This document shows positions 1-56,684 of a DNA stretch of 56,684 bases, piece by piece (position 1 is the first letter of the stretch; each line of letters starts with the position of its first letter). Position numbers and translations under genes: made by a program. The notes under the pieces were generated by a model. The model was not told where the DNA came from. It searched no databases and was given only the letters and a program-made list of their open reading frames with translations. Source of the DNA: Boseongicola sp. SB0665_bin_10 (GTDB lineage Bacteria; Pseudomonadota; Alphaproteobacteria; Rhodobacterales; Rhodobacteraceae). The stretch lies in NCBI GenBank assembly GCA_009838075.1, contig VXSG01000075.1, forward strand, positions 1 to 56,684, in the 5' to 3' direction.

Positions 1-54
1 ACCTTCGACACGGTCGAGAACCGTGGCTACGTCCTGATCGCGGAAGGGAAGTGA
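1..54 (+). CDS. C-terminal end of an unidentified gene (partial)
   Basis: The window opens inside a plus-strand reading frame that closes with TGA at 52-54. The last residues read TVENRGYVLIAEGK. Codon third positions are almost all G or C, as in the clear genes nearby, so this is probably real coding sequence. Too little remains to name a family. Between this stop and pyrB (55-305) I see no convincing gene. Confidence 0.35.
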   Translation, partial: TFDTVENRGYVLIAEGK

Positions 55-285
55 CGGGGCTTGATAGCATGGCTTGACCGGCGCCCCCGGACCGCTGCCC
101 GCAGTTGCCGACAGTCGCGAAGTCCAGGCCCAATGGACGGCGCATGACGAGGCGTCGGGGATTGGCGTGCCTGCCCCTGGTGACAGCCGCGCCGACGGGT
201 TCGTGAAGCGCGAAGGCGTCGTGACCGAAAAGCAGCACGACGCAGTCGGGATGCCAGGGCAGGTCTCGGTCGCAAGGGATTGCGC

Positions 286-304
286 GGCAGGCATTTTGCC
301 TGCC
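286..304 (-). terminator. hairpin directly after pyrB
   Basis: A perfect 8-bp stem (GGCAGGCA/TGCCTGCC) with a 3-base loop lies one base beyond the pyrB stop codon on the minus strand. There is no long T-tract after it, so it may be a weak terminator or a transcript-end stabiliser rather than a strong intrinsic terminator. Confidence 0.4.
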
Positions 305-305
305 G

Positions 306-1262
306 TCAGGCCATCTCTTCAGTCTCCGCTCTCGCGGCGTGCAGGTTGTCGGCCAACAGTTTCATGGCGGCCATGCGGACGGCGACGCCCATCTCGACCT
401 GGTCCTGGATGACGGAACGGTTGATGTCGTCGGCAATTGTGCCATCGATCTCGACGCCACGGTTCATGGGTCCCGGATGCATGACGATGGCGTCGTCCCT
501 TGCATGTCGGAGCTTGTCACCGTCCAGGCCGAATCGGTGGTAGTACTCGCGCTCGGAAGGGATGAATGCACCGTCCATGCGCTCTTTCTGAAGCCGGAGC
601 ATCATGACGACGTCGGCATCCTTGAGTCCGTCTTCCAGGTTCGTGCATACCTCGACGCCCCATTCGGCCGCGCCGGCAGGCATCAAGGTAGGCGGACCGA
701 CAAGCCTGATTCGGTTCTCCATCTTGCCAAGGAGAAGGATGTTCGATCGGGCGACACGGGAGTGGGCGATGTCACCGCAGATCGCAACCGTCAGCCGCTG
801 AAGCCGCCCCTTGGTGCGTCGGATGGTCAATGCGTCGAGAAGCGCCTGTGTCGGGTGTTCGTGCCGTCCGTCGCCAGCGTTGATCACTGCGCAGTTGACC
901 TTTTGCGCCAGAAGGCTCACCGCTCCGGAACTCGGGTGGCGGACCACGAGCAGATCCGGATGCATGGCGTTGAGCGTCATCGCGGTGTCGATGAGCGTCT
1001 CGCCCTTTTTGACCGACGATGACTGCATGTGCATGTTCATCACGTCCGCGCCGAGCCGCTTTCCGGCGATTTCGAAACTCGCCTGCGTCCGGGTCGAGTG
1101 TTCGAAGAACATGTTGACTTGCGTAAGTCCCGTAAGCGCGGTGTCGTGCTTCACGTCTCGGCGATTCAGGTCAACAAACGTGTCAGACAGGTCAAGAAGC
1201 GTGGTTATCTCGACCGGCTCGAGATGCTCGATGCCGAGGAGGTGGCGGGCGCGAAGACTCAT
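306..1262 (-). CDS. pyrB: aspartate carbamoyltransferase catalytic subunit
   Basis: PyrB joins carbamoyl phosphate to aspartate in the committed step of pyrimidine synthesis in the cytoplasm. The 318-residue product has the carbamoyl-phosphate motif FEHSTRT near residues 54-59, the HPTQALLD segment near 140 and the late MHPGPMNRG motif, all in family order, and family-typical length. An upstream GTG-type start at 1382 is possible in frame, but the ATG at 1262 gives the canonical N-terminus ([10 protein letters not shown]) and was chosen. No regulatory pyrI and no pyrC follow; a hairpin ends the gene. The gene is separate from the gshA-like gene upstream (145 bases between). Confidence 0.95.
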
Positions 1263-1406
1263 GGTCGCTGTATAGATTGGCCGCCGCTCTCGGAAAAGCC
1301 CTTCCGCATGGCTGCCGTTCCGCTGACAAATCGCCCCGGGCCGTTCCCGAAGGACAGCCGCCGTGACCCTGGCCGTCGGCATGGCCCGGCCCTTTGCCGA
1401 GGACGA

Positions 1407-2777
1407 TCAGTAGCTGTATTCCGCGAATGCCCGAGTGGCGTCCCGGTCCCAGTCGGTCTCGAACAGCCGGATCATTTCGTCCGCGGGCGTCTCGCCCGTT
1501 TCAAGGGTCTCCTTAAGGGCGTTGAGAAAGTGGGTTTCATCCGGCAGGAGGCCGTCTGCGCCCTCCTGCGCCCGCGCCTTGAGACCGGCTTCCGCGATTT
1601 CGACGACTTCCCGTGCAAGGGCATGCATGCCGATGCCGCCGGTTTCGGCGGCAAGGCCGTCGACCGACGCGGCAATCCGCAACCCTTGCCGCAACTCCGC
1701 ATCCCAGGTCCTGGCGATGTCCCAGGCCGCGTCAAGTGCGGCCTTGTCGTAGACAAGCCCGACCCAGAACGCAGGCAGCGCGCAAAGGCGTCGCCACGGT
1801 CCGCCATCGGCACCGCGCATCTCGATGAACTTCTTGATGCGTGCTTCGGGAAAAATCGTCGTCAGGTGATCGGCCCAGTCGGACAGCATTGGGATCTCGC
1901 CCGGCAGCGCCGGCAGCCTGCCGTCGAGAAAGTCCCGGAAGGACTGGCCGAGAGCATCAATGTAGACGCCGTCCCGGAAGACGAAGTACATCGGCACGTC
2001 CAGCGCATAGTCCACCCAGGTCTCGAACCCGAACCCTTCCTCGAAGACGAAGGGCAGCATTCCGGTGCGGTCAGGATCCAGGTCACGCCAGATCCGGCTT
2101 CTCCAGCTCTTGTGTCCGTTGAGCTCGCCATGCAGAAACGGCGAATTCGCGAACAGTGCCGTGGCGACCGGTTGCAAGGCCAGCGCCACGCGCAGCTTTT
2201 GCACCATGTCCTGTTCGGATTCGAAGTCGAGGTTGACCTGCACGGTGCAGGTTCGCCGCATCATTTGCGTGCCGAGCGTTCCGACACGTTGCATGTAGCC
2301 GTCCATCAGCCGGTAGCGGCCCTTGGGCATGAGCGGCATGTCGCCGTGGGTCCAGTGAGGTGCCGCGCCGAGTCCGATGAAGCCCGCACCGATCTCGTCG
2401 GCCACGGCACGCACCTCGCGCAGGTGCTCGTTCACTTCGTCGCATGTCTGGTGAATGTTCTCCAGTGGCGCGCCCGAGAGTTCCAGCTGGCCACCCGGCT
2501 CGAGCGAGATGTTGGCACCGTCCTTGGCAAGGCCGATGACGTTGCCGCCCTCGTCGACAGGCGCCCAGCCAAACCTGTCGCGGAGGCCTTCGAGGATGGC
2601 CTTGATCGAAGAAGGCCCCCCGTAGGGCAGCGGCTTGAGCGTGTCCTTGCGGTAACCGAACTTTTCGTGCTCGGTTCCGATGCGCCACTCCTCCGGCGGC
2701 TTGCAACCCGAGGCAAGGTACTCGACCAGCTGCTCGCGCCTTTCGATTGGACCGCCGCCAGTCTGCGGAATGGACAT
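1407..2777 (-). CDS. gshA: glutamate-cysteine ligase (GCS2/plant type)
   Basis: This ligase forms gamma-glutamylcysteine from glutamate, cysteine and ATP, the first step of glutathione synthesis. The 456-residue protein has the GCS2-type signatures: an early GTEHEKFGY segment, the LEPGGQLELSG motif near residues 92-102, the CTVQVNLDF strand and the MRGADGGPW motif near 323-331. This is the form shared by alphaproteobacteria and plants rather than the E. coli form. It ends in the aromatic tail EYSY. The start ATG at 2777 gives the expected N-terminus. It probably forms its own transcription unit, with a 56-base gap to the small membrane protein gene upstream on the same strand. Confidence 0.93.
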   Translation of the reverse strand: MSIPQTGGGPIERREQLVEYLASGCKPPEEWRIGTEHEKFGYRKDTLKPLPYGGPSSIKAILEGLRDRFGWAPVDEGGNVIGLAKDGANISLEPGGQLELSGAPLENIHQTCDEVNEHLREVRAVADEIGAGFIGLGAAPHWTHGDMPLMPKGRYRLMDGYMQRVGTLGTQMMRRTCTVQVNLDFESEQDMVQKLRVALALQPVATALFANSPFLHGELNGHKSWRSRIWRDLDPDRTGMLPFVFEEGFGFETWVDYALDVPMYFVFRDGVYIDALGQSFRDFLDGRLPALPGEIPMLSDWADHLTTIFPEARIKKFIEMRGADGGPWRRLCALPAFWVGLVYDKAALDAAWDIARTWDAELRQGLRIAASVDGLAAETGGIGMHALAREVVEIAEAGLKARAQEGADGLLPDETHFLNALKETLETGETPADEMIRLFETDWDRDATRAFAEYSY

Positions 2778-2833
2778 TGCGTTTCTCGCGTCGACAATTC
2801 AGGGCTGCTGACTTGCCCGAATCCGCGCTTGTG

Positions 2834-3355
2834 TCAATCCGGCCTCATTGCGGCGGCTTCCCAAACGACCTGCTCCCCGTCCGCATTCGGACCCGATACG
2901 CGGACGGCGGCCTCAAGGTCCGCGCCCGGCAGAGCGGTGAGCGCGTCAAACAGCGCCGCTCCGTTGCCCGCGTTTCCCGAAATCGTGAGGCGTTGTCCGT
3001 GGAGGTCGGTGAATTCCCAGAAGAAGTCCGGGCCGGACGGGTGCCGGGTGCCAGGGCGCACCTTGACCCGGACCAGATCGTCGATCGAAATCGCTCCTCC
3101 TCCAAGCGAGCTGAAATACGTGATCTTGCGCTCGTCGACCTCGACCCTGCCTGCGCCGGTGCCGCGGTCGGGGCGGCGCGCCCGCCGCACGCCCTCGATG
3201 AACAGTGCCGCACAAACAAGTGCCGCCGCATAGGACAGGCCTCGAACCAGCCCGGTCGTCAAGGCAGCCGCCTGCAGCGAACCGAGCAGGACAATGCCCG
3301 AGAGAATCGCTTCCTGCCACCTGAACAGGAAGGCTTTTGCCTCTGGCCGGATCAT
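2834..3355 (-). CDS. small predicted inner-membrane protein, unknown function
   Basis: A 173-residue protein starting MIRPEAKAFLFRWQEA, which I prefer to an upstream in-frame start at 3475. Two close hydrophobic stretches (about residues 17-33 and 38-54) are followed by a basic turn (RRARRPDR) and a soluble C-terminal domain of alternating strands. This is the layout of a membrane-anchored PH-like or YcxB-like domain, but I cannot assign a family with confidence. It lies between rsmE and the gshA-type gene on the same strand, 168 bases after rsmE. Function unknown. Confidence 0.7.
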   Translation of the reverse strand: MIRPEAKAFLFRWQEAILSGIVLLGSLQAAALTTGLVRGLSYAAALVCAALFIEGVRRARRPDRGTGAGRVEVDERKITYFSSLGGGAISIDDLVRVKVRPGTRHPSGPDFFWEFTDLHGQRLTISGNAGNGAALFDALTALPGADLEAAVRVSGPNADGEQVVWEAAAMRPD

Positions 3356-3523
3356 GCTCACCGGACGCCTCCTCTCAATGGCCGGTTCCGCCGGCACTCC
3401 GTGCCCGCCGCTCCGACGGTATCCGGTGCAAGCGTCCCCGAATTTCGGCACAGGGTCCAGTCCAGGAACGGTCAACGCCGGTCGTGGCTCTTGGCAACAT
3501 GTCGGCGCGGACCCGTGTTCGCG

Positions 3524-4246
3524 TCACTGCCAGTCACCCAGGCTTGCTTGCCAGACCGTCATTGCCGCGACTGCGGCCGTGTCCGCGCGCAGCACACGCG
3601 GTCCCAGCGAGACTGTCATCGATTGCGGCATCGCGTCGATCATGCGTCGTTCCGCCTCGGAAAATCCGCCTTCCGGGCCGACCAGGATGGCCCACGGGCC
3701 AGGCGCCCCCGAAAGCGCGGCACCCTTTCCCGCGCGCGTCTCGTCGCAGAACATCAACCTGCGGTCCTCGGGCCATGCTTCCAGGATTTGCGTGAGGACT
3801 GACATCTCCTCGACACGGGGCACGCTGGTTCCGCCACATTGCTCTGCCGCTTCAATGGCATGGGCTTGAAGCCGGTCTCTCCGAATCCTCTCGGCGGCGG
3901 TGAACTCGGTTCGGACCGGCATGATGCGGGCCGCGCCCATTTCCGCCGCCTTTTCCACGATGAAATCCGTGCGGGCCTTCTTGATCGGTGCAAAGAGGAG
4001 CCAGAGGTCGGGCGGATTCCTTTGGGCGGCGCTTTGAACGCGGCACTTGAGGATGCCGTGCCGCTTTCCGGCGGTCGCGATTTCCGCTTCCCACTCACCG
4101 TCACTGCCGTTGAAGACGGCCACGAGATCCCCGACCGTCAGACGCATGACCGAGAACAGGTAGTGTGCCTGGTCACGCGCAAGCGCGATCGATTGCCCTT
4201 CGCCCAGCGGGTGCTCTACATATATCCTGACTTTCGCGCGTTTCAT
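3524..4246 (-). CDS. rsmE: 16S rRNA m3U1498 methyltransferase
   Basis: RsmE methylates N3 of U1498 in 16S rRNA in the assembled small subunit. The 240-residue product has the SPOUT-fold signatures of the family: a PUA-like N-terminus, the central AEQCGG segment, the GPEGGFSEAE motif near residue 195 and the C-terminal LGPRVLRADTAA knot sequence. I chose the ATG at 4246 (MKRAKVRIYVEH) over the in-frame start at 4285 because it matches the family N-terminus and leaves room for the divergent ubiA. Only 12 bases separate the rsmE and ubiA start codons, so their promoters must overlap the opposite coding regions or each other. Confidence 0.93.
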   Translation of the reverse strand: MKRAKVRIYVEHPLGEGQSIALARDQAHYLFSVMRLTVGDLVAVFNGSDGEWEAEIATAGKRHGILKCRVQSAAQRNPPDLWLLFAPIKKARTDFIVEKAAEMGAARIMPVRTEFTAAERIRRDRLQAHAIEAAEQCGGTSVPRVEEMSVLTQILEAWPEDRRLMFCDETRAGKGAALSGAPGPWAILVGPEGGFSEAERRMIDAMPQSMTVSLGPRVLRADTAAVAAMTVWQASLGDWQ

Positions 4247-4258
4247 GGCGGGGAGCAT

Positions 4259-5215
4259 ATGACCGAAGGGACGCCAGACGGACAAGTGGCAGATGCGGTG
4301 CCGGGGAACTGGGTTGATCGCTGGGCGCCGTTGGCGACGCGCCCTTACCTGCGGCTCAGCCGGGCGGACCGGCCAATCGGGACCTGGCTACTCCTGTTGC
4401 CCTGCTGGTGGGGACTAGGCGCGGCATCGCTGCATCAGGGAACGCAGATCCTGGAGCATGCCTGGATCGGAATCGGGTGTGCCATGGGCGCATGGTTGAT
4501 GCGGGGGGCCGGATGCACGTGGAACGACATCACTGACCGCAAGTTCGATGCCGAAGTGGAGCGCACCCGTTCGCGGCCAATTCCTTCGGGACAGATCTCC
4601 GTGAGTCGGGCGGCAGCCTGGATGACGGTGCAGGCGTTGGCGGCGCTGCTCGTCCTTCTGACATTCGGGAACGCGGCCGTCATCCTGGGTCTCGCGTCCG
4701 TGGTCCTGGTGGTGATCTATCCGTTTGCCAAGCGGTTTACCTGGTGGCCGCAGGTGTTTCTGGGACTTGCCTTCAATTGGGGCGCCCTCCTGGCCTGGGC
4801 GGCGGTAACGGGCACGCTTGCCTGGCCAGCCTTGGCAATTTACGTCGCCGGCATTGCCTGGACCCTGTTCTACGACACTATCTATGCCCTGCAAGACCGG
4901 AGAGATGACGCGGTTGTCGGCGTGAAGTCGACGGCACGGCTCTTTGGCGCAAGCACAAGACGCTGGCTGAACCGCTTCCTTGTCGTGTCAACCGCCGTTC
5001 TTGGCGTGGGACTCGTCGGCGCCGCCGGGCCCGGTGAAGGCGTTCTGCAGGTCGGGATCGTGCTCGCCGGAACGCTCGCGTTCGGGCTGCATCTGGTCTG
5101 GCAGCTGACACGGCTGGAAGTCGGCAACCCCGAGCGGTGCCTGAGGCTCTTTCGCGCGAATCGTGATGCAGGGCTGATTCCGGTCTTCTTCCTTGGTGCG
5201 GCAACCTTCCTGTGA
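4259..5215 (+). CDS. ubiA: 4-hydroxybenzoate polyprenyltransferase
   Basis: UbiA attaches the polyprenyl tail to 4-hydroxybenzoate in ubiquinone synthesis at the inner membrane. The 318-residue protein has the expected series of membrane helices and both Asp-rich motifs: NDITDRKFDAEVERT near residue 90 and the second cytoplasmic motif DTIYALQDRRDD near 205. The N-terminal DRPIGTWLLLLPCWWG is also canonical. The start at 4259 is inferred from the family N-terminus; a much longer upstream frame exists but overlaps rsmE on the other strand. Mobile-element remnants begin within ten bases of its stop codon. Confidence 0.95.
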   Translation: MTEGTPDGQVADAVPGNWVDRWAPLATRPYLRLSRADRPIGTWLLLLPCWWGLGAASLHQGTQILEHAWIGIGCAMGAWLMRGAGCTWNDITDRKFDAEVERTRSRPIPSGQISVSRAAAWMTVQALAALLVLLTFGNAAVILGLASVVLVVIYPFAKRFTWWPQVFLGLAFNWGALLAWAAVTGTLAWPALAIYVAGIAWTLFYDTIYALQDRRDDAVVGVKSTARLFGASTRRWLNRFLVVSTAVLGVGLVGAAGPGEGVLQVGIVLAGTLAFGLHLVWQLTRLEVGNPERCLRLFRANRDAGLIPVFFLGAATFL

Positions 5216-5223
5216 TTGGGGAA

Positions 5224-5412
5224 TCACATATATGAGTGACCATGATGCTCACCCGCAGTCCGTTCCGCGTCCTGCCCCGGCAACCCGGCGACATGTGATG
5301 CAAGAACATCCCCGGACGCGCCGGGACAGCCTGAAGGGCCGATTTCCCACCCGGCCAGCGCGATCCCGCGCCGGAGAACGTTCCGTGCCGCGTTGACATC
5401 GCGATCCGTCAC
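5224..5412 (-). pseudogene. 3' remnant of a TnpB (IS200/IS605) gene
   Basis: The frame begins TDRDVNAARNVL, the signature around the third RuvC catalytic aspartate of TnpB RNA-guided nucleases, and runs 62 residues to a stop. Everything upstream in TnpB (RuvC-I, RuvC-II and the zinc ribbon) is missing. Instead the sequence passes within a few bases into a truncated serine recombinase (5409-5723). The remnant is therefore non-functional and marks a deletion or insertion junction near 5412. Confidence 0.75.
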
Positions 5413-5723
5413 CAGTCGGTGTAGTGCCTGGCGAGCCTCGAGACTTCGATCCCGAGAAGGATGCCGACGCCGCCGAGGGCGACCTCGGCCGTCATGTAGG
5501 CGAATCCGCAGCGCCCGTCGGCGCAGGCGCCGGACAGGCCAAGATCTTCGTCGATGACCGTGACCTGGTCGGCGTGCCAGCCGAGATCGCGGACGCGCTC
5601 GGCAAGGGCATATTGGCGGCGGGTCGATTCGCGATGGTTCTCGACTTGAGAGGGCGTCGACTGGCGGATGTAGACCATGGCGCGGCGCTGGAGATGCATG
5701 GACGCGATTCTGCTGTCAGTCAT
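5409..5723 (-). pseudogene. truncated serine recombinase (resolvase domain)
   Basis: The 104-residue frame carries the N-terminal resolvase fold: AMVYIRQSTPSQ with the nucleophilic serine near residue 22, RESTRRQYAL, VIDEDLGLSG and EVSRLAR. It stops at DW where full-length recombinases continue for several hundred residues (the rest of the catalytic domain and the DNA-binding recombinase domain). The break coincides with the TnpB remnant. Its start overlaps the end of the small gene 5716-5877, the usual arrangement in these transposon-type recombinase cassettes. Confidence 0.8.
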
Positions 5724-5877
5724 CGCTCTTGCTCCCGGTCTCCCGCTGAACGGGCGCGGCCTGCATGATCAGCCTTGCCAGTTGTGCAATCGCCGTGCGG
5801 CGTGTTGCCTCGTCGAGGTGCTCCCACAGCCGGTCGTGCGGCTTCGGGATCTCCGGAAAGTCCAGGTGCAGTTGCAT
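5716..5877 (-). CDS. small accessory protein of a recombinase cassette
   Basis: A 53-residue protein beginning MQLHLDFPEIPKPHDRLWEHLD, followed by an alpha-helical segment (ATRRTAIAQLARLIMQAA). Short proteins of this pattern commonly sit directly upstream of transposon-borne serine recombinases. Here the frame overlaps the recombinase start by eight bases, suggesting translational coupling. Because the recombinase is truncated, this gene is probably a passenger relic. Its function is unknown. Confidence 0.55.
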   Translation of the reverse strand: MQLHLDFPEIPKPHDRLWEHLDEATRRTAIAQLARLIMQAAPVQRETGSKSDD

Positions 5878-6178
5878 GATGCTCCTCCGTCTCAGTGCGT
5901 CGGAGCAGAGCATTCACCACGGATCGCATGCGCAACAGGTCGTGCGGCTCAGCCACCAGTTCACGATTGCCGGTCTGGACGGACCCGTCCGTTGCCGCGT
6001 CCGTCCACTCGACGGGAACGATGCGGCGGCTGCCGTCGGGAAACAGCAACAGGAGCCGAAGACGCCCCTGGCGAAAGAGCTGCTTCAGGACCGGAACGGC
6101 CTCCCCTTCGAGGACATGCGCCTTGCGCGTGATCCTGACCGTCGCCGGAAGCTCGCGGAGGTGGGTAGTGTTGCGTAC
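5720..6178 (-). pseudogene. remnant of a DUF5372/Y4bD-like cassette gene
   Basis: A minus-strand frame open from about 6178 contains LEGEAVPVLKQL, LLLLFPDGSRRIVPVEWTDA and a helical segment (LLRMRSVVNALL). This resembles the small SH3-like protein found at the head of serine-recombinase cassettes in rhizobia and relatives (Y4bD/Y4pK type). Only the part down to about 5870 looks protein-like; the rest of the frame overlaps the next gene. The 5' end is cut by the group II intron remnant at about 6178, so no proper start remains. The assignment is from recall of the family pattern. Confidence 0.4.
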
Positions 6179-7008
6179 GGTCGTTCGACAACTTGGACCG
6201 GGACTGGCTCGTCCGGTTTCTGGAACATCGCATCGGAGACAGGCGGGTGATCCGGAAATGGCTGGATGCCGGCGTCATGGACGACCGGGCATGGACGGAC
6301 ACGGGTGTGGGAACGCCGCAGGGGAACATCCTGTCCCCCTGCTTGGCGAACGTGTTCCTGCACTACGCGCTCGATCTCTGGTTCCACAGGAAATGGCGTC
6401 CAAAGGTTCCTCAGGGCGAAGCGATCATCGTCCGCTACGCGGACGACGTCGTGGTCGGGTTCCAACACAAGCGGGACGCGGAGCAGTACGTCCGGGAGCG
6501 GCTGGATCGTTTCGGTCTCAGCCTTCACCCGGACAAGACCCGTCTCGTCGCGTTTGGACGGTTCGCGTCAGAGAACCGTCGCAGACGCGGGGCGGGCAGG
6601 CCGGAGACGTTCGATTTCCTGGGCTTCACGCACTTCTGCACGAGGACCCGGCGGGGTCGTTTCCGGCTTGGTCGCAAGCCGATCGCGAAACGGGTCGACA
6701 GGACTCTTGCGCGCATCGACGAGGTATTTCGCGAACGCTGGCATCACGACATCTGGGAGGTCGGCGAGAGGCTTGGACGGGTCTGTCAGGGCTGGTCCAA
6801 CCACTTCGCCGTCCCGGGGTCGGGCCGCTGGCTGCGCGCCTTTCGCCACAGGCTTCAACGCCCCTGGCTGCGGGCGCTGCGCCTGCGGTCCCAGCGTGAC
6901 CGCTTCGACTGGAGGCGACTGGAGCGCATGACCGAAATCCTCTGGCCGCGCGTCTCCATCCGCCACCCGTGGCCGGACCAGCGGTTCGCCGTCAAGCACC
7001 CGAGGTAG
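6178..7008 (+). pseudogene. ltrA: 5'-truncated group II intron reverse transcriptase/maturase
   Basis: From about 6181 the frame reads SFDNLDRDWL, the middle of an LtrA-type protein, and continues through GTPQGNILSPCLANVFLHY, the catalytic YADD (in VRYADDVVVGFQ), HPDKTRLVAFGR, the ETFDFLGFTHF motif and the maturase (X) domain with GWSNHFAVPG, ending at 7008. The first reverse-transcriptase blocks and the whole 5' intron RNA are missing, and a stop codon lies in frame at 6166-6168. A TTG at 6193 could start a 271-residue fragment, but it would lack the first RT motifs and is not expected to work. Confidence 0.88.
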
Positions 7009-7110
7009 GAGCCGGATGGGCTGACGTCCATGTCCGGATCTGTGCGGGGGGTGCGCAGCAACGCGCATTCCTGCCGCGACCGGGGGAAGGGGCACCGCAA
7101 GGTCCCCTTC
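7009..7110 (+). other. group II intron 3' end (domains V and VI) and flanking hairpin
   Basis: Directly after the maturase stop, 7009-7042 begins GAGCCGGAT and closes with GTCCGGATCTG around a short distal stem, the form of domain V in this class of bacterial introns. 7044-7077 folds as a domain VI-like arm (GTGCGC/GCGCAT distal stem, G-rich/C-rich proximal stem). At 7072-7073 the bulge reads TG, where I would expect the branch-point adenosine in CTACCGC. A further hairpin, 7086-7110, has a 7-bp stem (GAAGGGG/CCCCTTC), an inner ACC/GGT stem and a GCAA tetraloop; it probably lies in the 3' flank. Confidence 0.65.
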
Positions 7111-7158
7111 TACCCAGCCTATGATTGCGCGTGACCGGGCCGAAGACTACAAGGAACC

Positions 7159-9078
7159 ATGACCTTCCGGCGGACCGTCTCTCGCCTGCGCGCCATTCCG
7201 CATCTGCTGGCGTTGGCTGCAGGAGCAGGTCTGTGTCTTGCGGCAGCGGTCTGGACAAGAAATCTTGTCGAGGCACGAACCTTGAGGAGCATTGACGCCG
7301 GGCTGTCGCAATCGGGCCATGAGTGGGCAGTTGTCCAGGTCGATGGCCTGCACGTCGTCTTGAGCGGCATCGCCCCGGACGACGCAACGCGATTTGCCGC
7401 GCTGTCGACGGCGGGCCGTGCCGCAAGTTCCGCGCGCATCACGGACCAAATGTCAGTTGCCGACCCGGTGGCAATCCAGCCTCCCGAGTTCTCGATCGAG
7501 ATCCTGCGGCACGACGACGGCGTTTCGCTTGTCGGCCTCGTGCCGTCGTCGATGGATGTCGAAGGCGTCGTGTCGAGTGTCCGGGAACACGTGGAAGACG
7601 CGCCGGTCTCGGACCTGCTTGGAACGGTCGACTTCGAACCGGCTGACGGATGGTATCGTGCCGTGACTTTCGGCGTTGAGGCGCTCGCGGCGTTGCCACA
7701 CGCGAAAGTGTCGATCACGGCGTCGCGGGTCGCGATCAACGCCGTGGCCAAGGATGCCGATGACAAGCGGCGGCTGGAACGGCTGCTCCGACGGGATGCG
7801 CCGGCCGGACTGGAGCTTGCCTTGAGCATCTCTGCGCCGCGCCCGGTCGTTGCGCCTTTCACGCTCAGGTTCCTGATCGACGGCAACGGCGCGCGCTTCG
7901 ATGCCTGTGCCGCTGACAGCGAGGTGGCGCGAGACACGATCCTTGAAACGGCCCGAAGCGCGGGTCTTGATGATGACACGGCATGCATTCTGGCGCTCGG
8001 GACGCCCTCGACCAGGTGGGGGGAGGCCGCGGTGGCAGGAATCGTTGCCGTGGCCGAGCTTGGCGGAGGCACGTTCACCATGTCCAATGCCGATGTCACG
8101 CTGGTGGCGGCAGCAGGTGCGCCGCTTCCACGCTTCGAACGTGTCTCGGCTGAGCTTGAGGAGGCCTTGCCGCCGGTGTTCTCGTTGAAGGCGATCCTGC
8201 CCGAGGAGGTCAGGCAGGACGAGGTGGGCCCATTGCCTGAATTCATGGCGATCCTTTCGCCCGAGGGGCATGTTCAGCTGCGCGGCAAGCTTGGAAGCGA
8301 ATCAACCCGCTCGGCAGTCGAGAGTCTTGCCGCCGCTCATTTCGGGAGCGATCACATCTACTCGGCGACCGTGCTGGATCAGGACTTGCCGAGCGGGTGG
8401 ACGCAGCGCGTGCTGGCAGCGCTGGAGGCGATGCAGTTTCTGAGCAACGGCGTCGCCAGCGTGACTGTCGACAACGTCGCGATCTCCGGAAATGTCGCGT
8501 TCGACGGCGCGCAATCCGCGATTGCGCGCGTTCTTTCGGAAAAGTTGGGGGTTGCCGCGTCCTACGAACTGGATGTCGCGTATCTTGAAGTCGGCGAACC
8601 GCAGATCGAGTTGCCGACGCCCGAGGAATGCATGGCGCGCGTGAACGATGCGGCCGATAGGAAGAAGATCACGTTCAATCCGGCATCCAGCACGATCGAG
8701 GACGATGCCGTGGAGACCATCGATGCAATTGCAGGCATTCTCCGCGAATGCCAGGACATCCGGGTCGAGATCAGCGGCCATACCGACAGCCAAGGTCGCG
8801 AGACCATGAACCAGCGGCTGAGCCAGGCACGCGCGGATGCGGTCCTGAATGCAATCCTGGCGCGGCGCGTGCTGGGCACGGGTCTCGTTGCCAGGGGTTA
8901 TGGTGAAAGCCAGCCCGTAGCGAACAACGACACGGCAGAAGGGCGGGAAGCGAACCGTCGGATCGAGTTTCGCCTGATCGGCGGACCCGAGGACCAGACG
9001 GACTCGTCCGGGTCCGCGGCGAATGTCCCGGACGATGATGAAGTCATCGAAGCAAGCGACGGAGGAGGCACAGAATGA
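7159..9078 (+). CDS. OmpA-family envelope protein with BON-like repeats
   Basis: A 639-residue exported protein. An N-terminal hydrophobic segment (about residues 13-31) acts as signal or anchor. It is followed by several repeated alpha/beta segments resembling BON domains (residues about 50-490; for example DGLHVVLSGIAP and GHVQLRGKL). The C-terminal OmpA peptidoglycan-binding domain covers about 515-615, with ISGHTDSQG, LSQARADAV and RGYGESQPVANN. The tail is acidic. The protein probably bridges the inner envelope to peptidoglycan. It overlaps the next gene by four bases (ATGA), so the two are likely co-translated. The start ATG follows an AAGGAA ribosome site. Confidence 0.85.
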   Translation: MTFRRTVSRLRAIPHLLALAAGAGLCLAAAVWTRNLVEARTLRSIDAGLSQSGHEWAVVQVDGLHVVLSGIAPDDATRFAALSTAGRAASSARITDQMSVADPVAIQPPEFSIEILRHDDGVSLVGLVPSSMDVEGVVSSVREHVEDAPVSDLLGTVDFEPADGWYRAVTFGVEALAALPHAKVSITASRVAINAVAKDADDKRRLERLLRRDAPAGLELALSISAPRPVVAPFTLRFLIDGNGARFDACAADSEVARDTILETARSAGLDDDTACILALGTPSTRWGEAAVAGIVAVAELGGGTFTMSNADVTLVAAAGAPLPRFERVSAELEEALPPVFSLKAILPEEVRQDEVGPLPEFMAILSPEGHVQLRGKLGSESTRSAVESLAAAHFGSDHIYSATVLDQDLPSGWTQRVLAALEAMQFLSNGVASVTVDNVAISGNVAFDGAQSAIARVLSEKLGVAASYELDVAYLEVGEPQIELPTPEECMARVNDAADRKKITFNPASSTIEDDAVETIDAIAGILRECQDIRVEISGHTDSQGRETMNQRLSQARADAVLNAILARRVLGTGLVARGYGESQPVANNDTAEGREANRRIEFRLIGGPEDQTDSSGSAANVPDDDEVIEASDGGGTE

Positions 9079-9404
9079 GTGGAAACGAGTTCATTGCTGC
9101 CACGGCGGTCATCCTGTTCGTGACATTCCTTGCGGGCTGGTTCACCCGCTGGCTGGTCACGCGGCTCACGCAGTCCACGCTGTCCGACATGAACGAAGTG
9201 GAATCGCTGGTGCAGGCGCTGCACGAGGCCGAATTGGAGCGGGACAATGCACAGGAGCTGCTAGCGAAGCGTGAGACGGACCACAGGACCGAGATGAATC
9301 AGACATTGGCAGAACTGAACACGGCCATGGATGGCCTCCGGGATTCAAGGCGCGAGGCGGAGGAGCTTCGGGCGTATATCGAGCGGGCGAACGGTCAGTC
9401 CTGA
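9075..9404 (+). CDS. small membrane-anchored coiled-coil protein
   Basis: A 109-residue protein with one N-terminal transmembrane helix (about residues 7-27) followed by a long charged heptad-like region (VESLVQALHEAELERDNAQ onwards) predicted to be coiled coil. It overlaps the OmpA/BON gene by four bases and probably works with it in the envelope. I recognise no enzyme motif and cannot name a family. Confidence 0.7.
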   Translation: MSGNEFIAATAVILFVTFLAGWFTRWLVTRLTQSTLSDMNEVESLVQALHEAELERDNAQELLAKRETDHRTEMNQTLAELNTAMDGLRDSRREAEELRAYIERANGQS

Positions 9405-9527
9405 AGCGGCCGAACGCGTGATGCAGGGCGGCATCGCGTCGGCACGGCAGCGAAACCGAATTGCCGAGGTCGCGGCCGAAGCGCGTCTCGAGCGCAGCCC
9501 GCTGGTTCCGCATCGTTATCAGGGCCT

Positions 9528-11303
9528 TCACAGCGGCCAGACGACCAGGATCATCGGAACCGCGACAACCATGACCAGGACTTCAAGCGGCAGACCCATC
9601 CGCCAGTAGTCGCCAAAATGATATCCGCCCGGTCCAAGGATGATCGTGTTGTTCTTGTGACCGACAGGCGTAAGGAACGCGCATGATGCGGCGACCGCGA
9701 CCGCCATGAGCCACGCGTCCGGGTTCGTGCCCGTTGCCGCTGCAATGCCCAGCGCAACAGGCGCGGCGATCAACGTCGTCGCGACGTTGTTCAGAAAGTC
9801 CGACAGGGTCATGGTCACGACCATCAGCACGACAAGTGCGGCCCAAGCCGGGAACCCTTGCGTTGCCGCCAGGATTTGCCCGGCGATCAAGTCTGCCCCG
9901 CCGACCGCCTCGAACGCTTCGGCAAGGGGCACGAGGCTTGCGAGAAGAACGATGACCTTCCACTCGATTGACTCGTAGACCTCGCGGCCCGTGACGAGCC
10001 CGACGGCGACAAAGCCGACCACCGCTGCGGCAAGGGCGGCCGGCAAGGGCATCCAGCCTGCCACGGCGCAGGCAATGGCGGCAAGAAATATGCCGACCGA
10101 AAGCCAGGCCTTCGAACGCTGAACGACTGGCGTCTCGCGGCCTTCGAGCGGCAACACGCCCATCCAGGCGGCCGCCGCCGCGTTCCGCTCCGGCGTGCCC
10201 AGCAGCAGGAGGACATCGCCCGGCCTGACGGCAAGGAGACGAACTCGATCACGGAAACGTCGGCCGTTGCGCGACACGCCCAGGAGCGTGACCGCATGCC
10301 GGTGCAGCAGCTTCAGGCTGCGCGCCGTCCGGCCCGCGATCCGCGCCCCTTCCGGCACGATGGCCTCCGTGAACACGAGGCCGCCGGACGTCACGGTCCC
10401 CGCGTGCTTTTCAGAACCCGCAAACTCAAGTCCGCCCTGCCCCATGAACGCCTCGATGGCACCAGGTTCGCCCTCGACGACGATGAAGTCGCCGGGCCGG
10501 ACTTCCTGCCTCGCCGCAAAGCCGGGCTGACGACGCCCGCCGCGCACGATGCCGAGCACGTGCACGTCGTGTTCGTCTGCAAGCGGATAGAAGTCTCCCA
10601 CCGTCTGGTCCTTCTCGTCGAATCTTTCTCCGACACGCAGTTCCGCGACGTAACGGCCCTGCGCGATCTCGCGCTCGTTTCCCCATGCGCCGTCCCTTTG
10701 CGGCAGCAACCGCCAACCCAGGAGCGACACGAATGCGATGCCGGCGGCGGCGACGGCCAGCCCGACAGGCGCGAAGTCGAACATGCCGAACGGCGCGCCA
10801 AGCGCTTCCTGGCGATATCCGGCAATGACGATGTTGGGCGGCGTGCCGATCAGCGTGATCATTCCGCCCAGTATCGTGGCGAAGGACAGGGGCATCAGGG
10901 ACCGTGAGAGGGCACGCCTGGCCTTCGTCGCGGTCTCGGAATCAAGCGGCATCAGCAGCGCGAGCGCGGCGACGTTGTTAATCACTGCGGAAATCCCCGC
11001 GCCGACAATGGCCATGACCGCAATGTGCATCGGCAGGGGCCGGTCGCTGTCGAGAAGCCTGGCGGCAAGCTTCTCGATCGCGCCTGACCCGATGAGTCCG
11101 CGCGAGATCACCAGGACCAGCGCAATGACCGCCACCGCGGAATGCCCGAAGCCGGAGAACATCTCCTCCCGCGGCACGAGTCCGATCATGGCAGCCAGAA
11201 CCAGCGCCCCGAAGGCGACGAGATCATACCGGATGCGCCCCCAGGCCAGCAGGGCGAAGAGCACGACGAAAATGGCGAGAATCAGGGCCTGGTCTTCAGG
11301 CAA
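9528..11303 (-). CDS. SLC13-type divalent anion:sodium symporter with TrkA-C domains
   Basis: A 591-residue membrane transporter. N-terminal helices carry IGTPPNIVIAGYR, the SLC13/ArsB signature; two TrkA-C (RCK-C) regulatory domains occupy the middle (about residues 200-375, for example RPGDFIVVEGEPGAI and VRPGDVLLLLGTPE); and C-terminal helices carry FLTPVGHKNNTIILGPGG. Proteins of this build move sulfate or dicarboxylates; the substrate here is not evident from sequence. The first codon is TTG two bases after the aroQ stop, with no better start that keeps the first helix, so the two genes are very likely one operon. Confidence 0.85.
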   Translation of the reverse strand: MPEDQALILAIFVVLFALLAWGRIRYDLVAFGALVLAAMIGLVPREEMFSGFGHSAVAVIALVLVISRGLIGSGAIEKLAARLLDSDRPLPMHIAVMAIVGAGISAVINNVAALALLMPLDSETATKARRALSRSLMPLSFATILGGMITLIGTPPNIVIAGYRQEALGAPFGMFDFAPVGLAVAAAGIAFVSLLGWRLLPQRDGAWGNEREIAQGRYVAELRVGERFDEKDQTVGDFYPLADEHDVHVLGIVRGGRRQPGFAARQEVRPGDFIVVEGEPGAIEAFMGQGGLEFAGSEKHAGTVTSGGLVFTEAIVPEGARIAGRTARSLKLLHRHAVTLLGVSRNGRRFRDRVRLLAVRPGDVLLLLGTPERNAAAAAWMGVLPLEGRETPVVQRSKAWLSVGIFLAAIACAVAGWMPLPAALAAAVVGFVAVGLVTGREVYESIEWKVIVLLASLVPLAEAFEAVGGADLIAGQILAATQGFPAWAALVVLMVVTMTLSDFLNNVATTLIAAPVALGIAAATGTNPDAWLMAVAVAASCAFLTPVGHKNNTIILGPGGYHFGDYWRMGLPLEVLVMVVAVPMILVVWPL

Positions 11304-11304
11304 T

Positions 11305-14450
<3,146 letters not shown>

Positions 14451-14531
14451 GCGGGTTCGGGCCGCGAGCCGACGCCGCACCTTCACTGGCAGAGCACGAC
14501 TGTCCACGCGATTCCGGCCGCGTGTTCGAAG

Positions 14532-14569
14532 GAGCGGACGGCCACCTGCCTTGCAGTGGCAGTCCGCTC
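14532..14569. terminator. long hairpin between convergent gyrB and pnp
   Basis: An 8-bp outer stem (GAGCGGAC at 14532-14539, GTCCGCTC at 14562-14569) encloses a GCCA/TGGC and CTGC/GCAG inner stem with a 3-base loop. It lies 82 bases after the gyrB stop and 13 bases after the pnp stop on the other strand, so it could end both transcripts. No T-tract follows on either side. Confidence 0.55.
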
Positions 14570-14581
14570 GCATGACGCGCG

Positions 14582-16711
14582 TCAGTTCGCCGCTTCGCGC
14601 GCCCTTTCCTGCCCGGTCTCCTGATCGACCATCTTCATGGCCAGGCGCACCTTGCCGCGATCGTCGAAGCCCAGGAGCTTCACGTAAACCGACTGGCCTT
14701 CCTTGAGAACGTCAGATGGATGGCCCAGGCGACGGTTTTCGATCTGGCTGACATGCACGAGCCCGTCGCGCTTCCCGAAGAAGTTCACGAAGGCCCCGAA
14801 GTCGACGATTTTCACGACCTTGCCCTTGTAGATCTTGCCCTCTTCCGGCTCGGCCACGATGGCGTGGATCATCTCATGAGCCTTCTTGATGGCCTCGCCG
14901 TCGGGGGAGGCGATCTTGATGACGCCGTCGTCGTTGATGTCGACCTTGGCGCCGGAGACCTCGACGATCTCGCGGATCACCTTGCCGCCGGAACCGATGA
15001 CTTCCCGGATCTTGTCCGTCGGGATGCTCATGGTTTCGATGCGCGGAGCGTGGATGCTGAACTCACCCGCCGACGACAGGGCCTTGTTCATTTCACCAAG
15101 GATGTGCAGCCGGCCCGTCTTGGCCTGATCGAGCGCCTTTTCCATGATCTCGGGCGTGATCCCCGCCACCTTGATGTCCATCTGCAGCGACGTGATTCCG
15201 TTTTCCGTGCCCGCGACCTTGAAGTCCATGTCGCCAAGGTGGTCCTCGTCGCCCAGAATGTCCGTCAGGACTGCGTAGGAGCCGTCCTCTTCCAGGACGA
15301 GGCCCATGGCCACGCCAGCGACCGCCGCCTTCACCGGCACCCCGGCGTCCATCAACGACAGGGACGAGCCGCAGACCGTTGCCATTGAGGACGAGCCGTT
15401 GGATTCGGTGATTTCCGACACGAGGCGGATCGTGTAGGGGAAGTCGGTTGCACTGGGCAGGACAGCCTGGAGGGCGCGCCAGGCAAGCTTGCCATGGCCA
15501 ATCTCCCGGCGTCCGGGCGGTCCGACCCGACCCACTTCACCGACCGAATAGGGCGGGAAGTTGTAGTGCAGCAGGAAGTTCGAACGGAAATTCCCGTGCA
15601 GGGCGTCGACGATCTGCTCGTCGTCTCCGGTGCCCAGCGTCGTGACGATGAGCCCCTGCGTCTCCCCTCGCGTGAAGAGCGCGGAGCCGTGGGTGCGGGG
15701 GAGGAGTCCCGTCTCGCAGGCGATCTGGCGGACTTCGCCGGTCCCCCTTCCGTCGATGCGGCGTCCGTTCTTGACGACGTCGCCACGGAGTATCGAGGAT
15801 TCGAGCTTCTTGAGGGCGGTTCCGAGATTCGGATCCTGGAGTTGTTCGTCCGTCAGTCTCTCCCTGATCGCGGCCCTTGCCGCGCCGACGGCGGTCACGC
15901 GCTCCTGCTTGTCGAGGATGGCGTACGCGTCACGCATCTGCTCTTCGCCGCCGGCCTTCACCGCGCCGAGCAGTTCGGAGATGTCCGGCGGCGTGAACTC
16001 GAACGGCTCGCTGGCGGCTTGCTCCGCAAGCGCGATGATCAGGTCGATGACGGGCTGCAACTGCCCATGCGCAAAGGTCACCGCACCAAGCATCTCGGCT
16101 TCCGACAACTCGTAGGCCTCGGATTCGACCATCATGACCGCTTCCCGCGTGCCGGCGACCACGAGGTCGAGGCGCTGTTCGGGATTGTTGCGCAGGTTTT
16201 CCATGTTCTCGACGGTAGGATTGAGAACGTATTCGCCATTTTCGAAACCCACGCGGCAGCCCGCGATCGGTCCCATGAACGGAGCGCCCGAAAGCGTCAG
16301 CGCGGCCGATGCGGCAATCATGGCGACGATGTCGGGATCGTGGACGAGGTCATGCGAAAGCACGGTGCAGATGACCAGGACCTCGTTCTTGAATCCCTCG
16401 ACGAACAGCGGCCGGATCGGGCGGTCGATCAGGCGCGAGGTGAGCGTCTCCTTTTCGGTCGGTCGTGCCTCGCGCTTGAAGAACCCGCCGGGCACCTTGC
16501 CGGCGGCGTAGTATTTCTCGTTGTAGTGGACGGTCAGTGGAAAGAAGTCCTGCCCCTCCCGCTGTTCCCGGGCGAAAGTCACGTTTGCCATGACTGTCGT
16601 TTCGCCGTAGGTGGCGACCACCGAGCCATCTGCCTGGCGGGCGATCTTGCCCGTTTCCAGCGTCAGCGTATCATCGCCCCACTGGATCGATTTCTTCACT
16701 TCGTTGAACAT
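14582..16711 (-). CDS. pnp: polyribonucleotide nucleotidyltransferase (PNPase)
   Basis: PNPase is a phosphorolytic 3'-to-5' exoribonuclease and a degradosome component. The 709-residue product contains two RNase PH domains joined by a helical linker ([16 protein letters not shown] in the first; [27 protein letters not shown] and [15 protein letters not shown] in the second), a KH domain ([15 protein letters not shown]) and a C-terminal S1 domain ([15 protein letters not shown]). The start at 16711 ([12 protein letters not shown]) has a CAGGA ribosome site and matches the family; the frame is open further upstream. Its usual neighbour rpsO lies 7.5 kb upstream, separated by a plus-strand catabolic block. 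Confidence 0.96.
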
Positions 16712-16731
16712 TTTGGTATCCTGTGTGAGAT

Positions 16732-16749
16732 CAGGAGGCCCTCCTCCTG
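16732..16749 (-). promoter_or_regulatory. hairpin in the pnp mRNA leader
   Basis: On the minus strand CAGGAGG (16743-16749) and CCTCCTG (16732-16738) form a 7-bp stem with a 4-base loop, ending 20 bases before the pnp start codon. In E. coli pnp is autoregulated through RNase III cleavage of a leader stem; whether this shorter stem plays such a role is inference. Confidence 0.4.
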
Positions 16750-16801
16750 TCCCGTTGAATTGGCGGCCCCATTGCCGCCGACCCCAATCCTCTTGCATCA
16801 C

Positions 16802-17299
16802 GCCGGGGTCAGAGCGTCACGTCTCAGATGCGCGGGCCTTACAGCACTTGTCAGGAATTGGAAAGAGAGTGCGTCCGGATCGGCGATCACGTGATTGGCA
16901 TGCGGAAAGCGAACCGGGCCGGAAGGTGCGTCCCGGCATCCTGAGTCACTGCCGGATCAAGGTTTCCCGCACTCGTGCCGGTGACGAACCATGCCCCTAT
17001 TTGCCACTCGCTGCCTCCGTTCCAGACAATGTGGGACGATCGCGGCGTCGCCGCAAGCCGCCGCGCAGAAGCCGCACCGGCGGCGAGCCGAGGGCCGTCC
17101 GGGAACCGGCCCTCGGTCGCGAAGCGTGCGGGCTGCCGCGAGGCTTGGCCGATGATCCCGTCGCCGTTGGCGACGGCGTGTTCACCAATATCGCGCTTGC
17201 CGGAATGTCCGCCAAAATGATAGGCCTGCACCGTTCCCAGTCCGCCCCTAAGAAGTGGTGAGCAGTTGCGGCCAAGTCGGAAAATCGTTGTGGCGTCCT
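16802..17299. other. non-coding gap upstream of the catabolic block
   Basis: About 500 bases without a supportable gene. The long open frames on both strands here are compositional shadows without recognisable motifs. One perfect 7-bp hairpin (CGTCGCC/GGCGACG, loop GTT) lies at 17159-17175. The region must hold the pnp promoter on the left and the promoter of the plus-strand block on the right, but I see no convincing consensus. Confidence 0.4.
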
Positions 17300-18184
17300 G
17301 TGAGTGAGATTCTCGTCGTAGGCATTGCGGTCGTGGATTTCGTGTTCGCATTGGATGCGCTTCCCCGGCGTGCCGCCAAGTACCGCGCAAATGCAGCAGA
17401 ATTCGTCGGGGGCGGTTGTGCCGCAAACGCGGCTGTTGCCGTCGCGCGACTTGGAGGCAATGCCCTGTTGTCCGCGCGGTTGGGAGATGACTTTCTTGGC
17501 GATCTGATCCTTTCGGATCTTGGAGTCGAAGGCGTCGACACGACCTTGGTGAACCGCAAGCCCGGCGCCAAGTCCCCGTTCAGTTCGGTCTATGTGGATC
17601 AGGCAGGTGAACGGCAGATCGTGAACTTCCGCGGCAGCGGTTTGGCCGAGGATCCGGACTGGCCGGAACACGCACCCGAACCTGACGCCGTACTGGTCGA
17701 TTCCCGCTGGCCCGCGGCGGCGATTCGCGCGCTCGAGCTTGCGCGCGCAAGGGACGTGCCCGGTATCGTCGACGCGGAAGCTTCGACCGAGGAATCCGTA
17801 CTCGCGCGCGCAAGTCACGTCGCCTTCTCTCGCGATGGACTCTTGTCTTTTGCCGGCGGCAAGCAGATCGAGGCGGCATTGCATGCTGCTGACGAGCGGC
17901 TGCCGGGATGGGTCGCGGTGACAGACGGTGCGGACGGGGCATTCCATGTGGGCGCTGACGGGCTGAAGCATACACCTGCCTTTGCCGTCGAGGCCAAGGA
18001 TACACTCGGCGCGGGCGACATCTGGCACGGAGCCTTCGCGCTCGCGCTCGCGGAAAAATCGGACGAATGTCATGCGGTGCGGTTTGCCAACGCGGCAGCC
18101 GCACTGAAATGCACTGAGTTTGGGGGCCGCAAGGGCTGTCCCGACCGCGAGGCGCTGGAACAATTTCTGCAGGAGAACACGTGA
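17300..18184 (+). CDS. PfkB-family sugar kinase, candidate sulfofructose kinase
   Basis: A 294-residue ribokinase-fold kinase. The N-terminal glycine signature is GGGCAANAAVAVARLGG and the C-terminal catalytic signature is DTLGAGDIWHGAF, with the base aspartate and anion hole. It probably phosphorylates a ketose-type sugar. The next gene, overlapping by the GTGA of its stop codon, is the stump of a LacD/YihT-type aldolase, and an isomerase, an aldehyde dehydrogenase and a 2-hydroxyacid dehydrogenase follow. That order fits sulfofructose kinase in sulfoquinovose breakdown, but substrate assignment is inference. The GTG start at 17300 was chosen because VSEILVVGIAVVDF begins the first strand; no strong ribosome site is visible. 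Confidence 0.75.
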   Translation: MSEILVVGIAVVDFVFALDALPRRAAKYRANAAEFVGGGCAANAAVAVARLGGNALLSARLGDDFLGDLILSDLGVEGVDTTLVNRKPGAKSPFSSVYVDQAGERQIVNFRGSGLAEDPDWPEHAPEPDAVLVDSRWPAAAIRALELARARDVPGIVDAEASTEESVLARASHVAFSRDGLLSFAGGKQIEAALHAADERLPGWVAVTDGADGAFHVGADGLKHTPAFAVEAKDTLGAGDIWHGAFALALAEKSDECHAVRFANAAAALKCTEFGGRKGCPDREALEQFLQENT

Positions 18185-18351
18185 CGGACCTGACCCATGG
18201 CAAGCAGCGTGGCCTACGCTGCGTGGCCGACGAAAGCGGCACTTTCAATTTGAAGGTGGCGCGTGAGCGCCCGCCGGCCAAGGGCCCGGTCGCGGCTCGC
18301 CACGGCGTCGCACTGGCCCAAGTATTGCGCCCGCCATGGAGGCCGAGATGA
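18181..18351 (+). pseudogene. N-terminal stump of a LacD/YihT-type aldolase
   Basis: The 56-codon frame begins TDLTHGKQRGLRCVADESGTF and continues through RPPAKGPVAARHG. This closely follows the N-terminus of tagatose-bisphosphate/sulfofructose-phosphate aldolases, where a LALDQRPP-like stretch is expected. Here that stretch has decayed to LKVARERPP. The homology ends abruptly near 18320 and the frame closes at 18351, so over 80 percent of the gene is absent. The start (GTG) overlaps the kinase stop and the end overlaps the next start, so the deletion was nearly scarless. Confidence 0.65.
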
Positions 18352-19730
18352 AACTCGGCATACTCCCTCTTGGCCGACCGACCTTCGACGTTCCCTTTGC
18401 CGAAGACAACCTCGCTGCGATGCTGTCAGCGCTGGATGCAACGACGCACGAGATCGTTGGCCCCCGAGAGCTGCTGTTCGACGAGGGTGCCACGCGCGCG
18501 GGCATGGCCGAGTTGCAGGCAGCCGGCGTGGACCAGGCGCTGATCCTTCAAGTGACCTTCACCGATGCCTCGATGACCGTCGCGATCGGCGCGAGCCTTG
18601 ATCAGCCACTGTCGATCTGGGCCGTCCCCGAGCCGCGCAACGGCGGGCGTCTCAGGCTCAATTCTTTCTGCGGGCTCAACCTTGCGGCCCATGCGCTGGG
18701 GCTGAACGACCGGGAATTTGGCTGGCTCTTTGCCGATCCTTCGGAAGAGATCGGCGAAGACCTGAACGCGCTGTTTCGTGGTGCGCGTCCGGCAAGAGAC
18801 CTGCCTCTGGGTGACGTGCCTGCGACGACGCGCGAGGGCGAGGCAATTGCAAAGGCAATTCGGGGGCGGCGCATCGCCCGGCTCGGTGAACATCCCGTCG
18901 GGTTCGACACTTGCGCTTACGAGCCCGGCTCCCTCAAGGCCCTGGCAGGCGTCGAGGTTGACACGATGGCCCTCGACGACCTCTTCGCCGCCGCCCGCGC
19001 AGCCACACCCGAGACCGCCAACGCCCTTCGCGAAGAAGCAGCCAGCCAGTTGGATGGGCTGGACGATGTGGATCAGTGCGAACTCGACCGTTCGCTGCGG
19101 CTGAAGGCCGGGCTGGATGATCTGCGAAGCACGGGGCGCTATGACGCCTTTGCCATCCGGTGCTGGCCCGAGACCTTCACGGAATATGGCGGCGCGGTTT
19201 GTGGGCCGGCGGCGATGATGGGCGCGGCCCGCGTGCCCTGCGCTTGCGAAGCGGATGTCTACGGCGCCCTGACCCAATTGATCCTCTTGCAGGCGGCGCA
19301 GGCGCCCGTGTTCCTGACCGATCTGGTCGACATGGATGTTCGCGACAACACCGGCGTGGTCTGGCATTGCGGGCAGGCGCCGCTCTGCATGCGCGATCCG
19401 GAGTGTCCGGCCGAGGCAACCATCCACACCAACCGAGAGCAGCCGCTGCTCCTGCAATTCACGCTCAAGCCCGGCCCCGTGACCTTCCTGCGGATCAGCC
19501 AGGCCAAGGGCCGCCCGCACATGGTGCTGGGATATGGCGAGATGCTGCGCCGCCCCATGGCGTTCACCGGGACGTCGGGTGTGGTGCGATTCGAGCGCGA
19601 GGCTGGCGCGGTGCTGGATGACATCATCGCCTCAAGGCTCGAACACCATATGGCGCTGGCCTATGGCGATCACCGCGCGATGTTGCGCGGCGTGGCCGGG
19701 GCGATGGGTCTGCCGCTCCTGGAGCTTTGA
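18348..19730 (+). CDS. L-fucose isomerase-like sugar isomerase, candidate sulfoquinovose isomerase
   Basis: A 460-residue protein with the fold pattern of L-fucose/L-arabinose isomerases: an N-terminal alpha/beta domain (ELQAAGVDQALILQVTF) and a C-terminal half with CACEADVYGALTQLILLQ, VFLTDLVDMD and VVWHCGQAPLCM, matching the metal-binding region of that family. The ATG at 18348 follows GGAGG at 18337-18341 and overlaps the stop of the aldolase stump, so it is preferred to the ATG at 18336. Beside a PfkB kinase, an aldolase remnant and two dehydrogenases, it is a good candidate for aldose-to-ketose isomerisation of sulfoquinovose. The substrate is inferred from neighbours only. Confidence 0.7.
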   Translation: MKLGILPLGRPTFDVPFAEDNLAAMLSALDATTHEIVGPRELLFDEGATRAGMAELQAAGVDQALILQVTFTDASMTVAIGASLDQPLSIWAVPEPRNGGRLRLNSFCGLNLAAHALGLNDREFGWLFADPSEEIGEDLNALFRGARPARDLPLGDVPATTREGEAIAKAIRGRRIARLGEHPVGFDTCAYEPGSLKALAGVEVDTMALDDLFAAARAATPETANALREEAASQLDGLDDVDQCELDRSLRLKAGLDDLRSTGRYDAFAIRCWPETFTEYGGAVCGPAAMMGAARVPCACEADVYGALTQLILLQAAQAPVFLTDLVDMDVRDNTGVVWHCGQAPLCMRDPECPAEATIHTNREQPLLLQFTLKPGPVTFLRISQAKGRPHMVLGYGEMLRRPMAFTGTSGVVRFEREAGAVLDDIIASRLEHHMALAYGDHRAMLRGVAGAMGLPLLEL

Positions 19731-19954
19731 CATGGGCAAAGGAAGACGGCCTGAACCGTTCAGGTACGATGATGCCGGAATCGCCATCGATCTGCCGGGG
19801 CTTTGCGGCCAGCCCATGCGCGCACTTGAAGGAATCGCACTCGAGCCGCAGACTTGGCCCGACGCAAACCTGCACCGGGGATTCGCCTGTGCAGCACTGC
19901 GCCCGGCAATACTTGTCGCCAGCACACGCAACTCAACTTCTCAAAGGAAACGAC

Positions 19955-21409
19955 ATGAGCGAATTCAACGGCTTGCTGCTTGAGGCCAACTTGATTGACG
20001 GGGCCTGGACCGGTGCCCAAAGCGGTTCAGCGATCGACGTGACGAACCCGGCGACGGGCGAGGTTATCGGAACCGTGCCGAATTGCGGTGCCGAAGAGAC
20101 AGGGCGCGCGATCGAGGCGGCGGCAAGGGCATTTGACAGCTATTCCCGCAGCGATCTTTCGCAGCGCGTGCGTTTGCTGCAAGACCTGCATGACGCGCTG
20201 ATGGACAACCAGGAGGCGCTTGCGCTCCTGTTGACCTCGGAACAGGGCAAGCCCCTGCCCGAAGCGCGGGCCGAGATCTCGATAGGCGCAGCCTATATCC
20301 GCTGGTTCGCCGAGGAAATCCGACGTGCCAAGGGCGAGATCGTGCCGTCGCCAACGCGTGACCGGCAGCTGCTGGTGACGCGCCATCCCGTGGGAGTCGT
20401 TGGCGCAATTACCCCGTGGAACTTTCCGTCTTCCATGCTCGCCCGCAAACTTGGGCCTGCGCTGGCCGCTGGCTGCACGGTCGTGGCAAAGCCGGCGACC
20501 GCGACCCCGTATTCCGGCCTGGCCTGGGGCAAGCTGTGTCAGGACGTGGGCTTTCCCGATGGTGTGCTGAACATCCTGACCGGTTCCGCCCGCGCCATCG
20601 GCGGGGCGATCATGGACAGCCCGAAGGTGCGCAAGGTCACCTTCACCGGCTCGACGGAGGTCGGCAGGACGCTCATCCGGCAATCGGCAGGCACGGTAAA
20701 GAAAGTGTCGATGGAGCTGGGCGGCAACGCGCCGTTCCTGGTGTTTGACGATGCCGATCTCGACGCGGCTGTCGAGGGCGCGATGATCGCCAAGTACCGC
20801 AACGCAGGACAGACATGCGTATGTACCAACCGGTTCTATGTTCAGGCGGGTGTATACGATGCCTTTGTTTCTAGGCTGAAGGCCGCGACGGCCGCACTCG
20901 TCGTGGGCAATGGCGTCGAAGAGGGCGTCACGCAGGGGCCCTTGATCGACGAAGCCGCGGTCGCGAAGGTTGAAGAGCTGATTGCCGACGCGACCGGGAA
21001 GGGTGGCACCGTAATCCAGGGCGGGCGACGCCATGGCATTGGCGGCACGTTTTTCGAGCCGACGACGATTGCCAACGCAACGCAGGACATGCGCTTTGCA
21101 ACCGAAGAGATCTTCGGACCGCTTGCGGCAGTGTTCCGGTTCGACAACGAGGAAGAGGCCATGGCGGCCGCCAACGCCACCGAATACGGGCTCGCCGCCT
21201 ATGCCTACACGCGCGATCTTGGTCGTGCATTCCGGTTGAACGAAGGACTGGACTACGGCCTCATCGGCATCAATTCCGGGTTGATCACCACCGTCGAGGC
21301 GCCGTTTGGCGGATTGAAGCAAAGCGGCATGGGCAAGGAAGGCGGAAGCCAGGGTCTCGATGACTATCTCGAGTCCAAATACATGTGCGTGGCGGTTCTT
21401 GACGCATGA
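19955..21409 (+). CDS. NAD(P)-dependent aldehyde dehydrogenase (GabD-like), candidate sulfolactaldehyde dehydrogenase
   Basis: The 484-residue product is a succinate-semialdehyde-type aldehyde dehydrogenase. It has ITPWNFPSSMLARKLGPALAAGC at the cofactor site, FTGSTEVGR, the catalytic glutamate in MELGGNAPFLVFDDAD and the catalytic cysteine in NAGQTCVCTNRF. The start ATG at 19955 follows AAAGGAAA with good spacing. It overlaps the next dehydrogenase gene by four bases. The sulfolactaldehyde dehydrogenases of sulfoquinovose pathways belong to this subfamily, which fits the surrounding genes, but GabD function cannot be excluded. A short open frame at 19732-19983 before and into this gene has no recognisable motif. 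Confidence 0.85.
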   Translation: MSEFNGLLLEANLIDGAWTGAQSGSAIDVTNPATGEVIGTVPNCGAEETGRAIEAAARAFDSYSRSDLSQRVRLLQDLHDALMDNQEALALLLTSEQGKPLPEARAEISIGAAYIRWFAEEIRRAKGEIVPSPTRDRQLLVTRHPVGVVGAITPWNFPSSMLARKLGPALAAGCTVVAKPATATPYSGLAWGKLCQDVGFPDGVLNILTGSARAIGGAIMDSPKVRKVTFTGSTEVGRTLIRQSAGTVKKVSMELGGNAPFLVFDDADLDAAVEGAMIAKYRNAGQTCVCTNRFYVQAGVYDAFVSRLKAATAALVVGNGVEEGVTQGPLIDEAAVAKVEELIADATGKGGTVIQGGRRHGIGGTFFEPTTIANATQDMRFATEEIFGPLAAVFRFDNEEEAMAAANATEYGLAAYAYTRDLGRAFRLNEGLDYGLIGINSGLITTVEAPFGGLKQSGMGKEGGSQGLDDYLESKYMCVAVLDA

Positions 21410-22323
21410 TCCTGATCACCGAGTTCATGGATGAAACGGCCGTGGGGCGGCTGAAAGCGGCGCATCCAACCAGCTATGCCCCCCAGTTGGCAGACCGGCC
21501 CGAGGAGCTGGCCGCACGCGTGGATGGCATCCAGGCGTTGATCGTGCGCAATCGTACCCAGGTCACTGCCGCCCTGCTGGATGCGGCATCCAGGTTGAAA
21601 GTCGTCGGACGGCTGGGCGTGGGACTCGACAACATCGATCTTGACGCCTGCAGCGCGCTGGGTGTCGAGGTGATCCCGGCCGCCGGCGCCAATGCCCTGT
21701 CGGTGGCCGAATACGTGGTTGCGAACGCGCTGGTCTTGCTCAGGGGCGCGTATCAGGCCAATGCGCGCATGTTGGCCGGCGACTGGCCGCGCACGGAGTG
21801 CTCGGGACGCGAGGCCTCGGGGCGGCGGCTGGGGCTGATCGGCTTTGGCGCCAACGGACAGGAGACCGCGCGACTTGCGCGGGCGCTGGGCATGCAGATC
21901 ATGGCCTTCGACCCGATGCTCCCGCGTGAGCACCCCGCATGGCAGGGCACTCAAGCGGCCGGTTTGGACGAAGTCGTGGAGCAGGCGGACGTGATCAGCC
22001 TCCACGTCCCGCTAACAGGCCAAACCCGCCATTTGATCAACGCGGACCGGCTGGCACGGATGAAGACCGGTGCCGTGGTGATCAATGCCGCCCGTGGCGG
22101 CGTGGTGGATGATGCCGCGCTGGCAGAGGCCTTGCATCACGGACAGATCGCGGGCGCAGCGCTTGACGTGTTTGAGACCGAGCCCCTGACACGGGACGCG
22201 GCACGGATCTTTGCAGGAATGCCCAATCTTGTCCTGACGCCGCACATCGCGGGCGTCACCAAGGACAGCAACATCCGTGTCAGCGCCATGATCGCGGATC
22301 ATGTGCTTGACCGGCTCGCATAG
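21406..22323 (+). CDS. D-isomer-type 2-hydroxyacid dehydrogenase, candidate sulfolactate dehydrogenase
   Basis: A 305-residue NAD-dependent dehydrogenase of the SerA/D-lactate family. The Rossmann glycine motif is present in LGLIGFGANGQETARLARALG, the catalytic arginine lies in VINAARGGVVDD, the glutamate in DVFETEPL and the histidine in LTPHIAG. It overlaps the aldehyde dehydrogenase by four bases, so the two steps are likely co-expressed: aldehyde to acid, then 2-hydroxyacid to 2-ketoacid. SlcC-type (S)-sulfolactate dehydrogenases are members of this family, which is why a sulfolactate role is proposed. Other hydroxyacids remain possible. Confidence 0.85.
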   Translation: MILITEFMDETAVGRLKAAHPTSYAPQLADRPEELAARVDGIQALIVRNRTQVTAALLDAASRLKVVGRLGVGLDNIDLDACSALGVEVIPAAGANALSVAEYVVANALVLLRGAYQANARMLAGDWPRTECSGREASGRRLGLIGFGANGQETARLARALGMQIMAFDPMLPREHPAWQGTQAAGLDEVVEQADVISLHVPLTGQTRHLINADRLARMKTGAVVINAARGGVVDDAALAEALHHGQIAGAALDVFETEPLTRDAARIFAGMPNLVLTPHIAGVTKDSNIRVSAMIADHVLDRLA

Positions 22324-22331
22324 GAGGACAG

Positions 22332-22400
22332 ATGCACAAGGAAATGGGAAACCGCTCACCCCTTCCTGGCATCGGCCTGGGCACGGTGCGGCCTGACTGA
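22332..22400 (+). other. 22-codon open frame with strong ribosome site
   Basis: GGAGG at 22323-22327 stands five bases before an ATG at 22332 that opens a 22-codon frame ending in TGA at 22400, immediately after the 2-hydroxyacid dehydrogenase. It reads MHKEMGNRSPLPGIGLGTV and then stops. It may be the stump of a deleted gene, like the aldolase stump upstream, or a genuine small gene. I cannot assign it. Confidence 0.3.
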
Positions 22401-22585
22401 GACTCGATTGGTCAGATTCCCCTGGCTGTGACGAATCCGCCGCGGCGTCGAGCAATGGCAAGTTGCCGAACGCCAGTTCTCCCCGGATTCCCGGGTTGCT
22501 CCCGCGCTGCCAGTTCGTTGCGTCGCGGCTACGATCGCGAGATTGTAAGATTGCGTTCGCCAGAGGGACTTGTCAGGTAGCAGGA

Positions 22586-23638
22586 ATGAACCTGGATCAA
22601 CTGCCCCCCGCATTTGCCGGGCCCTCGGCATGGACCGGCCGCGAGATGCGTGACCGCACCGACTGGATCGTCACGCTGACCGAGGATCAGGTGGACGAGA
22701 TCGAGATCGCGGCCCGGCGTTTTCTTTCCGCAGGTGGCGATCCGGGAGAGATCAAGGCGGAAGAATTCCCTTTGCCACGGCTGTCCGGGCACCTTGCGCA
22801 ACTTCCGAAAACCCTCCTGCATGGCCGCGGCTTCGAGGTGGCAAGGGGCCTGCGGGTCGCTGGCTGCGAACAGCGTCTTGCCGCAACGATTTTCTGCGGC
22901 ATCGGTGCGCATTTGGGCAAGGCGCGTTCGCAAAACGCGCAAGGGCATGTTCTCGGTCACGTGCGCGATCTCGGGGCGAGTCCGGATGACCCGAACAGCC
23001 GGATCTACCAGACCCGTGCACGCCAGACGTTTCATACCGACAGCGCGGACGTCGTGGGGCTTCTTTGCCTGCGCGAAGCTCGAGAAGGGGGCGACAGCCT
23101 TCTTGTGAGCGCGGAGGCAATCTACAACAGGATGCTGGCGGAGCGGCCCGATCTGCTGGCATTGCTCTTTGGTCCCATCGCCACGGATCGGCGGGGCGAG
23201 GTTCCGGAAGGGATGAAGCCCTATACCGAGATTCCGCCCCTGTCCTGGCACGAAGGCCATCTGACGGTCTACTACCAGCGGCAGTACATAGACAGCGCCA
23301 CCAGGTTTCCGGACGCGATGCGCCTGACGCCGGAACATGTCGAGGCGCTGGACATGTTCGACAGGCTGGCAAACGATCGGGATCTTCACCTCTCGATGCG
23401 GCTGCGGCCTGGTGACATGCAGTTCGTCTACAACCATGGCCTGCTTCACGACCGGACTGGCTTTCTGGACTGGCCGGAGCCGCAACGGAGACGGCATCTT
23501 CTGCGGCTATGGCTTAGTGTGCCGGGCGATCGCCCGCTGCCGCCCGTATTCGCCCAGCGCTACGGCTCGATCACGATCGGCGATCGCGGCGGAATCGTGA
23601 CTCCGGAGACAAGACTCCACGCTCCGATCGACGCCTGA
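22586..23638 (+). CDS. TauD/TfdA-family Fe(II)/2-oxoglutarate dioxygenase
   Basis: A 350-residue dioxygenase. The iron facial triad is visible as FHTDSADVVGL (HxD near residue 150) and the distal histidine in FVYNHGLLHDRTGF near 284; the arginine that holds 2-oxoglutarate lies in RRRHLLRLWL. The family oxidises taurine, alkylsulfonates, betaines and related acids. It follows the 2-hydroxyacid dehydrogenase after a 262-base gap, so it may be transcribed separately. In this setting a sulfonate substrate is an attractive guess. The start at 22586 (MNLDQLPPAF) is inferred from protein-like composition; the ribosome site is weak. Confidence 0.8.
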   Translation: MNLDQLPPAFAGPSAWTGREMRDRTDWIVTLTEDQVDEIEIAARRFLSAGGDPGEIKAEEFPLPRLSGHLAQLPKTLLHGRGFEVARGLRVAGCEQRLAATIFCGIGAHLGKARSQNAQGHVLGHVRDLGASPDDPNSRIYQTRARQTFHTDSADVVGLLCLREAREGGDSLLVSAEAIYNRMLAERPDLLALLFGPIATDRRGEVPEGMKPYTEIPPLSWHEGHLTVYYQRQYIDSATRFPDAMRLTPEHVEALDMFDRLANDRDLHLSMRLRPGDMQFVYNHGLLHDRTGFLDWPEPQRRRHLLRLWLSVPGDRPLPPVFAQRYGSITIGDRGGIVTPETRLHAPIDA

Positions 23639-23641
23639 TCT

Positions 23642-24019
23642 TCAGACGCTGCCTGCCTCGTGTTCGCTGCAACTTCGACAGGTGGTGGCCTGGCCATCCT
23701 CCTGGTGGTCGGGCAGAAGCGGCGTTCCGGCGAAACACTCCGTGGTGCGGTCGCTGCGTTGGCTGAACGCCAGGTCCTTCGCCTCGGCCCGGCGGTCCGG
23801 GCCGTCGCCGCGTCGCATCCACGCGATGGCGACGAGATCGATCCGGGCCCCGTCAGACAGATTCGAGATGAAGGACTTCAATTCGGCTTCAACCGGATCC
23901 GATGGCCGATCTTCGAAAGCGGCAGCATCGACGACGTCGTCGTCGAGCGGCGATGCATCGGGATCGGAAGATGCGGTCCTGACATCAAGTCCGCGTGCCT
24001 TGGCGATGATGAAGCACAC
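23642..24019 (-). pseudogene. DUF3775-family protein, apparently frameshifted near its N-terminus
   Basis: From a GTG at 24019 the frame reads VCFIIAKARGLDV, EDRPSDPVEAEL, LVAIAWMRRGDG and CFAGTPLLPDH, the pattern of DUF3775 proteins of unknown function. Family members normally have a strand before this point. The matching residues (LPDIRVPLDR) are present, but in another frame ending at 24020-24030, with an in-frame stop (TGA) just upstream of the GTG. A single missing base would restore one continuous protein. So either this is a decaying gene, a sequencing error, or translation really starts at the GTG. It converges with the dioxygenase gene, with only three bases between the two stop codons. 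Confidence 0.5.
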
Positions 24020-24223
24020 CTGTCAAGCGGCACCCGGATGTCGGGCAGGTCGTTGCCAGGGGTTTGCCGGTCGGGCGTCGAGGATCCGGCCTCCTGCAGT
24101 GCATCCAGGTTGCCAAGCATCCGGGCGCTTGAGAATGCTTCGGTTCAGGAATGGTCACGCAAGGCGAATGTTGCGGTGCGCCCATGCCCGCCGGAGCGGT
24201 CAATTCCGTGCCGCAGCCGTGCG

Positions 24224-24493
24224 TCAGCGGCGGAGGCCAAGTCGCTGGATGAGGTCCTGGTAGCGCGGTTCGTTCTTGCGCTTCACGTAGTCCAGGAGCT
24301 TTCGGCGCTGCGCGACAAGTTTCAGGAGGCCGCGGCGCGAATGGTTGTCCTTCTTGTGGGTCTTGAAATGCTCGGTCAGCGTAGTGATCCGGGACGACAG
24401 GATGGCCACCTGAACCTCGGGCGATCCGGTGTCGCCCTCCCTCGTGCCATATTCCTTGATGACACGTGCCTTCTCTTCAGCGGTGATCGACAT
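24224..24493 (-). CDS. rpsO: 30S ribosomal protein S15
   Basis: An 89-residue S15 with the full family sequence, including [17 protein letters not shown], the [12 protein letters not shown] helix and [13 protein letters not shown]. It binds the central domain of 16S rRNA early in small-subunit assembly. In most bacteria pnp follows directly; here a DUF3775 gene and a 7-kb plus-strand block intervene before pnp on the same strand. Confidence 0.98.
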
Positions 24494-24688
24494 CGGGGTC
24501 TCCTTTTCGGGTCATGGCGCAAGCCGGGATGTCGTCCAGCAGGGCCCGTGGAGGTCGGATGCGCGCATATAGTCAGCACCACGGCGGATGAAAAGGGCTT
24601 TCTGCGCAACTATTGCGGAGCCGTCCTGGATTCGGGGGCGCGTCAAGCCGCACCGCGAGGGATCGAATTGCCGCGAAGCCCGCGATCC

Positions 24689-25213
24689 TCAACCGGCAAG
24701 TTCGCGCCATGGCGAGGGTCGTGACCGGTAGGAGACATAGAGCGGATGCCGGGGGTGCCCTGAACTGGTCATGCCAAGGGCAAGCAAGGGCTTCGACGAC
24801 GCGAGCAGGAGTTCGAGCACCGACTGTCCCTGCCCGCGATGCGCGCCGTGAATGCCCCAGGCGCAAAGGACGTCGTCGGCCCAGTCAACGGCGGCAAGAA
24901 TCTGCGCCCTGTTGTCCCGTCCTTCGGGCGCAGGTGCGCGCTTGAGCCGCGACGGGTCGGTTTCGCGCAGGGCAAACAGGTTGCAGGCCCGGAACCCGCC
25001 GTAGCCAAGCACGCGGGCGCGCCGCTCGCAACGCTCGATGGTGGGGTCGTTCGCAAGCTCGGTTGCAGTTGACGGATTCAGCATGATGTAGAGAAGACGG
25101 CGGTCGTCGTGGTTCCAGATGCGCGTCAGCGAATAGCGGTACCTCTTGCACGGCGAATAGACCGCTTCGCTGACCCGTTGTCCGTCGTCGTGGCGACGCG
25201 TCAGGAGAATCAT
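24689..25213 (-). CDS. DUF1643 domain protein
   Basis: A 174-residue protein with the DUF1643 pattern: [53 protein letters not shown] and the later [10 protein letters not shown]. The family is common in alphaproteobacteria and has no established function. The gene overlaps the truB end by four bases (ATGA), so it is co-transcribed and probably translationally coupled with truB, upstream of rpsO. Confidence 0.85.
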
Positions 25214-26115
25214 GGCCGGAACACCCGGTCAGGATGAAACTCGCCCGACAGGTAGGTGCCGATGGCAACCGGATTTCCTCGATGTGCCGCCCAGCACCTT
25301 TCCCCGAAAGCGGCACCGGAGGCGACGACCGGTCCGGGACTGCCGTTGCGGATGCGGGCAACCGCTTCCTCCGAGACCTGGACCTGCGCCAGATTCGCGA
25401 GGCCGGTTTCGAGCGGAAGGATCAACTCGTCAATCTCCGGGGTCCGGGCCAGCGCCTCGATCCGGTCGAACGCGACCGCGTGGTTGACATGAAAGGGTCC
25501 GGACCACGTGCGGCGCAGCCGGACAACGCAAGCCTCGGTGCCGAGCGCGTGTCCGAGATCGCGCGCGACCGAGCGTACATAGGTTCCCTTGCCGCAAACC
25601 ATTTCGAGGGTGGCATGGTCGGGATCCGGCCGTTCGACGAGGCGGAGGCTTTCGACATGGACGGGTCTTGGCGCGACCTGCACGTCCTCGCCGGCCCTGG
25701 CCCGGTCATACGCGCGTTTCCCGTCAATCTTGATTGCGGAATACGCGGGCGGAACCTGCTCGATGTCGCCTTCAAGCGCCGCCAGCGCGGCCTGCAAGGC
25801 TTCGTCGCCGGGTCGCACGTCAGAGGTGGCGATGACTTCGCCTTCCGCGTCATCAGTGTCGGTCGCCTGGCCGAGGCGTATCGTGAACTCGTAGCCCTTT
25901 GAAGCGTCGGTGACGTAGGGAACGGTTTTCGTGGCTTCGCCGAGAGCCACGGCGAGCAGGCCGGAGGCCGCCGGGTCAAGCGTGCCCGCGTGACCTGCTT
26001 TCCTTGCATCGAGCGCCCATCTGGTCTTGTTGACCACTGCCGTCGATGTCGGTCCGGGCGGCTTGTCCACCGGAAGCCAGCCGGAGATGTCGCGCCCCCT
26101 CTTCCTCCGTGCCAT
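25210..26115 (-). CDS. truB: tRNA pseudouridine(55) synthase
   Basis: TruB makes pseudouridine 55 in the T-loop of nearly all tRNAs. The 301-residue product shows [19 protein letters not shown], the catalytic aspartate motif in [43 protein letters not shown] and [15 protein letters not shown]. It lies in the conserved rbfA-truB-rpsO neighbourhood, with a glycosidase-like gene between rbfA and truB. Confidence 0.96.
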
Positions 26116-26300
26116 CTGGATTCCTTTCAGAGAGGGCAGGGTGCTAGCCCCGAAGGAGCACGGCTGTCAATGTAAACGACATGCGGCGAAGGCATGTCCG
26201 CGCGCCGCGTCGGGTGGACTTGCCGAGCCGCCCGCACGGGTGCGGAATGACGGTTGTTCCCTTGCGAAGGAAGCTCCTGGCGACCCCGTTGCGGCGGCGG

Positions 26301-27032
26301 CTACCTCACGACGCCCAGGATCGGGCCCATGGGCAAGCCGAAGTCGTGGCGCCCGATCATTGGCGCGTACAGGCGGGAGACCTTGCCGTCGAGAAAGAGT
26401 GCTTCAGGGGTCTTGAACACGTCACGGAACAGTCGGGCAAAGCGGTGAAAATTGACGGGCGCGTCCGAGATCGCGGTCACGATGCGCCCGGCTTGCGTCA
26501 CCCCGATTCCGTTGCGGATGAATCGGGACGGCGAGTTGGCAAGGAAGCGGGGATGAAGCTCCCCGTCGATGACCAGCAGCGGGCCGGACTGTGTGGCGAA
26601 TTTGCAGGAGGGCCCGGACCGCACAAAGCTGTGGGATTCGACAATGTCTGCAGTGCCGTCACCCAGGCAGAGAACGCCGTTTGGAAGGAGCCCGAAGTTG
26701 CCGGGTCCGTCACTGGTGACGACTGGCGCGAGTTCCATCCCGTCCTCGACATACAGTCCGACCGGGTTCCGGTTCGGGTGATACATGCCGCCATTCATGG
26801 CAAGGACCAGCTGGCGGCCTTGGGTTCCAACATGTGCCGCAACGTCGACAAAACTGCCGAAAGGCCTGCCGGCAGCGTCTTTCAGGAACAGCCGGACGTC
26901 CTCCTCCGCCGGGTCGATCTCGCAGGCCGTGAACGGCACGTTCTCGAAGGCCAGGCTCCAGCATTCTGCGGCGAGGGCGCCCGTGCCCAGCGCGACGTTA
27001 GTCAGCGTCAAGATCGCGGCGAACGTTTTCAT
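26301..27032 (-). CDS. phosphodiester-glycosidase-like (DUF2233) exported protein
   Basis: A 243-residue protein with an N-terminal signal peptide ([22 protein letters not shown]). Its NAGPA/DUF2233-type core includes LVLAMNGGMYHPNRNPVGLYVEDG, LLVIDGELHPRF, RNGIGVTQAGRIVTAISD and LFLDGKVSRLYAP. The human relative uncovers mannose-6-phosphate; bacterial members are thought to act on cell-surface sugars. The start at 27032 was chosen for the signal peptide and overlaps the end of rbfA by 35 bases, so it is co-transcribed with rbfA. Confidence 0.8.
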   Translation of the reverse strand: MKTFAAILTLTNVALGTGALAAECWSLAFENVPFTACEIDPAEEDVRLFLKDAAGRPFGSFVDVAAHVGTQGRQLVLAMNGGMYHPNRNPVGLYVEDGMELAPVVTSDGPGNFGLLPNGVLCLGDGTADIVESHSFVRSGPSCKFATQSGPLLVIDGELHPRFLANSPSRFIRNGIGVTQAGRIVTAISDAPVNFHRFARLFRDVFKTPEALFLDGKVSRLYAPMIGRHDFGLPMGPILGVVR

Positions 27033-27405
27033 TTGCGAACATGGCACGAGTGTCGTCAAGACGGTCGAAAGTCTCGTCAATGCGGAACCGGATTTCCGGC
27101 GAGAACTTGAGCTGGAGGCCCTTGCAGACGATGCGCCTGATGTCGGAGCGATTGCGACGCAGGGCGTCCAGCGCCTCGTCCCGGTTGCTTCCGCCCAAGG
27201 GCAGTATGTATGCGGTCGCCACCTTGAGATCCGGAGAACAGGTGACTTCGCCCACGGTGATCGACATGGAATTGAGTTCCGGGTCGTGGACCGCGTCCTG
27301 GATCAGGACGTCCGAGAGACGTCGCCGGATCAGTTCCGCGACTCGAAGCTGGCGTTGGGAGGGACCTGGGCCGTCATGAAGGCGGGAACGCGGCATGTCC
27401 CGCAT
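26998..27405 (-). CDS. rbfA: 30S ribosome-binding factor A
   Basis: RbfA is a KH-fold assembly factor that binds immature 30S subunits. The 135-residue product shows [19 protein letters not shown] at the N-terminus, [19 protein letters not shown] in the core and the C-terminal [15 protein letters not shown]. Its end overlaps the glycosidase-like gene by 35 bases. The start is 59 bases from the divergent dapB start, so their control regions are shared. Confidence 0.94.
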
Positions 27406-27464
27406 CTAAGTGCTGGCGAGCCGGTGGGCAAGCGCGTAAGGAAGTCGGGAACGGGAGGTGGGAC

Positions 27465-28277
27465 ATGACGGAACTGCCAGGTGCTGTCATTGCCGGCGTT
27501 TCAGGCCGGATGGGCCAGATGGTTCTTGGGGAGGTGCTTGACTCGGGCACGCTGAGCTTGATCGGGGCCACCGAACGGCCCGGGCATGACTGGGTCGGGG
27601 TCGATCTGGGGGAAGCCATGGGAAAGTCCGCCCTCGGCGTGACCGTCACCGACGATCCAATCGATGCGGTCGTGAACGCCCGGGTGGTGATCGACTTTAC
27701 AACGCCTGAGGCGACGGTCGCCCTTTCCGGACTCGCGGCACAGGCCCGATGCGTCCACGTGATCGGCACGACGGGCCTTACGGAGGACGACCTGAAGAGG
27801 ATCGACGCGGCGGCCAAGCACGCAACCGTCATTCGCGCAGGCAACATGAGCCTTGGCGTGAATCTCCTTGCGCAACTTACGCGCAAGGTGGCTGCGGCAC
27901 TCGACGAGGACTTCGATATCGAGATTGTCGAGGCGCATCACAGGCACAAGGTGGACGCGCCTTCCGGCACGGCGCTCATGCTGGGCGAGGCCGCGGCGGA
28001 TGGCCGTGGCGTCTCCTTGCAAAGCGTTGCCGATCGGGGGCGCGACGGCATGACCGGCGCCCGGCAAAGGGGAAGCATCGGTTTCGCCGCATTGCGGGGC
28101 GGCGACGTGGTGGGCGAGCATGACGTGATATTTGCCGCGGACGGCGAGCGCATCGTTCTGCGTCATGTTTCGACCGACCGCCGCATATATTCCCGGGGCG
28201 CGCTCAGGGCAGCCGCCTGGGGTCTCGAACAATCGCCCGGAATCTACGACATGCTGGATGTGCTCGGGCTCAAGTGA
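27465..28277 (+). CDS. dapB: 4-hydroxy-tetrahydrodipicolinate reductase
   Basis: DapB reduces hydroxy-tetrahydrodipicolinate in lysine and diaminopimelate synthesis. The 270-residue product has the dinucleotide motif [13 protein letters not shown], the [12 protein letters not shown] segment, the signature [16 protein letters not shown] with the catalytic histidine pair and lysine, and the [18 protein letters not shown] motif. The ATG at 27465 has an upstream GGGAGGTGGGAC ribosome site. A hairpin follows at 28305-28325. Confidence 0.96.
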
Positions 28278-28304
28278 TCCGGGCGGGCAGGGCGCCGTAA
28301 ATGC

Positions 28305-28325
28305 GCATCCCGGGAGCCGGGATGC
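28305..28325 (+). terminator. hairpin after dapB
   Basis: A perfect 9-bp stem (GCATCCCGG/CCGGGATGC) with a 3-base loop (GAG), beginning 27 bases after the dapB stop. There is no T-run, so termination strength is uncertain. Confidence 0.5.
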
Positions 28326-28421
28326 ACAAATGGACGTGACGGCGTTCCGGAACGGGCATGAGAGACGATGTTGCCTCTCTGTCCTTTGGCGGCGAATTCG
28401 GGGTTCGGCTGGGAGCAGCGC

Positions 28422-29918
28422 ATGAATTCAAGTGGCTATTGGCTCGGGATCGACCTGGGCACCTCCGGCGTCAAGGCGCTCCTGATGGGTGCCGACCAGG
28501 AAACCGTCGCATCGAGCCATGCGGAGCTTGAGGTGTCCCGTCCCAAGCCTGGCTGGTCCGAACAGGATCCCGGCCACTGGTGGAAAGCGGTCAAGGAGAC
28601 CCTTGACGAATTGGCCAGCGCACATGGGCAAGAGATCGCGCAGGTGCGCGGCATCGGTCTTTCGGGGCAAATGCACGGCGCGACGCTTCTCGATGCGAGT
28701 GATCGAGTGCTGCGACCCTGCATTCTGTGGAATGACGGGCGATCCGAGGCGGAATGCAGCACGCTGGACGCACGCGCCGACTTTTCAGGCATCGGCGGCA
28801 ACCTGGTCATGCCGGGATTCACCGCGCCCAAGCTCGAATGGGTGCGGCATCATGAGCCGGATGTCTTCGAAAGGGTGGCGAAGGTGCTGCTGCCCAAGGA
28901 CTACGTACGGCTGTGCCTTGCGGGAGAGCATCTTTCGGACATGTCCGACAGCGCGGGAACGCTCTGGATGGACGTGGGCGGTCGCTGCTGGTCAAGCGAG
29001 CTGCTGGATGCGACGGGACTTTCGAAAGGTCACATGCCGGGCCTGGTCGAGGGTTCGGACCCGGCGGGCCGATTGAGGCTTGAACTGGCGGACCGATGGG
29101 GCATGGCGGCTCCGCCCGTGATTGCCGGTGGCGGGGGCGACAACGCGACTTCGGCAGCTGGCGTCGGTGCGGTTTCGCCGGGATCGGGATTCGTTTCGCT
29201 TGGTACGTCTGGCGTCCTGTTTGTCGCCACCGACGGGTTTGCCCCCAACACGGACGCTGCCGTTCACGCGTTCTGTCACGCAGTTCCGGGCACCTGGCAC
29301 CAGATGGGCGTGATCCTTTCGGCGACTGACACGCTCAATTGGCTGGGTCGTGCAACCGGGCGCAAGCCCGCTGACTTGGTTGCAGGGATCGACCCGGCGC
29401 AACCTGCAGGCGAGCCGCTCACGTTTCTGCCGTATCTTTCTGGAGAGCGAACGCCGCACAACGATGCCGGTGTGCGCGGCGTTCTGGCCGGAATGAGCCA
29501 GGCCACGGAAGTCGACGATCTGGTGCGTGCCGCAATGGAAGGCGTGGCCTATGCATTTGTCGATTGTGTCGAAGCGCTGCGTTCGGCTGGCACTGTTCCG
29601 GATCTTGTCCATGCCATCGGCGGCGGTGCACGATCCCTGTCCTGGGTCCAGATGATCGCCAACGCTTGCGGATTGCCGCTCTCCATTCCGGCTGCCGGCG
29701 AATCTGGTGCCGCCTTTGGCGCCGCGCGCCTGGGCATGGCGGCGTCCGAAGGCGGTGATCCGCAGGACGTCTGTGCGCCGGTCTGCATCGAGAGCACGAT
29801 CGACCCGGATCCCCGCATGGCGGACTATCATGCGGAGAACCTGGCGCGATACCGCGCGCTCTATGCGGGAACCCGGGCGGTGATGTCCGGACCGGTCATG
29901 CCGCAACGCAGCAATTGA
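28422..29918 (+). CDS. xylB: xylulokinase-type FGGY sugar kinase
   Basis: A 498-residue FGGY kinase. The phosphate-binding motif is GIDLGTSGVKALLM at the N-terminus; GLSGQMHGATLL, PCILWNDGRSEAEC and FTAPKLEWVRHHEPDVF fit xylulokinase closely; SLGTSGVLFVATDG and the C-terminal IGGGARSLSWVQMIAN carry the second ATP-site motifs. It phosphorylates D-xylulose to the pentose-phosphate intermediate. The ATG at 28422 was chosen over the open upstream frame. No xylose isomerase or sugar transporter is adjacent, so its natural substrate supply is unclear. Confidence 0.88.
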   Translation: MNSSGYWLGIDLGTSGVKALLMGADQETVASSHAELEVSRPKPGWSEQDPGHWWKAVKETLDELASAHGQEIAQVRGIGLSGQMHGATLLDASDRVLRPCILWNDGRSEAECSTLDARADFSGIGGNLVMPGFTAPKLEWVRHHEPDVFERVAKVLLPKDYVRLCLAGEHLSDMSDSAGTLWMDVGGRCWSSELLDATGLSKGHMPGLVEGSDPAGRLRLELADRWGMAAPPVIAGGGGDNATSAAGVGAVSPGSGFVSLGTSGVLFVATDGFAPNTDAAVHAFCHAVPGTWHQMGVILSATDTLNWLGRATGRKPADLVAGIDPAQPAGEPLTFLPYLSGERTPHNDAGVRGVLAGMSQATEVDDLVRAAMEGVAYAFVDCVEALRSAGTVPDLVHAIGGGARSLSWVQMIANACGLPLSIPAAGESGAAFGAARLGMAASEGGDPQDVCAPVCIESTIDPDPRMADYHAENLARYRALYAGTRAVMSGPVMPQRSN

Positions 29919-29973
29919 CTTTGCCCGGGTGCGAGGGCAGAACCGCAGCGGTGCCATCGAGGGGATTCCATTC

Positions 29974-30678
29974 ATGAAGAAGATCTTTGCGAACGCGACC
30001 GAAGCGCTCGACGGGCTCTTGCGCGACGACATGCTGATTGCCGCGGGAGGGTTCGGCCTTTGCGGAATTCCCGAACTCCTGCTGCAGGCAATTCAGGACA
30101 GCGGCGTCAAGGGACTCACGTTTGCGTCAAACAATGCCGGTGTCGACAATTTCGGCATCGGGATCCTGCTGGAGACCAGGCAGGTCAGCAAGATGATGAG
30201 TTCCTATGTCGGCGAAAACGACGAGTTCATGCGGCAATACCTGTCAGGAGAGCTTGAGATCGAATTCAATCCCCAAGGCACCCTCGCCGAGCGGATGCGC
30301 GCTGGTGGCTGCGGCATCCCCGGCTTCTACACGAGAACCGGTGTCGGCACGCAGGTCGCCGATGGCAAGGAGCACAAGGATTTCGGCGGCGAAACCTATA
30401 TCCTTGAGAGAGGCATTTTCGCCGATCTCTCCATCGTGAAGGCCTGGAAGGCAGACGAGACGGGGAACGCGACCTTCCGGAAGACCGCGCGCAATTTCAA
30501 TCCGCCCGCCGCCATGTGCGGGAAGGTTTGCGTGATGGAGGTCGAGGAGATCGTGCCCACGGGCAGCCTGGATCCCGACCACATCCATTTGCCCGGAATT
30601 TACGTGCACCGGCTGATCCAGGGAGAGCACGAGAAGCGGATCGAGCAGCGCACGGTGCGGAAGAAGGAGACTGCGTGA
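29974..30678 (+). CDS. scoA: 3-oxoacid CoA-transferase subunit A
   Basis: The alpha subunit of succinyl-CoA:3-ketoacid (acetoacetate) CoA-transferase, 234 residues. It has GGFGLCGIPELLLQAI, the glycine-rich stretch of the family, FASNNAGVDNFGIGILLE and GCGIPGFYTRTGVGT. With the B subunit it activates acetoacetate for breakdown to acetyl-CoA, which links it functionally to the polyhydroxybutyrate genes 12 kb away. The start at 29974 (MKKIFANATEALDG) fits the family. It overlaps scoB by one base (TGATG). Confidence 0.94.
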   Translation: MKKIFANATEALDGLLRDDMLIAAGGFGLCGIPELLLQAIQDSGVKGLTFASNNAGVDNFGIGILLETRQVSKMMSSYVGENDEFMRQYLSGELEIEFNPQGTLAERMRAGGCGIPGFYTRTGVGTQVADGKEHKDFGGETYILERGIFADLSIVKAWKADETGNATFRKTARNFNPPAAMCGKVCVMEVEEIVPTGSLDPDHIHLPGIYVHRLIQGEHEKRIEQRTVRKKETA

Positions 30679-31301
30679 TGCCTTGGGACAGGAACCAGAT
30701 GGCGGAACGCGCCGCCCAGGAACTCGAAGACGGCATGTACGTGAATCTCGGCATCGGCATTCCGACGCTGGTCGCGAACTATGTCGGTGCCAAGGACATC
30801 ACGCTCCAGTCCGAGAACGGCATGCTTGGCATGGGACCGTTTCCGTTCGAGGGCGAAGAGGATCCCGATCTCATCAACGCGGGCAAGCAGACGATCACCG
30901 AACTGAAGCGCACCGCGTATTTTGACAGCGCGCAGAGTTTCGGGATGATCCGGGGTGGCAAGATCGCCGTCGCCATCCTGGGGGCGATGGAAGTCAGCGA
31001 AGCGGGCGACCTGGCGAACTGGATGATCCCCGGCAAGCTCGTCAAGGGGATGGGCGGCGCCATGGATCTCGTTGCGGGCGTTGGCCGCGTGATCGTCGTC
31101 ATGGACCACACGAACAAGCACGGGGCGTCGAAGCTGCTGAAGGAATGCACCCTTCCGCTGACCGGCAAGGGGGTCGTGGACATGATCATCACCAATTTGG
31201 GCGTGCTCGAAGTTGGTCACAAGGGCCTGCACATTCTCGAGACCGCGCCGGATGTCAGCCGCGACGACATCCGGGCGGCCACCGAGGCGGCCATCGTCTG
31301 A
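30678..31301 (+). CDS. scoB: 3-oxoacid CoA-transferase subunit B
   Basis: The beta subunit, 207 residues. The catalytic glutamate sits in LQSENGMLGMGPFP, preceded by NLGIGIPTLVANYV; FDSAQSFGMIRGGKIAVAILGAMEV and MDLVAGVGRVIVVMDH are also family hallmarks. The start overlaps the scoA stop, so the two subunits are translated together. Confidence 0.95.
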   Translation: MPWDRNQMAERAAQELEDGMYVNLGIGIPTLVANYVGAKDITLQSENGMLGMGPFPFEGEEDPDLINAGKQTITELKRTAYFDSAQSFGMIRGGKIAVAILGAMEVSEAGDLANWMIPGKLVKGMGGAMDLVAGVGRVIVVMDHTNKHGASKLLKECTLPLTGKGVVDMIITNLGVLEVGHKGLHILETAPDVSRDDIRAATEAAIV

Positions 31302-34213
<2,912 letters not shown>

Positions 34214-34280
34214 CAGGTCCGCTCGCTTCGATGATTCTCGCTGTTCCGGCGGTACGACGGTCTCCGGATTGCGACCGTGC

Positions 34281-34316
34281 AGGAAAGAAGAAGGGCCGCC
34301 GACGAGGCGACCCTTC
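34281..34316 (-). terminator. terminator-like hairpin in the arfB leader
   Basis: On the minus strand GAAGGG (34311-34316) and CGCC (34306-34309) pair with GGCG (34297-34300) and CCCTTC (34290-34295), with a 5-base loop. A pyrimidine-rich tail (CTTCTTTCC) follows. It ends 68 bases before the arfB start. Its first arm, AAGGGTC (34309-34315), can alternatively pair with GACCCTT (34385-34391) further upstream, which would prevent termination. Confidence 0.65.
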
Positions 34317-34324
34317 CGAGTATC

Positions 34325-34470
34325 TTGGAGATGGGCCGGCAAGGGACCGGTCTGACCGGTGGCCCAATCAGGAGTGCATTAGCAAAGGGTCTGCCCTTCA
34401 GCTGATGGGTCTCCTGACTGTCCGGACACCTCTCTCCAATATCGCTCTGGACACTGGACCACCTCCTTTC
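34325..34470 (-). promoter_or_regulatory. candidate leader-peptide attenuator for arfB
   Basis: The minus-strand RNA between yhhQ and the terminator can fold as a three-way arrangement: TTGGAGA (34433-34439) with TCTCCAA (34325-34331); TCAGGAG (34411-34417) with CTCCTGA (34368-34374), enclosing the hairpin AAGGG/CCCTT (34385-34398); and TGGGCC (34361-34366) with GGCCCA (34332-34337), enclosing ACCGGT/ACCGGT (34346-34360). All stems are perfect. The first two upstream arms lie inside an 18-codon leader frame. TTGACA at 34512-34517, just after the yhhQ stop, is a candidate -35 box, though no good -10 is seen. Confidence 0.55.
34398..34454 (-). CDS. candidate leader peptide upstream of arfB
   Basis: A GTG at 34454 is preceded by AAAGGAGGTG (34460-34469), an almost complete complement of the 16S rRNA 3' end, with 7-base spacing from GGAGG. 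The frame encodes VSRAILERGVRTVRRPIS and stops at 34398. Five of 18 codons are arginine, four of them AGA or AGG, and one is ATA. These are rare in this G+C-rich sequence, and AGG-AGA stands in tandem at codons 14-15. A strong ribosome site driving a very short, slowly translated frame is typical of attenuator leaders. No homolog is known to me. Confidence 0.5.
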   Translation of the reverse strand: MSRAILERGVRTVRRPIS

Positions 34471-34518
34471 GCCTGTTTCGGTTGCGCGGAGGGTGGCACG
34501 GATTCCGCCGCTGTCAAA

Positions 34519-35142
34519 CTATTTTGCGTCCTGCCCGCCCAGATTCTCGACAATGAGGCGAAATGGCACCAGTGCCAGAACGGCAATTCCAAGCTTCACG
34601 CCCCAGTCGGCCAGCGCAAGCGACATCCAGAGCGGCAAAACGGGTCCGATCCCCAGCAGCGGCAGGGTGTCGTTTGCCCAGCTCACGTCGTTTCGGGGCT
34701 CGACGAACGCAAGCCATGCCGAGAACGCGATCGTGAAAAAGATTGCCGTGTCGACCGCCGAACCGATCAGTGTCGAAATGAACGGGGCGCGCCACCATGC
34801 CCCTTCTCTCAGCCTGTCGAACACGGCCACGTCCAGCAGCTGCGCGGTCAGGAAGGCCAGCCCGGATCCGGCCGCGATTCGCCACGTCACCAGCGGTCCG
34901 AATTCGCCCGCGATCTGTGTTCCGGCAATGGAACAGATCACGCCGACCACGAAACCTGCCAACACGACCTTTCGAGCCATGGCGGCCCCGTAAAGCCTGT
35001 TCATCACATCGGTCACCAGGAATGCCAGCGGGTAGGTGAACGCGCCCCATGTCAGCCACTGGCCAAACAGGAACTGCACAAGGATGTTGGACGCCACGAC
35101 GATTGTGGCCATGCAGAGTATGCCGGGCAGGATGCGGGACAT
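34519..35142 (-). CDS. yhhQ: queuosine precursor transporter
   Basis: A 207-residue inner-membrane protein of the YhhQ/VUT family, which imports preQ0/preQ1 for tRNA queuosine. It has about six helices; LTWGAFTYPLAFLVTDVMNRLYG is the family signature near residue 35, with SAVDTAIFFTIAF later. The start at 35142 (MSRILPGILCM) was chosen over an upstream in-frame codon. I looked for a preQ1 riboswitch in the leader and saw no clear match. Downstream on the same strand lie the arfB leader and arfB. Confidence 0.9.
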   Translation of the reverse strand: MSRILPGILCMATIVVASNILVQFLFGQWLTWGAFTYPLAFLVTDVMNRLYGAAMARKVVLAGFVVGVICSIAGTQIAGEFGPLVTWRIAAGSGLAFLTAQLLDVAVFDRLREGAWWRAPFISTLIGSAVDTAIFFTIAFSAWLAFVEPRNDVSWANDTLPLLGIGPVLPLWMSLALADWGVKLGIAVLALVPFRLIVENLGGQDAK

Positions 35143-35321
35143 GTAATGGATCCGTTTTTGCAAGGTTGCGGAGACTTGGCTCCCGGCGAAACGGGAACGC
35201 GGGGCCAATATCGCTCGAGAACCCGCCGGTCAAGGGACCCGGAACGCGCCCCGGCAAGTGCGGCGGACGGCAAGGGTCGGCGCCTGGCTTCGGCGGTTGT
35301 CCTGCCGCGAGATGCCTTCCG

Positions 35322-36179
35322 TCAATGCGTCAACGTCGTCGCGCACTGTTCCGGCAAGTCGGCGAGCACGAGTTCCGGCCGCGGCTTCGGGGGCGGTGCG
35401 TCCGGATCCGGCGGCGGCGGGTTGAGGATGTCCCTGACCCAGCGTTCTGCGTCAGCGCATCCGTCACCCTCAGGAGGGGGTGCCTGGTTCACGCAGTCGC
35501 TCGCATTGTCCGGACAGGTCAGCCGGACATGGAAGTGATAGTGGTGGCCCCACCAGGGACGGATCTTCCGCAGCCAGCTTCGGTCGCCGGCCTCGTCCTG
35601 GCACATCTGGACCTTGGCGCCGGGAAACACGAAGATTCGCGCAACGCGCCCGTCCTCGGCGGCGGTGCGGAGGATTGCGTGATGCTCTGCAGTCCAGTTT
35701 TCATTGACGTAAGCGCCCTTGGATCGCCGGGTCGAAATCGATGACACGTCCTCCCGCTCCTGTCGCGAGAGGTCGAGCCGCCTTGGCGGCAGCATCCAAA
35801 TGTCGGCGTCAAGCCCGATCTGGTGGCTGCGATGTCCGGACATGGGACCGCCACGGGGTGGCGAGAGGTCGCCCACATAGAGCCCCGCCCATCCATCCTG
35901 GGTCGCTGCGAACCGCGAGAGTTTGGTGACGAAATCGATCAGTTCCGGATGGCCCCAGTTCCTGTTTCGGGACAGCCTCATCGCCTGCCAGGTCGGACCT
36001 GTTTCGGGCAACTGGCTCGCTCCGGCAAGGCAGCCGCGGGCGTAACTGCCTATGGGTGCGCTGCTTTCGGCCGACGGCGTCGTCTTGGCGCCGAAGAGTT
36101 CCTTTGCGATCGGTTCGGCGGGTGCCGGACCGGAAAGCACGAATGCGAATGCGAAAGTCTTGAGTATCCGGTTGTTCAT
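35322..36179 (-). CDS. mepA: penicillin-insensitive murein endopeptidase
   Basis: MepA cleaves peptidoglycan crosslinks in the periplasm. The 285-residue product has a signal peptide (about residues 1-21), then the LAS-type metallopeptidase core: GGPMSGHRSHQIGLDADIWM with the zinc-binding HxxxxxxxD, and WWGHHYHFHVRLTCP with the other histidines, as well as CVNQAPPPEGDGC near the end. The ATG at 36179 overlaps the stop of the MFS gene upstream (AAATGA), so both are in one operon. Confidence 0.93.
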   Translation of the reverse strand: MNNRILKTFAFAFVLSGPAPAEPIAKELFGAKTTPSAESSAPIGSYARGCLAGASQLPETGPTWQAMRLSRNRNWGHPELIDFVTKLSRFAATQDGWAGLYVGDLSPPRGGPMSGHRSHQIGLDADIWMLPPRRLDLSRQEREDVSSISTRRSKGAYVNENWTAEHHAILRTAAEDGRVARIFVFPGAKVQMCQDEAGDRSWLRKIRPWWGHHYHFHVRLTCPDNASDCVNQAPPPEGDGCADAERWVRDILNPPPPDPDAPPPKPRPELVLADLPEQCATTLTH

Positions 36180-37570
36180 TTTTCTGCTCGATCTCCTTTG
36201 GGATCGGTCCATCGTAGCAGGACGGCACCTGCAGCGAAAAGAGCAATAATGGGTGTCATGCCCAAGGCCACGCTGCCGCTCATGGCGGTCACGATCCCGA
36301 TCAGGAGGGGTGCAAGAAAGGATGTTGCCCGCCCTGCAAGCCCGTAAAGGCCGAAGGCTTCCGTCGCCGTTTCCGGGTCGGTATGGCGCACCATGAGCGT
36401 GCGGCTTGCGGCTTGCAGGATGCCTCCGAAGCCGCCGATGAGAGCACCACACGTCATGAAGATCACGTGCGGGAGTTCCTTGCACATGGCGCCGGGGGAT
36501 CCGCAATATGCCGCGACAGGCAGCCCGAAGATGCTGTCGGGGCGTACCGACATGATCGTGAAACAGACGAGGATGAGCGCGGCGATACAGACGGCTATGA
36601 CCGGCTTCGGCCCGAAGCGCCGGTCAACCCCCCCACCGACCCAGCACATGGCGGCTGCCGAGATCACGCCGATGATCCCGAAGATTCCGACCCGCGTGAT
36701 CTCCCAGTTCAGGACGAGCACCGCATATGTGCCGCCGAAGGCGTAGAGCCCGTTCAAGCCGTCGCGATAGAGCATCGAGCCGCCGAGAAACGAGGCAAGG
36801 CTTGGGCGCCTTGGCAATGCGCGCAGCCTGTCAAGCAGCTGCTTCAGCGATTCGACGGCATGAGCGCGCTTCCGCAGCGTCTGTTCCTCGCGCACCCAAA
36901 TGAAATACGGGATCATGAAGACCGCGAACCAAATCGCGGAAAACGGACCGACGAAACGCGTGCCTTCCCGTGTCTCCGGATCAAGGCCGAAGGCCGGTGC
37001 AAGGCCGAAGAATGTGGTTCCCGACTCCCCTTCGACAAAAAACGTGAGCATGACTATGAGCGAGATCAGCCCGCCGAGGTACCCGAAGGCGAATCCCGAG
37101 CCTGAGATCTTTCCGATGTCCCTTGCCGGCCCGAGCGTGGGAAGCTGTGCATTCGTGAATATCAGTGCGAACTCGACTCCGACGAAGCCGATCCCGAAGG
37201 CGAAGAGCGCGAACGCGAGGTTCGAACCGTCGGGCATTGCCCACCAGAGCGATCCTGAACCCAGAACGCAGAGCGCCGAAAACGCGATGATCCAGGGCAT
37301 GCGGCGTCCGGCTGCATCCGCAAGCGCACCCAGGACCGGTGCGGCGAGCCCCACGACGAGGCCTGAGACGGTCAGGCCGAGCGACCAAAGCGATTGCGCG
37401 CGCGCATCCGCAGCCTGCTCGGGCAGTCCCGTCCCCATGAAGTGCTGCGTGGCCACGGCGGCAAAATACGGGCCGAAAACGAAGGTCACGAGCAGCGTAT
37501 GGTATGGCTGGCTGGCCCAGTCGAAGAAGAACCACCCCCATATCCGTTTCCTGAGACCCGCAGTTTGCAC
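36176..37570 (-). CDS. MFS transporter of the UMF1/Atg22-like family
   Basis: A 464-residue permease with about twelve helices. The N-terminal WGWFFFDWASQPYHTLLVTFVFGPYF is typical of the UMF1 (Atg22-like) family; LGALADAAGRRMPWI and GLAGRATSFLAPLL are later conserved loops. Substrates of bacterial members are mostly unknown, possibly sugars or amino acids. The start codon is GTG at 37570 behind GGAGAGG. It overlaps mepA, which suggests a role linked to cell-wall turnover, for example reuse of muropeptide fragments; that link is inference. Confidence 0.85.
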   Translation of the reverse strand: MQTAGLRKRIWGWFFFDWASQPYHTLLVTFVFGPYFAAVATQHFMGTGLPEQAADARAQSLWSLGLTVSGLVVGLAAPVLGALADAAGRRMPWIIAFSALCVLGSGSLWWAMPDGSNLAFALFAFGIGFVGVEFALIFTNAQLPTLGPARDIGKISGSGFAFGYLGGLISLIVMLTFFVEGESGTTFFGLAPAFGLDPETREGTRFVGPFSAIWFAVFMIPYFIWVREEQTLRKRAHAVESLKQLLDRLRALPRRPSLASFLGGSMLYRDGLNGLYAFGGTYAVLVLNWEITRVGIFGIIGVISAAAMCWVGGGVDRRFGPKPVIAVCIAALILVCFTIMSVRPDSIFGLPVAAYCGSPGAMCKELPHVIFMTCGALIGGFGGILQAASRTLMVRHTDPETATEAFGLYGLAGRATSFLAPLLIGIVTAMSGSVALGMTPIIALFAAGAVLLRWTDPKGDRAEK

Positions 37571-37768
37571 GTCGACCTCTCCTCTCCTGTTCCTGCGGAC
37601 TTAAGCCGGACTGGAAACTGCGCGCAACCTCGGTTCGGCCACGCTAGACCGCATCGTGCGGCCGACGGCGTCTTGTGCCGTCGCGGATCCATGCAGCGCG
37701 CCGTGTTCGGGCTTGCACGGGCGTGCGTGGGGCCTTAGTTGAGTTTCAGAGGCAATTGAGGTCATGAC

Positions 37769-38059
37769 ATGAACGCGATCTTGCAAACTATTTCCCTGTT
37801 GCTGGACGTCGCCTTCATGGTCGTGCTTGTGCACGTCATTCTGAGCTGGTTGATCAGTTTCAATGTCCTGAACTTGCGCCAGCCCATGGTGGCATCAATC
37901 TGGGACGGCCTGTGCCGGCTTCTGGAGCCCGTGTACCAGCCGATCAGGCGCATTCTGCCGAATACGGGCGCGCTGGATCTTTCGCCGCTCGTGGCCATTC
38001 TCCTTATCATCATTCTGCGCGACATCTTGCTGCCGGATCTGGCGCGCAACCTGATGTAG
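37769..38059 (+). CDS. YggT-family membrane protein
   Basis: A 96-residue protein with two hydrophobic segments: VVLVHVILSWLISF near the N-terminus and SPLVAILLIIILRDILL near the C-terminus, separated by LLEPVYQPIRRILPNTGALDLS, the YggT signature. The family is linked to division and membrane processes but has no firm biochemical role. It is transcribed away from the MFS gene, with about 200 bases between the two starts. Confidence 0.9.
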   Translation: MNAILQTISLLLDVAFMVVLVHVILSWLISFNVLNLRQPMVASIWDGLCRLLEPVYQPIRRILPNTGALDLSPLVAILLIIILRDILLPDLARNLM

Positions 38060-38272
38060 CCCCTCCGAGGTCCTTCGTCGCTTTCGACGAACATGCCGGG
38101 AGTCCCGACGTGAGCACGGATCCTGTCCGCCCAAAGAGGCGGCAGGGGGCTCGTCTTCAACCGGGACAACGGTCTCGCGGGCGCTTGCCTCAACTTGCCG
38201 AGAACGATTCGACGGAAAGCTTGCCGCGCCGCGTTCAACTGGGCGTGGACACGAAACAACGGAGACCAGGAA

Positions 38273-38764
38273 ATGAAGATTGCAAGACTCTCGATTCTTG
38301 CGGCGGCATCGCTGATTGCCACCGGGACCGGCGCCGCCCTCGCTCTGGAAACGGCAAAGGAACGCATGACCTTCGAGCAGCTGGATGTGGATGGCAGCGG
38401 GGAAATCACCCGGGCAGACCTGGAAACGCTGCCCGGTGCGCGCTTCGCGGCAATGGACGCCGACGGCAGCGGCGACGTCAACGAGGCTGAATTCGTGGCC
38501 GCTGCGCAAGCGCGTGCGGGCGAGGCGGCAGCACGCGTGTTCGCGCGGCTTGATGCCGACGGCGACGGCGTGCTGAACCAGGATGCCTTGGCGGCACGCG
38601 GACATCATGGCGACCGGTTGCAGGGGATAATGCGCCTTGACTCCGACGACTCCGGCGGGGTCAGTGCGGAGGAATTCGAGGCCGGGATGGAGCGACTTGC
38701 GCGTCGCCATCGCGGTCACCGCAGAGACAGGGGGAGTGGCTGGTGGGGCTTCTGGCGGAACTGA
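38273..38764 (+). CDS. exported EF-hand calcium-binding protein
   Basis: A 163-residue protein with a signal peptide (MKIARLSILAAASLIATGTGAALA) and four EF-hand-type loops: DVDGSGEITRADLE, DADGSGDVNEAEF, DADGDGVLNQDAL and DSDDSGGVSAEEF. The C-terminus is rich in Arg and His (RRHRGHRRDRG). It probably binds calcium or other divalent metals in the periplasm. It lies 55 bases before an ECF sigma factor gene on the same strand, followed by a metal-sensor-like gene, so it may be part of, or a target of, that system. Confidence 0.85.
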   Translation: MKIARLSILAAASLIATGTGAALALETAKERMTFEQLDVDGSGEITRADLETLPGARFAAMDADGSGDVNEAEFVAAAQARAGEAAARVFARLDADGDGVLNQDALAARGHHGDRLQGIMRLDSDDSGGVSAEEFEAGMERLARRHRGHRRDRGSGWWGFWRN

Positions 38765-38819
38765 CGCCGAAGCTTGACGGATTGCCCTTGCCACGGTCCG
38801 GCACTAGGTCCGGTCGGAG

Positions 38820-39428
38820 ATGGAAGACAATGCCACTCCTGTCGCCCCGCATGCAGGAGAAGTGCCGGATGCGGCACTTCTCGTCGGATATGCAAATGGC
38901 GATGCAAAGGCCGGCCGGCAGCTGGTGGCGCGACTTGTGCCAAAGCTGTTCGGCTACGCGGCCAGGGCACTCGGCGATCATGGCGAAGCCGAAGACGTCG
39001 TGCAGGAGACCATGCTGAGGCTCTGGAAGATTGCGCCGGACTGGCGGCAGGGCGAGGCAAAGGTCTCGACCTGGGCCTACAGGGTGACAATTAACCTTTG
39101 CACCGATCGACTTCGGCAGCGGCGAACCAGGCCACAGGTCGCGATCGACTCGGTCGCCGAACCCGCCGCAGACTTGGCAAGCGTGGTTGAACACATGACC
39201 GCAAGGCAGAGATCCGAAACGCTGGACGCCGCCCTGTCCGTCCTCCCTGACCGGCAAAGGCAGGCAGTTGTGATGCGGCATCTCGAGGGATTCTCGAATC
39301 CCGAGATCGCCGAAATCATGGACATTGGCGTGGAGGCGGTGGAAAGTCTGACAGCACGTGGCAAGCGCGCCCTCAAGAAGGCGCTGCACGGCAAAAGGGA
39401 AGAGCTGGGGTTTGAGGATGACCGGTAA
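38820..39428 (+). CDS. ECF-family RNA polymerase sigma factor
   Basis: A 202-residue sigma factor. Region 2 includes LGDHGEAEDVVQETMLRLWKIAP and VSTWAYRVTINLCTDRLRQR, and region 4 includes LDAALSVLPDRQRQAVVMRHLEGFSNPEIAEIMDIGVEAVESLTARGKRAL in family order. It directs transcription of a stress regulon. It overlaps the next gene by 11 bases, and that gene encodes a small membrane protein, the usual place of an anti-sigma factor. A promoter for autoregulation may lie before the EF-hand gene or in the 55-base gap. Confidence 0.92.
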   Translation: MEDNATPVAPHAGEVPDAALLVGYANGDAKAGRQLVARLVPKLFGYAARALGDHGEAEDVVQETMLRLWKIAPDWRQGEAKVSTWAYRVTINLCTDRLRQRRTRPQVAIDSVAEPAADLASVVEHMTARQRSETLDAALSVLPDRQRQAVVMRHLEGFSNPEIAEIMDIGVEAVESLTARGKRALKKALHGKREELGFEDDR

Positions 39429-39762
39429 CAGCCGTGACGACATCGCGCTTGAGACGCTGTTCGCGGCAGGGCGCTCGGAAAGGCCGGTGCCGTCCGGCGA
39501 ATTCCTGGAACGCCTGGCGGCAAGCGCTGATGCAGGGGCCGCGAGACCCGCTCCCGCTCCCGCCGCACGCCCGGTCTTGCGCCTCGCATGGCTGGGTCGA
39601 GCGTTCGCTGCGTCGGGACTGTCCGGGGCCGCGGCCCTCGGCGTCTGGATCGGGTTCGTGATGCCCGAGACAATAGATGCATTGACGCTCGAGGGTGACG
39701 ACACTGTCGCGCTTGCGACGTTTCTGCCGGGAACCGACCTTGAGGCGATCCTCAATGAATGA
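39418..39762 (+). CDS. small single-span membrane protein, candidate anti-sigma factor
   Basis: A 114-residue protein with a soluble N-terminal part (about residues 1-45, proline/alanine-rich at its end) and one transmembrane helix (about 60-82). Its start overlaps the sigma factor by 11 bases and its end overlaps the CnrX-like gene by 8 bases. Position and topology match the membrane anti-sigma of CnrY-type systems. I see no zinc-binding anti-sigma motif, so the role is inferred from context. Confidence 0.65.
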   Translation: MTGNSRDDIALETLFAAGRSERPVPSGEFLERLAASADAGAARPAPAPAARPVLRLAWLGRAFAASGLSGAAALGVWIGFVMPETIDALTLEGDDTVALATFLPGTDLEAILNE

Positions 39763-40243
39763 GAGCGCCACCTCACGCCCGCGCCGTTCCTGGGTGAAGC
39801 CGCTTCTGTTTGTTTCGCTGGCGCTGAACCTCGTTGTCGTTGGCGCCTTCGTGGGACGTGCCCTTGCGCCGGACCGCCCGCGTTGGGGTGACGGCGTCGC
39901 GGGACCCGCAAGGGGCGTGATCGGCGCGCCCTTCGCGCGCGCGCTGGGTCCCGGAGATCGGGGAGCGCTTCATGACATGCTGACAGGAAAGCGTTCTCAT
40001 CTTCAGGCGAGCCGCGGTCAGTTGCGTGATTTGCTGGACGACCTTTTGGTGGCGCTCAGGGCGGAACCATTCCTGCCGGACGAGGTGAGGCGCATCCTGC
40101 AGGCGCAACGAGGAGTTGCCGAGGAACGCCAGTTGCTGGGCGAGACGTTGCTGCTCGAGCGGCTTGAGGCGATGAGTCCCGACGAGCGTTCAGCCTATGC
40201 CGACCGGCTGGAGCGTTCCCTGAAGCGATTCAAGCGTCGTTGA
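39755..40243 (+). CDS. periplasmic metal-sensor-like protein (CnrX/Spy type)
   Basis: A 162-residue protein with an N-terminal membrane helix (about residues 16-34) and a helical periplasmic domain rich in Leu, Arg and Glu (LRDLLDDLLVALRAEPF, EVRRILQAQRG, ERQLLGETLLLERLEAM). This is the build of periplasmic heavy-metal sensors. It terminates the four-gene unit EF-hand, sigma, membrane protein, sensor. I see no clear metal-binding His cluster, so the signal is unknown. Confidence 0.75.
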   Translation: MNESATSRPRRSWVKPLLFVSLALNLVVVGAFVGRALAPDRPRWGDGVAGPARGVIGAPFARALGPGDRGALHDMLTGKRSHLQASRGQLRDLLDDLLVALRAEPFLPDEVRRILQAQRGVAEERQLLGETLLLERLEAMSPDERSAYADRLERSLKRFKRR

Positions 40244-40606
40244 ACCCGAAGATGTACCCGACGGGTGTTGTGACCGTTGCGATCCGGCTTGCGTGCCGTC
40301 CCGGCACCATTCGCGATCTGCGGATTCCCGTTTCGGCCACCGCCGAATTCCTGCCGTAGAAATTCGCAACGAACGCAACATTTCGCGCATTCGCCCTTGA
40401 ACAATACAGGATCATCCAGCAGGTCCATGTGGTGGCTGCCGCACCGGACCGCATCACCCGGTCGGGCCACCCGACCGTCCGGCACGTCATCGAACTTTCG
40501 GGAGGAAGCATCGAGCTTCTGGAAAAGGACGATCTTTCCGACCGGTCCGGCGTGCGATGCCTCGTTGCCCATATCACTTCCTTCCGCAACTCCCGTCACG
40601 GCAAGC
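40244..40606. other. region upstream of the TnpB gene
   Basis: 363 bases without a gene I can support. A plus-strand frame with coding-like composition runs from 40241 and is broken by TAG at 40358-40360, then continues (SGGSIELLEKDD). It could be a decayed gene or the left flank of the insertion element. I see no tnpA-like (HUH transposase) sequence. Confidence 0.35.
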
Positions 40607-41768
40607 GTCCTTGTCAAGGCCACGAGGAAGATCAGGGCCTATCCGAAGAACCCGGACCTGCTGCATGAGATGGTTCGGCAGCAGCGCCGCGCCTACAACC
40701 TGGCCATCGCCTGCTTCCGGGAAGCCGACGATGGCCACGTGGACCCCAGGGGACCGGACCTGAAGCGGACCGCGCTCCGCGCCACGATCCGGGACTGCGT
40801 CCGTGACGAAGTTGGCGAACGTGGCGGCACGTTCCGCTCGGCCGACTGCGACGAGGCGGTGAACGCAGCCTTCAGGACACGGGACGCGGTCATTCGCAAA
40901 CGGAAGGCGGGCCGGAAAGCCCGTCTTGATTTCCGGAGCCGCAAGCACGTGCGGCAGAGGATGATGGTCCAGAAGATGCCAGGCGCGTTCGTCGACCGGA
41001 ACTTCGGCCTGGCGGAACCCATGCCTGACGAGGCGTGGAAGAAATTGACGACGATAGTGCTTGAGCGGGGGAGGTGGTTCATCTGCGCTCAGTTGCGAAT
41101 CGCCACGGTGGGGCAGGACGAAATCCAGGTCCGCTCCGCCGTGGTGCTTGACCCCGGCGTGCGGTCCTTCATGACCGATTGCGCGATGGACCACGCCGCC
41201 AGCTATGGAGATCGTTTTCATTCCGACAAGGTTTTTCCCCTTCTGCTGCGGCTTGACCGCTTGATCGGGCAACGGGCAAAGGCGAAGCATGACGAGTGGA
41301 AGCGTCATTTCCAGAAGCGGATCGACACGTTGTTCATCCGTGTGCGCAACCTTGTGGACGACCTTCACAGACGTGTCGCCCACGACCTCGTTCAGACGTT
41401 TGACGTGATCCTGCTTCCTTCCTTCGAGACGAAGCGGATGAGTGCGAAAGACGATCGCAGGATCAGGTCGAAGACGGTTCGGTCAATGCTGGGCCTTGCC
41501 CACTGCCGGTTCAGGCAGAAACTGGAGTGGATGTGTCGGAAATACGGAAAGCGCCTTGTGGTCTGCAACGAGGCTTACACGAGCAGGACGCGCTCATGGG
41601 ACGGTTTCGTGAACGAGCATCTTTGGCGGCGCGAAGACGGTCAGCGATGGCAGAATCGTTGTTGATCGGGACATGAACGGTGCGCGGGGCATCTTGCCTC
41701 GTGCGCTCTACGGCAGCTTGGGCCATTTTCGGGTGGCGGGCGCCGATGTTGCGCTCGTTGCGGAATGA
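40607..41768 (+). pseudogene. TnpB RNA-guided nuclease (IS200/IS605 type), frameshifted near the C-terminus
   Basis: TnpB homology starts near 40607 (VLVKATRKIRAYPKNPD), without a clear ATG. It includes the RuvC-I aspartate in VVLDPGVRSFMTD, the RuvC-II glutamate in ILLPSFETKRMSA and CNEAYTSRTRSWDGFVNEHL. After 41620 the frame runs out (stop 41665). Dropping one T in CTTTGG (41621-41625) restores GGAKTVSDGRIVVDRDMNGARGIL with the third catalytic aspartate and a normal end at 41768. So the gene carries a single-base insertion that removes the last catalytic residue. There is no tnpA beside it. The 3' end, where omega-RNA is normally encoded, is intact. Confidence 0.8.
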
Positions 41769-41809
41769 ATCAAGTGTAGCGGCCTGGATGCTTGAGCAGG
41801 GGGCCGGAC

Positions 41810-42097
41810 ATGACGCCGCTATCAGAGGATTCCGCGGAGATACTGGCGATCAAGGCCCTGTCCTGGTTGGTTGCCAATGATGAGTTGCTGCCCGTCTTTC
41901 TTGGCGCAACGGGCGCCACTGAGGCGGATCTGCGGCAGCGCACCAGGGATCTCGAATTCCTGGCTTCAGTTCTGGACTTTTTGCTGATGGATGATGCCTG
42001 GGTGCAGGGGTTCTGTGACGCGGCAGGGTATGCCGGGGATTTTCCTCTCCGTGCCCGTGTCGCGCTGCCGGGAGGTGCGCAGGTCAACTGGACGTAA
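41810..42097 (+). CDS. DUF3572-family protein
   Basis: A 95-residue acidic helical protein: LAIKALSWLVANDELLPVFLGATG, then FLASVLDFLLMDDAWVQGFCDAAG. This matches DUF3572, a small alphaproteobacterial family of unknown function. The ATG at 41810 follows AGGGGG. It sits directly after the TnpB element, whose insertion has probably separated it from its former upstream neighbour. Confidence 0.8.
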   Translation: MTPLSEDSAEILAIKALSWLVANDELLPVFLGATGATEADLRQRTRDLEFLASVLDFLLMDDAWVQGFCDAAGYAGDFPLRARVALPGGAQVNWT

Positions 42098-42169
42098 GAC
42101 GCACCAGACAGGCCGGCGACGGTTCCCCATGGTCCCGGTGCAGGAATCGCCAGGCGCTGCCGCGGGCCG

Positions 42170-43402
42170 CTACGGTGCGTTCTGATCGATGAAGTCCAGG
42201 ACCAGCGGCCGGATGTTGTCGCGCCAGCCCCGGCCAGCGAAGATTCCGTAATGGCCGGCGCCGGGTTCAAGGTGCGAAGCCTTCTTGGAGGCCGGCAATC
42301 CTGTGAGCAGGTCCAGGGCCGCAAGGCACTGCCCAGGGGCGGAGATGTTGTCCTGCTCGCCCTCGACCGTCTTGATCGCCACGTCGGTGATCGCGCCGAA
42401 ATCGACATGGCGCCCCTCCACCGTGAATGCGTTTCGCGCGATCTCCCGGTTCTTGAAGACGCGTTCGACGGTTGACAGGTAGAATTCGGCCGGCATGTCC
42501 ATGACGGCGAGATACTCGTCGTAGAAGCGATTGTGCCTGTCGTGGTCCGCCGCCTCCCCCTTTGCCGCGAGCACGATCTGGTTCGTGAAGGCGCGCACAT
42601 GCGTCTCGGAGTTCATGGCAATGAAGGAGGCAAGTTGCAGGAGCCCGGGGTAGACCATTCGACCGACGCCTGCGTATTTGAATCCCACGCGCTGGATCAT
42701 GAACTGCTCAAGCTGCCCCATGGTCACGCGGCGTCCGAAATCCGTGACCTCGGTGCGCGCGGCATCCGGGTCAATTGGGCCGCCGAACAGCGTCAGGGTG
42801 CGCGGCTGCGCATCGGGCTCCTCGGCAGCGAGACATGCCGTCGCGGCGAGAGCCAGCGGAGCGGGTTGGCACACGGCGATCACGTTGATCGACGGGCCGA
42901 GATGGCGGATGAAGTCGGACAGGTAGAGAGTGTAGTCCTCGATGTCGAACTTTCCTGCACTGACGGGAATGTCGCGCGTGTTATGCCAGTCCGTGATCCA
43001 GATCTCGGCGTCAGGCAGCAGGCTGTGCACGGTGGGGCGCAGTAGCGTCGCATAGTGCCCCGACATCGGAGCCACCAGCAGTATGCGTCGCCGCCTATCC
43101 GGCCGTCCCTGGACCCGGAAGCGGATCAGGTCGCAGAAGGGGCGGGCGAATTCCGTTTCGATGTCGACAAGATGATCCCGACCGTCTTCGCCAACCACGG
43201 AACTGATGCCCCAGTCCGGTCGGGCGACCATCCGCGCAAAGCTGCGCTCCGCCACCTCGCCCCAGGCCGCCAGAAGGTTGATCCCGGGATTCGGCACGGC
43301 TCCCCAGACCGGGTGGGATGCCATTGCGGACGCAGTTGCACCAATCCACTGGCTGGTGTTGCGGGCCGTCTCCATCATGTCGTAGGTCAGCATGTACCGC
43401 AT
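42170..43402 (-). CDS. phaZ: intracellular polyhydroxyalkanoate depolymerase
   Basis: PhaZ hydrolyses stored polyhydroxybutyrate granules. The 410-residue product starts MRYMLTYDMMETARNT, typical of the family, and has an alpha/beta-hydrolase core with the nucleophile elbow AVCQPAP (cysteine nucleophile near residue 178), ILLVAPMSGHYATLLR, and the late catalytic histidine in EPGAGHYGIFAGRGWRD. The start at 43402 follows GAGGAG. It is divergent from phaC across 108 bases that hold a TGCTGC/TGCA-type operator, so both are likely under the same repressor. Confidence 0.94.
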   Translation of the reverse strand: MRYMLTYDMMETARNTSQWIGATASAMASHPVWGAVPNPGINLLAAWGEVAERSFARMVARPDWGISSVVGEDGRDHLVDIETEFARPFCDLIRFRVQGRPDRRRRILLVAPMSGHYATLLRPTVHSLLPDAEIWITDWHNTRDIPVSAGKFDIEDYTLYLSDFIRHLGPSINVIAVCQPAPLALAATACLAAEEPDAQPRTLTLFGGPIDPDAARTEVTDFGRRVTMGQLEQFMIQRVGFKYAGVGRMVYPGLLQLASFIAMNSETHVRAFTNQIVLAAKGEAADHDRHNRFYDEYLAVMDMPAEFYLSTVERVFKNREIARNAFTVEGRHVDFGAITDVAIKTVEGEQDNISAPGQCLAALDLLTGLPASKKASHLEPGAGHYGIFAGRGWRDNIRPLVLDFIDQNAP

Positions 43403-43475
43403 AAGCGTGCTCCTCGCTCACCTGGGCCAAAACGCCGCTTTGCCAACTTGTCCTTGTATCGCTACATTGCCCCAA

Positions 43476-43490
43476 ATGCTGCAAGTGCAA
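43476..43490. promoter_or_regulatory. candidate PhaR-type operator between phaZ and phaC
   Basis: ATGCTGC, three bases, then TGCA in the divergent phaZ/phaC gap resembles one-and-a-half sites of the palindromes seen upstream of both phasins below. TTGCCC at 43467-43472 is a possible -35 box for phaC. PhaR repressors of Rhodobacter/Paracoccus bind TGC-rich inverted repeats at such places; the PhaR gene itself is not in this window. Confidence 0.4.
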
Positions 43491-43510
43491 AATACGTGGG
43501 GACCGAGGCG

Positions 43511-45313
43511 ATGACAATCAAGGAAACCGACGGAGACCCGGGTCGGCTGGAGGAGCTGCACAAGAACCTTGCCAGGATCGAGGAGCTGTCCGAGCGTCTG
43601 GTTGCGGCGATGTCCCGGAAGAAGGCGCTCAATCCGGACCTTCAGGGTCCGGGCCGGGAATTCTACGCAAAGGCGGCTTCGGCTTATGTTTCGGAACTCG
43701 TGGAAAGCCCGTCAAAGGTGTTCGAGACCCAGGTTGCGTATTGGGGGAAGGCCCTGACGCACTTTGTCGAGGCACAGAACAGCCTGATGCAAGGAAGCCT
43801 TGAACCGCCCGAGGACAACACGCCGGCAGACCCGCGATTCGCCGGGGATCTCTGGGCCCAGCATCCCTATTTCAACTTCATCAAGCAGCAATACCTGATT
43901 TCCTCGGAGGCAATCTCCAACGCTGTCGAAGGCCTTGATGACCTGAGCGAAACCGACCGCAAGCGCGTGAGCTACTTCACGCGCCAGATCATCGACATGA
44001 TGAGCCCAGCCAACTTTCTCGGCACGAATCCGGAAGCGCTCGCGAAAGCGGCGGAGACCAACGGCCAGTCCCTCGTCGACGGCCTGGAGAACCTTGTTCG
44101 CGACATCGAGGAGTCGGATGGCGAGCTGATGGTGACCCTGGCAGACAGGAAGGCATTCGAGGTTGGCGCCAACATCGGAAGCACCGAAGGCTCGGTCGTC
44201 TTTCGCAACGAGATCTTCGAGCTGATCCAGTTCGCTCCAACGACGCAGACCGTGCACGAGACACCGCTTCTCGTCTTTCCGCCATGGATCAACAAGTACT
44301 ACATACTTGACCTGAAACCGAAGAACAGCCTGGTCAAGTGGATCGTCGACCAGGGCTACACGCTCTTCGTCGTTTCCTGGAAGAACCCTGATGCCAGCTA
44401 CCGCGATTTCGGCATGGCAGACTACGTGGAGAAAGGCTTCCTGACGGCAATCGACCAGGTAAAGGCCGTCTCCGGAGAGAAGCGGATCAACGTTGCGGGA
44501 TACTGCATCGGAGGGACTGCGCTTTCCCTGTCGCTTGCATTGCTGGAAAAGCGGGGAGACAAGTCGATCGGATGCGCGACGTTCTTGACGACGCTCACCG
44601 ACTTCAATGACCTGGGCGAGTTCACCGTGTTCCTGACAGATGATTTCGTGGACGCCATCGAGGCACAGTGCAACCAGGCGGGCGTCCTCGAAGACCGGAT
44701 CATGAGCCGGACCTTCAGCTTCCTCCGTTCGAACGACCTGATCTACGGCCCGGCCATCCGGAGCTACCTGATGGGGGAGGCGCCTCCGGCCTTTGACCTT
44801 CTCTACTGGAATGGCGACGGGACCCACCTGCCCGCGGCCATGTTGATGGAGTACTTGCGCGGCCTTTGCCAGCAGAACCGATTCGCGCGCGAAGGGTTCG
44901 AAATCCTGGGGGAAACGGTACGGGTCGGGGACATCAAGGTTCCGGCATGTTCCGTCGCATGCGAGACCGATCACATTGCCGCATGGCAGTCCTGCTACGA
45001 GGGATTCCGGCAGATGGGCAGCAACTCCAAGACGTTCCTGCTGTCCGAATCCGGCCATATCGCGGGCATCGTGAACCCGCCGTCCAGAAACAAGTACGGT
45101 CACCACACGAGCCATGGCGTGCCCGCTGAACCGGCAGCGTGGAAGGAAGCCGCCACGTACAACGAAGGGTCCTGGTGGCCTGCCTGGGAACGGTGGCTGG
45201 CGGCGCGGTCCGGCAGCGAGACCGAGGCGCGGGTTCCCGGAGCCGTGCAAAGCCACCCGATTCTCGCGGCTGCACCGGGCACTTACGTCAAGGAAGTCGT
45301 GGAAATCGACTGA
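43511..45313 (+). CDS. phaC: class I polyhydroxyalkanoate synthase
   Basis: PhaC polymerises 3-hydroxyacyl-CoA into polyhydroxyalkanoate at the granule surface. The 600-residue product has the class I N-terminal domain, the lipase-box-like GYCIGG with the catalytic cysteine near residue 335, the catalytic aspartate in VACETDHIAAWQS and the histidine in LSESGHIAGIVNPP. PPWINKYYILDLKPKNSLVKW is also a family hallmark. The start at 43511 gives MTIKETDGDPG. A 136-base gap precedes the first phasin. Confidence 0.95.
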   Translation: MTIKETDGDPGRLEELHKNLARIEELSERLVAAMSRKKALNPDLQGPGREFYAKAASAYVSELVESPSKVFETQVAYWGKALTHFVEAQNSLMQGSLEPPEDNTPADPRFAGDLWAQHPYFNFIKQQYLISSEAISNAVEGLDDLSETDRKRVSYFTRQIIDMMSPANFLGTNPEALAKAAETNGQSLVDGLENLVRDIEESDGELMVTLADRKAFEVGANIGSTEGSVVFRNEIFELIQFAPTTQTVHETPLLVFPPWINKYYILDLKPKNSLVKWIVDQGYTLFVVSWKNPDASYRDFGMADYVEKGFLTAIDQVKAVSGEKRINVAGYCIGGTALSLSLALLEKRGDKSIGCATFLTTLTDFNDLGEFTVFLTDDFVDAIEAQCNQAGVLEDRIMSRTFSFLRSNDLIYGPAIRSYLMGEAPPAFDLLYWNGDGTHLPAAMLMEYLRGLCQQNRFAREGFEILGETVRVGDIKVPACSVACETDHIAAWQSCYEGFRQMGSNSKTFLLSESGHIAGIVNPPSRNKYGHHTSHGVPAEPAAWKEAATYNEGSWWPAWERWLAARSGSETEARVPGAVQSHPILAAAPGTYVKEVVEID

Positions 45314-45363
45314 CCTTCTGCCACCGACGGAAGGAAAATTTTTCCGCACCGCAGAATTCCCCC

Positions 45364-45392
45364 TTGAATTGCTGCGCTGCGGCATATATTTG
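45364..45392 (+). promoter_or_regulatory. phasin-1 promoter with operator in the spacer
   Basis: TTGAAT (45364-45369), a 17-base spacer and TATTTG (45387-45392). The spacer contains an imperfect inverted repeat, TTGCTGC, GCT, GCGGCAT (45369-45385). The same arrangement, base for base in most positions, stands before the second phasin, which supports function as a repressor-controlled promoter. Confidence 0.55.
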
Positions 45393-45449
45393 TGCCGCAA
45401 CTGCACAACGGCAGGGCTTTGCGCCAGAGCGTCAGGAGTTGGAGAGAAG

Positions 45450-45962
45450 ATGACCAAGAACGCAAATGGATACACGACGGTGATGAAGGGCATGCTTGGC
45501 GAACTCCCCTTCGACGCGGGCATGTTCAAGAGCGCCTTCAGGCAACAGGCTTCCGTCGCGGACAAGATGTCGAGAGTCGTGCTGGCCGCGGCCGAGAAGT
45601 CCACCGAGATTTCGGCCGCATGGACAAAGTCGGCCCTCGGAGAGATCGGCAATGTCACCAGGGCCCAGGACCATCCTTCCGGCTACACCATGGCGATGAG
45701 CGAATTTGCGCTTGCCCAGGCGGAATTGAGCGCCAGGTCGATGGAGGCCTTCGCGGACGTGGCCACGACGGTTCAGGTGAAGACGGTCGAGCTGATGCTT
45801 GCCGCGGACAGGGACTTGGGGAGCGGCGCCTCGAAGGCAGCCACAGACTCGCGCTCCGGGTCGGGACGGCCCACTCCTCCGCCGCGCGCCGCTTCGAAGG
45901 CCGCCAGGAAGGCGCCCAAGGACCTGCCTGACGCCGCAGGGAAGGTGGCCTTGAACCAGTAG
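45450..45962 (+). CDS. phaP: phasin (first of a tandem pair)
   Basis: Phasins coat polyhydroxyalkanoate granules. The 170-residue product shares with the next gene the core QASVADKMSRVVLAAAEKSTEIS and FALAQAELSARSMEAFADVATTVQVKTVELMLAA, amphipathic helices typical of the phasin family. It has an extra C-terminal tail rich in Pro, Ala and Lys (about residues 128-170) that the neighbour lacks. The ATG at 45450 follows GGAGAGAAG. A strong terminator follows at 46007-46032. Confidence 0.9.
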   Translation: MTKNANGYTTVMKGMLGELPFDAGMFKSAFRQQASVADKMSRVVLAAAEKSTEISAAWTKSALGEIGNVTRAQDHPSGYTMAMSEFALAQAELSARSMEAFADVATTVQVKTVELMLAADRDLGSGASKAATDSRSGSGRPTPPPRAASKAARKAPKDLPDAAGKVALNQ

Positions 45963-45974
45963 TTCGATTGCGAC

Positions 45975-46032
45975 TGCCAACTTCCTCCCTGTTGGCATCC
46001 AAGACTGGCGGGCCGCAACGGCCCGCCTTTTT
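45975..46032 (+). terminator. phasin-1 3' region: CCTCCC-loop hairpin and intrinsic terminator
   Basis: First hairpin: TGCCAAC (45975-45981) with GTTGGCA (45991-45997), loop TTCCTCCCT. Second: GGCGGGCCG (46007-46015) with CGGCCCGCC (46019-46027), loop CAA, followed by five Ts, a textbook Rho-independent terminator. The first hairpin is repeated with the same stem behind the second phasin. Confidence 0.85.
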
Positions 46033-46291
46033 CCCGCCCAAGTCCCGGCGTCCCTCCGACGCCCTTCCGGCCGTGTCGCTTTCGACATGCGCCGTGCCGG
46101 AAGATCCGCAGGACCGGCATTGTCCACGCGTCCCCAGAGACGCAAATGTGCCGCGCAAGGCGGTCCTGTCGCGTTGCGGTGTACCCGGGCCCGGAATCAG
46201 CGCGAGCGTTCTGACCCGCAATTTCGCCGCGCGTGCCATGGGTGAACACGGCCGGATCAAGCTATCGCATTGAAAGGAAGGCAAAAGAAAA

Positions 46292-46343
46292 TTGCTGCAT
46301 TGCAGAAAACCACCTTGAAATGCTGCGCTGCAGCATCTATGTG
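46292..46343 (+). promoter_or_regulatory. phasin-2 promoter with two palindromic operators
   Basis: TTGAAA (46315-46320), a 17-base spacer and TATGTG (46338-46343). The spacer is filled by a perfect palindrome, ATGCTGC, GCT, GCAGCAT (46320-46336). A second site, TTGCTGC, ATT, GCAG (46292-46304), lies just upstream. Binding there would block RNA polymerase, as known for PhaR at phasin promoters; the regulator identity is inference. Confidence 0.65.
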
Positions 46344-46403
46344 TTCTGCATCAGAAAAGCGGATCGGGCGCCGCCCGTTTCCGAAGGCACGGAGAGAGAG
46401 AAG

Positions 46404-46847
46404 ATGACGAAGACTGCAAACGAATACTCGAAGATGGCGAAGGACATGATGGGCGCGTTCCCCGTCAACGCGGATGCGTTCAATGACGCGTTCAAGAACC
46501 AGGCCTCGGTCGCCGACAAGATGTCGAAGGTCGTGCTGGATGCCGCCGAGAAGTCCACGGAGATTTCCGCCGGCTGGGCCAAGGCAACCATTGGCAAGTT
46601 CGGCAACGTCACCAACGCCAAGGAAGACCCCGTCGACTACAGCAAGGCGATGGCCGAGTTCGCGTCGGCGCAGGCTGAAATGAGCGCCGAGTCGCTGGCT
46701 GCCTTCGCCGAGGTCGCGAAAAAGGTCCAGATGGAAACGGTCGAGCTGATGCTTGCCGCCGGCAAGGATCTCGGCAGCGACGCTTCGAAGGCCGTCAAGA
46801 AAGCCGCCGAAGAGATGAGTGCCGCCGCCGAAAAGGTAGCCGTGTAA
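46404..46847 (+). CDS. phaP: phasin (second of a tandem pair)
   Basis: A 147-residue granule-coating protein, paralogous to the preceding gene: FKNQASVADKMSKVVLDAAEKSTEIS and FASAQAEMSAESLAAFAEVAKKVQMETVELMLAAGKDLGSDASKAV. The C-terminus is alanine-rich and helical, without the Pro-rich tail. The ATG at 46404 follows GGAGAGAGAAG. The duplication includes promoter and 3' hairpin, so it copied a whole transcription unit. Confidence 0.92.
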   Translation: MTKTANEYSKMAKDMMGAFPVNADAFNDAFKNQASVADKMSKVVLDAAEKSTEISAGWAKATIGKFGNVTNAKEDPVDYSKAMAEFASAQAEMSAESLAAFAEVAKKVQMETVELMLAAGKDLGSDASKAVKKAAEEMSAAAEKVAV

Positions 46848-46865
46848 CGAGCACGGCGGCTTGTT

Positions 46866-46924
46866 GCCAACATCCTCCCAGTTGGCGAACGGAACGGGCG
46901 GGCCATTCGGCTCGCCCGTTTTTT
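46866..46924 (+). terminator. phasin-2 3' region: CCTCCC-loop hairpin and intrinsic terminator
   Basis: First hairpin: GCCAAC (46866-46871) with GTTGGC (46881-46886), loop ATCCTCCCA. Second: AACGGGCG (46893-46900) with CGCCCGTT (46913-46920), an inner CC/GG pair, then a T-run to 46924. The stem of the first hairpin and the TCCTCCC core of its loop are identical to those behind phasin 1, while the flanking bases differ. Confidence 0.85.
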
Positions 46925-47015
46925 CCGGCCGGGCATGCTGGATCGCGAAGTGAATTTCAGTGGCGGCCGAAGGCGTGATCGCGTATGTCACCGTCCCTTG
47001 CGCCAGGGGCCGTCC

Positions 47016-47870
47016 TCAGCCCGGCGACATGCCTCGCAGCCGCTCGGAGCGGCGGCGGAGAATCTCGATCGTGGCAAGCAGGACGACCGAGACCGTCACG
47101 AGGATCGTCGCAACTGCAAGGATCGTGGGGCTGATCTGTTCGCGGAGCCCGGTGAACATCTGCCACGGCAGCGTCTTCTGGCCCGCCGAACCGACAAAGA
47201 GCACAACGACGACCTCGTCAAAGGACGTGATGAAGGCGAAGAGTCCGCCCGATATCACGCCGGGCAGGATGAGCGGCATCTGGACCTTGGCAAAGGTCGT
47301 GACCGGGTTTGCTCCCAGGCTGGCCGCGGCGCGGGTAAGGCTCCGGTCAAATCCGACGAGCGTTGCCGTCACCGTGATGATGACAAAGGGGATCCCAAGC
47401 GCCGCATGGGCCAGCACGACGCCCCAGTAGGAGCCTTGAAGTCCGATTCGGCTGTAGAAGAAGTACATGCCGGCGGCGGAAATTATCAGCGGCACGATCA
47501 TCGGCGAGATCAGGATCGCCATTATTGCCCGCCTGAAGGGCACGTGTGGCTGGCTCAGGCCGATCGCGGCCAGCGTTCCGAAGGACACGGACAGGAGAGT
47601 GGCCATGGGTGCAATGCGAATCGAGTTCCACATTGCCTGCTGCCAGTCCGGATTCGTGAAGAAGTCGTTGTAGTGCTTGAGCGAGTATCCGTCCCGGTCG
47701 AGGGCAAGCATCTCGGGCGTGAAGGTGAAGAAGTCCTCCGCGTTGAAGCTCAGGGGAATGATCACGATGATCGGGGCGATCAGGAAGAAGAACACAACGC
47801 CGCAGATCACGCGGAACGCGTAGTGCCAGGTTTTCTGGGTGAAGGAGGCATATGGAGGAAGGCCGGACAC
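47016..47870 (-). CDS. ABC transporter permease (PotC-like)
   Basis: The second permease of a spermidine/putrescine- or opine-type importer, 284 residues with about six helices. The cytoplasmic EAA-type loop reads AAASLGANPVTTFAKVQMPLILPGV, the site that docks on the ATPase. Its GTG start lies one base after the stop of the first permease, so they are translated as a pair. It is the last gene of the five-gene minus-strand operon. Confidence 0.9.
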   Translation of the reverse strand: MSGLPPYASFTQKTWHYAFRVICGVVFFFLIAPIIVIIPLSFNAEDFFTFTPEMLALDRDGYSLKHYNDFFTNPDWQQAMWNSIRIAPMATLLSVSFGTLAAIGLSQPHVPFRRAIMAILISPMIVPLIISAAGMYFFYSRIGLQGSYWGVVLAHAALGIPFVIITVTATLVGFDRSLTRAAASLGANPVTTFAKVQMPLILPGVISGGLFAFITSFDEVVVVLFVGSAGQKTLPWQMFTGLREQISPTILAVATILVTVSVVLLATIEILRRRSERLRGMSPG

Positions 47871-47871
47871 T

Positions 47872-49413
47872 TCAGCCTCCGAGCTTCACGTTGTCGATGC
47901 CGACGATCCGGTCATAGGTCCAGTAGAGGATCAGGACCGCAAAGAGCAGAATCGTTCCAAGCGCAGCCGCGAGTCCCCAATTGAGCGATGACGAAATGTG
48001 ATACGCGATCCGGTTGGAGATGAAGACGCCGCGCGTGCCGCCAACCAGTTCCGGCGTGATGTAGTAGCCGATCGCCAGAATGAACACGAGCACCGATCCC
48101 GCGCCGATTCCCGGCACCGAGTTCGGAAAGTAGACGCGCCAGAAGGCTGTCCAGTCCGTCGCGCCCAGCGACTTTGCGGCGCGGACATAGGATGGCGGGA
48201 TGGTCTTCATGACCGAGTAGAGCGGCAGGATCATGAACGGAAGCAGGATATGCGTCATGGCGATGATCGTGCCGGTCTGGTTGTTGATCAGGATGAGCCG
48301 GCTCGCGTCGTCCACGATCCGCAGCGCGACGAGAATGTCGTTGATGACGCCCTGCTGCTGCAACAGCACTTTCCACGAACTCGTTCGCACCAGAAGCGAG
48401 GTCCAGAATGGAAGCAGCACGAGAATCATCAAGATGTTCGCCGTGCGCAGCGGCAGGTTGGCGAGGAGGAACGCAACCGGGTAGCCGAGAAGGATGCAGG
48501 AAATCGTGATCACCAGCGACATGTAGAGCGTGCGCCCGAAGAGCAGGATGTAGATGCGGTCACCCTCGTCGCGGTACTGCACGCCGTCAGCGGTCAGTTT
48601 CAGGTCGACTGAATTGAGGAAATAGCCCGGCGTGTAGCGCCCCGCATATGTCCGTATGGTCCGCCACACCTGTGGATCCAGCCAGTCTTCGTCAATTGCC
48701 GCGAACTGTTCGCGGAGGCTGACTGGCTCGAACCCGGCCGCCGCGGACTGCGCGCCGTTCAGGAGCGGATTCTCGAACCCTCCCGCAGGTGCCTGCATCA
48801 GGTCGGCATAGAGCGCCGCATAGAGGACGTCCCAAGGTTCCCCTTCGAGCGGATCGCTGCCATCGGCTTGGACTGCCTCCAGCCATGTCGCATGGGCGGA
48901 AGCTGTGCGCGGGAGACTGGCGGCTTCGGATCCTGCCAGCACGTCCCATGTCGCCGCGTCTTCCCATGCCGGATCGAGCGTCTTGAACGCGTCCGCGTAG
49001 TCCTTGGTGTCAAACTTGCCCACGCGCCGTCCGGACTTTCGGAACAGCGAGGCAAGGCCGGTCCGTTCGTAGTTGAGCCGGGAGCCGAGCCGCGTATGGC
49101 TCTTGCGCTCAACCGCGAAGACCATGTCCGTGTAGAAGGCCTCGAACACGTCGTCGCCCGGTGGCCCGCTCTCCTCTGGGTCCCAGTTTCGGAGTGCCTG
49201 GACCGTGCGCGGAATCGTGTCGTGGACAATCCCGTTCTCGACCGAGCGGAACAGCATGTCCGCGATCGGGGCGATGAAGGTCAACAGAACGAAGAGGAGC
49301 AGCGGCGCCACCAGCAGGAAGGCGCGAGCCTTCTCACGCCGAAGCGCCCGCCTGAGGCTCGCCTTGAGGGGCGTGCCGTCGGCGGTCAGGACGGGCGAAT
49401 CGATGGCGGTCAT
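47872..49413 (-). CDS. ABC transporter permease (PotB-like) with a large periplasmic insert
   Basis: The first permease, 513 residues, far longer than the usual 280-300. After the first helix (about residues 32-55) comes about 220 residues of soluble sequence before the remaining helices begin near residue 290. The C-terminal half is a normal PotB-like domain with the EAA loop in AAKSLGATDWTAFWRVYFPNSVPGIG. The insert may contact the binding protein. The start overlaps the DUF1330 stop (ATGA). Confidence 0.88.
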   Translation of the reverse strand: MTAIDSPVLTADGTPLKASLRRALRREKARAFLLVAPLLLFVLLTFIAPIADMLFRSVENGIVHDTIPRTVQALRNWDPEESGPPGDDVFEAFYTDMVFAVERKSHTRLGSRLNYERTGLASLFRKSGRRVGKFDTKDYADAFKTLDPAWEDAATWDVLAGSEAASLPRTASAHATWLEAVQADGSDPLEGEPWDVLYAALYADLMQAPAGGFENPLLNGAQSAAAGFEPVSLREQFAAIDEDWLDPQVWRTIRTYAGRYTPGYFLNSVDLKLTADGVQYRDEGDRIYILLFGRTLYMSLVITISCILLGYPVAFLLANLPLRTANILMILVLLPFWTSLLVRTSSWKVLLQQQGVINDILVALRIVDDASRLILINNQTGTIIAMTHILLPFMILPLYSVMKTIPPSYVRAAKSLGATDWTAFWRVYFPNSVPGIGAGSVLVFILAIGYYITPELVGGTRGVFISNRIAYHISSSLNWGLAAALGTILLFAVLILYWTYDRIVGIDNVKLGG

Positions 49414-49703
49414 GCGTCGTGGCCCTCGACGACCACGACGCTGCTATCCGCCGTGCGACGACGAATCTCCGCGACCGCTTGATACTCGGGGTCATTGTAG
49501 GCCGCGAGCGCATCCTCGTAGGAAGGGAACTCGATCACGACATGTCGTTCGTGAAGATCTCCTTCAACCTGGCTGGACCTTCCGCCACGGACGACGAACC
49601 TGGCGCCCATGGCCTCAAGGATCGGCGTGTCCCTTTCCACGTACTCCTTGTAGGCGTCAGGATCGCGAACGGTGATATGCGCAATAATGTAGCCCCTCGG
49701 CAT
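49410..49703 (-). CDS. DUF1330 protein within an ABC importer operon
   Basis: A 97-residue dimeric alpha/beta-barrel type protein: GYIIAHITVRDPDAYKEYVE, then VVRGGRSSQVEGDLHERHVVIEFPSYEDALAAYNDPEYQ, the DUF1330 signature. Its function is not established; relatives are fold-related to small monooxygenases and dehydratases. It lies between the binding protein (56 bases) and the first permease (4-base overlap), so it is firmly part of this transport operon and may act on the imported compound. Confidence 0.9.
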   Translation of the reverse strand: MPRGYIIAHITVRDPDAYKEYVERDTPILEAMGARFVVRGGRSSQVEGDLHERHVVIEFPSYEDALAAYNDPEYQAVAEIRRRTADSSVVVVEGHDA

Positions 49704-49759
49704 CGTGCCACCTCTTGAGACAGGCCGGACCGGAATCCGGCCTGTTCCTCAGGATGTTG

Positions 49760-50869
49760 CTATTGCGCCAGCCAGGCCTGGAACTTGGCGTCGAGGTCGT
49801 CCCGGTAGTCCGCCCACCACTCGTAGTTGTAGAGGAAGGTGTTCTTGGCGTTTTCCGGATCCGTCGGCATGTGCGGCGCCATGTCAATGCCAAGGTCGGC
49901 GTGCTGGCCGACAAGCGGCGCAGAGGACATGCGTGCCGGGCCGTAGCTGATGTACTTGGCCTGGTCCGCCAGGCGTTGCGTGTCCGTGGCAAACCTCACG
50001 AAGTCCTTGGCACGCGCCAGACGCTCCTCGGACAGGCCGACCGGAATGATCCAGCCGTCAAGGTCGAAGACCTGTGCATCCCAAAGCATTCCGACCGGCT
50101 GATCCTGTTCCTCGATCACCGAGAAAAGTCGGCCGTTGTAGGTCGAGCCAATAACGACCTCTCCGTCGGCGAGGAGTTGCGGCGTGTCTGCTCCGGCACT
50201 CCACCAGATCACGTCGTCCTTGATGGTGTCGAGCTTGGCGAAGGCGCGGGCCTGGCCCTCTTCCGTCTCGAGCACGTCATAGACGTCGGCCTTGGGAACG
50301 CCGTCGCAGATCAGGGCCCATTCCATGTTGTTGATGGGGCGTTTCTCAAGGGAACGCTTTCCCGGATACATCGCCGTGTCAAAGACCGCGCAGACGTCGG
50401 TCGGCGGCGTCGAGCCAACCATGTCGGTCCGGTACCCGAAGGTTGTCGAGTAGACGATCTGCGGGATGAAGCAGTCCGAGACGATCAGGTCGCCGAAGTC
50501 CTCGGATGCCGATGTGCCATCGGGTGCCGGCGCCAGCAGCTCGTCATGGTCGATTTCCATGGCAAGGCCTTCGTCACAAAGGCGAATGGCGTCAGACGCG
50601 ACGACGTCGACGAGGTCCCATGTGACGTTGCCGGCCTCGTTCATCGCGCGCAGCTTGGCCACCGCTTCGTAGGAACTTTCGTCCCATACCGCCGTGACAT
50701 CGGGATTGTCCGCGATGTAAGGCTCCACGTAGGCACGATGCTGCGACTTCTGATACGCACCGCCCCAGGACACGAGCGTGATGTCATCGGCCAGTTGGGC
50801 CGAAACAGCGGTCGGACCCACCGTCAGGGTGAGGGCAGCCGCTGCAATTACTGTCTTGTTGAGTTTCAT
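49760..50869 (-). CDS. ABC transporter periplasmic binding protein (PotD/PotF-like)
   Basis: A 369-residue secreted protein with a signal peptide (MKLNKTVIAAAALTLTVGPTAVSA) and the polyamine-type binding-protein fold: ITLVSWGGAYQKSQHRAYVEPY at the mature N-terminus, VTWDLVDVVASDAIRLCDEGL, and YNGRLFSVIEEQDQPVGMLWD. The ligand is probably a polyamine, opine or related cation, but the sequence does not fix it. The ATG at 50869 was chosen for the signal peptide. It lies 103 bases after the ATPase gene. Confidence 0.9.
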   Translation of the reverse strand: MKLNKTVIAAAALTLTVGPTAVSAQLADDITLVSWGGAYQKSQHRAYVEPYIADNPDVTAVWDESSYEAVAKLRAMNEAGNVTWDLVDVVASDAIRLCDEGLAMEIDHDELLAPAPDGTSASEDFGDLIVSDCFIPQIVYSTTFGYRTDMVGSTPPTDVCAVFDTAMYPGKRSLEKRPINNMEWALICDGVPKADVYDVLETEEGQARAFAKLDTIKDDVIWWSAGADTPQLLADGEVVIGSTYNGRLFSVIEEQDQPVGMLWDAQVFDLDGWIIPVGLSEERLARAKDFVRFATDTQRLADQAKYISYGPARMSSAPLVGQHADLGIDMAPHMPTDPENAKNTFLYNYEWWADYRDDLDAKFQAWLAQ

Positions 50870-50972
50870 CTCTGTCTTCCTTGTTTCCCGAACTAGTTGC
50901 AGGAACTCCGGTCTCGGGAATGACGCTGGAGCTCCCAATTTGGAGTGCCGGATGGAACTGCACGCGCGCCAA

Positions 50973-52073
50973 TCAGGCATCAAGTGCGCGGCAGTCATCG
51001 GGCAGCCACCCCAATTCGATAATTTCCCCGGTTTCCAGTCGGGCCTGGTCCGGGGCATTTCTGGTCTTGACGACAAAGTCCTCCTTGCCCGCGACCCGCA
51101 GCCGGGTGCGGAACACGTCTCCCATGTAAATGCATTCAAGCACTTCCGCCTTGAGCGTATGTGCGCCTTCCATCAGGCGGTTCTTGTTGCATTCTACGCG
51201 TTCGGGACGAATCGAGACAAGCGTGCGTTCGCCGACCGAAGACACGTTCACGGCCTTTGCATCGATCGTTTCGCCGGAATCGAGGCTGACGGTGCAATTC
51301 CCGTCCCTGATCGATTCCACCTTGCCCAAGAGCGTGTTGTTCTCGCCGATGAACTGCGCCACGAAGCTGTTTTCGGGCTCCTCGTACAGAACGTCTGGTG
51401 CGGCAAGCTGCTGGATCCGGCCGTCGTCGAACACCGCGACGCGGTCCGACATGGTGAGTGCTTCGGTCTGGTCGTGGGTGACATACACCGTGGTGATGCC
51501 AAGTTCGTGCGCAAGGTTCGTGATTTCGAACTGCATGTGCTCACGAAGCTGCTTGTCGAGCGCGCCGAGAGGTTCGTCCATCAGCACGAGCTCGGGTTCG
51601 AATACAAGCGCGCGGGCGAGCGCGATTCGCTGCTGCTGGCCGCCGGACAGCTGGGCGGGGCGACGACCGCCGAACTCGCCCATCTGCACCATGCCGAGCG
51701 CGCGCTGCACCTTTTCCTCGCGCTCGGCTTTGCCGATTTTGCGAACCTCAAGCGGGAAGGCGAGATTCTCGGCGACTGTCATGTGGGGAAAAAGCGCGTA
51801 GTTCTGGAAGACCATTCCGATACCGCGCTTGTGCGGAGGAATGTTGTTGATGGGCTTGCCGTCGAGGAGGATTTCGCCATGAGTCGCGGTCTCGAAGCCC
51901 GCGAGCATCATCAGGCAGGTCGTCTTTCCCGAACCGGACGGCCCCAGCATGGTTAGGAACTCGCCCTTTGCGATGGACAGGTTCAGGTCCTTGACGACGA
52001 GCGTTTCCCCATCGTAGCTCTTCTGTACCTTCTCGAATACCACGAAGTTGTCGGCGGTCTGCGGTGCGCCCAT
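50973..52073 (-). CDS. ABC transporter ATP-binding protein (PotA-like)
   Basis: The 366-residue ATPase of the importer. Walker A is GPSGSGKTT, the Q-loop is in GMVFQNYALFPHMTVAENL, the signature is QLSGGQQQRIALARALV, Walker B is ELVLMDEPLGALDKQLR and the H-loop is YVTHDQTEA. A C-terminal TOBE domain follows (about residues 245-355). As first gene of the operon, its promoter should lie in 52074-52394. Confidence 0.95.
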   Translation of the reverse strand: MGAPQTADNFVVFEKVQKSYDGETLVVKDLNLSIAKGEFLTMLGPSGSGKTTCLMMLAGFETATHGEILLDGKPINNIPPHKRGIGMVFQNYALFPHMTVAENLAFPLEVRKIGKAEREEKVQRALGMVQMGEFGGRRPAQLSGGQQQRIALARALVFEPELVLMDEPLGALDKQLREHMQFEITNLAHELGITTVYVTHDQTEALTMSDRVAVFDDGRIQQLAAPDVLYEEPENSFVAQFIGENNTLLGKVESIRDGNCTVSLDSGETIDAKAVNVSSVGERTLVSIRPERVECNKNRLMEGAHTLKAEVLECIYMGDVFRTRLRVAGKEDFVVKTRNAPDQARLETGEIIELGWLPDDCRALDA

Positions 52074-52394
52074 GTGGTCTCCCCCGAGGACTTGTCAACT
52101 TGCACCCAACACCAGCAGTTTCGCAAATTCAACAGGCTTAAGGGTGTGTGTCCGGATTTTTTGAATTTTGAAGTGAGCCATGATTGACGATTCGCCGCCT
52201 GTCTTCAATGGTGAGGCCTTGGCGGCATGTCGCGGGTTCACCGAAAACAAGGGCATTTGAGGCAGGAACGTCGCAGATGACGGAAGGGCGGAACGAAGAC
52301 CGGCAACTTTCGCGATGCCGGAACGCGGGCATCTCGGGGGAGTCGTTTCGGCAGGCTCCAGCCATGGAACCTGGCCACGACATTTCCTGGCATC
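52074..52394. other. intergenic region upstream of the ABC importer
   Basis: 321 bases between the potA-like start and the stop of the aldehyde dehydrogenase gene, both on the minus strand. I see no gene. A 26-codon plus-strand frame at 52180 (MIDDSPPVFNGEAL) has coding-like start but no family. An AT-rich stretch at 52155-52170 is a likely promoter zone, without a clear consensus. Confidence 0.35.
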
Positions 52395-53873
52395 TCACCG
52401 CATGGTGAACGGGTTTGCCATCGGCGTATCGGCTGTGTTGATCCAGGTTGTCTTGGTGCGGGTGTAGTCCAGAACTGCCTCGATCCCGCCTTCGCGTCCG
52501 TATCCCGAGTGACCGTAGCCGCCAAACGGCGCTATCGGGGAAATCGCGCGGTACGTGTTTATCCAGCATATGCCGGCCTTCAGCCGGGAGGACACGCGGT
52601 GGGCGCGGGCCAGGCTGCTCGTGAAGACGCCTGACCCCAGGCCAAAGACCGTGTCGTTCGCCAGCCGGATCGCGTCTTCTTCGGTGTCGAAGGGCAAGAG
52701 CGACATGACCGGACCGAACAATTCCACCTCAAGAGTGCTGATGTCGGGTCCGGCGCATTCCACCAGTGTCGGCTGCATGTAGTTTCCAGGCCGATCAAGC
52801 GGCGCGCCGCCAAAGTGGACGATCGCGCCCTGGTCGACCGCCCGCGCCAGTGTCGCCTCGATCCTCTTGATCTGGGCCCTTGTGCAAAGCGGTCCGACAT
52901 GGGTCGCGGGATCAAGCGGATCCCCGATGGTGATGCTGTCGGCTCTTTCCGCAATTTTCTCGACCAGGGTCCCAAGGATGCGCCGTTGCACCAGCCCGCG
53001 CGAGCCGGCGACGCAGCTTTGGCCCGACGCGCCAAAGTTCCCAGCGATCAATCCGTTGATCGCGCTGTCCAGATCGGCGTCATCGAACACAAGGATGGGC
53101 GACTTGCCCCCGAGTTCCAGCGTCGTTACGGCAAAATTTTCGGCTGAGTTCCGTATCACGTGGCGCGCAGTCTCCGGCCCGCCGGTGAAGGCGATGCGCG
53201 CAACATCCGGATGGCGCGTAAGTGGAATGGCGCAGTTTTTCGCATCCCCCGTGATGACGGAGACAACGCCTGGGGGAAAGCCGGCCTCGTCGATCAGCCG
53301 GGCAAATTCCAGCATCGGGGCGGGCGCGATCTCTGACGCCTTCAGGACAACGCTGCACCCGGCGGCAAGCGCAGGGCCAAGCTTGGTCGCCGCCAGGAAC
53401 ATCTGTGCGTTCCACGGCACGATGGCCGCAACCACGCCAATCGGTTCACGACGCGTGAAGACATGCATGTCCGGCTTGTCGATCGGCAGCACGGCGCCTT
53501 CGATCTTGTCAGCCAGCCCGGCGAAGTACCGGTAATATCCGGCGACATAGGTTGTCTGGCCCGCGGTTTCGGCCAAGAGCTTGCCGCTGTCAGTGGTCTC
53601 CAGGCGCGCGAGCCGCTCGGCATTCTGTTCCACAAGGTCGGCAAGCCTGAACAAGAGATGTCCTCGGGCCGTCTGGGTCAGGTCGCGCCAGGCTGGATCC
53701 TGGAGCGCCCGGCGGGCCGCAGCCACGGCACGATCGACATCTTCGGTCGCCGCACAGGCAAAGGTCGCCCAATCCTGTCCGTCAGCCGGATTCTGCGTTG
53801 TCATGACCTGCGCGGCGGCACCGTCCGTCCAGGATCCGGCGACATAGAGCTGAAAGTGCGGCCTTTCGGTCAT
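52395..53873 (-). CDS. NAD(P)-dependent aldehyde dehydrogenase
   Basis: A 492-residue aldehyde dehydrogenase. Cofactor-binding IVPWNAQMFLAATKLGPALAAGC, FTGGPETARHVI, catalytic glutamate in TLELGGKSPILVFDDAD and catalytic cysteine in FGASGQSCVAGSRG are all present. The ATG at 53873 follows GAGGA and lies 7 bases after the LLM oxidoreductase stop. It is the last gene of an operon with a hydrolase, a flavin reductase and a flavin-dependent monooxygenase, and so probably oxidises the aldehyde released by them. It is distinct from the GabD-like paralogue at 20-21 kb. Confidence 0.9.
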   Translation of the reverse strand: MTERPHFQLYVAGSWTDGAAAQVMTTQNPADGQDWATFACAATEDVDRAVAAARRALQDPAWRDLTQTARGHLLFRLADLVEQNAERLARLETTDSGKLLAETAGQTTYVAGYYRYFAGLADKIEGAVLPIDKPDMHVFTRREPIGVVAAIVPWNAQMFLAATKLGPALAAGCSVVLKASEIAPAPMLEFARLIDEAGFPPGVVSVITGDAKNCAIPLTRHPDVARIAFTGGPETARHVIRNSAENFAVTTLELGGKSPILVFDDADLDSAINGLIAGNFGASGQSCVAGSRGLVQRRILGTLVEKIAERADSITIGDPLDPATHVGPLCTRAQIKRIEATLARAVDQGAIVHFGGAPLDRPGNYMQPTLVECAGPDISTLEVELFGPVMSLLPFDTEEDAIRLANDTVFGLGSGVFTSSLARAHRVSSRLKAGICWINTYRAISPIAPFGGYGHSGYGREGGIEAVLDYTRTKTTWINTADTPMANPFTMR

Positions 53874-53880
53874 GGCATCC

Positions 53881-54915
53881 TCATGCAAAGGCGGGCATCA
53901 CGTCGTCGATGAACCGCGCCAGCGACGCACGCTTGCGATCTATCGTCATGCCGCTGTCGATCCAAAGTGCAAATTCGTCATAGCCCAGGTCCTCGTAGCG
54001 TTTCAGCCGTTCGATCACCTGTTGCGCGGTTCCAATGGTCAGATCACTCCTGATCGCTTCGGGAGAGATCATCTTGTTGGCGGCGATCTCTTCCGCGCCA
54101 AGTGCCTGGATCAGCCCCTGGGACACGGGGCGCTTGTTCTGGAACCACGCCCCGAAATAGGCGAAGTACCGCGTCAGGTCCTGCACGGCCTGATCGATGT
54201 CCCCGGCATCGGTCCCGACATAGGTGTGATGCAGAAGCAGGATTTTGGGGCGCGGCCCGTCATGGCCCGCGCAGGCGTCATTGAAGCGGCCCATCAGCGT
54301 TTCGATTTCCTCGTCGCCCTGCCAAAGCGGCGTAACCTGCACGTTGAAGCCGTTTTGCACTGCAAACTCGTGACTGTTGGGGTCGCGCGCGGCAATCCAG
54401 ATGGGCGGGCCGCCAGGTTGTGCCGGTTTGGGAGAGGACGTGGACGCCGGGAAGCTGTAGTGCTTTCCGTCATGGGCGCAATCGCCTTTCCACAACTGGC
54501 GCAGCAAGGGTGCGGTTTCCCGCATCCGCTGTCCGGCTTCCCAGGCATCCAGGCCCGGCATGAGGCGCTCGTATTCATAGGAATAGGCGCCACGGGCGAT
54601 TCCGAGTTCCAGCCTGCCGCCCGTCATCAGATCGGTCGCGGCAGCCTCGCCGGCCAGCTTGATCGGATGCCAGAACGGCGCGATGACGGTGCCGGTGCCC
54701 AACCGGACCTTCCTGGTGCGATGCGCCAGGTCCATGATCGACAGGAAGGGGTTGGGCGCAATGGTGAACTCCATTCCGTGATGTTCACCTGTCCAGATCG
54801 CCCGCATCCCGCCCTCGTCAGCCATTTGGCACAGCGAAATGAAATCCTCGTAAAGCTCGGCATGTGACTGGTCAGGAGCCAGACGCTCCATATGGGCAAA
54901 CACCGAGAACTCCAT
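53881..54915 (-). CDS. LLM-class flavin-dependent oxidoreductase (luciferase-like)
   Basis: A 344-residue luciferase-like monooxygenase: AIWTGEHHGMEF near residue 40, RLGTGTVIAPFWHPIKLAGEAAATDLMTGGRLELGIARGAYSYEYERLMPG near 80-130 and PIWIAARDPNSHEFAVQNGFN near 190. Such enzymes use reduced FMN from a separate reductase, here the gene immediately upstream. The start at 54915 (MEFSVFAHMERLAP) fits. The substrate is not visible; candidates include cyclic ketones, sulfonates and amines. Confidence 0.9.
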   Translation of the reverse strand: MEFSVFAHMERLAPDQSHAELYEDFISLCQMADEGGMRAIWTGEHHGMEFTIAPNPFLSIMDLAHRTRKVRLGTGTVIAPFWHPIKLAGEAAATDLMTGGRLELGIARGAYSYEYERLMPGLDAWEAGQRMRETAPLLRQLWKGDCAHDGKHYSFPASTSSPKPAQPGGPPIWIAARDPNSHEFAVQNGFNVQVTPLWQGDEEIETLMGRFNDACAGHDGPRPKILLLHHTYVGTDAGDIDQAVQDLTRYFAYFGAWFQNKRPVSQGLIQALGAEEIAANKMISPEAIRSDLTIGTAQQVIERLKRYEDLGYDEFALWIDSGMTIDRKRASLARFIDDVMPAFA

Positions 54916-54926
54916 GGTCAAGGCTC

Positions 54927-55832
54927 CTATCTGATCTCGTGCCGGTCGCCGGACGCCTCGTCGCCGACATAAAGGGTGAAGTCCCGGGTGCTGTGTTCGA
55001 GGGCAAAACGCTTGCACAGGGCAGCGATTGCGGGCGTCTCGAAGGTCAACCCGGAGATGTCTTCGATCGGGACAAGCCGCCCCTCCAGCGCGCAGTCTTG
55101 CGTGGCTTGCGCCAGAAAGCATGTGTAGTGGGTGTTGGTCGGCCGGTCGTCAAATATGGAATAGGCGCTGCCCAGGCGAACGGAGCCGGCCAGTCGTGCC
55201 TCCATTGCCGCGCGCAGGTTGCCCGGAGCCTTGAACTCGAACTGTGGAGGACGCATCCCGCCCGGCGCCTCTTCCAGCAGGACGTGGCCGTCCCGTTCGA
55301 CCAACGCCGCCGCGACGATCCGGCGGGTGCTGTCGACAACCATCGCGGCGCGTTCCAGGCCCAGGCTGAAATACTGCCCCCTCGCGTAACCAAGCCCCAA
55401 CCCGTCCCCGTGCGTGAACCCGGTAATCTGTCCCAGAAGTATCGTGTGATCGCCCGCAGAGATGGACTGCGTCCTTCGGCAGGAAAACTGCGCCACGGCG
55501 CCGTCGATCACGGGAATTCCGTTGGCGTCGGCGCCATGGGCAATCCGGGCGAACCGGTCCCCCTTGAAGCTGGCAAAGACATTCGACACTCCTTCCTGCC
55601 CCTCGGCCAGCACCGACACGGCGAAATGAGTGCAGGTCGCGAAAATGCCGTGGCTTGACAGCGATCGACCGAGGCAGACCAAGAGCATTGGCGGGTCGAG
55701 AGAAACCGAAGAAAAGGAATTGGCCGTGAACCCAAGAGGCGCTCCGCTGGGGTTCCGCGTTGTCACGACGGTCACGCCGGTCATGAATCCGCCAAAGGCG
55801 TCGCGCAGCGCACGGGGGTCGACCGGAGTCAT
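54927..55832 (-). CDS. flavin reductase fused to a Nudix-like domain
   Basis: A 301-residue protein. Residues about 1-160 are a flavin reductase-like FMN-binding domain (FGGFMTGVTVVTTRNPSG, GFTANSFSSVSLDPPMLLVCL, ISAGDHTILLGQITGF). Residues about 165-290 resemble a Nudix hydrolase fold (RRIVAAALVERDGHVLLEEAPGG), but the REXXEEXG Nudix box appears degenerate. It likely supplies reduced flavin to the LLM monooxygenase downstream (11-base gap). Start and upstream stop overlap (ATGA) with the hydrolase gene. Confidence 0.85.
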   Translation of the reverse strand: MTPVDPRALRDAFGGFMTGVTVVTTRNPSGAPLGFTANSFSSVSLDPPMLLVCLGRSLSSHGIFATCTHFAVSVLAEGQEGVSNVFASFKGDRFARIAHGADANGIPVIDGAVAQFSCRRTQSISAGDHTILLGQITGFTHGDGLGLGYARGQYFSLGLERAAMVVDSTRRIVAAALVERDGHVLLEEAPGGMRPPQFEFKAPGNLRAAMEARLAGSVRLGSAYSIFDDRPTNTHYTCFLAQATQDCALEGRLVPIEDISGLTFETPAIAALCKRFALEHSTRDFTLYVGDEASGDRHEIR

Positions 55833-56617
55833 CGGGACGCCTCCAGGACCAGGGCCGCAAGCTCGACATTCACCTCAGCCGCATGTGTCATGGGCATCAT
55901 GTGTGCGGCCCCCTCGACGATGACGGCACGGCCATTCGGCGCGATACGCGCCATTGCTTCGCTCATTGCCGGCGTTGAATTTGGCTCATCGCCGCCGGTC
56001 ATGAACAGCGCCGGGCAGTTCAATCGTGCCAGATCCGCATCTGCAGGTCCATCCTCTGCCGCAAACACCTCATAGGCCGTCTTGTAATGCTCGGCGGAAA
56101 CCTCGCCCAGCCACGCCCGGCATGCGCGCCGCTCGGCAGTGTCCTGATCGGCGAACCAGCGCGTCAAGGTGGCTTCCGGATCGGCCCGTTCCATCGCGGT
56201 CAGGTCCGCCGCGCGTCGCCGCACTGCCTCCAAGGCCTCGGGACTGCGGCAATAGATGGCGTTCAGCGCGGCGACGCCCTTGGCCAGATGCGGGTGACGG
56301 ACTGCCAGGTCGAGCGCGATCATCGCACCCATCGAATGCCCGGCCACAACTCCCGGTGCGTCGATTGCAGCCGCGATGCGGTCCGTATACTGCGCCAGCG
56401 TCGCGGGGTGCGGCAGGGCGCGACTGGCACCGTGGCCCGGAAGGTCAAAGGCGCGGCAGTGCCACGTCGCCGACAGTTTGCTGACTTGCGCCATCCACGC
56501 CTCCGCTCGCAGGCCCACGCCGTGAACCAGGTACAGCATGGAGCCTGTGCCGGCACGAATGAAGCTGATGCCTCCGGCCTCAGACCGCGGTTGGGTTGTC
56601 CACGTAGTGAACACTCC
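55829..56617 (-). CDS. alpha/beta hydrolase
   Basis: About 262 residues if started at GTG 56617; a TTG at 56659 is also open. The fold is clear: LYLVHGVGLRAEAWMAQV with the oxyanion region, FDLPGHGAS, the nucleophile elbow VAGHSMGAMIALDLA with the catalytic serine, CPALFMTGGDEPNSTP with the acid, and EGAAHMMPM with the histidine. It is the first visible gene of the operon. Hydrolysis of an ester or lactone made by the neighbouring monooxygenase is plausible. Confidence 0.85.
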   Translation of the reverse strand, partial: GVFTTWTTQPRSEAGGISFIRAGTGSMLYLVHGVGLRAEAWMAQVSKLSATWHCRAFDLPGHGASRALPHPATLAQYTDRIAAAIDAPGVVAGHSMGAMIALDLAVRHPHLAKGVAALNAIYCRSPEALEAVRRRAADLTAMERADPEATLTRWFADQDTAERRACRAWLGEVSAEHYKTAYEVFAAEDGPADADLARLNCPALFMTGGDEPNSTPAMSEAMARIAPNGRAVIVEGAAHMMPMTHAAEVNVELAALVLEASR

Positions 56618-56684
56618 GTCGCCTGAAGGCGACGGCTTCTCGGCCAAGCTACGCGGCAACCCGCACGCTTCGCGGCCGAAGGCC

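Follow-up and report, generated by a model that had tools for sequence, protein, structure and literature searches.

Attenuators of amino-acid operons combine a short translated frame, hairpins and a terminator with a gene downstream. Dual-function RNAs such as staphylococcal RNAIII and SgrS likewise carry a short translated frame, and RNAIII has in addition C-rich anti-Shine-Dalgarno segments. Within the bacterial family considered here, UpsM is described as an sRNA that comes from the leader of the dcw cluster of R. sphaeroides and arises on termination (PMC5089854). As for the alphaproteobacterial sRNA CC2171, passages of two papers list it as an RNA without more (PMC11701678, PMC5596092). 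No description of a small RNA between yhhQ and arfB, or of its match to the 16S tail, was found in the open-licence PMC literature; among the matches listed by a string search, most are uses of 16S primers to judge by their titles.

The RNA described here lies on the minus strand of a 56,684-nucleotide stretch of a Boseongicola genome (the window), between a yhhQ-like gene and arfB. An earlier note on this DNA had read the gap as a leader-peptide attenuator of arfB, and its coordinates, stems and complementarities all agree with the minus strand on re-reading. Comparison with relatives points instead to an independent small RNA gene of ~190–200 nt, running from about 34483 (an inferred end) to 34281, which would most likely act as a 30S-gated switch; we regard the case for this reading as evenly balanced. 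The compared sequences show that the RNA has its own −35 box, a complement to the 16S tail, an open frame, a fold and a terminator. The features of the locus, in the order of transcription, are the following.

34519–35142, minus strand: yhhQ-like gene, 207 aa (PF02592 Vut_1, E 4.9e-29)
34512–34517, minus strand: −35-like box TTGACA, one base past the yhhQ stop codon
34454–34470, minus strand: Shine-Dalgarno sequence GAAAGGAGGTGGTCCAG, complementary to the 16S 3' tail with one G-U
34460–34466, minus strand: 5' strand of stem P1, GGAGGTG, the Shine-Dalgarno core
34435–34458, minus strand: stem P2, the start-codon hairpin, with arms 34458–34450 and 34443–34435
34398–34454, minus strand: 18-codon frame MSRAILERGVRTVRRPIS followed by TGA, with a GTG start at 34454 and the TGA ending at 34398
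34335–34427, minus strand: stem P3, arms 34427–34423 and 34339–34335, one C-C mismatch in the window
34366–34419, minus strand: stem P4, arms 34419–34413 and 34372–34366, the second stem of the earlier note
34385–34398, minus strand: stem P5, a short hairpin just past the stop codon, the third stem of the earlier note
34327–34334, minus strand: 3' strand of stem P1, CCATCTCC, a mimic of the 16S anti-Shine-Dalgarno (consensus CCTAACYGGCCCAYCTCC)
34281–34317, minus strand: intrinsic terminator, a hairpin (34317–34289) with a pyrimidine-rich tail
33794–34213, minus strand: arfB, 139 aa (RF-1 domain PF00472, E 3.8e-21)

We take the last gene to be arfB rather than another RF-1-domain protein, following the earlier note and the basic tail of the product.

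At gathering thresholds, no Rfam family is found in the window. The best relaxed match is RF01867 (CC2171), with 28.3 bits and E 3.7e-4 against a cut-off of 75, and a known riboswitch or another Rfam family was rejected, the eight other relaxed matches lying far below their cut-offs. The RNA thus looks like a divergent and distant relative of CC2171. Like the Caulobacter sRNA, it carries GAAAGGAGGTGATCCAGTGTC at its 5' end, has a similar length and closes with a GC-rich 3' terminator hairpin; the conserved 5' block of CC2171, GAAAGGAGGUGAUCCAGUGUC, is also present. The two differ in the CAUUGUC/GACAAUG helix, which belongs to the Rfam model but is gapped out where the window is aligned to it, in the length of the frame (18 codons in the window against 22–30 in 23 copies outside the family) and in their gene neighbours.

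In what follows, "family" means the family of the window and "class" the genomes of the alphaproteobacterial class. Of the 61 genomes covered by a first DNA search, 31 (one of them G000) matched, and further copies of the RNA were obtained from arfB loci fetched separately. Copies were aligned with MAFFT: alignment A1 holds 41 of them, and A2 holds the 37 that are left after removal of two near-copies (L034, L061) and two divergent ones (L068, L071). The divergent pair was restored in A3, whose 80 copies are the source of most counts and which excludes near-copies, L151 (41.5 bits) and the three copies that contig ends truncate (L007, L051, L080). A covariance model, R1, was built from aligned family copies. 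Since A3 was fitted to the model, it leans towards the model structure; A2 is structure-blind, was not fitted to the model and returns the same verdict on covariation (0/500 shuffles).

The Shine-Dalgarno sequence of the RNA is exceptional. As read from genome sequence, the 16S 3' tail is GGCTGGATCACCTCCTTTCTAAGG in a genome of the same genus (L203) and in G340, the two that yielded it among the 14 genomes asked; the window's own assembly did not yield it. With this tail, GAAAGGAGGTGATCCAG pairs over 17–18 bases, into the start codon and with one G-U in the window. In GAAAGGAGGTGGTCCAG, complementarity takes in the start codon's first base, and a further G-U adds the second. The earlier note had recognised an extended Shine-Dalgarno at 34460–34469; it is indeed there, at a greater length than was given, from 34470 to 34454. 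The computed duplex amounts to −34.6 kcal/mol, compared with −12.1 for a plain AAGGAGG site, and the 4.8-Mb genome has only two places, this one included, that match the 16-base form GAAAGGAGGTGATCCA with no more than one mismatch. As a 17-bp duplex that reaches into the start codon may hinder ordinary initiation, binding of the 30S subunit may serve another purpose.

The same RNA carries a counterpart of the 16S tail. P1 joins the Shine-Dalgarno core (34460–34466) to 34333–34327, a strand that forms the conserved CAYCUCC just before the terminator. Its cells are paired at 99.6% over the 80 copies and at 96.9% on A2, figures in which pairing and plain conservation are indistinguishable, P1 being without covariation because the Shine-Dalgarno is invariant; changes occur on the 3' side only, and nearly all of them keep the pair. 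By duplex energy, assessed against single-base shuffles, the mimic stands out as partner of the Shine-Dalgarno (z below −2) in 42 of 80 family copies and in 10 of 23 non-family copies. By this measure, the 16S mimic is common and not universal.

The fold as a whole is upheld by covariation. The 239-nt stretch of the window folds with a z of −3.1 (0/200 shuffles as low). On A2, 17 of 41 pairs show two-sided changes, values that none of 500 shuffles reaches, and on A3 the count rises to 26 of 41 (0/500 as high). Two-sided changes are found in 4 of 9 pairs of P2, where TTG starts are matched by a change in codon 6 (A3); in 4 of 5 pairs of P3 on A3 and 1 of 5 on A2; in 7 of 7 pairs of P4 on A3 and 5 of 7 on A2; and in two of the three modelled pairs of P5. 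Predicted stems P1, P2 and P3 are new, going beyond those of the earlier note, which had drawn three perfect stems, as follows.

34439–34433 with 34331–34325, minus strand: the long stem, TTGGAGA/TCTCCAA
34417–34411 with 34374–34368, minus strand: the second stem, TCAGGAG/CTCCTGA
34398–34394 with 34389–34385, minus strand: the third stem, AAGGG/CCCTT

All three are confirmed in the letters of the window, and covariation upholds the two inner ones as P4 and P5. The long stem does not survive the comparison, with 75.2% of cells paired and 312 of 500 shuffles as high; its 3' bases serve P1 better, in which they are paired with the Shine-Dalgarno at 99.6%. Of the four hairpins in the earlier note, which had suggested aligning relatives to test for covariation, three covary: P4, P5 and the terminator, which rank among the best-supported parts of the fold. 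Between P3 and P4, a conserved internal loop, GGRACA/CCUAAC, occupies A2 columns 49–54 and 134–139 and could be a protein or RNA contact.

The short frame is maintained together with the fold. The frame is exactly 18 codons long in 77 of the 80 family copies and shorter in the rest, with 13 codons in two and 17 in one; the start codons of the 77 are GTG (69), TTG (4) and ATG (4). Intact frames (77/80) exceed anything seen in 2000 column shuffles (mean 56.6, maximum 65; 0/2000 reach 77), and the three premature stops compare with a mean of 7.2, a count as low being met in 63 of the 2000. The translated 18-codon leader frame claimed by the earlier note is therefore well borne out as a prediction, its length being kept and its reading open beyond all shuffles. 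The stop itself is TGA in 31, TAG in 26 and TAA in 12 of 69 copies, a conservation that is partly circular because these rows were chosen for 18 codons.

Signals for both ends of the predicted transcription unit are recognisable. Counted from the start codon, TTGA[CT] lies at −70 to −58 in 60 of the 80 family loci (at −65 to −63 in 58 of the 60); elsewhere in the scanned interval of −100 to −22, no position shows it more than four times. A transcription start would be expected near 34483. At the other end, a terminator-like pattern alone means little in the window, where it is at chance density (2 in 1601 bases on both strands against 1.9 expected), and relatives were therefore needed to decide. 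All 41 family copies scanned have a hairpin with three or more T among the 8 bases after it (a count made with no shuffle control, the proximal hairpin being picked by hand in L047 and L081 over the distal one chosen by the script), and terminator pairs show two-sided changes in 9 of 10 cases on A3 and 7 of 10 on A2. The terminator hairpin that the earlier note had placed before arfB is accordingly present in the window and covaries among relatives. Conserved in relatives are, besides the frame and its Shine-Dalgarno, both inner stems and the terminator.

From these elements, a switch can be proposed. In the closed form, the Shine-Dalgarno would be masked by the RNA's own 16S mimic, with the start codon inside a hairpin. 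A free 30S subunit would win the Shine-Dalgarno from the mimic, and the tiny frame would be translated. Binding of the 30S and translation would open the multi-branched fold and keep it open, and the opened fold would expose the CCAYCUCC arm, for example to the Shine-Dalgarno sites of other mRNAs. Expression, binding and translation of the RNA are predicted from the sequence. Since the peptides differ across the class, the act of translation would matter more than its product. Such an RNA would resemble RNAIII and SgrS in being structured and in having a short frame, and RNAIII also in its C-rich anti-Shine-Dalgarno segment. It differs from them in carrying a near-full complement of the 16S tail as well, and its trans action is a proposal from sequence alone. 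If true, most sampled genera of a large family would have kept an RNA that senses the supply of ribosomes directly. The switch also supplies a hypothesis of function for CC2171, which passages of PMC11701678 and PMC5596092 list without more.

The covariation (0/500 shuffles), the open frame, the 17–18-bp complement of the 16S tail and the near-complete pairing of P1 favour the small-RNA switch, and so does the occurrence of complete copies that are unlinked from arfB. In a census of 120 family genomes, strong copies (best match above 40 bits, the only ones counted) were found in 104, and any match at E<=1e-3 in 109; the threshold thus drops 5 of the 109, and some weak copies are missed, such as that of G020, which has no match in the census yet reaches 41.5 bits at its arfB locus. 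The RNA is just upstream of arfB in 82 of the 104, away from it in 21, and in one no arfB was found. Among the 21, arfB is on another contig in 8, a figure that may include contig breaks, and elsewhere on the same contig in 13 (on the opposite strand in 3). This adjacency is quoted from the genome census only, since loci L031–L110 were fetched via arfB and hence chosen by it. Four genomes (G017, G023, G030, G033) have a complete RNA far from arfB, scoring 142–164 bits against 144 for the window and retaining the frame, the terminator and a −35-like TTG box (TTGCCA in L012), and the arfB loci of the same genomes (L146, L147, L148, L150) give no match to R1. The tie of the RNA to arfB that the attenuator supposed is consequently not general. 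Conversely, an sRNA unrelated to arfB would not need to adjoin it in as many as 82 of 104 genomes, although the arrangement could go back to an old gene order; yhhQ, directly upstream in 75 of the 80 fetched copies, is a neighbour as constant as arfB.

A serious, if unlikely, alternative is that the RNA is a leader of arfB with partial termination, in which leaky or otherwise regulated termination yields both an sRNA and the arfB mRNA, as with UpsM. The terminator sits between the RNA's own promoter and a close downstream gene. The gap, taken between the last base of the model match and the first of the arfB alignment, is at most 60 nt in 47 of the 82 adjacent cases, which leaves little room for an ordinary promoter before arfB and makes read-through plausible. 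Read-through into arfB is the part of the attenuator idea that plausibly survives. The UpsM precedent belongs to the same bacterial family and is also a leader with a terminator before a gene; it differs in being described, in the abstract of its report, as non-coding (PMC5089854), whereas the RNA of the window has a conserved frame and no constant gene downstream. Competing pairings that could regulate termination do exist. A helix scan ranks several pairings of terminator bases with upstream bases: GAAAGGA of the Shine-Dalgarno pairs with the 3' arm of the terminator in 83.3% of cells (142/500 shuffles as high), and the G-rich end of the frame pairs with the U-rich tail in 78.9% (97/500). 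Neither exceeds the shuffles, which counts against this explanation, even though the first six pairs of GAAAGG/CCUUUC hold in 93–100% of copies and the shuffle test is blind there because both sides are near-invariant, so that an antiterminator of another design is conceivable. The unlinked complete copies count against the leader explanation too, and arfB could instead be transcribed from a promoter within the RNA. On the small-RNA switch reading as well, arfB is probably also made by read-through in most genera, so that the RNA doubles as its leader; this role appears as a consequence of local gene order and not as the general function across the family. The RNA also offers a clean test of whether or not ribosome rescue by ArfB is tied to the state of translation.

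Copies outside the family also speak for the small-RNA switch, which may be generalised. At E<=0.01, 142 class genomes gave CC2171 matches in 31, of which 5 pass the cut-off, and 14 control genomes gave them in two, Caulobacter vibrioides and Deinobacterium chartae, with one passing it. A search of 289 class genomes located the exact pattern AAAGGAGGTGATCCADTGTC in 21 and the reversed pattern, used as control, in none. Together, these searches gave 46 loci (some of them twice), and arfB or yhhQ lies within the fetched stretch only at L132, which is from a family genome; 20 flanking frames, picked at twelve other loci for their length and codon bias, fall into diverse protein families. Frames in the 23 distinct non-family copies run to 22–30 codons and encode peptides that vary from group to group. 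For 8 of the 23, the Shine-Dalgarno finds its best partner within the frame itself, in a 16S-like piece (CTGGATC..CGCCTCC and variants). It is conceivable, and in our view rather doubtful, that all belong to a class-wide type of RNA that reads the 16S tail with a complement and a mimic, a throw-away peptide unmasking a trans-acting arm, and that in the family also feeds arfB. Were this so, ribosome rescue would be tied to the supply of initiating ribosomes in the family of the window.

That the RNA is a plain small mRNA, made for high-rate production of an 18-aa peptide with a fold that merely tunes or protects it, seems improbable. Its fixed frame length, kept stops and very strong Shine-Dalgarno would suit such a role, as would codons 7, 10, 11 and 12, which are nearly fixed within the family. 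These fixed codons are, however, mostly within or beside conserved RNA stems, and codons 16–18 drift freely. Two family copies have 13 codons only, and non-family peptides share little past the initial MS (22 of 23 begin so), although small groups share more.

The attenuator as drawn in the earlier note, in which rare codons hold a ribosome back so that GACCCTT is freed for an antiterminator and transcription proceeds into arfB, has become very unlikely. Its frame, inner hairpins and terminator are conserved, arfB is usually adjacent and often close, and the pairing of GACCCTT with AAGGGTC is strong in the window (z −3.0 against shuffles). Amino-acid operon attenuators resemble the window RNA in just these respects, having a short frame, hairpins, a terminator and a downstream gene; they differ in that the RNA is without a conserved form of the drawn antiterminator or control codons and has an inconstant gene downstream. 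In relatives, the antiterminator is paired in 64.1% of cells (382/500 shuffles as high), and in 72.4% when slid by one column; aligned freely, only 6 of the 80 copies, the window's among them, have it at a z below −2 against single-base shuffles. Neither it nor the long stem is conserved among the 80 family copies. The stall fares no better: tandem AGG-AGA is present in just one of the 77 18-codon copies, while AGA at codon 3, found in 59 of 77, is located in the loop of P2. In folding models, a parked ribosome leaves the finished terminator unaffected, formed at a mean of 0.95 in each state; for the nascent RNA, the models predict the shift of the earlier note at above 0.2 in 10 of 80 copies and a reversed one in 3. 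The existence of complete copies unlinked from arfB points the same way. The antiterminator, long stem and rare-codon stall of the attenuator, none of them upheld by relatives, were rejected. Finally, an antisense RNA directed at the 16S tail or its precursor while ribosomes assemble or decay, with an incidental frame, is highly improbable, for it would explain why complementarity passes the spacer to the start codon, beyond what initiation needs, but would have no need of the GTG, TTG or ATG starts and the stops that are kept.

Some further observations concern the surroundings and relatives of the RNA. At L112, a CC2171-type RNA directly precedes a YaiI/YqxD (DUF188) gene (993–1652), and L111 resembles it by eye, with a close downstream gene other than arfB. 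Ten viral contigs hold the motif, four as longer frames (40 codons shown), four in a form of 14–16 codons and two as CC2171-like copies; a phage origin was considered and set aside, the three viral matches to the family model being weak (21.3 bits at most). On contigs L236, L237, L239 and L241, the 16S-complement start is followed by a 14–16-codon frame, MS[YN][SP]KRCHLA.., that holds GTCACCTC, a 16S-tail mimic inside the frame, and on L238, L242 and L243 the longer frame MSSCGSKRMRSGG.. also comes with a long 16S-complement Shine-Dalgarno. In 4 of 80 family loci (L008, L009 and L011 among them), TGTGGATAA lies in the promoter region, within 100 nt upstream of the RNA; it resembles a DnaA box, and its presence may be due to chance. 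On the far side of the locus, arfB overlaps tail to tail by 4 bases (33794–33797) with a plus-strand frame of 722 aa (31629–33797), which we take by eye to be a catalase-peroxidase, katG. A second terminator-like hairpin of 11 pairs (33816–33844, plus strand) lies inside the 3' end of arfB, positioned as if ending the plus-strand gene.
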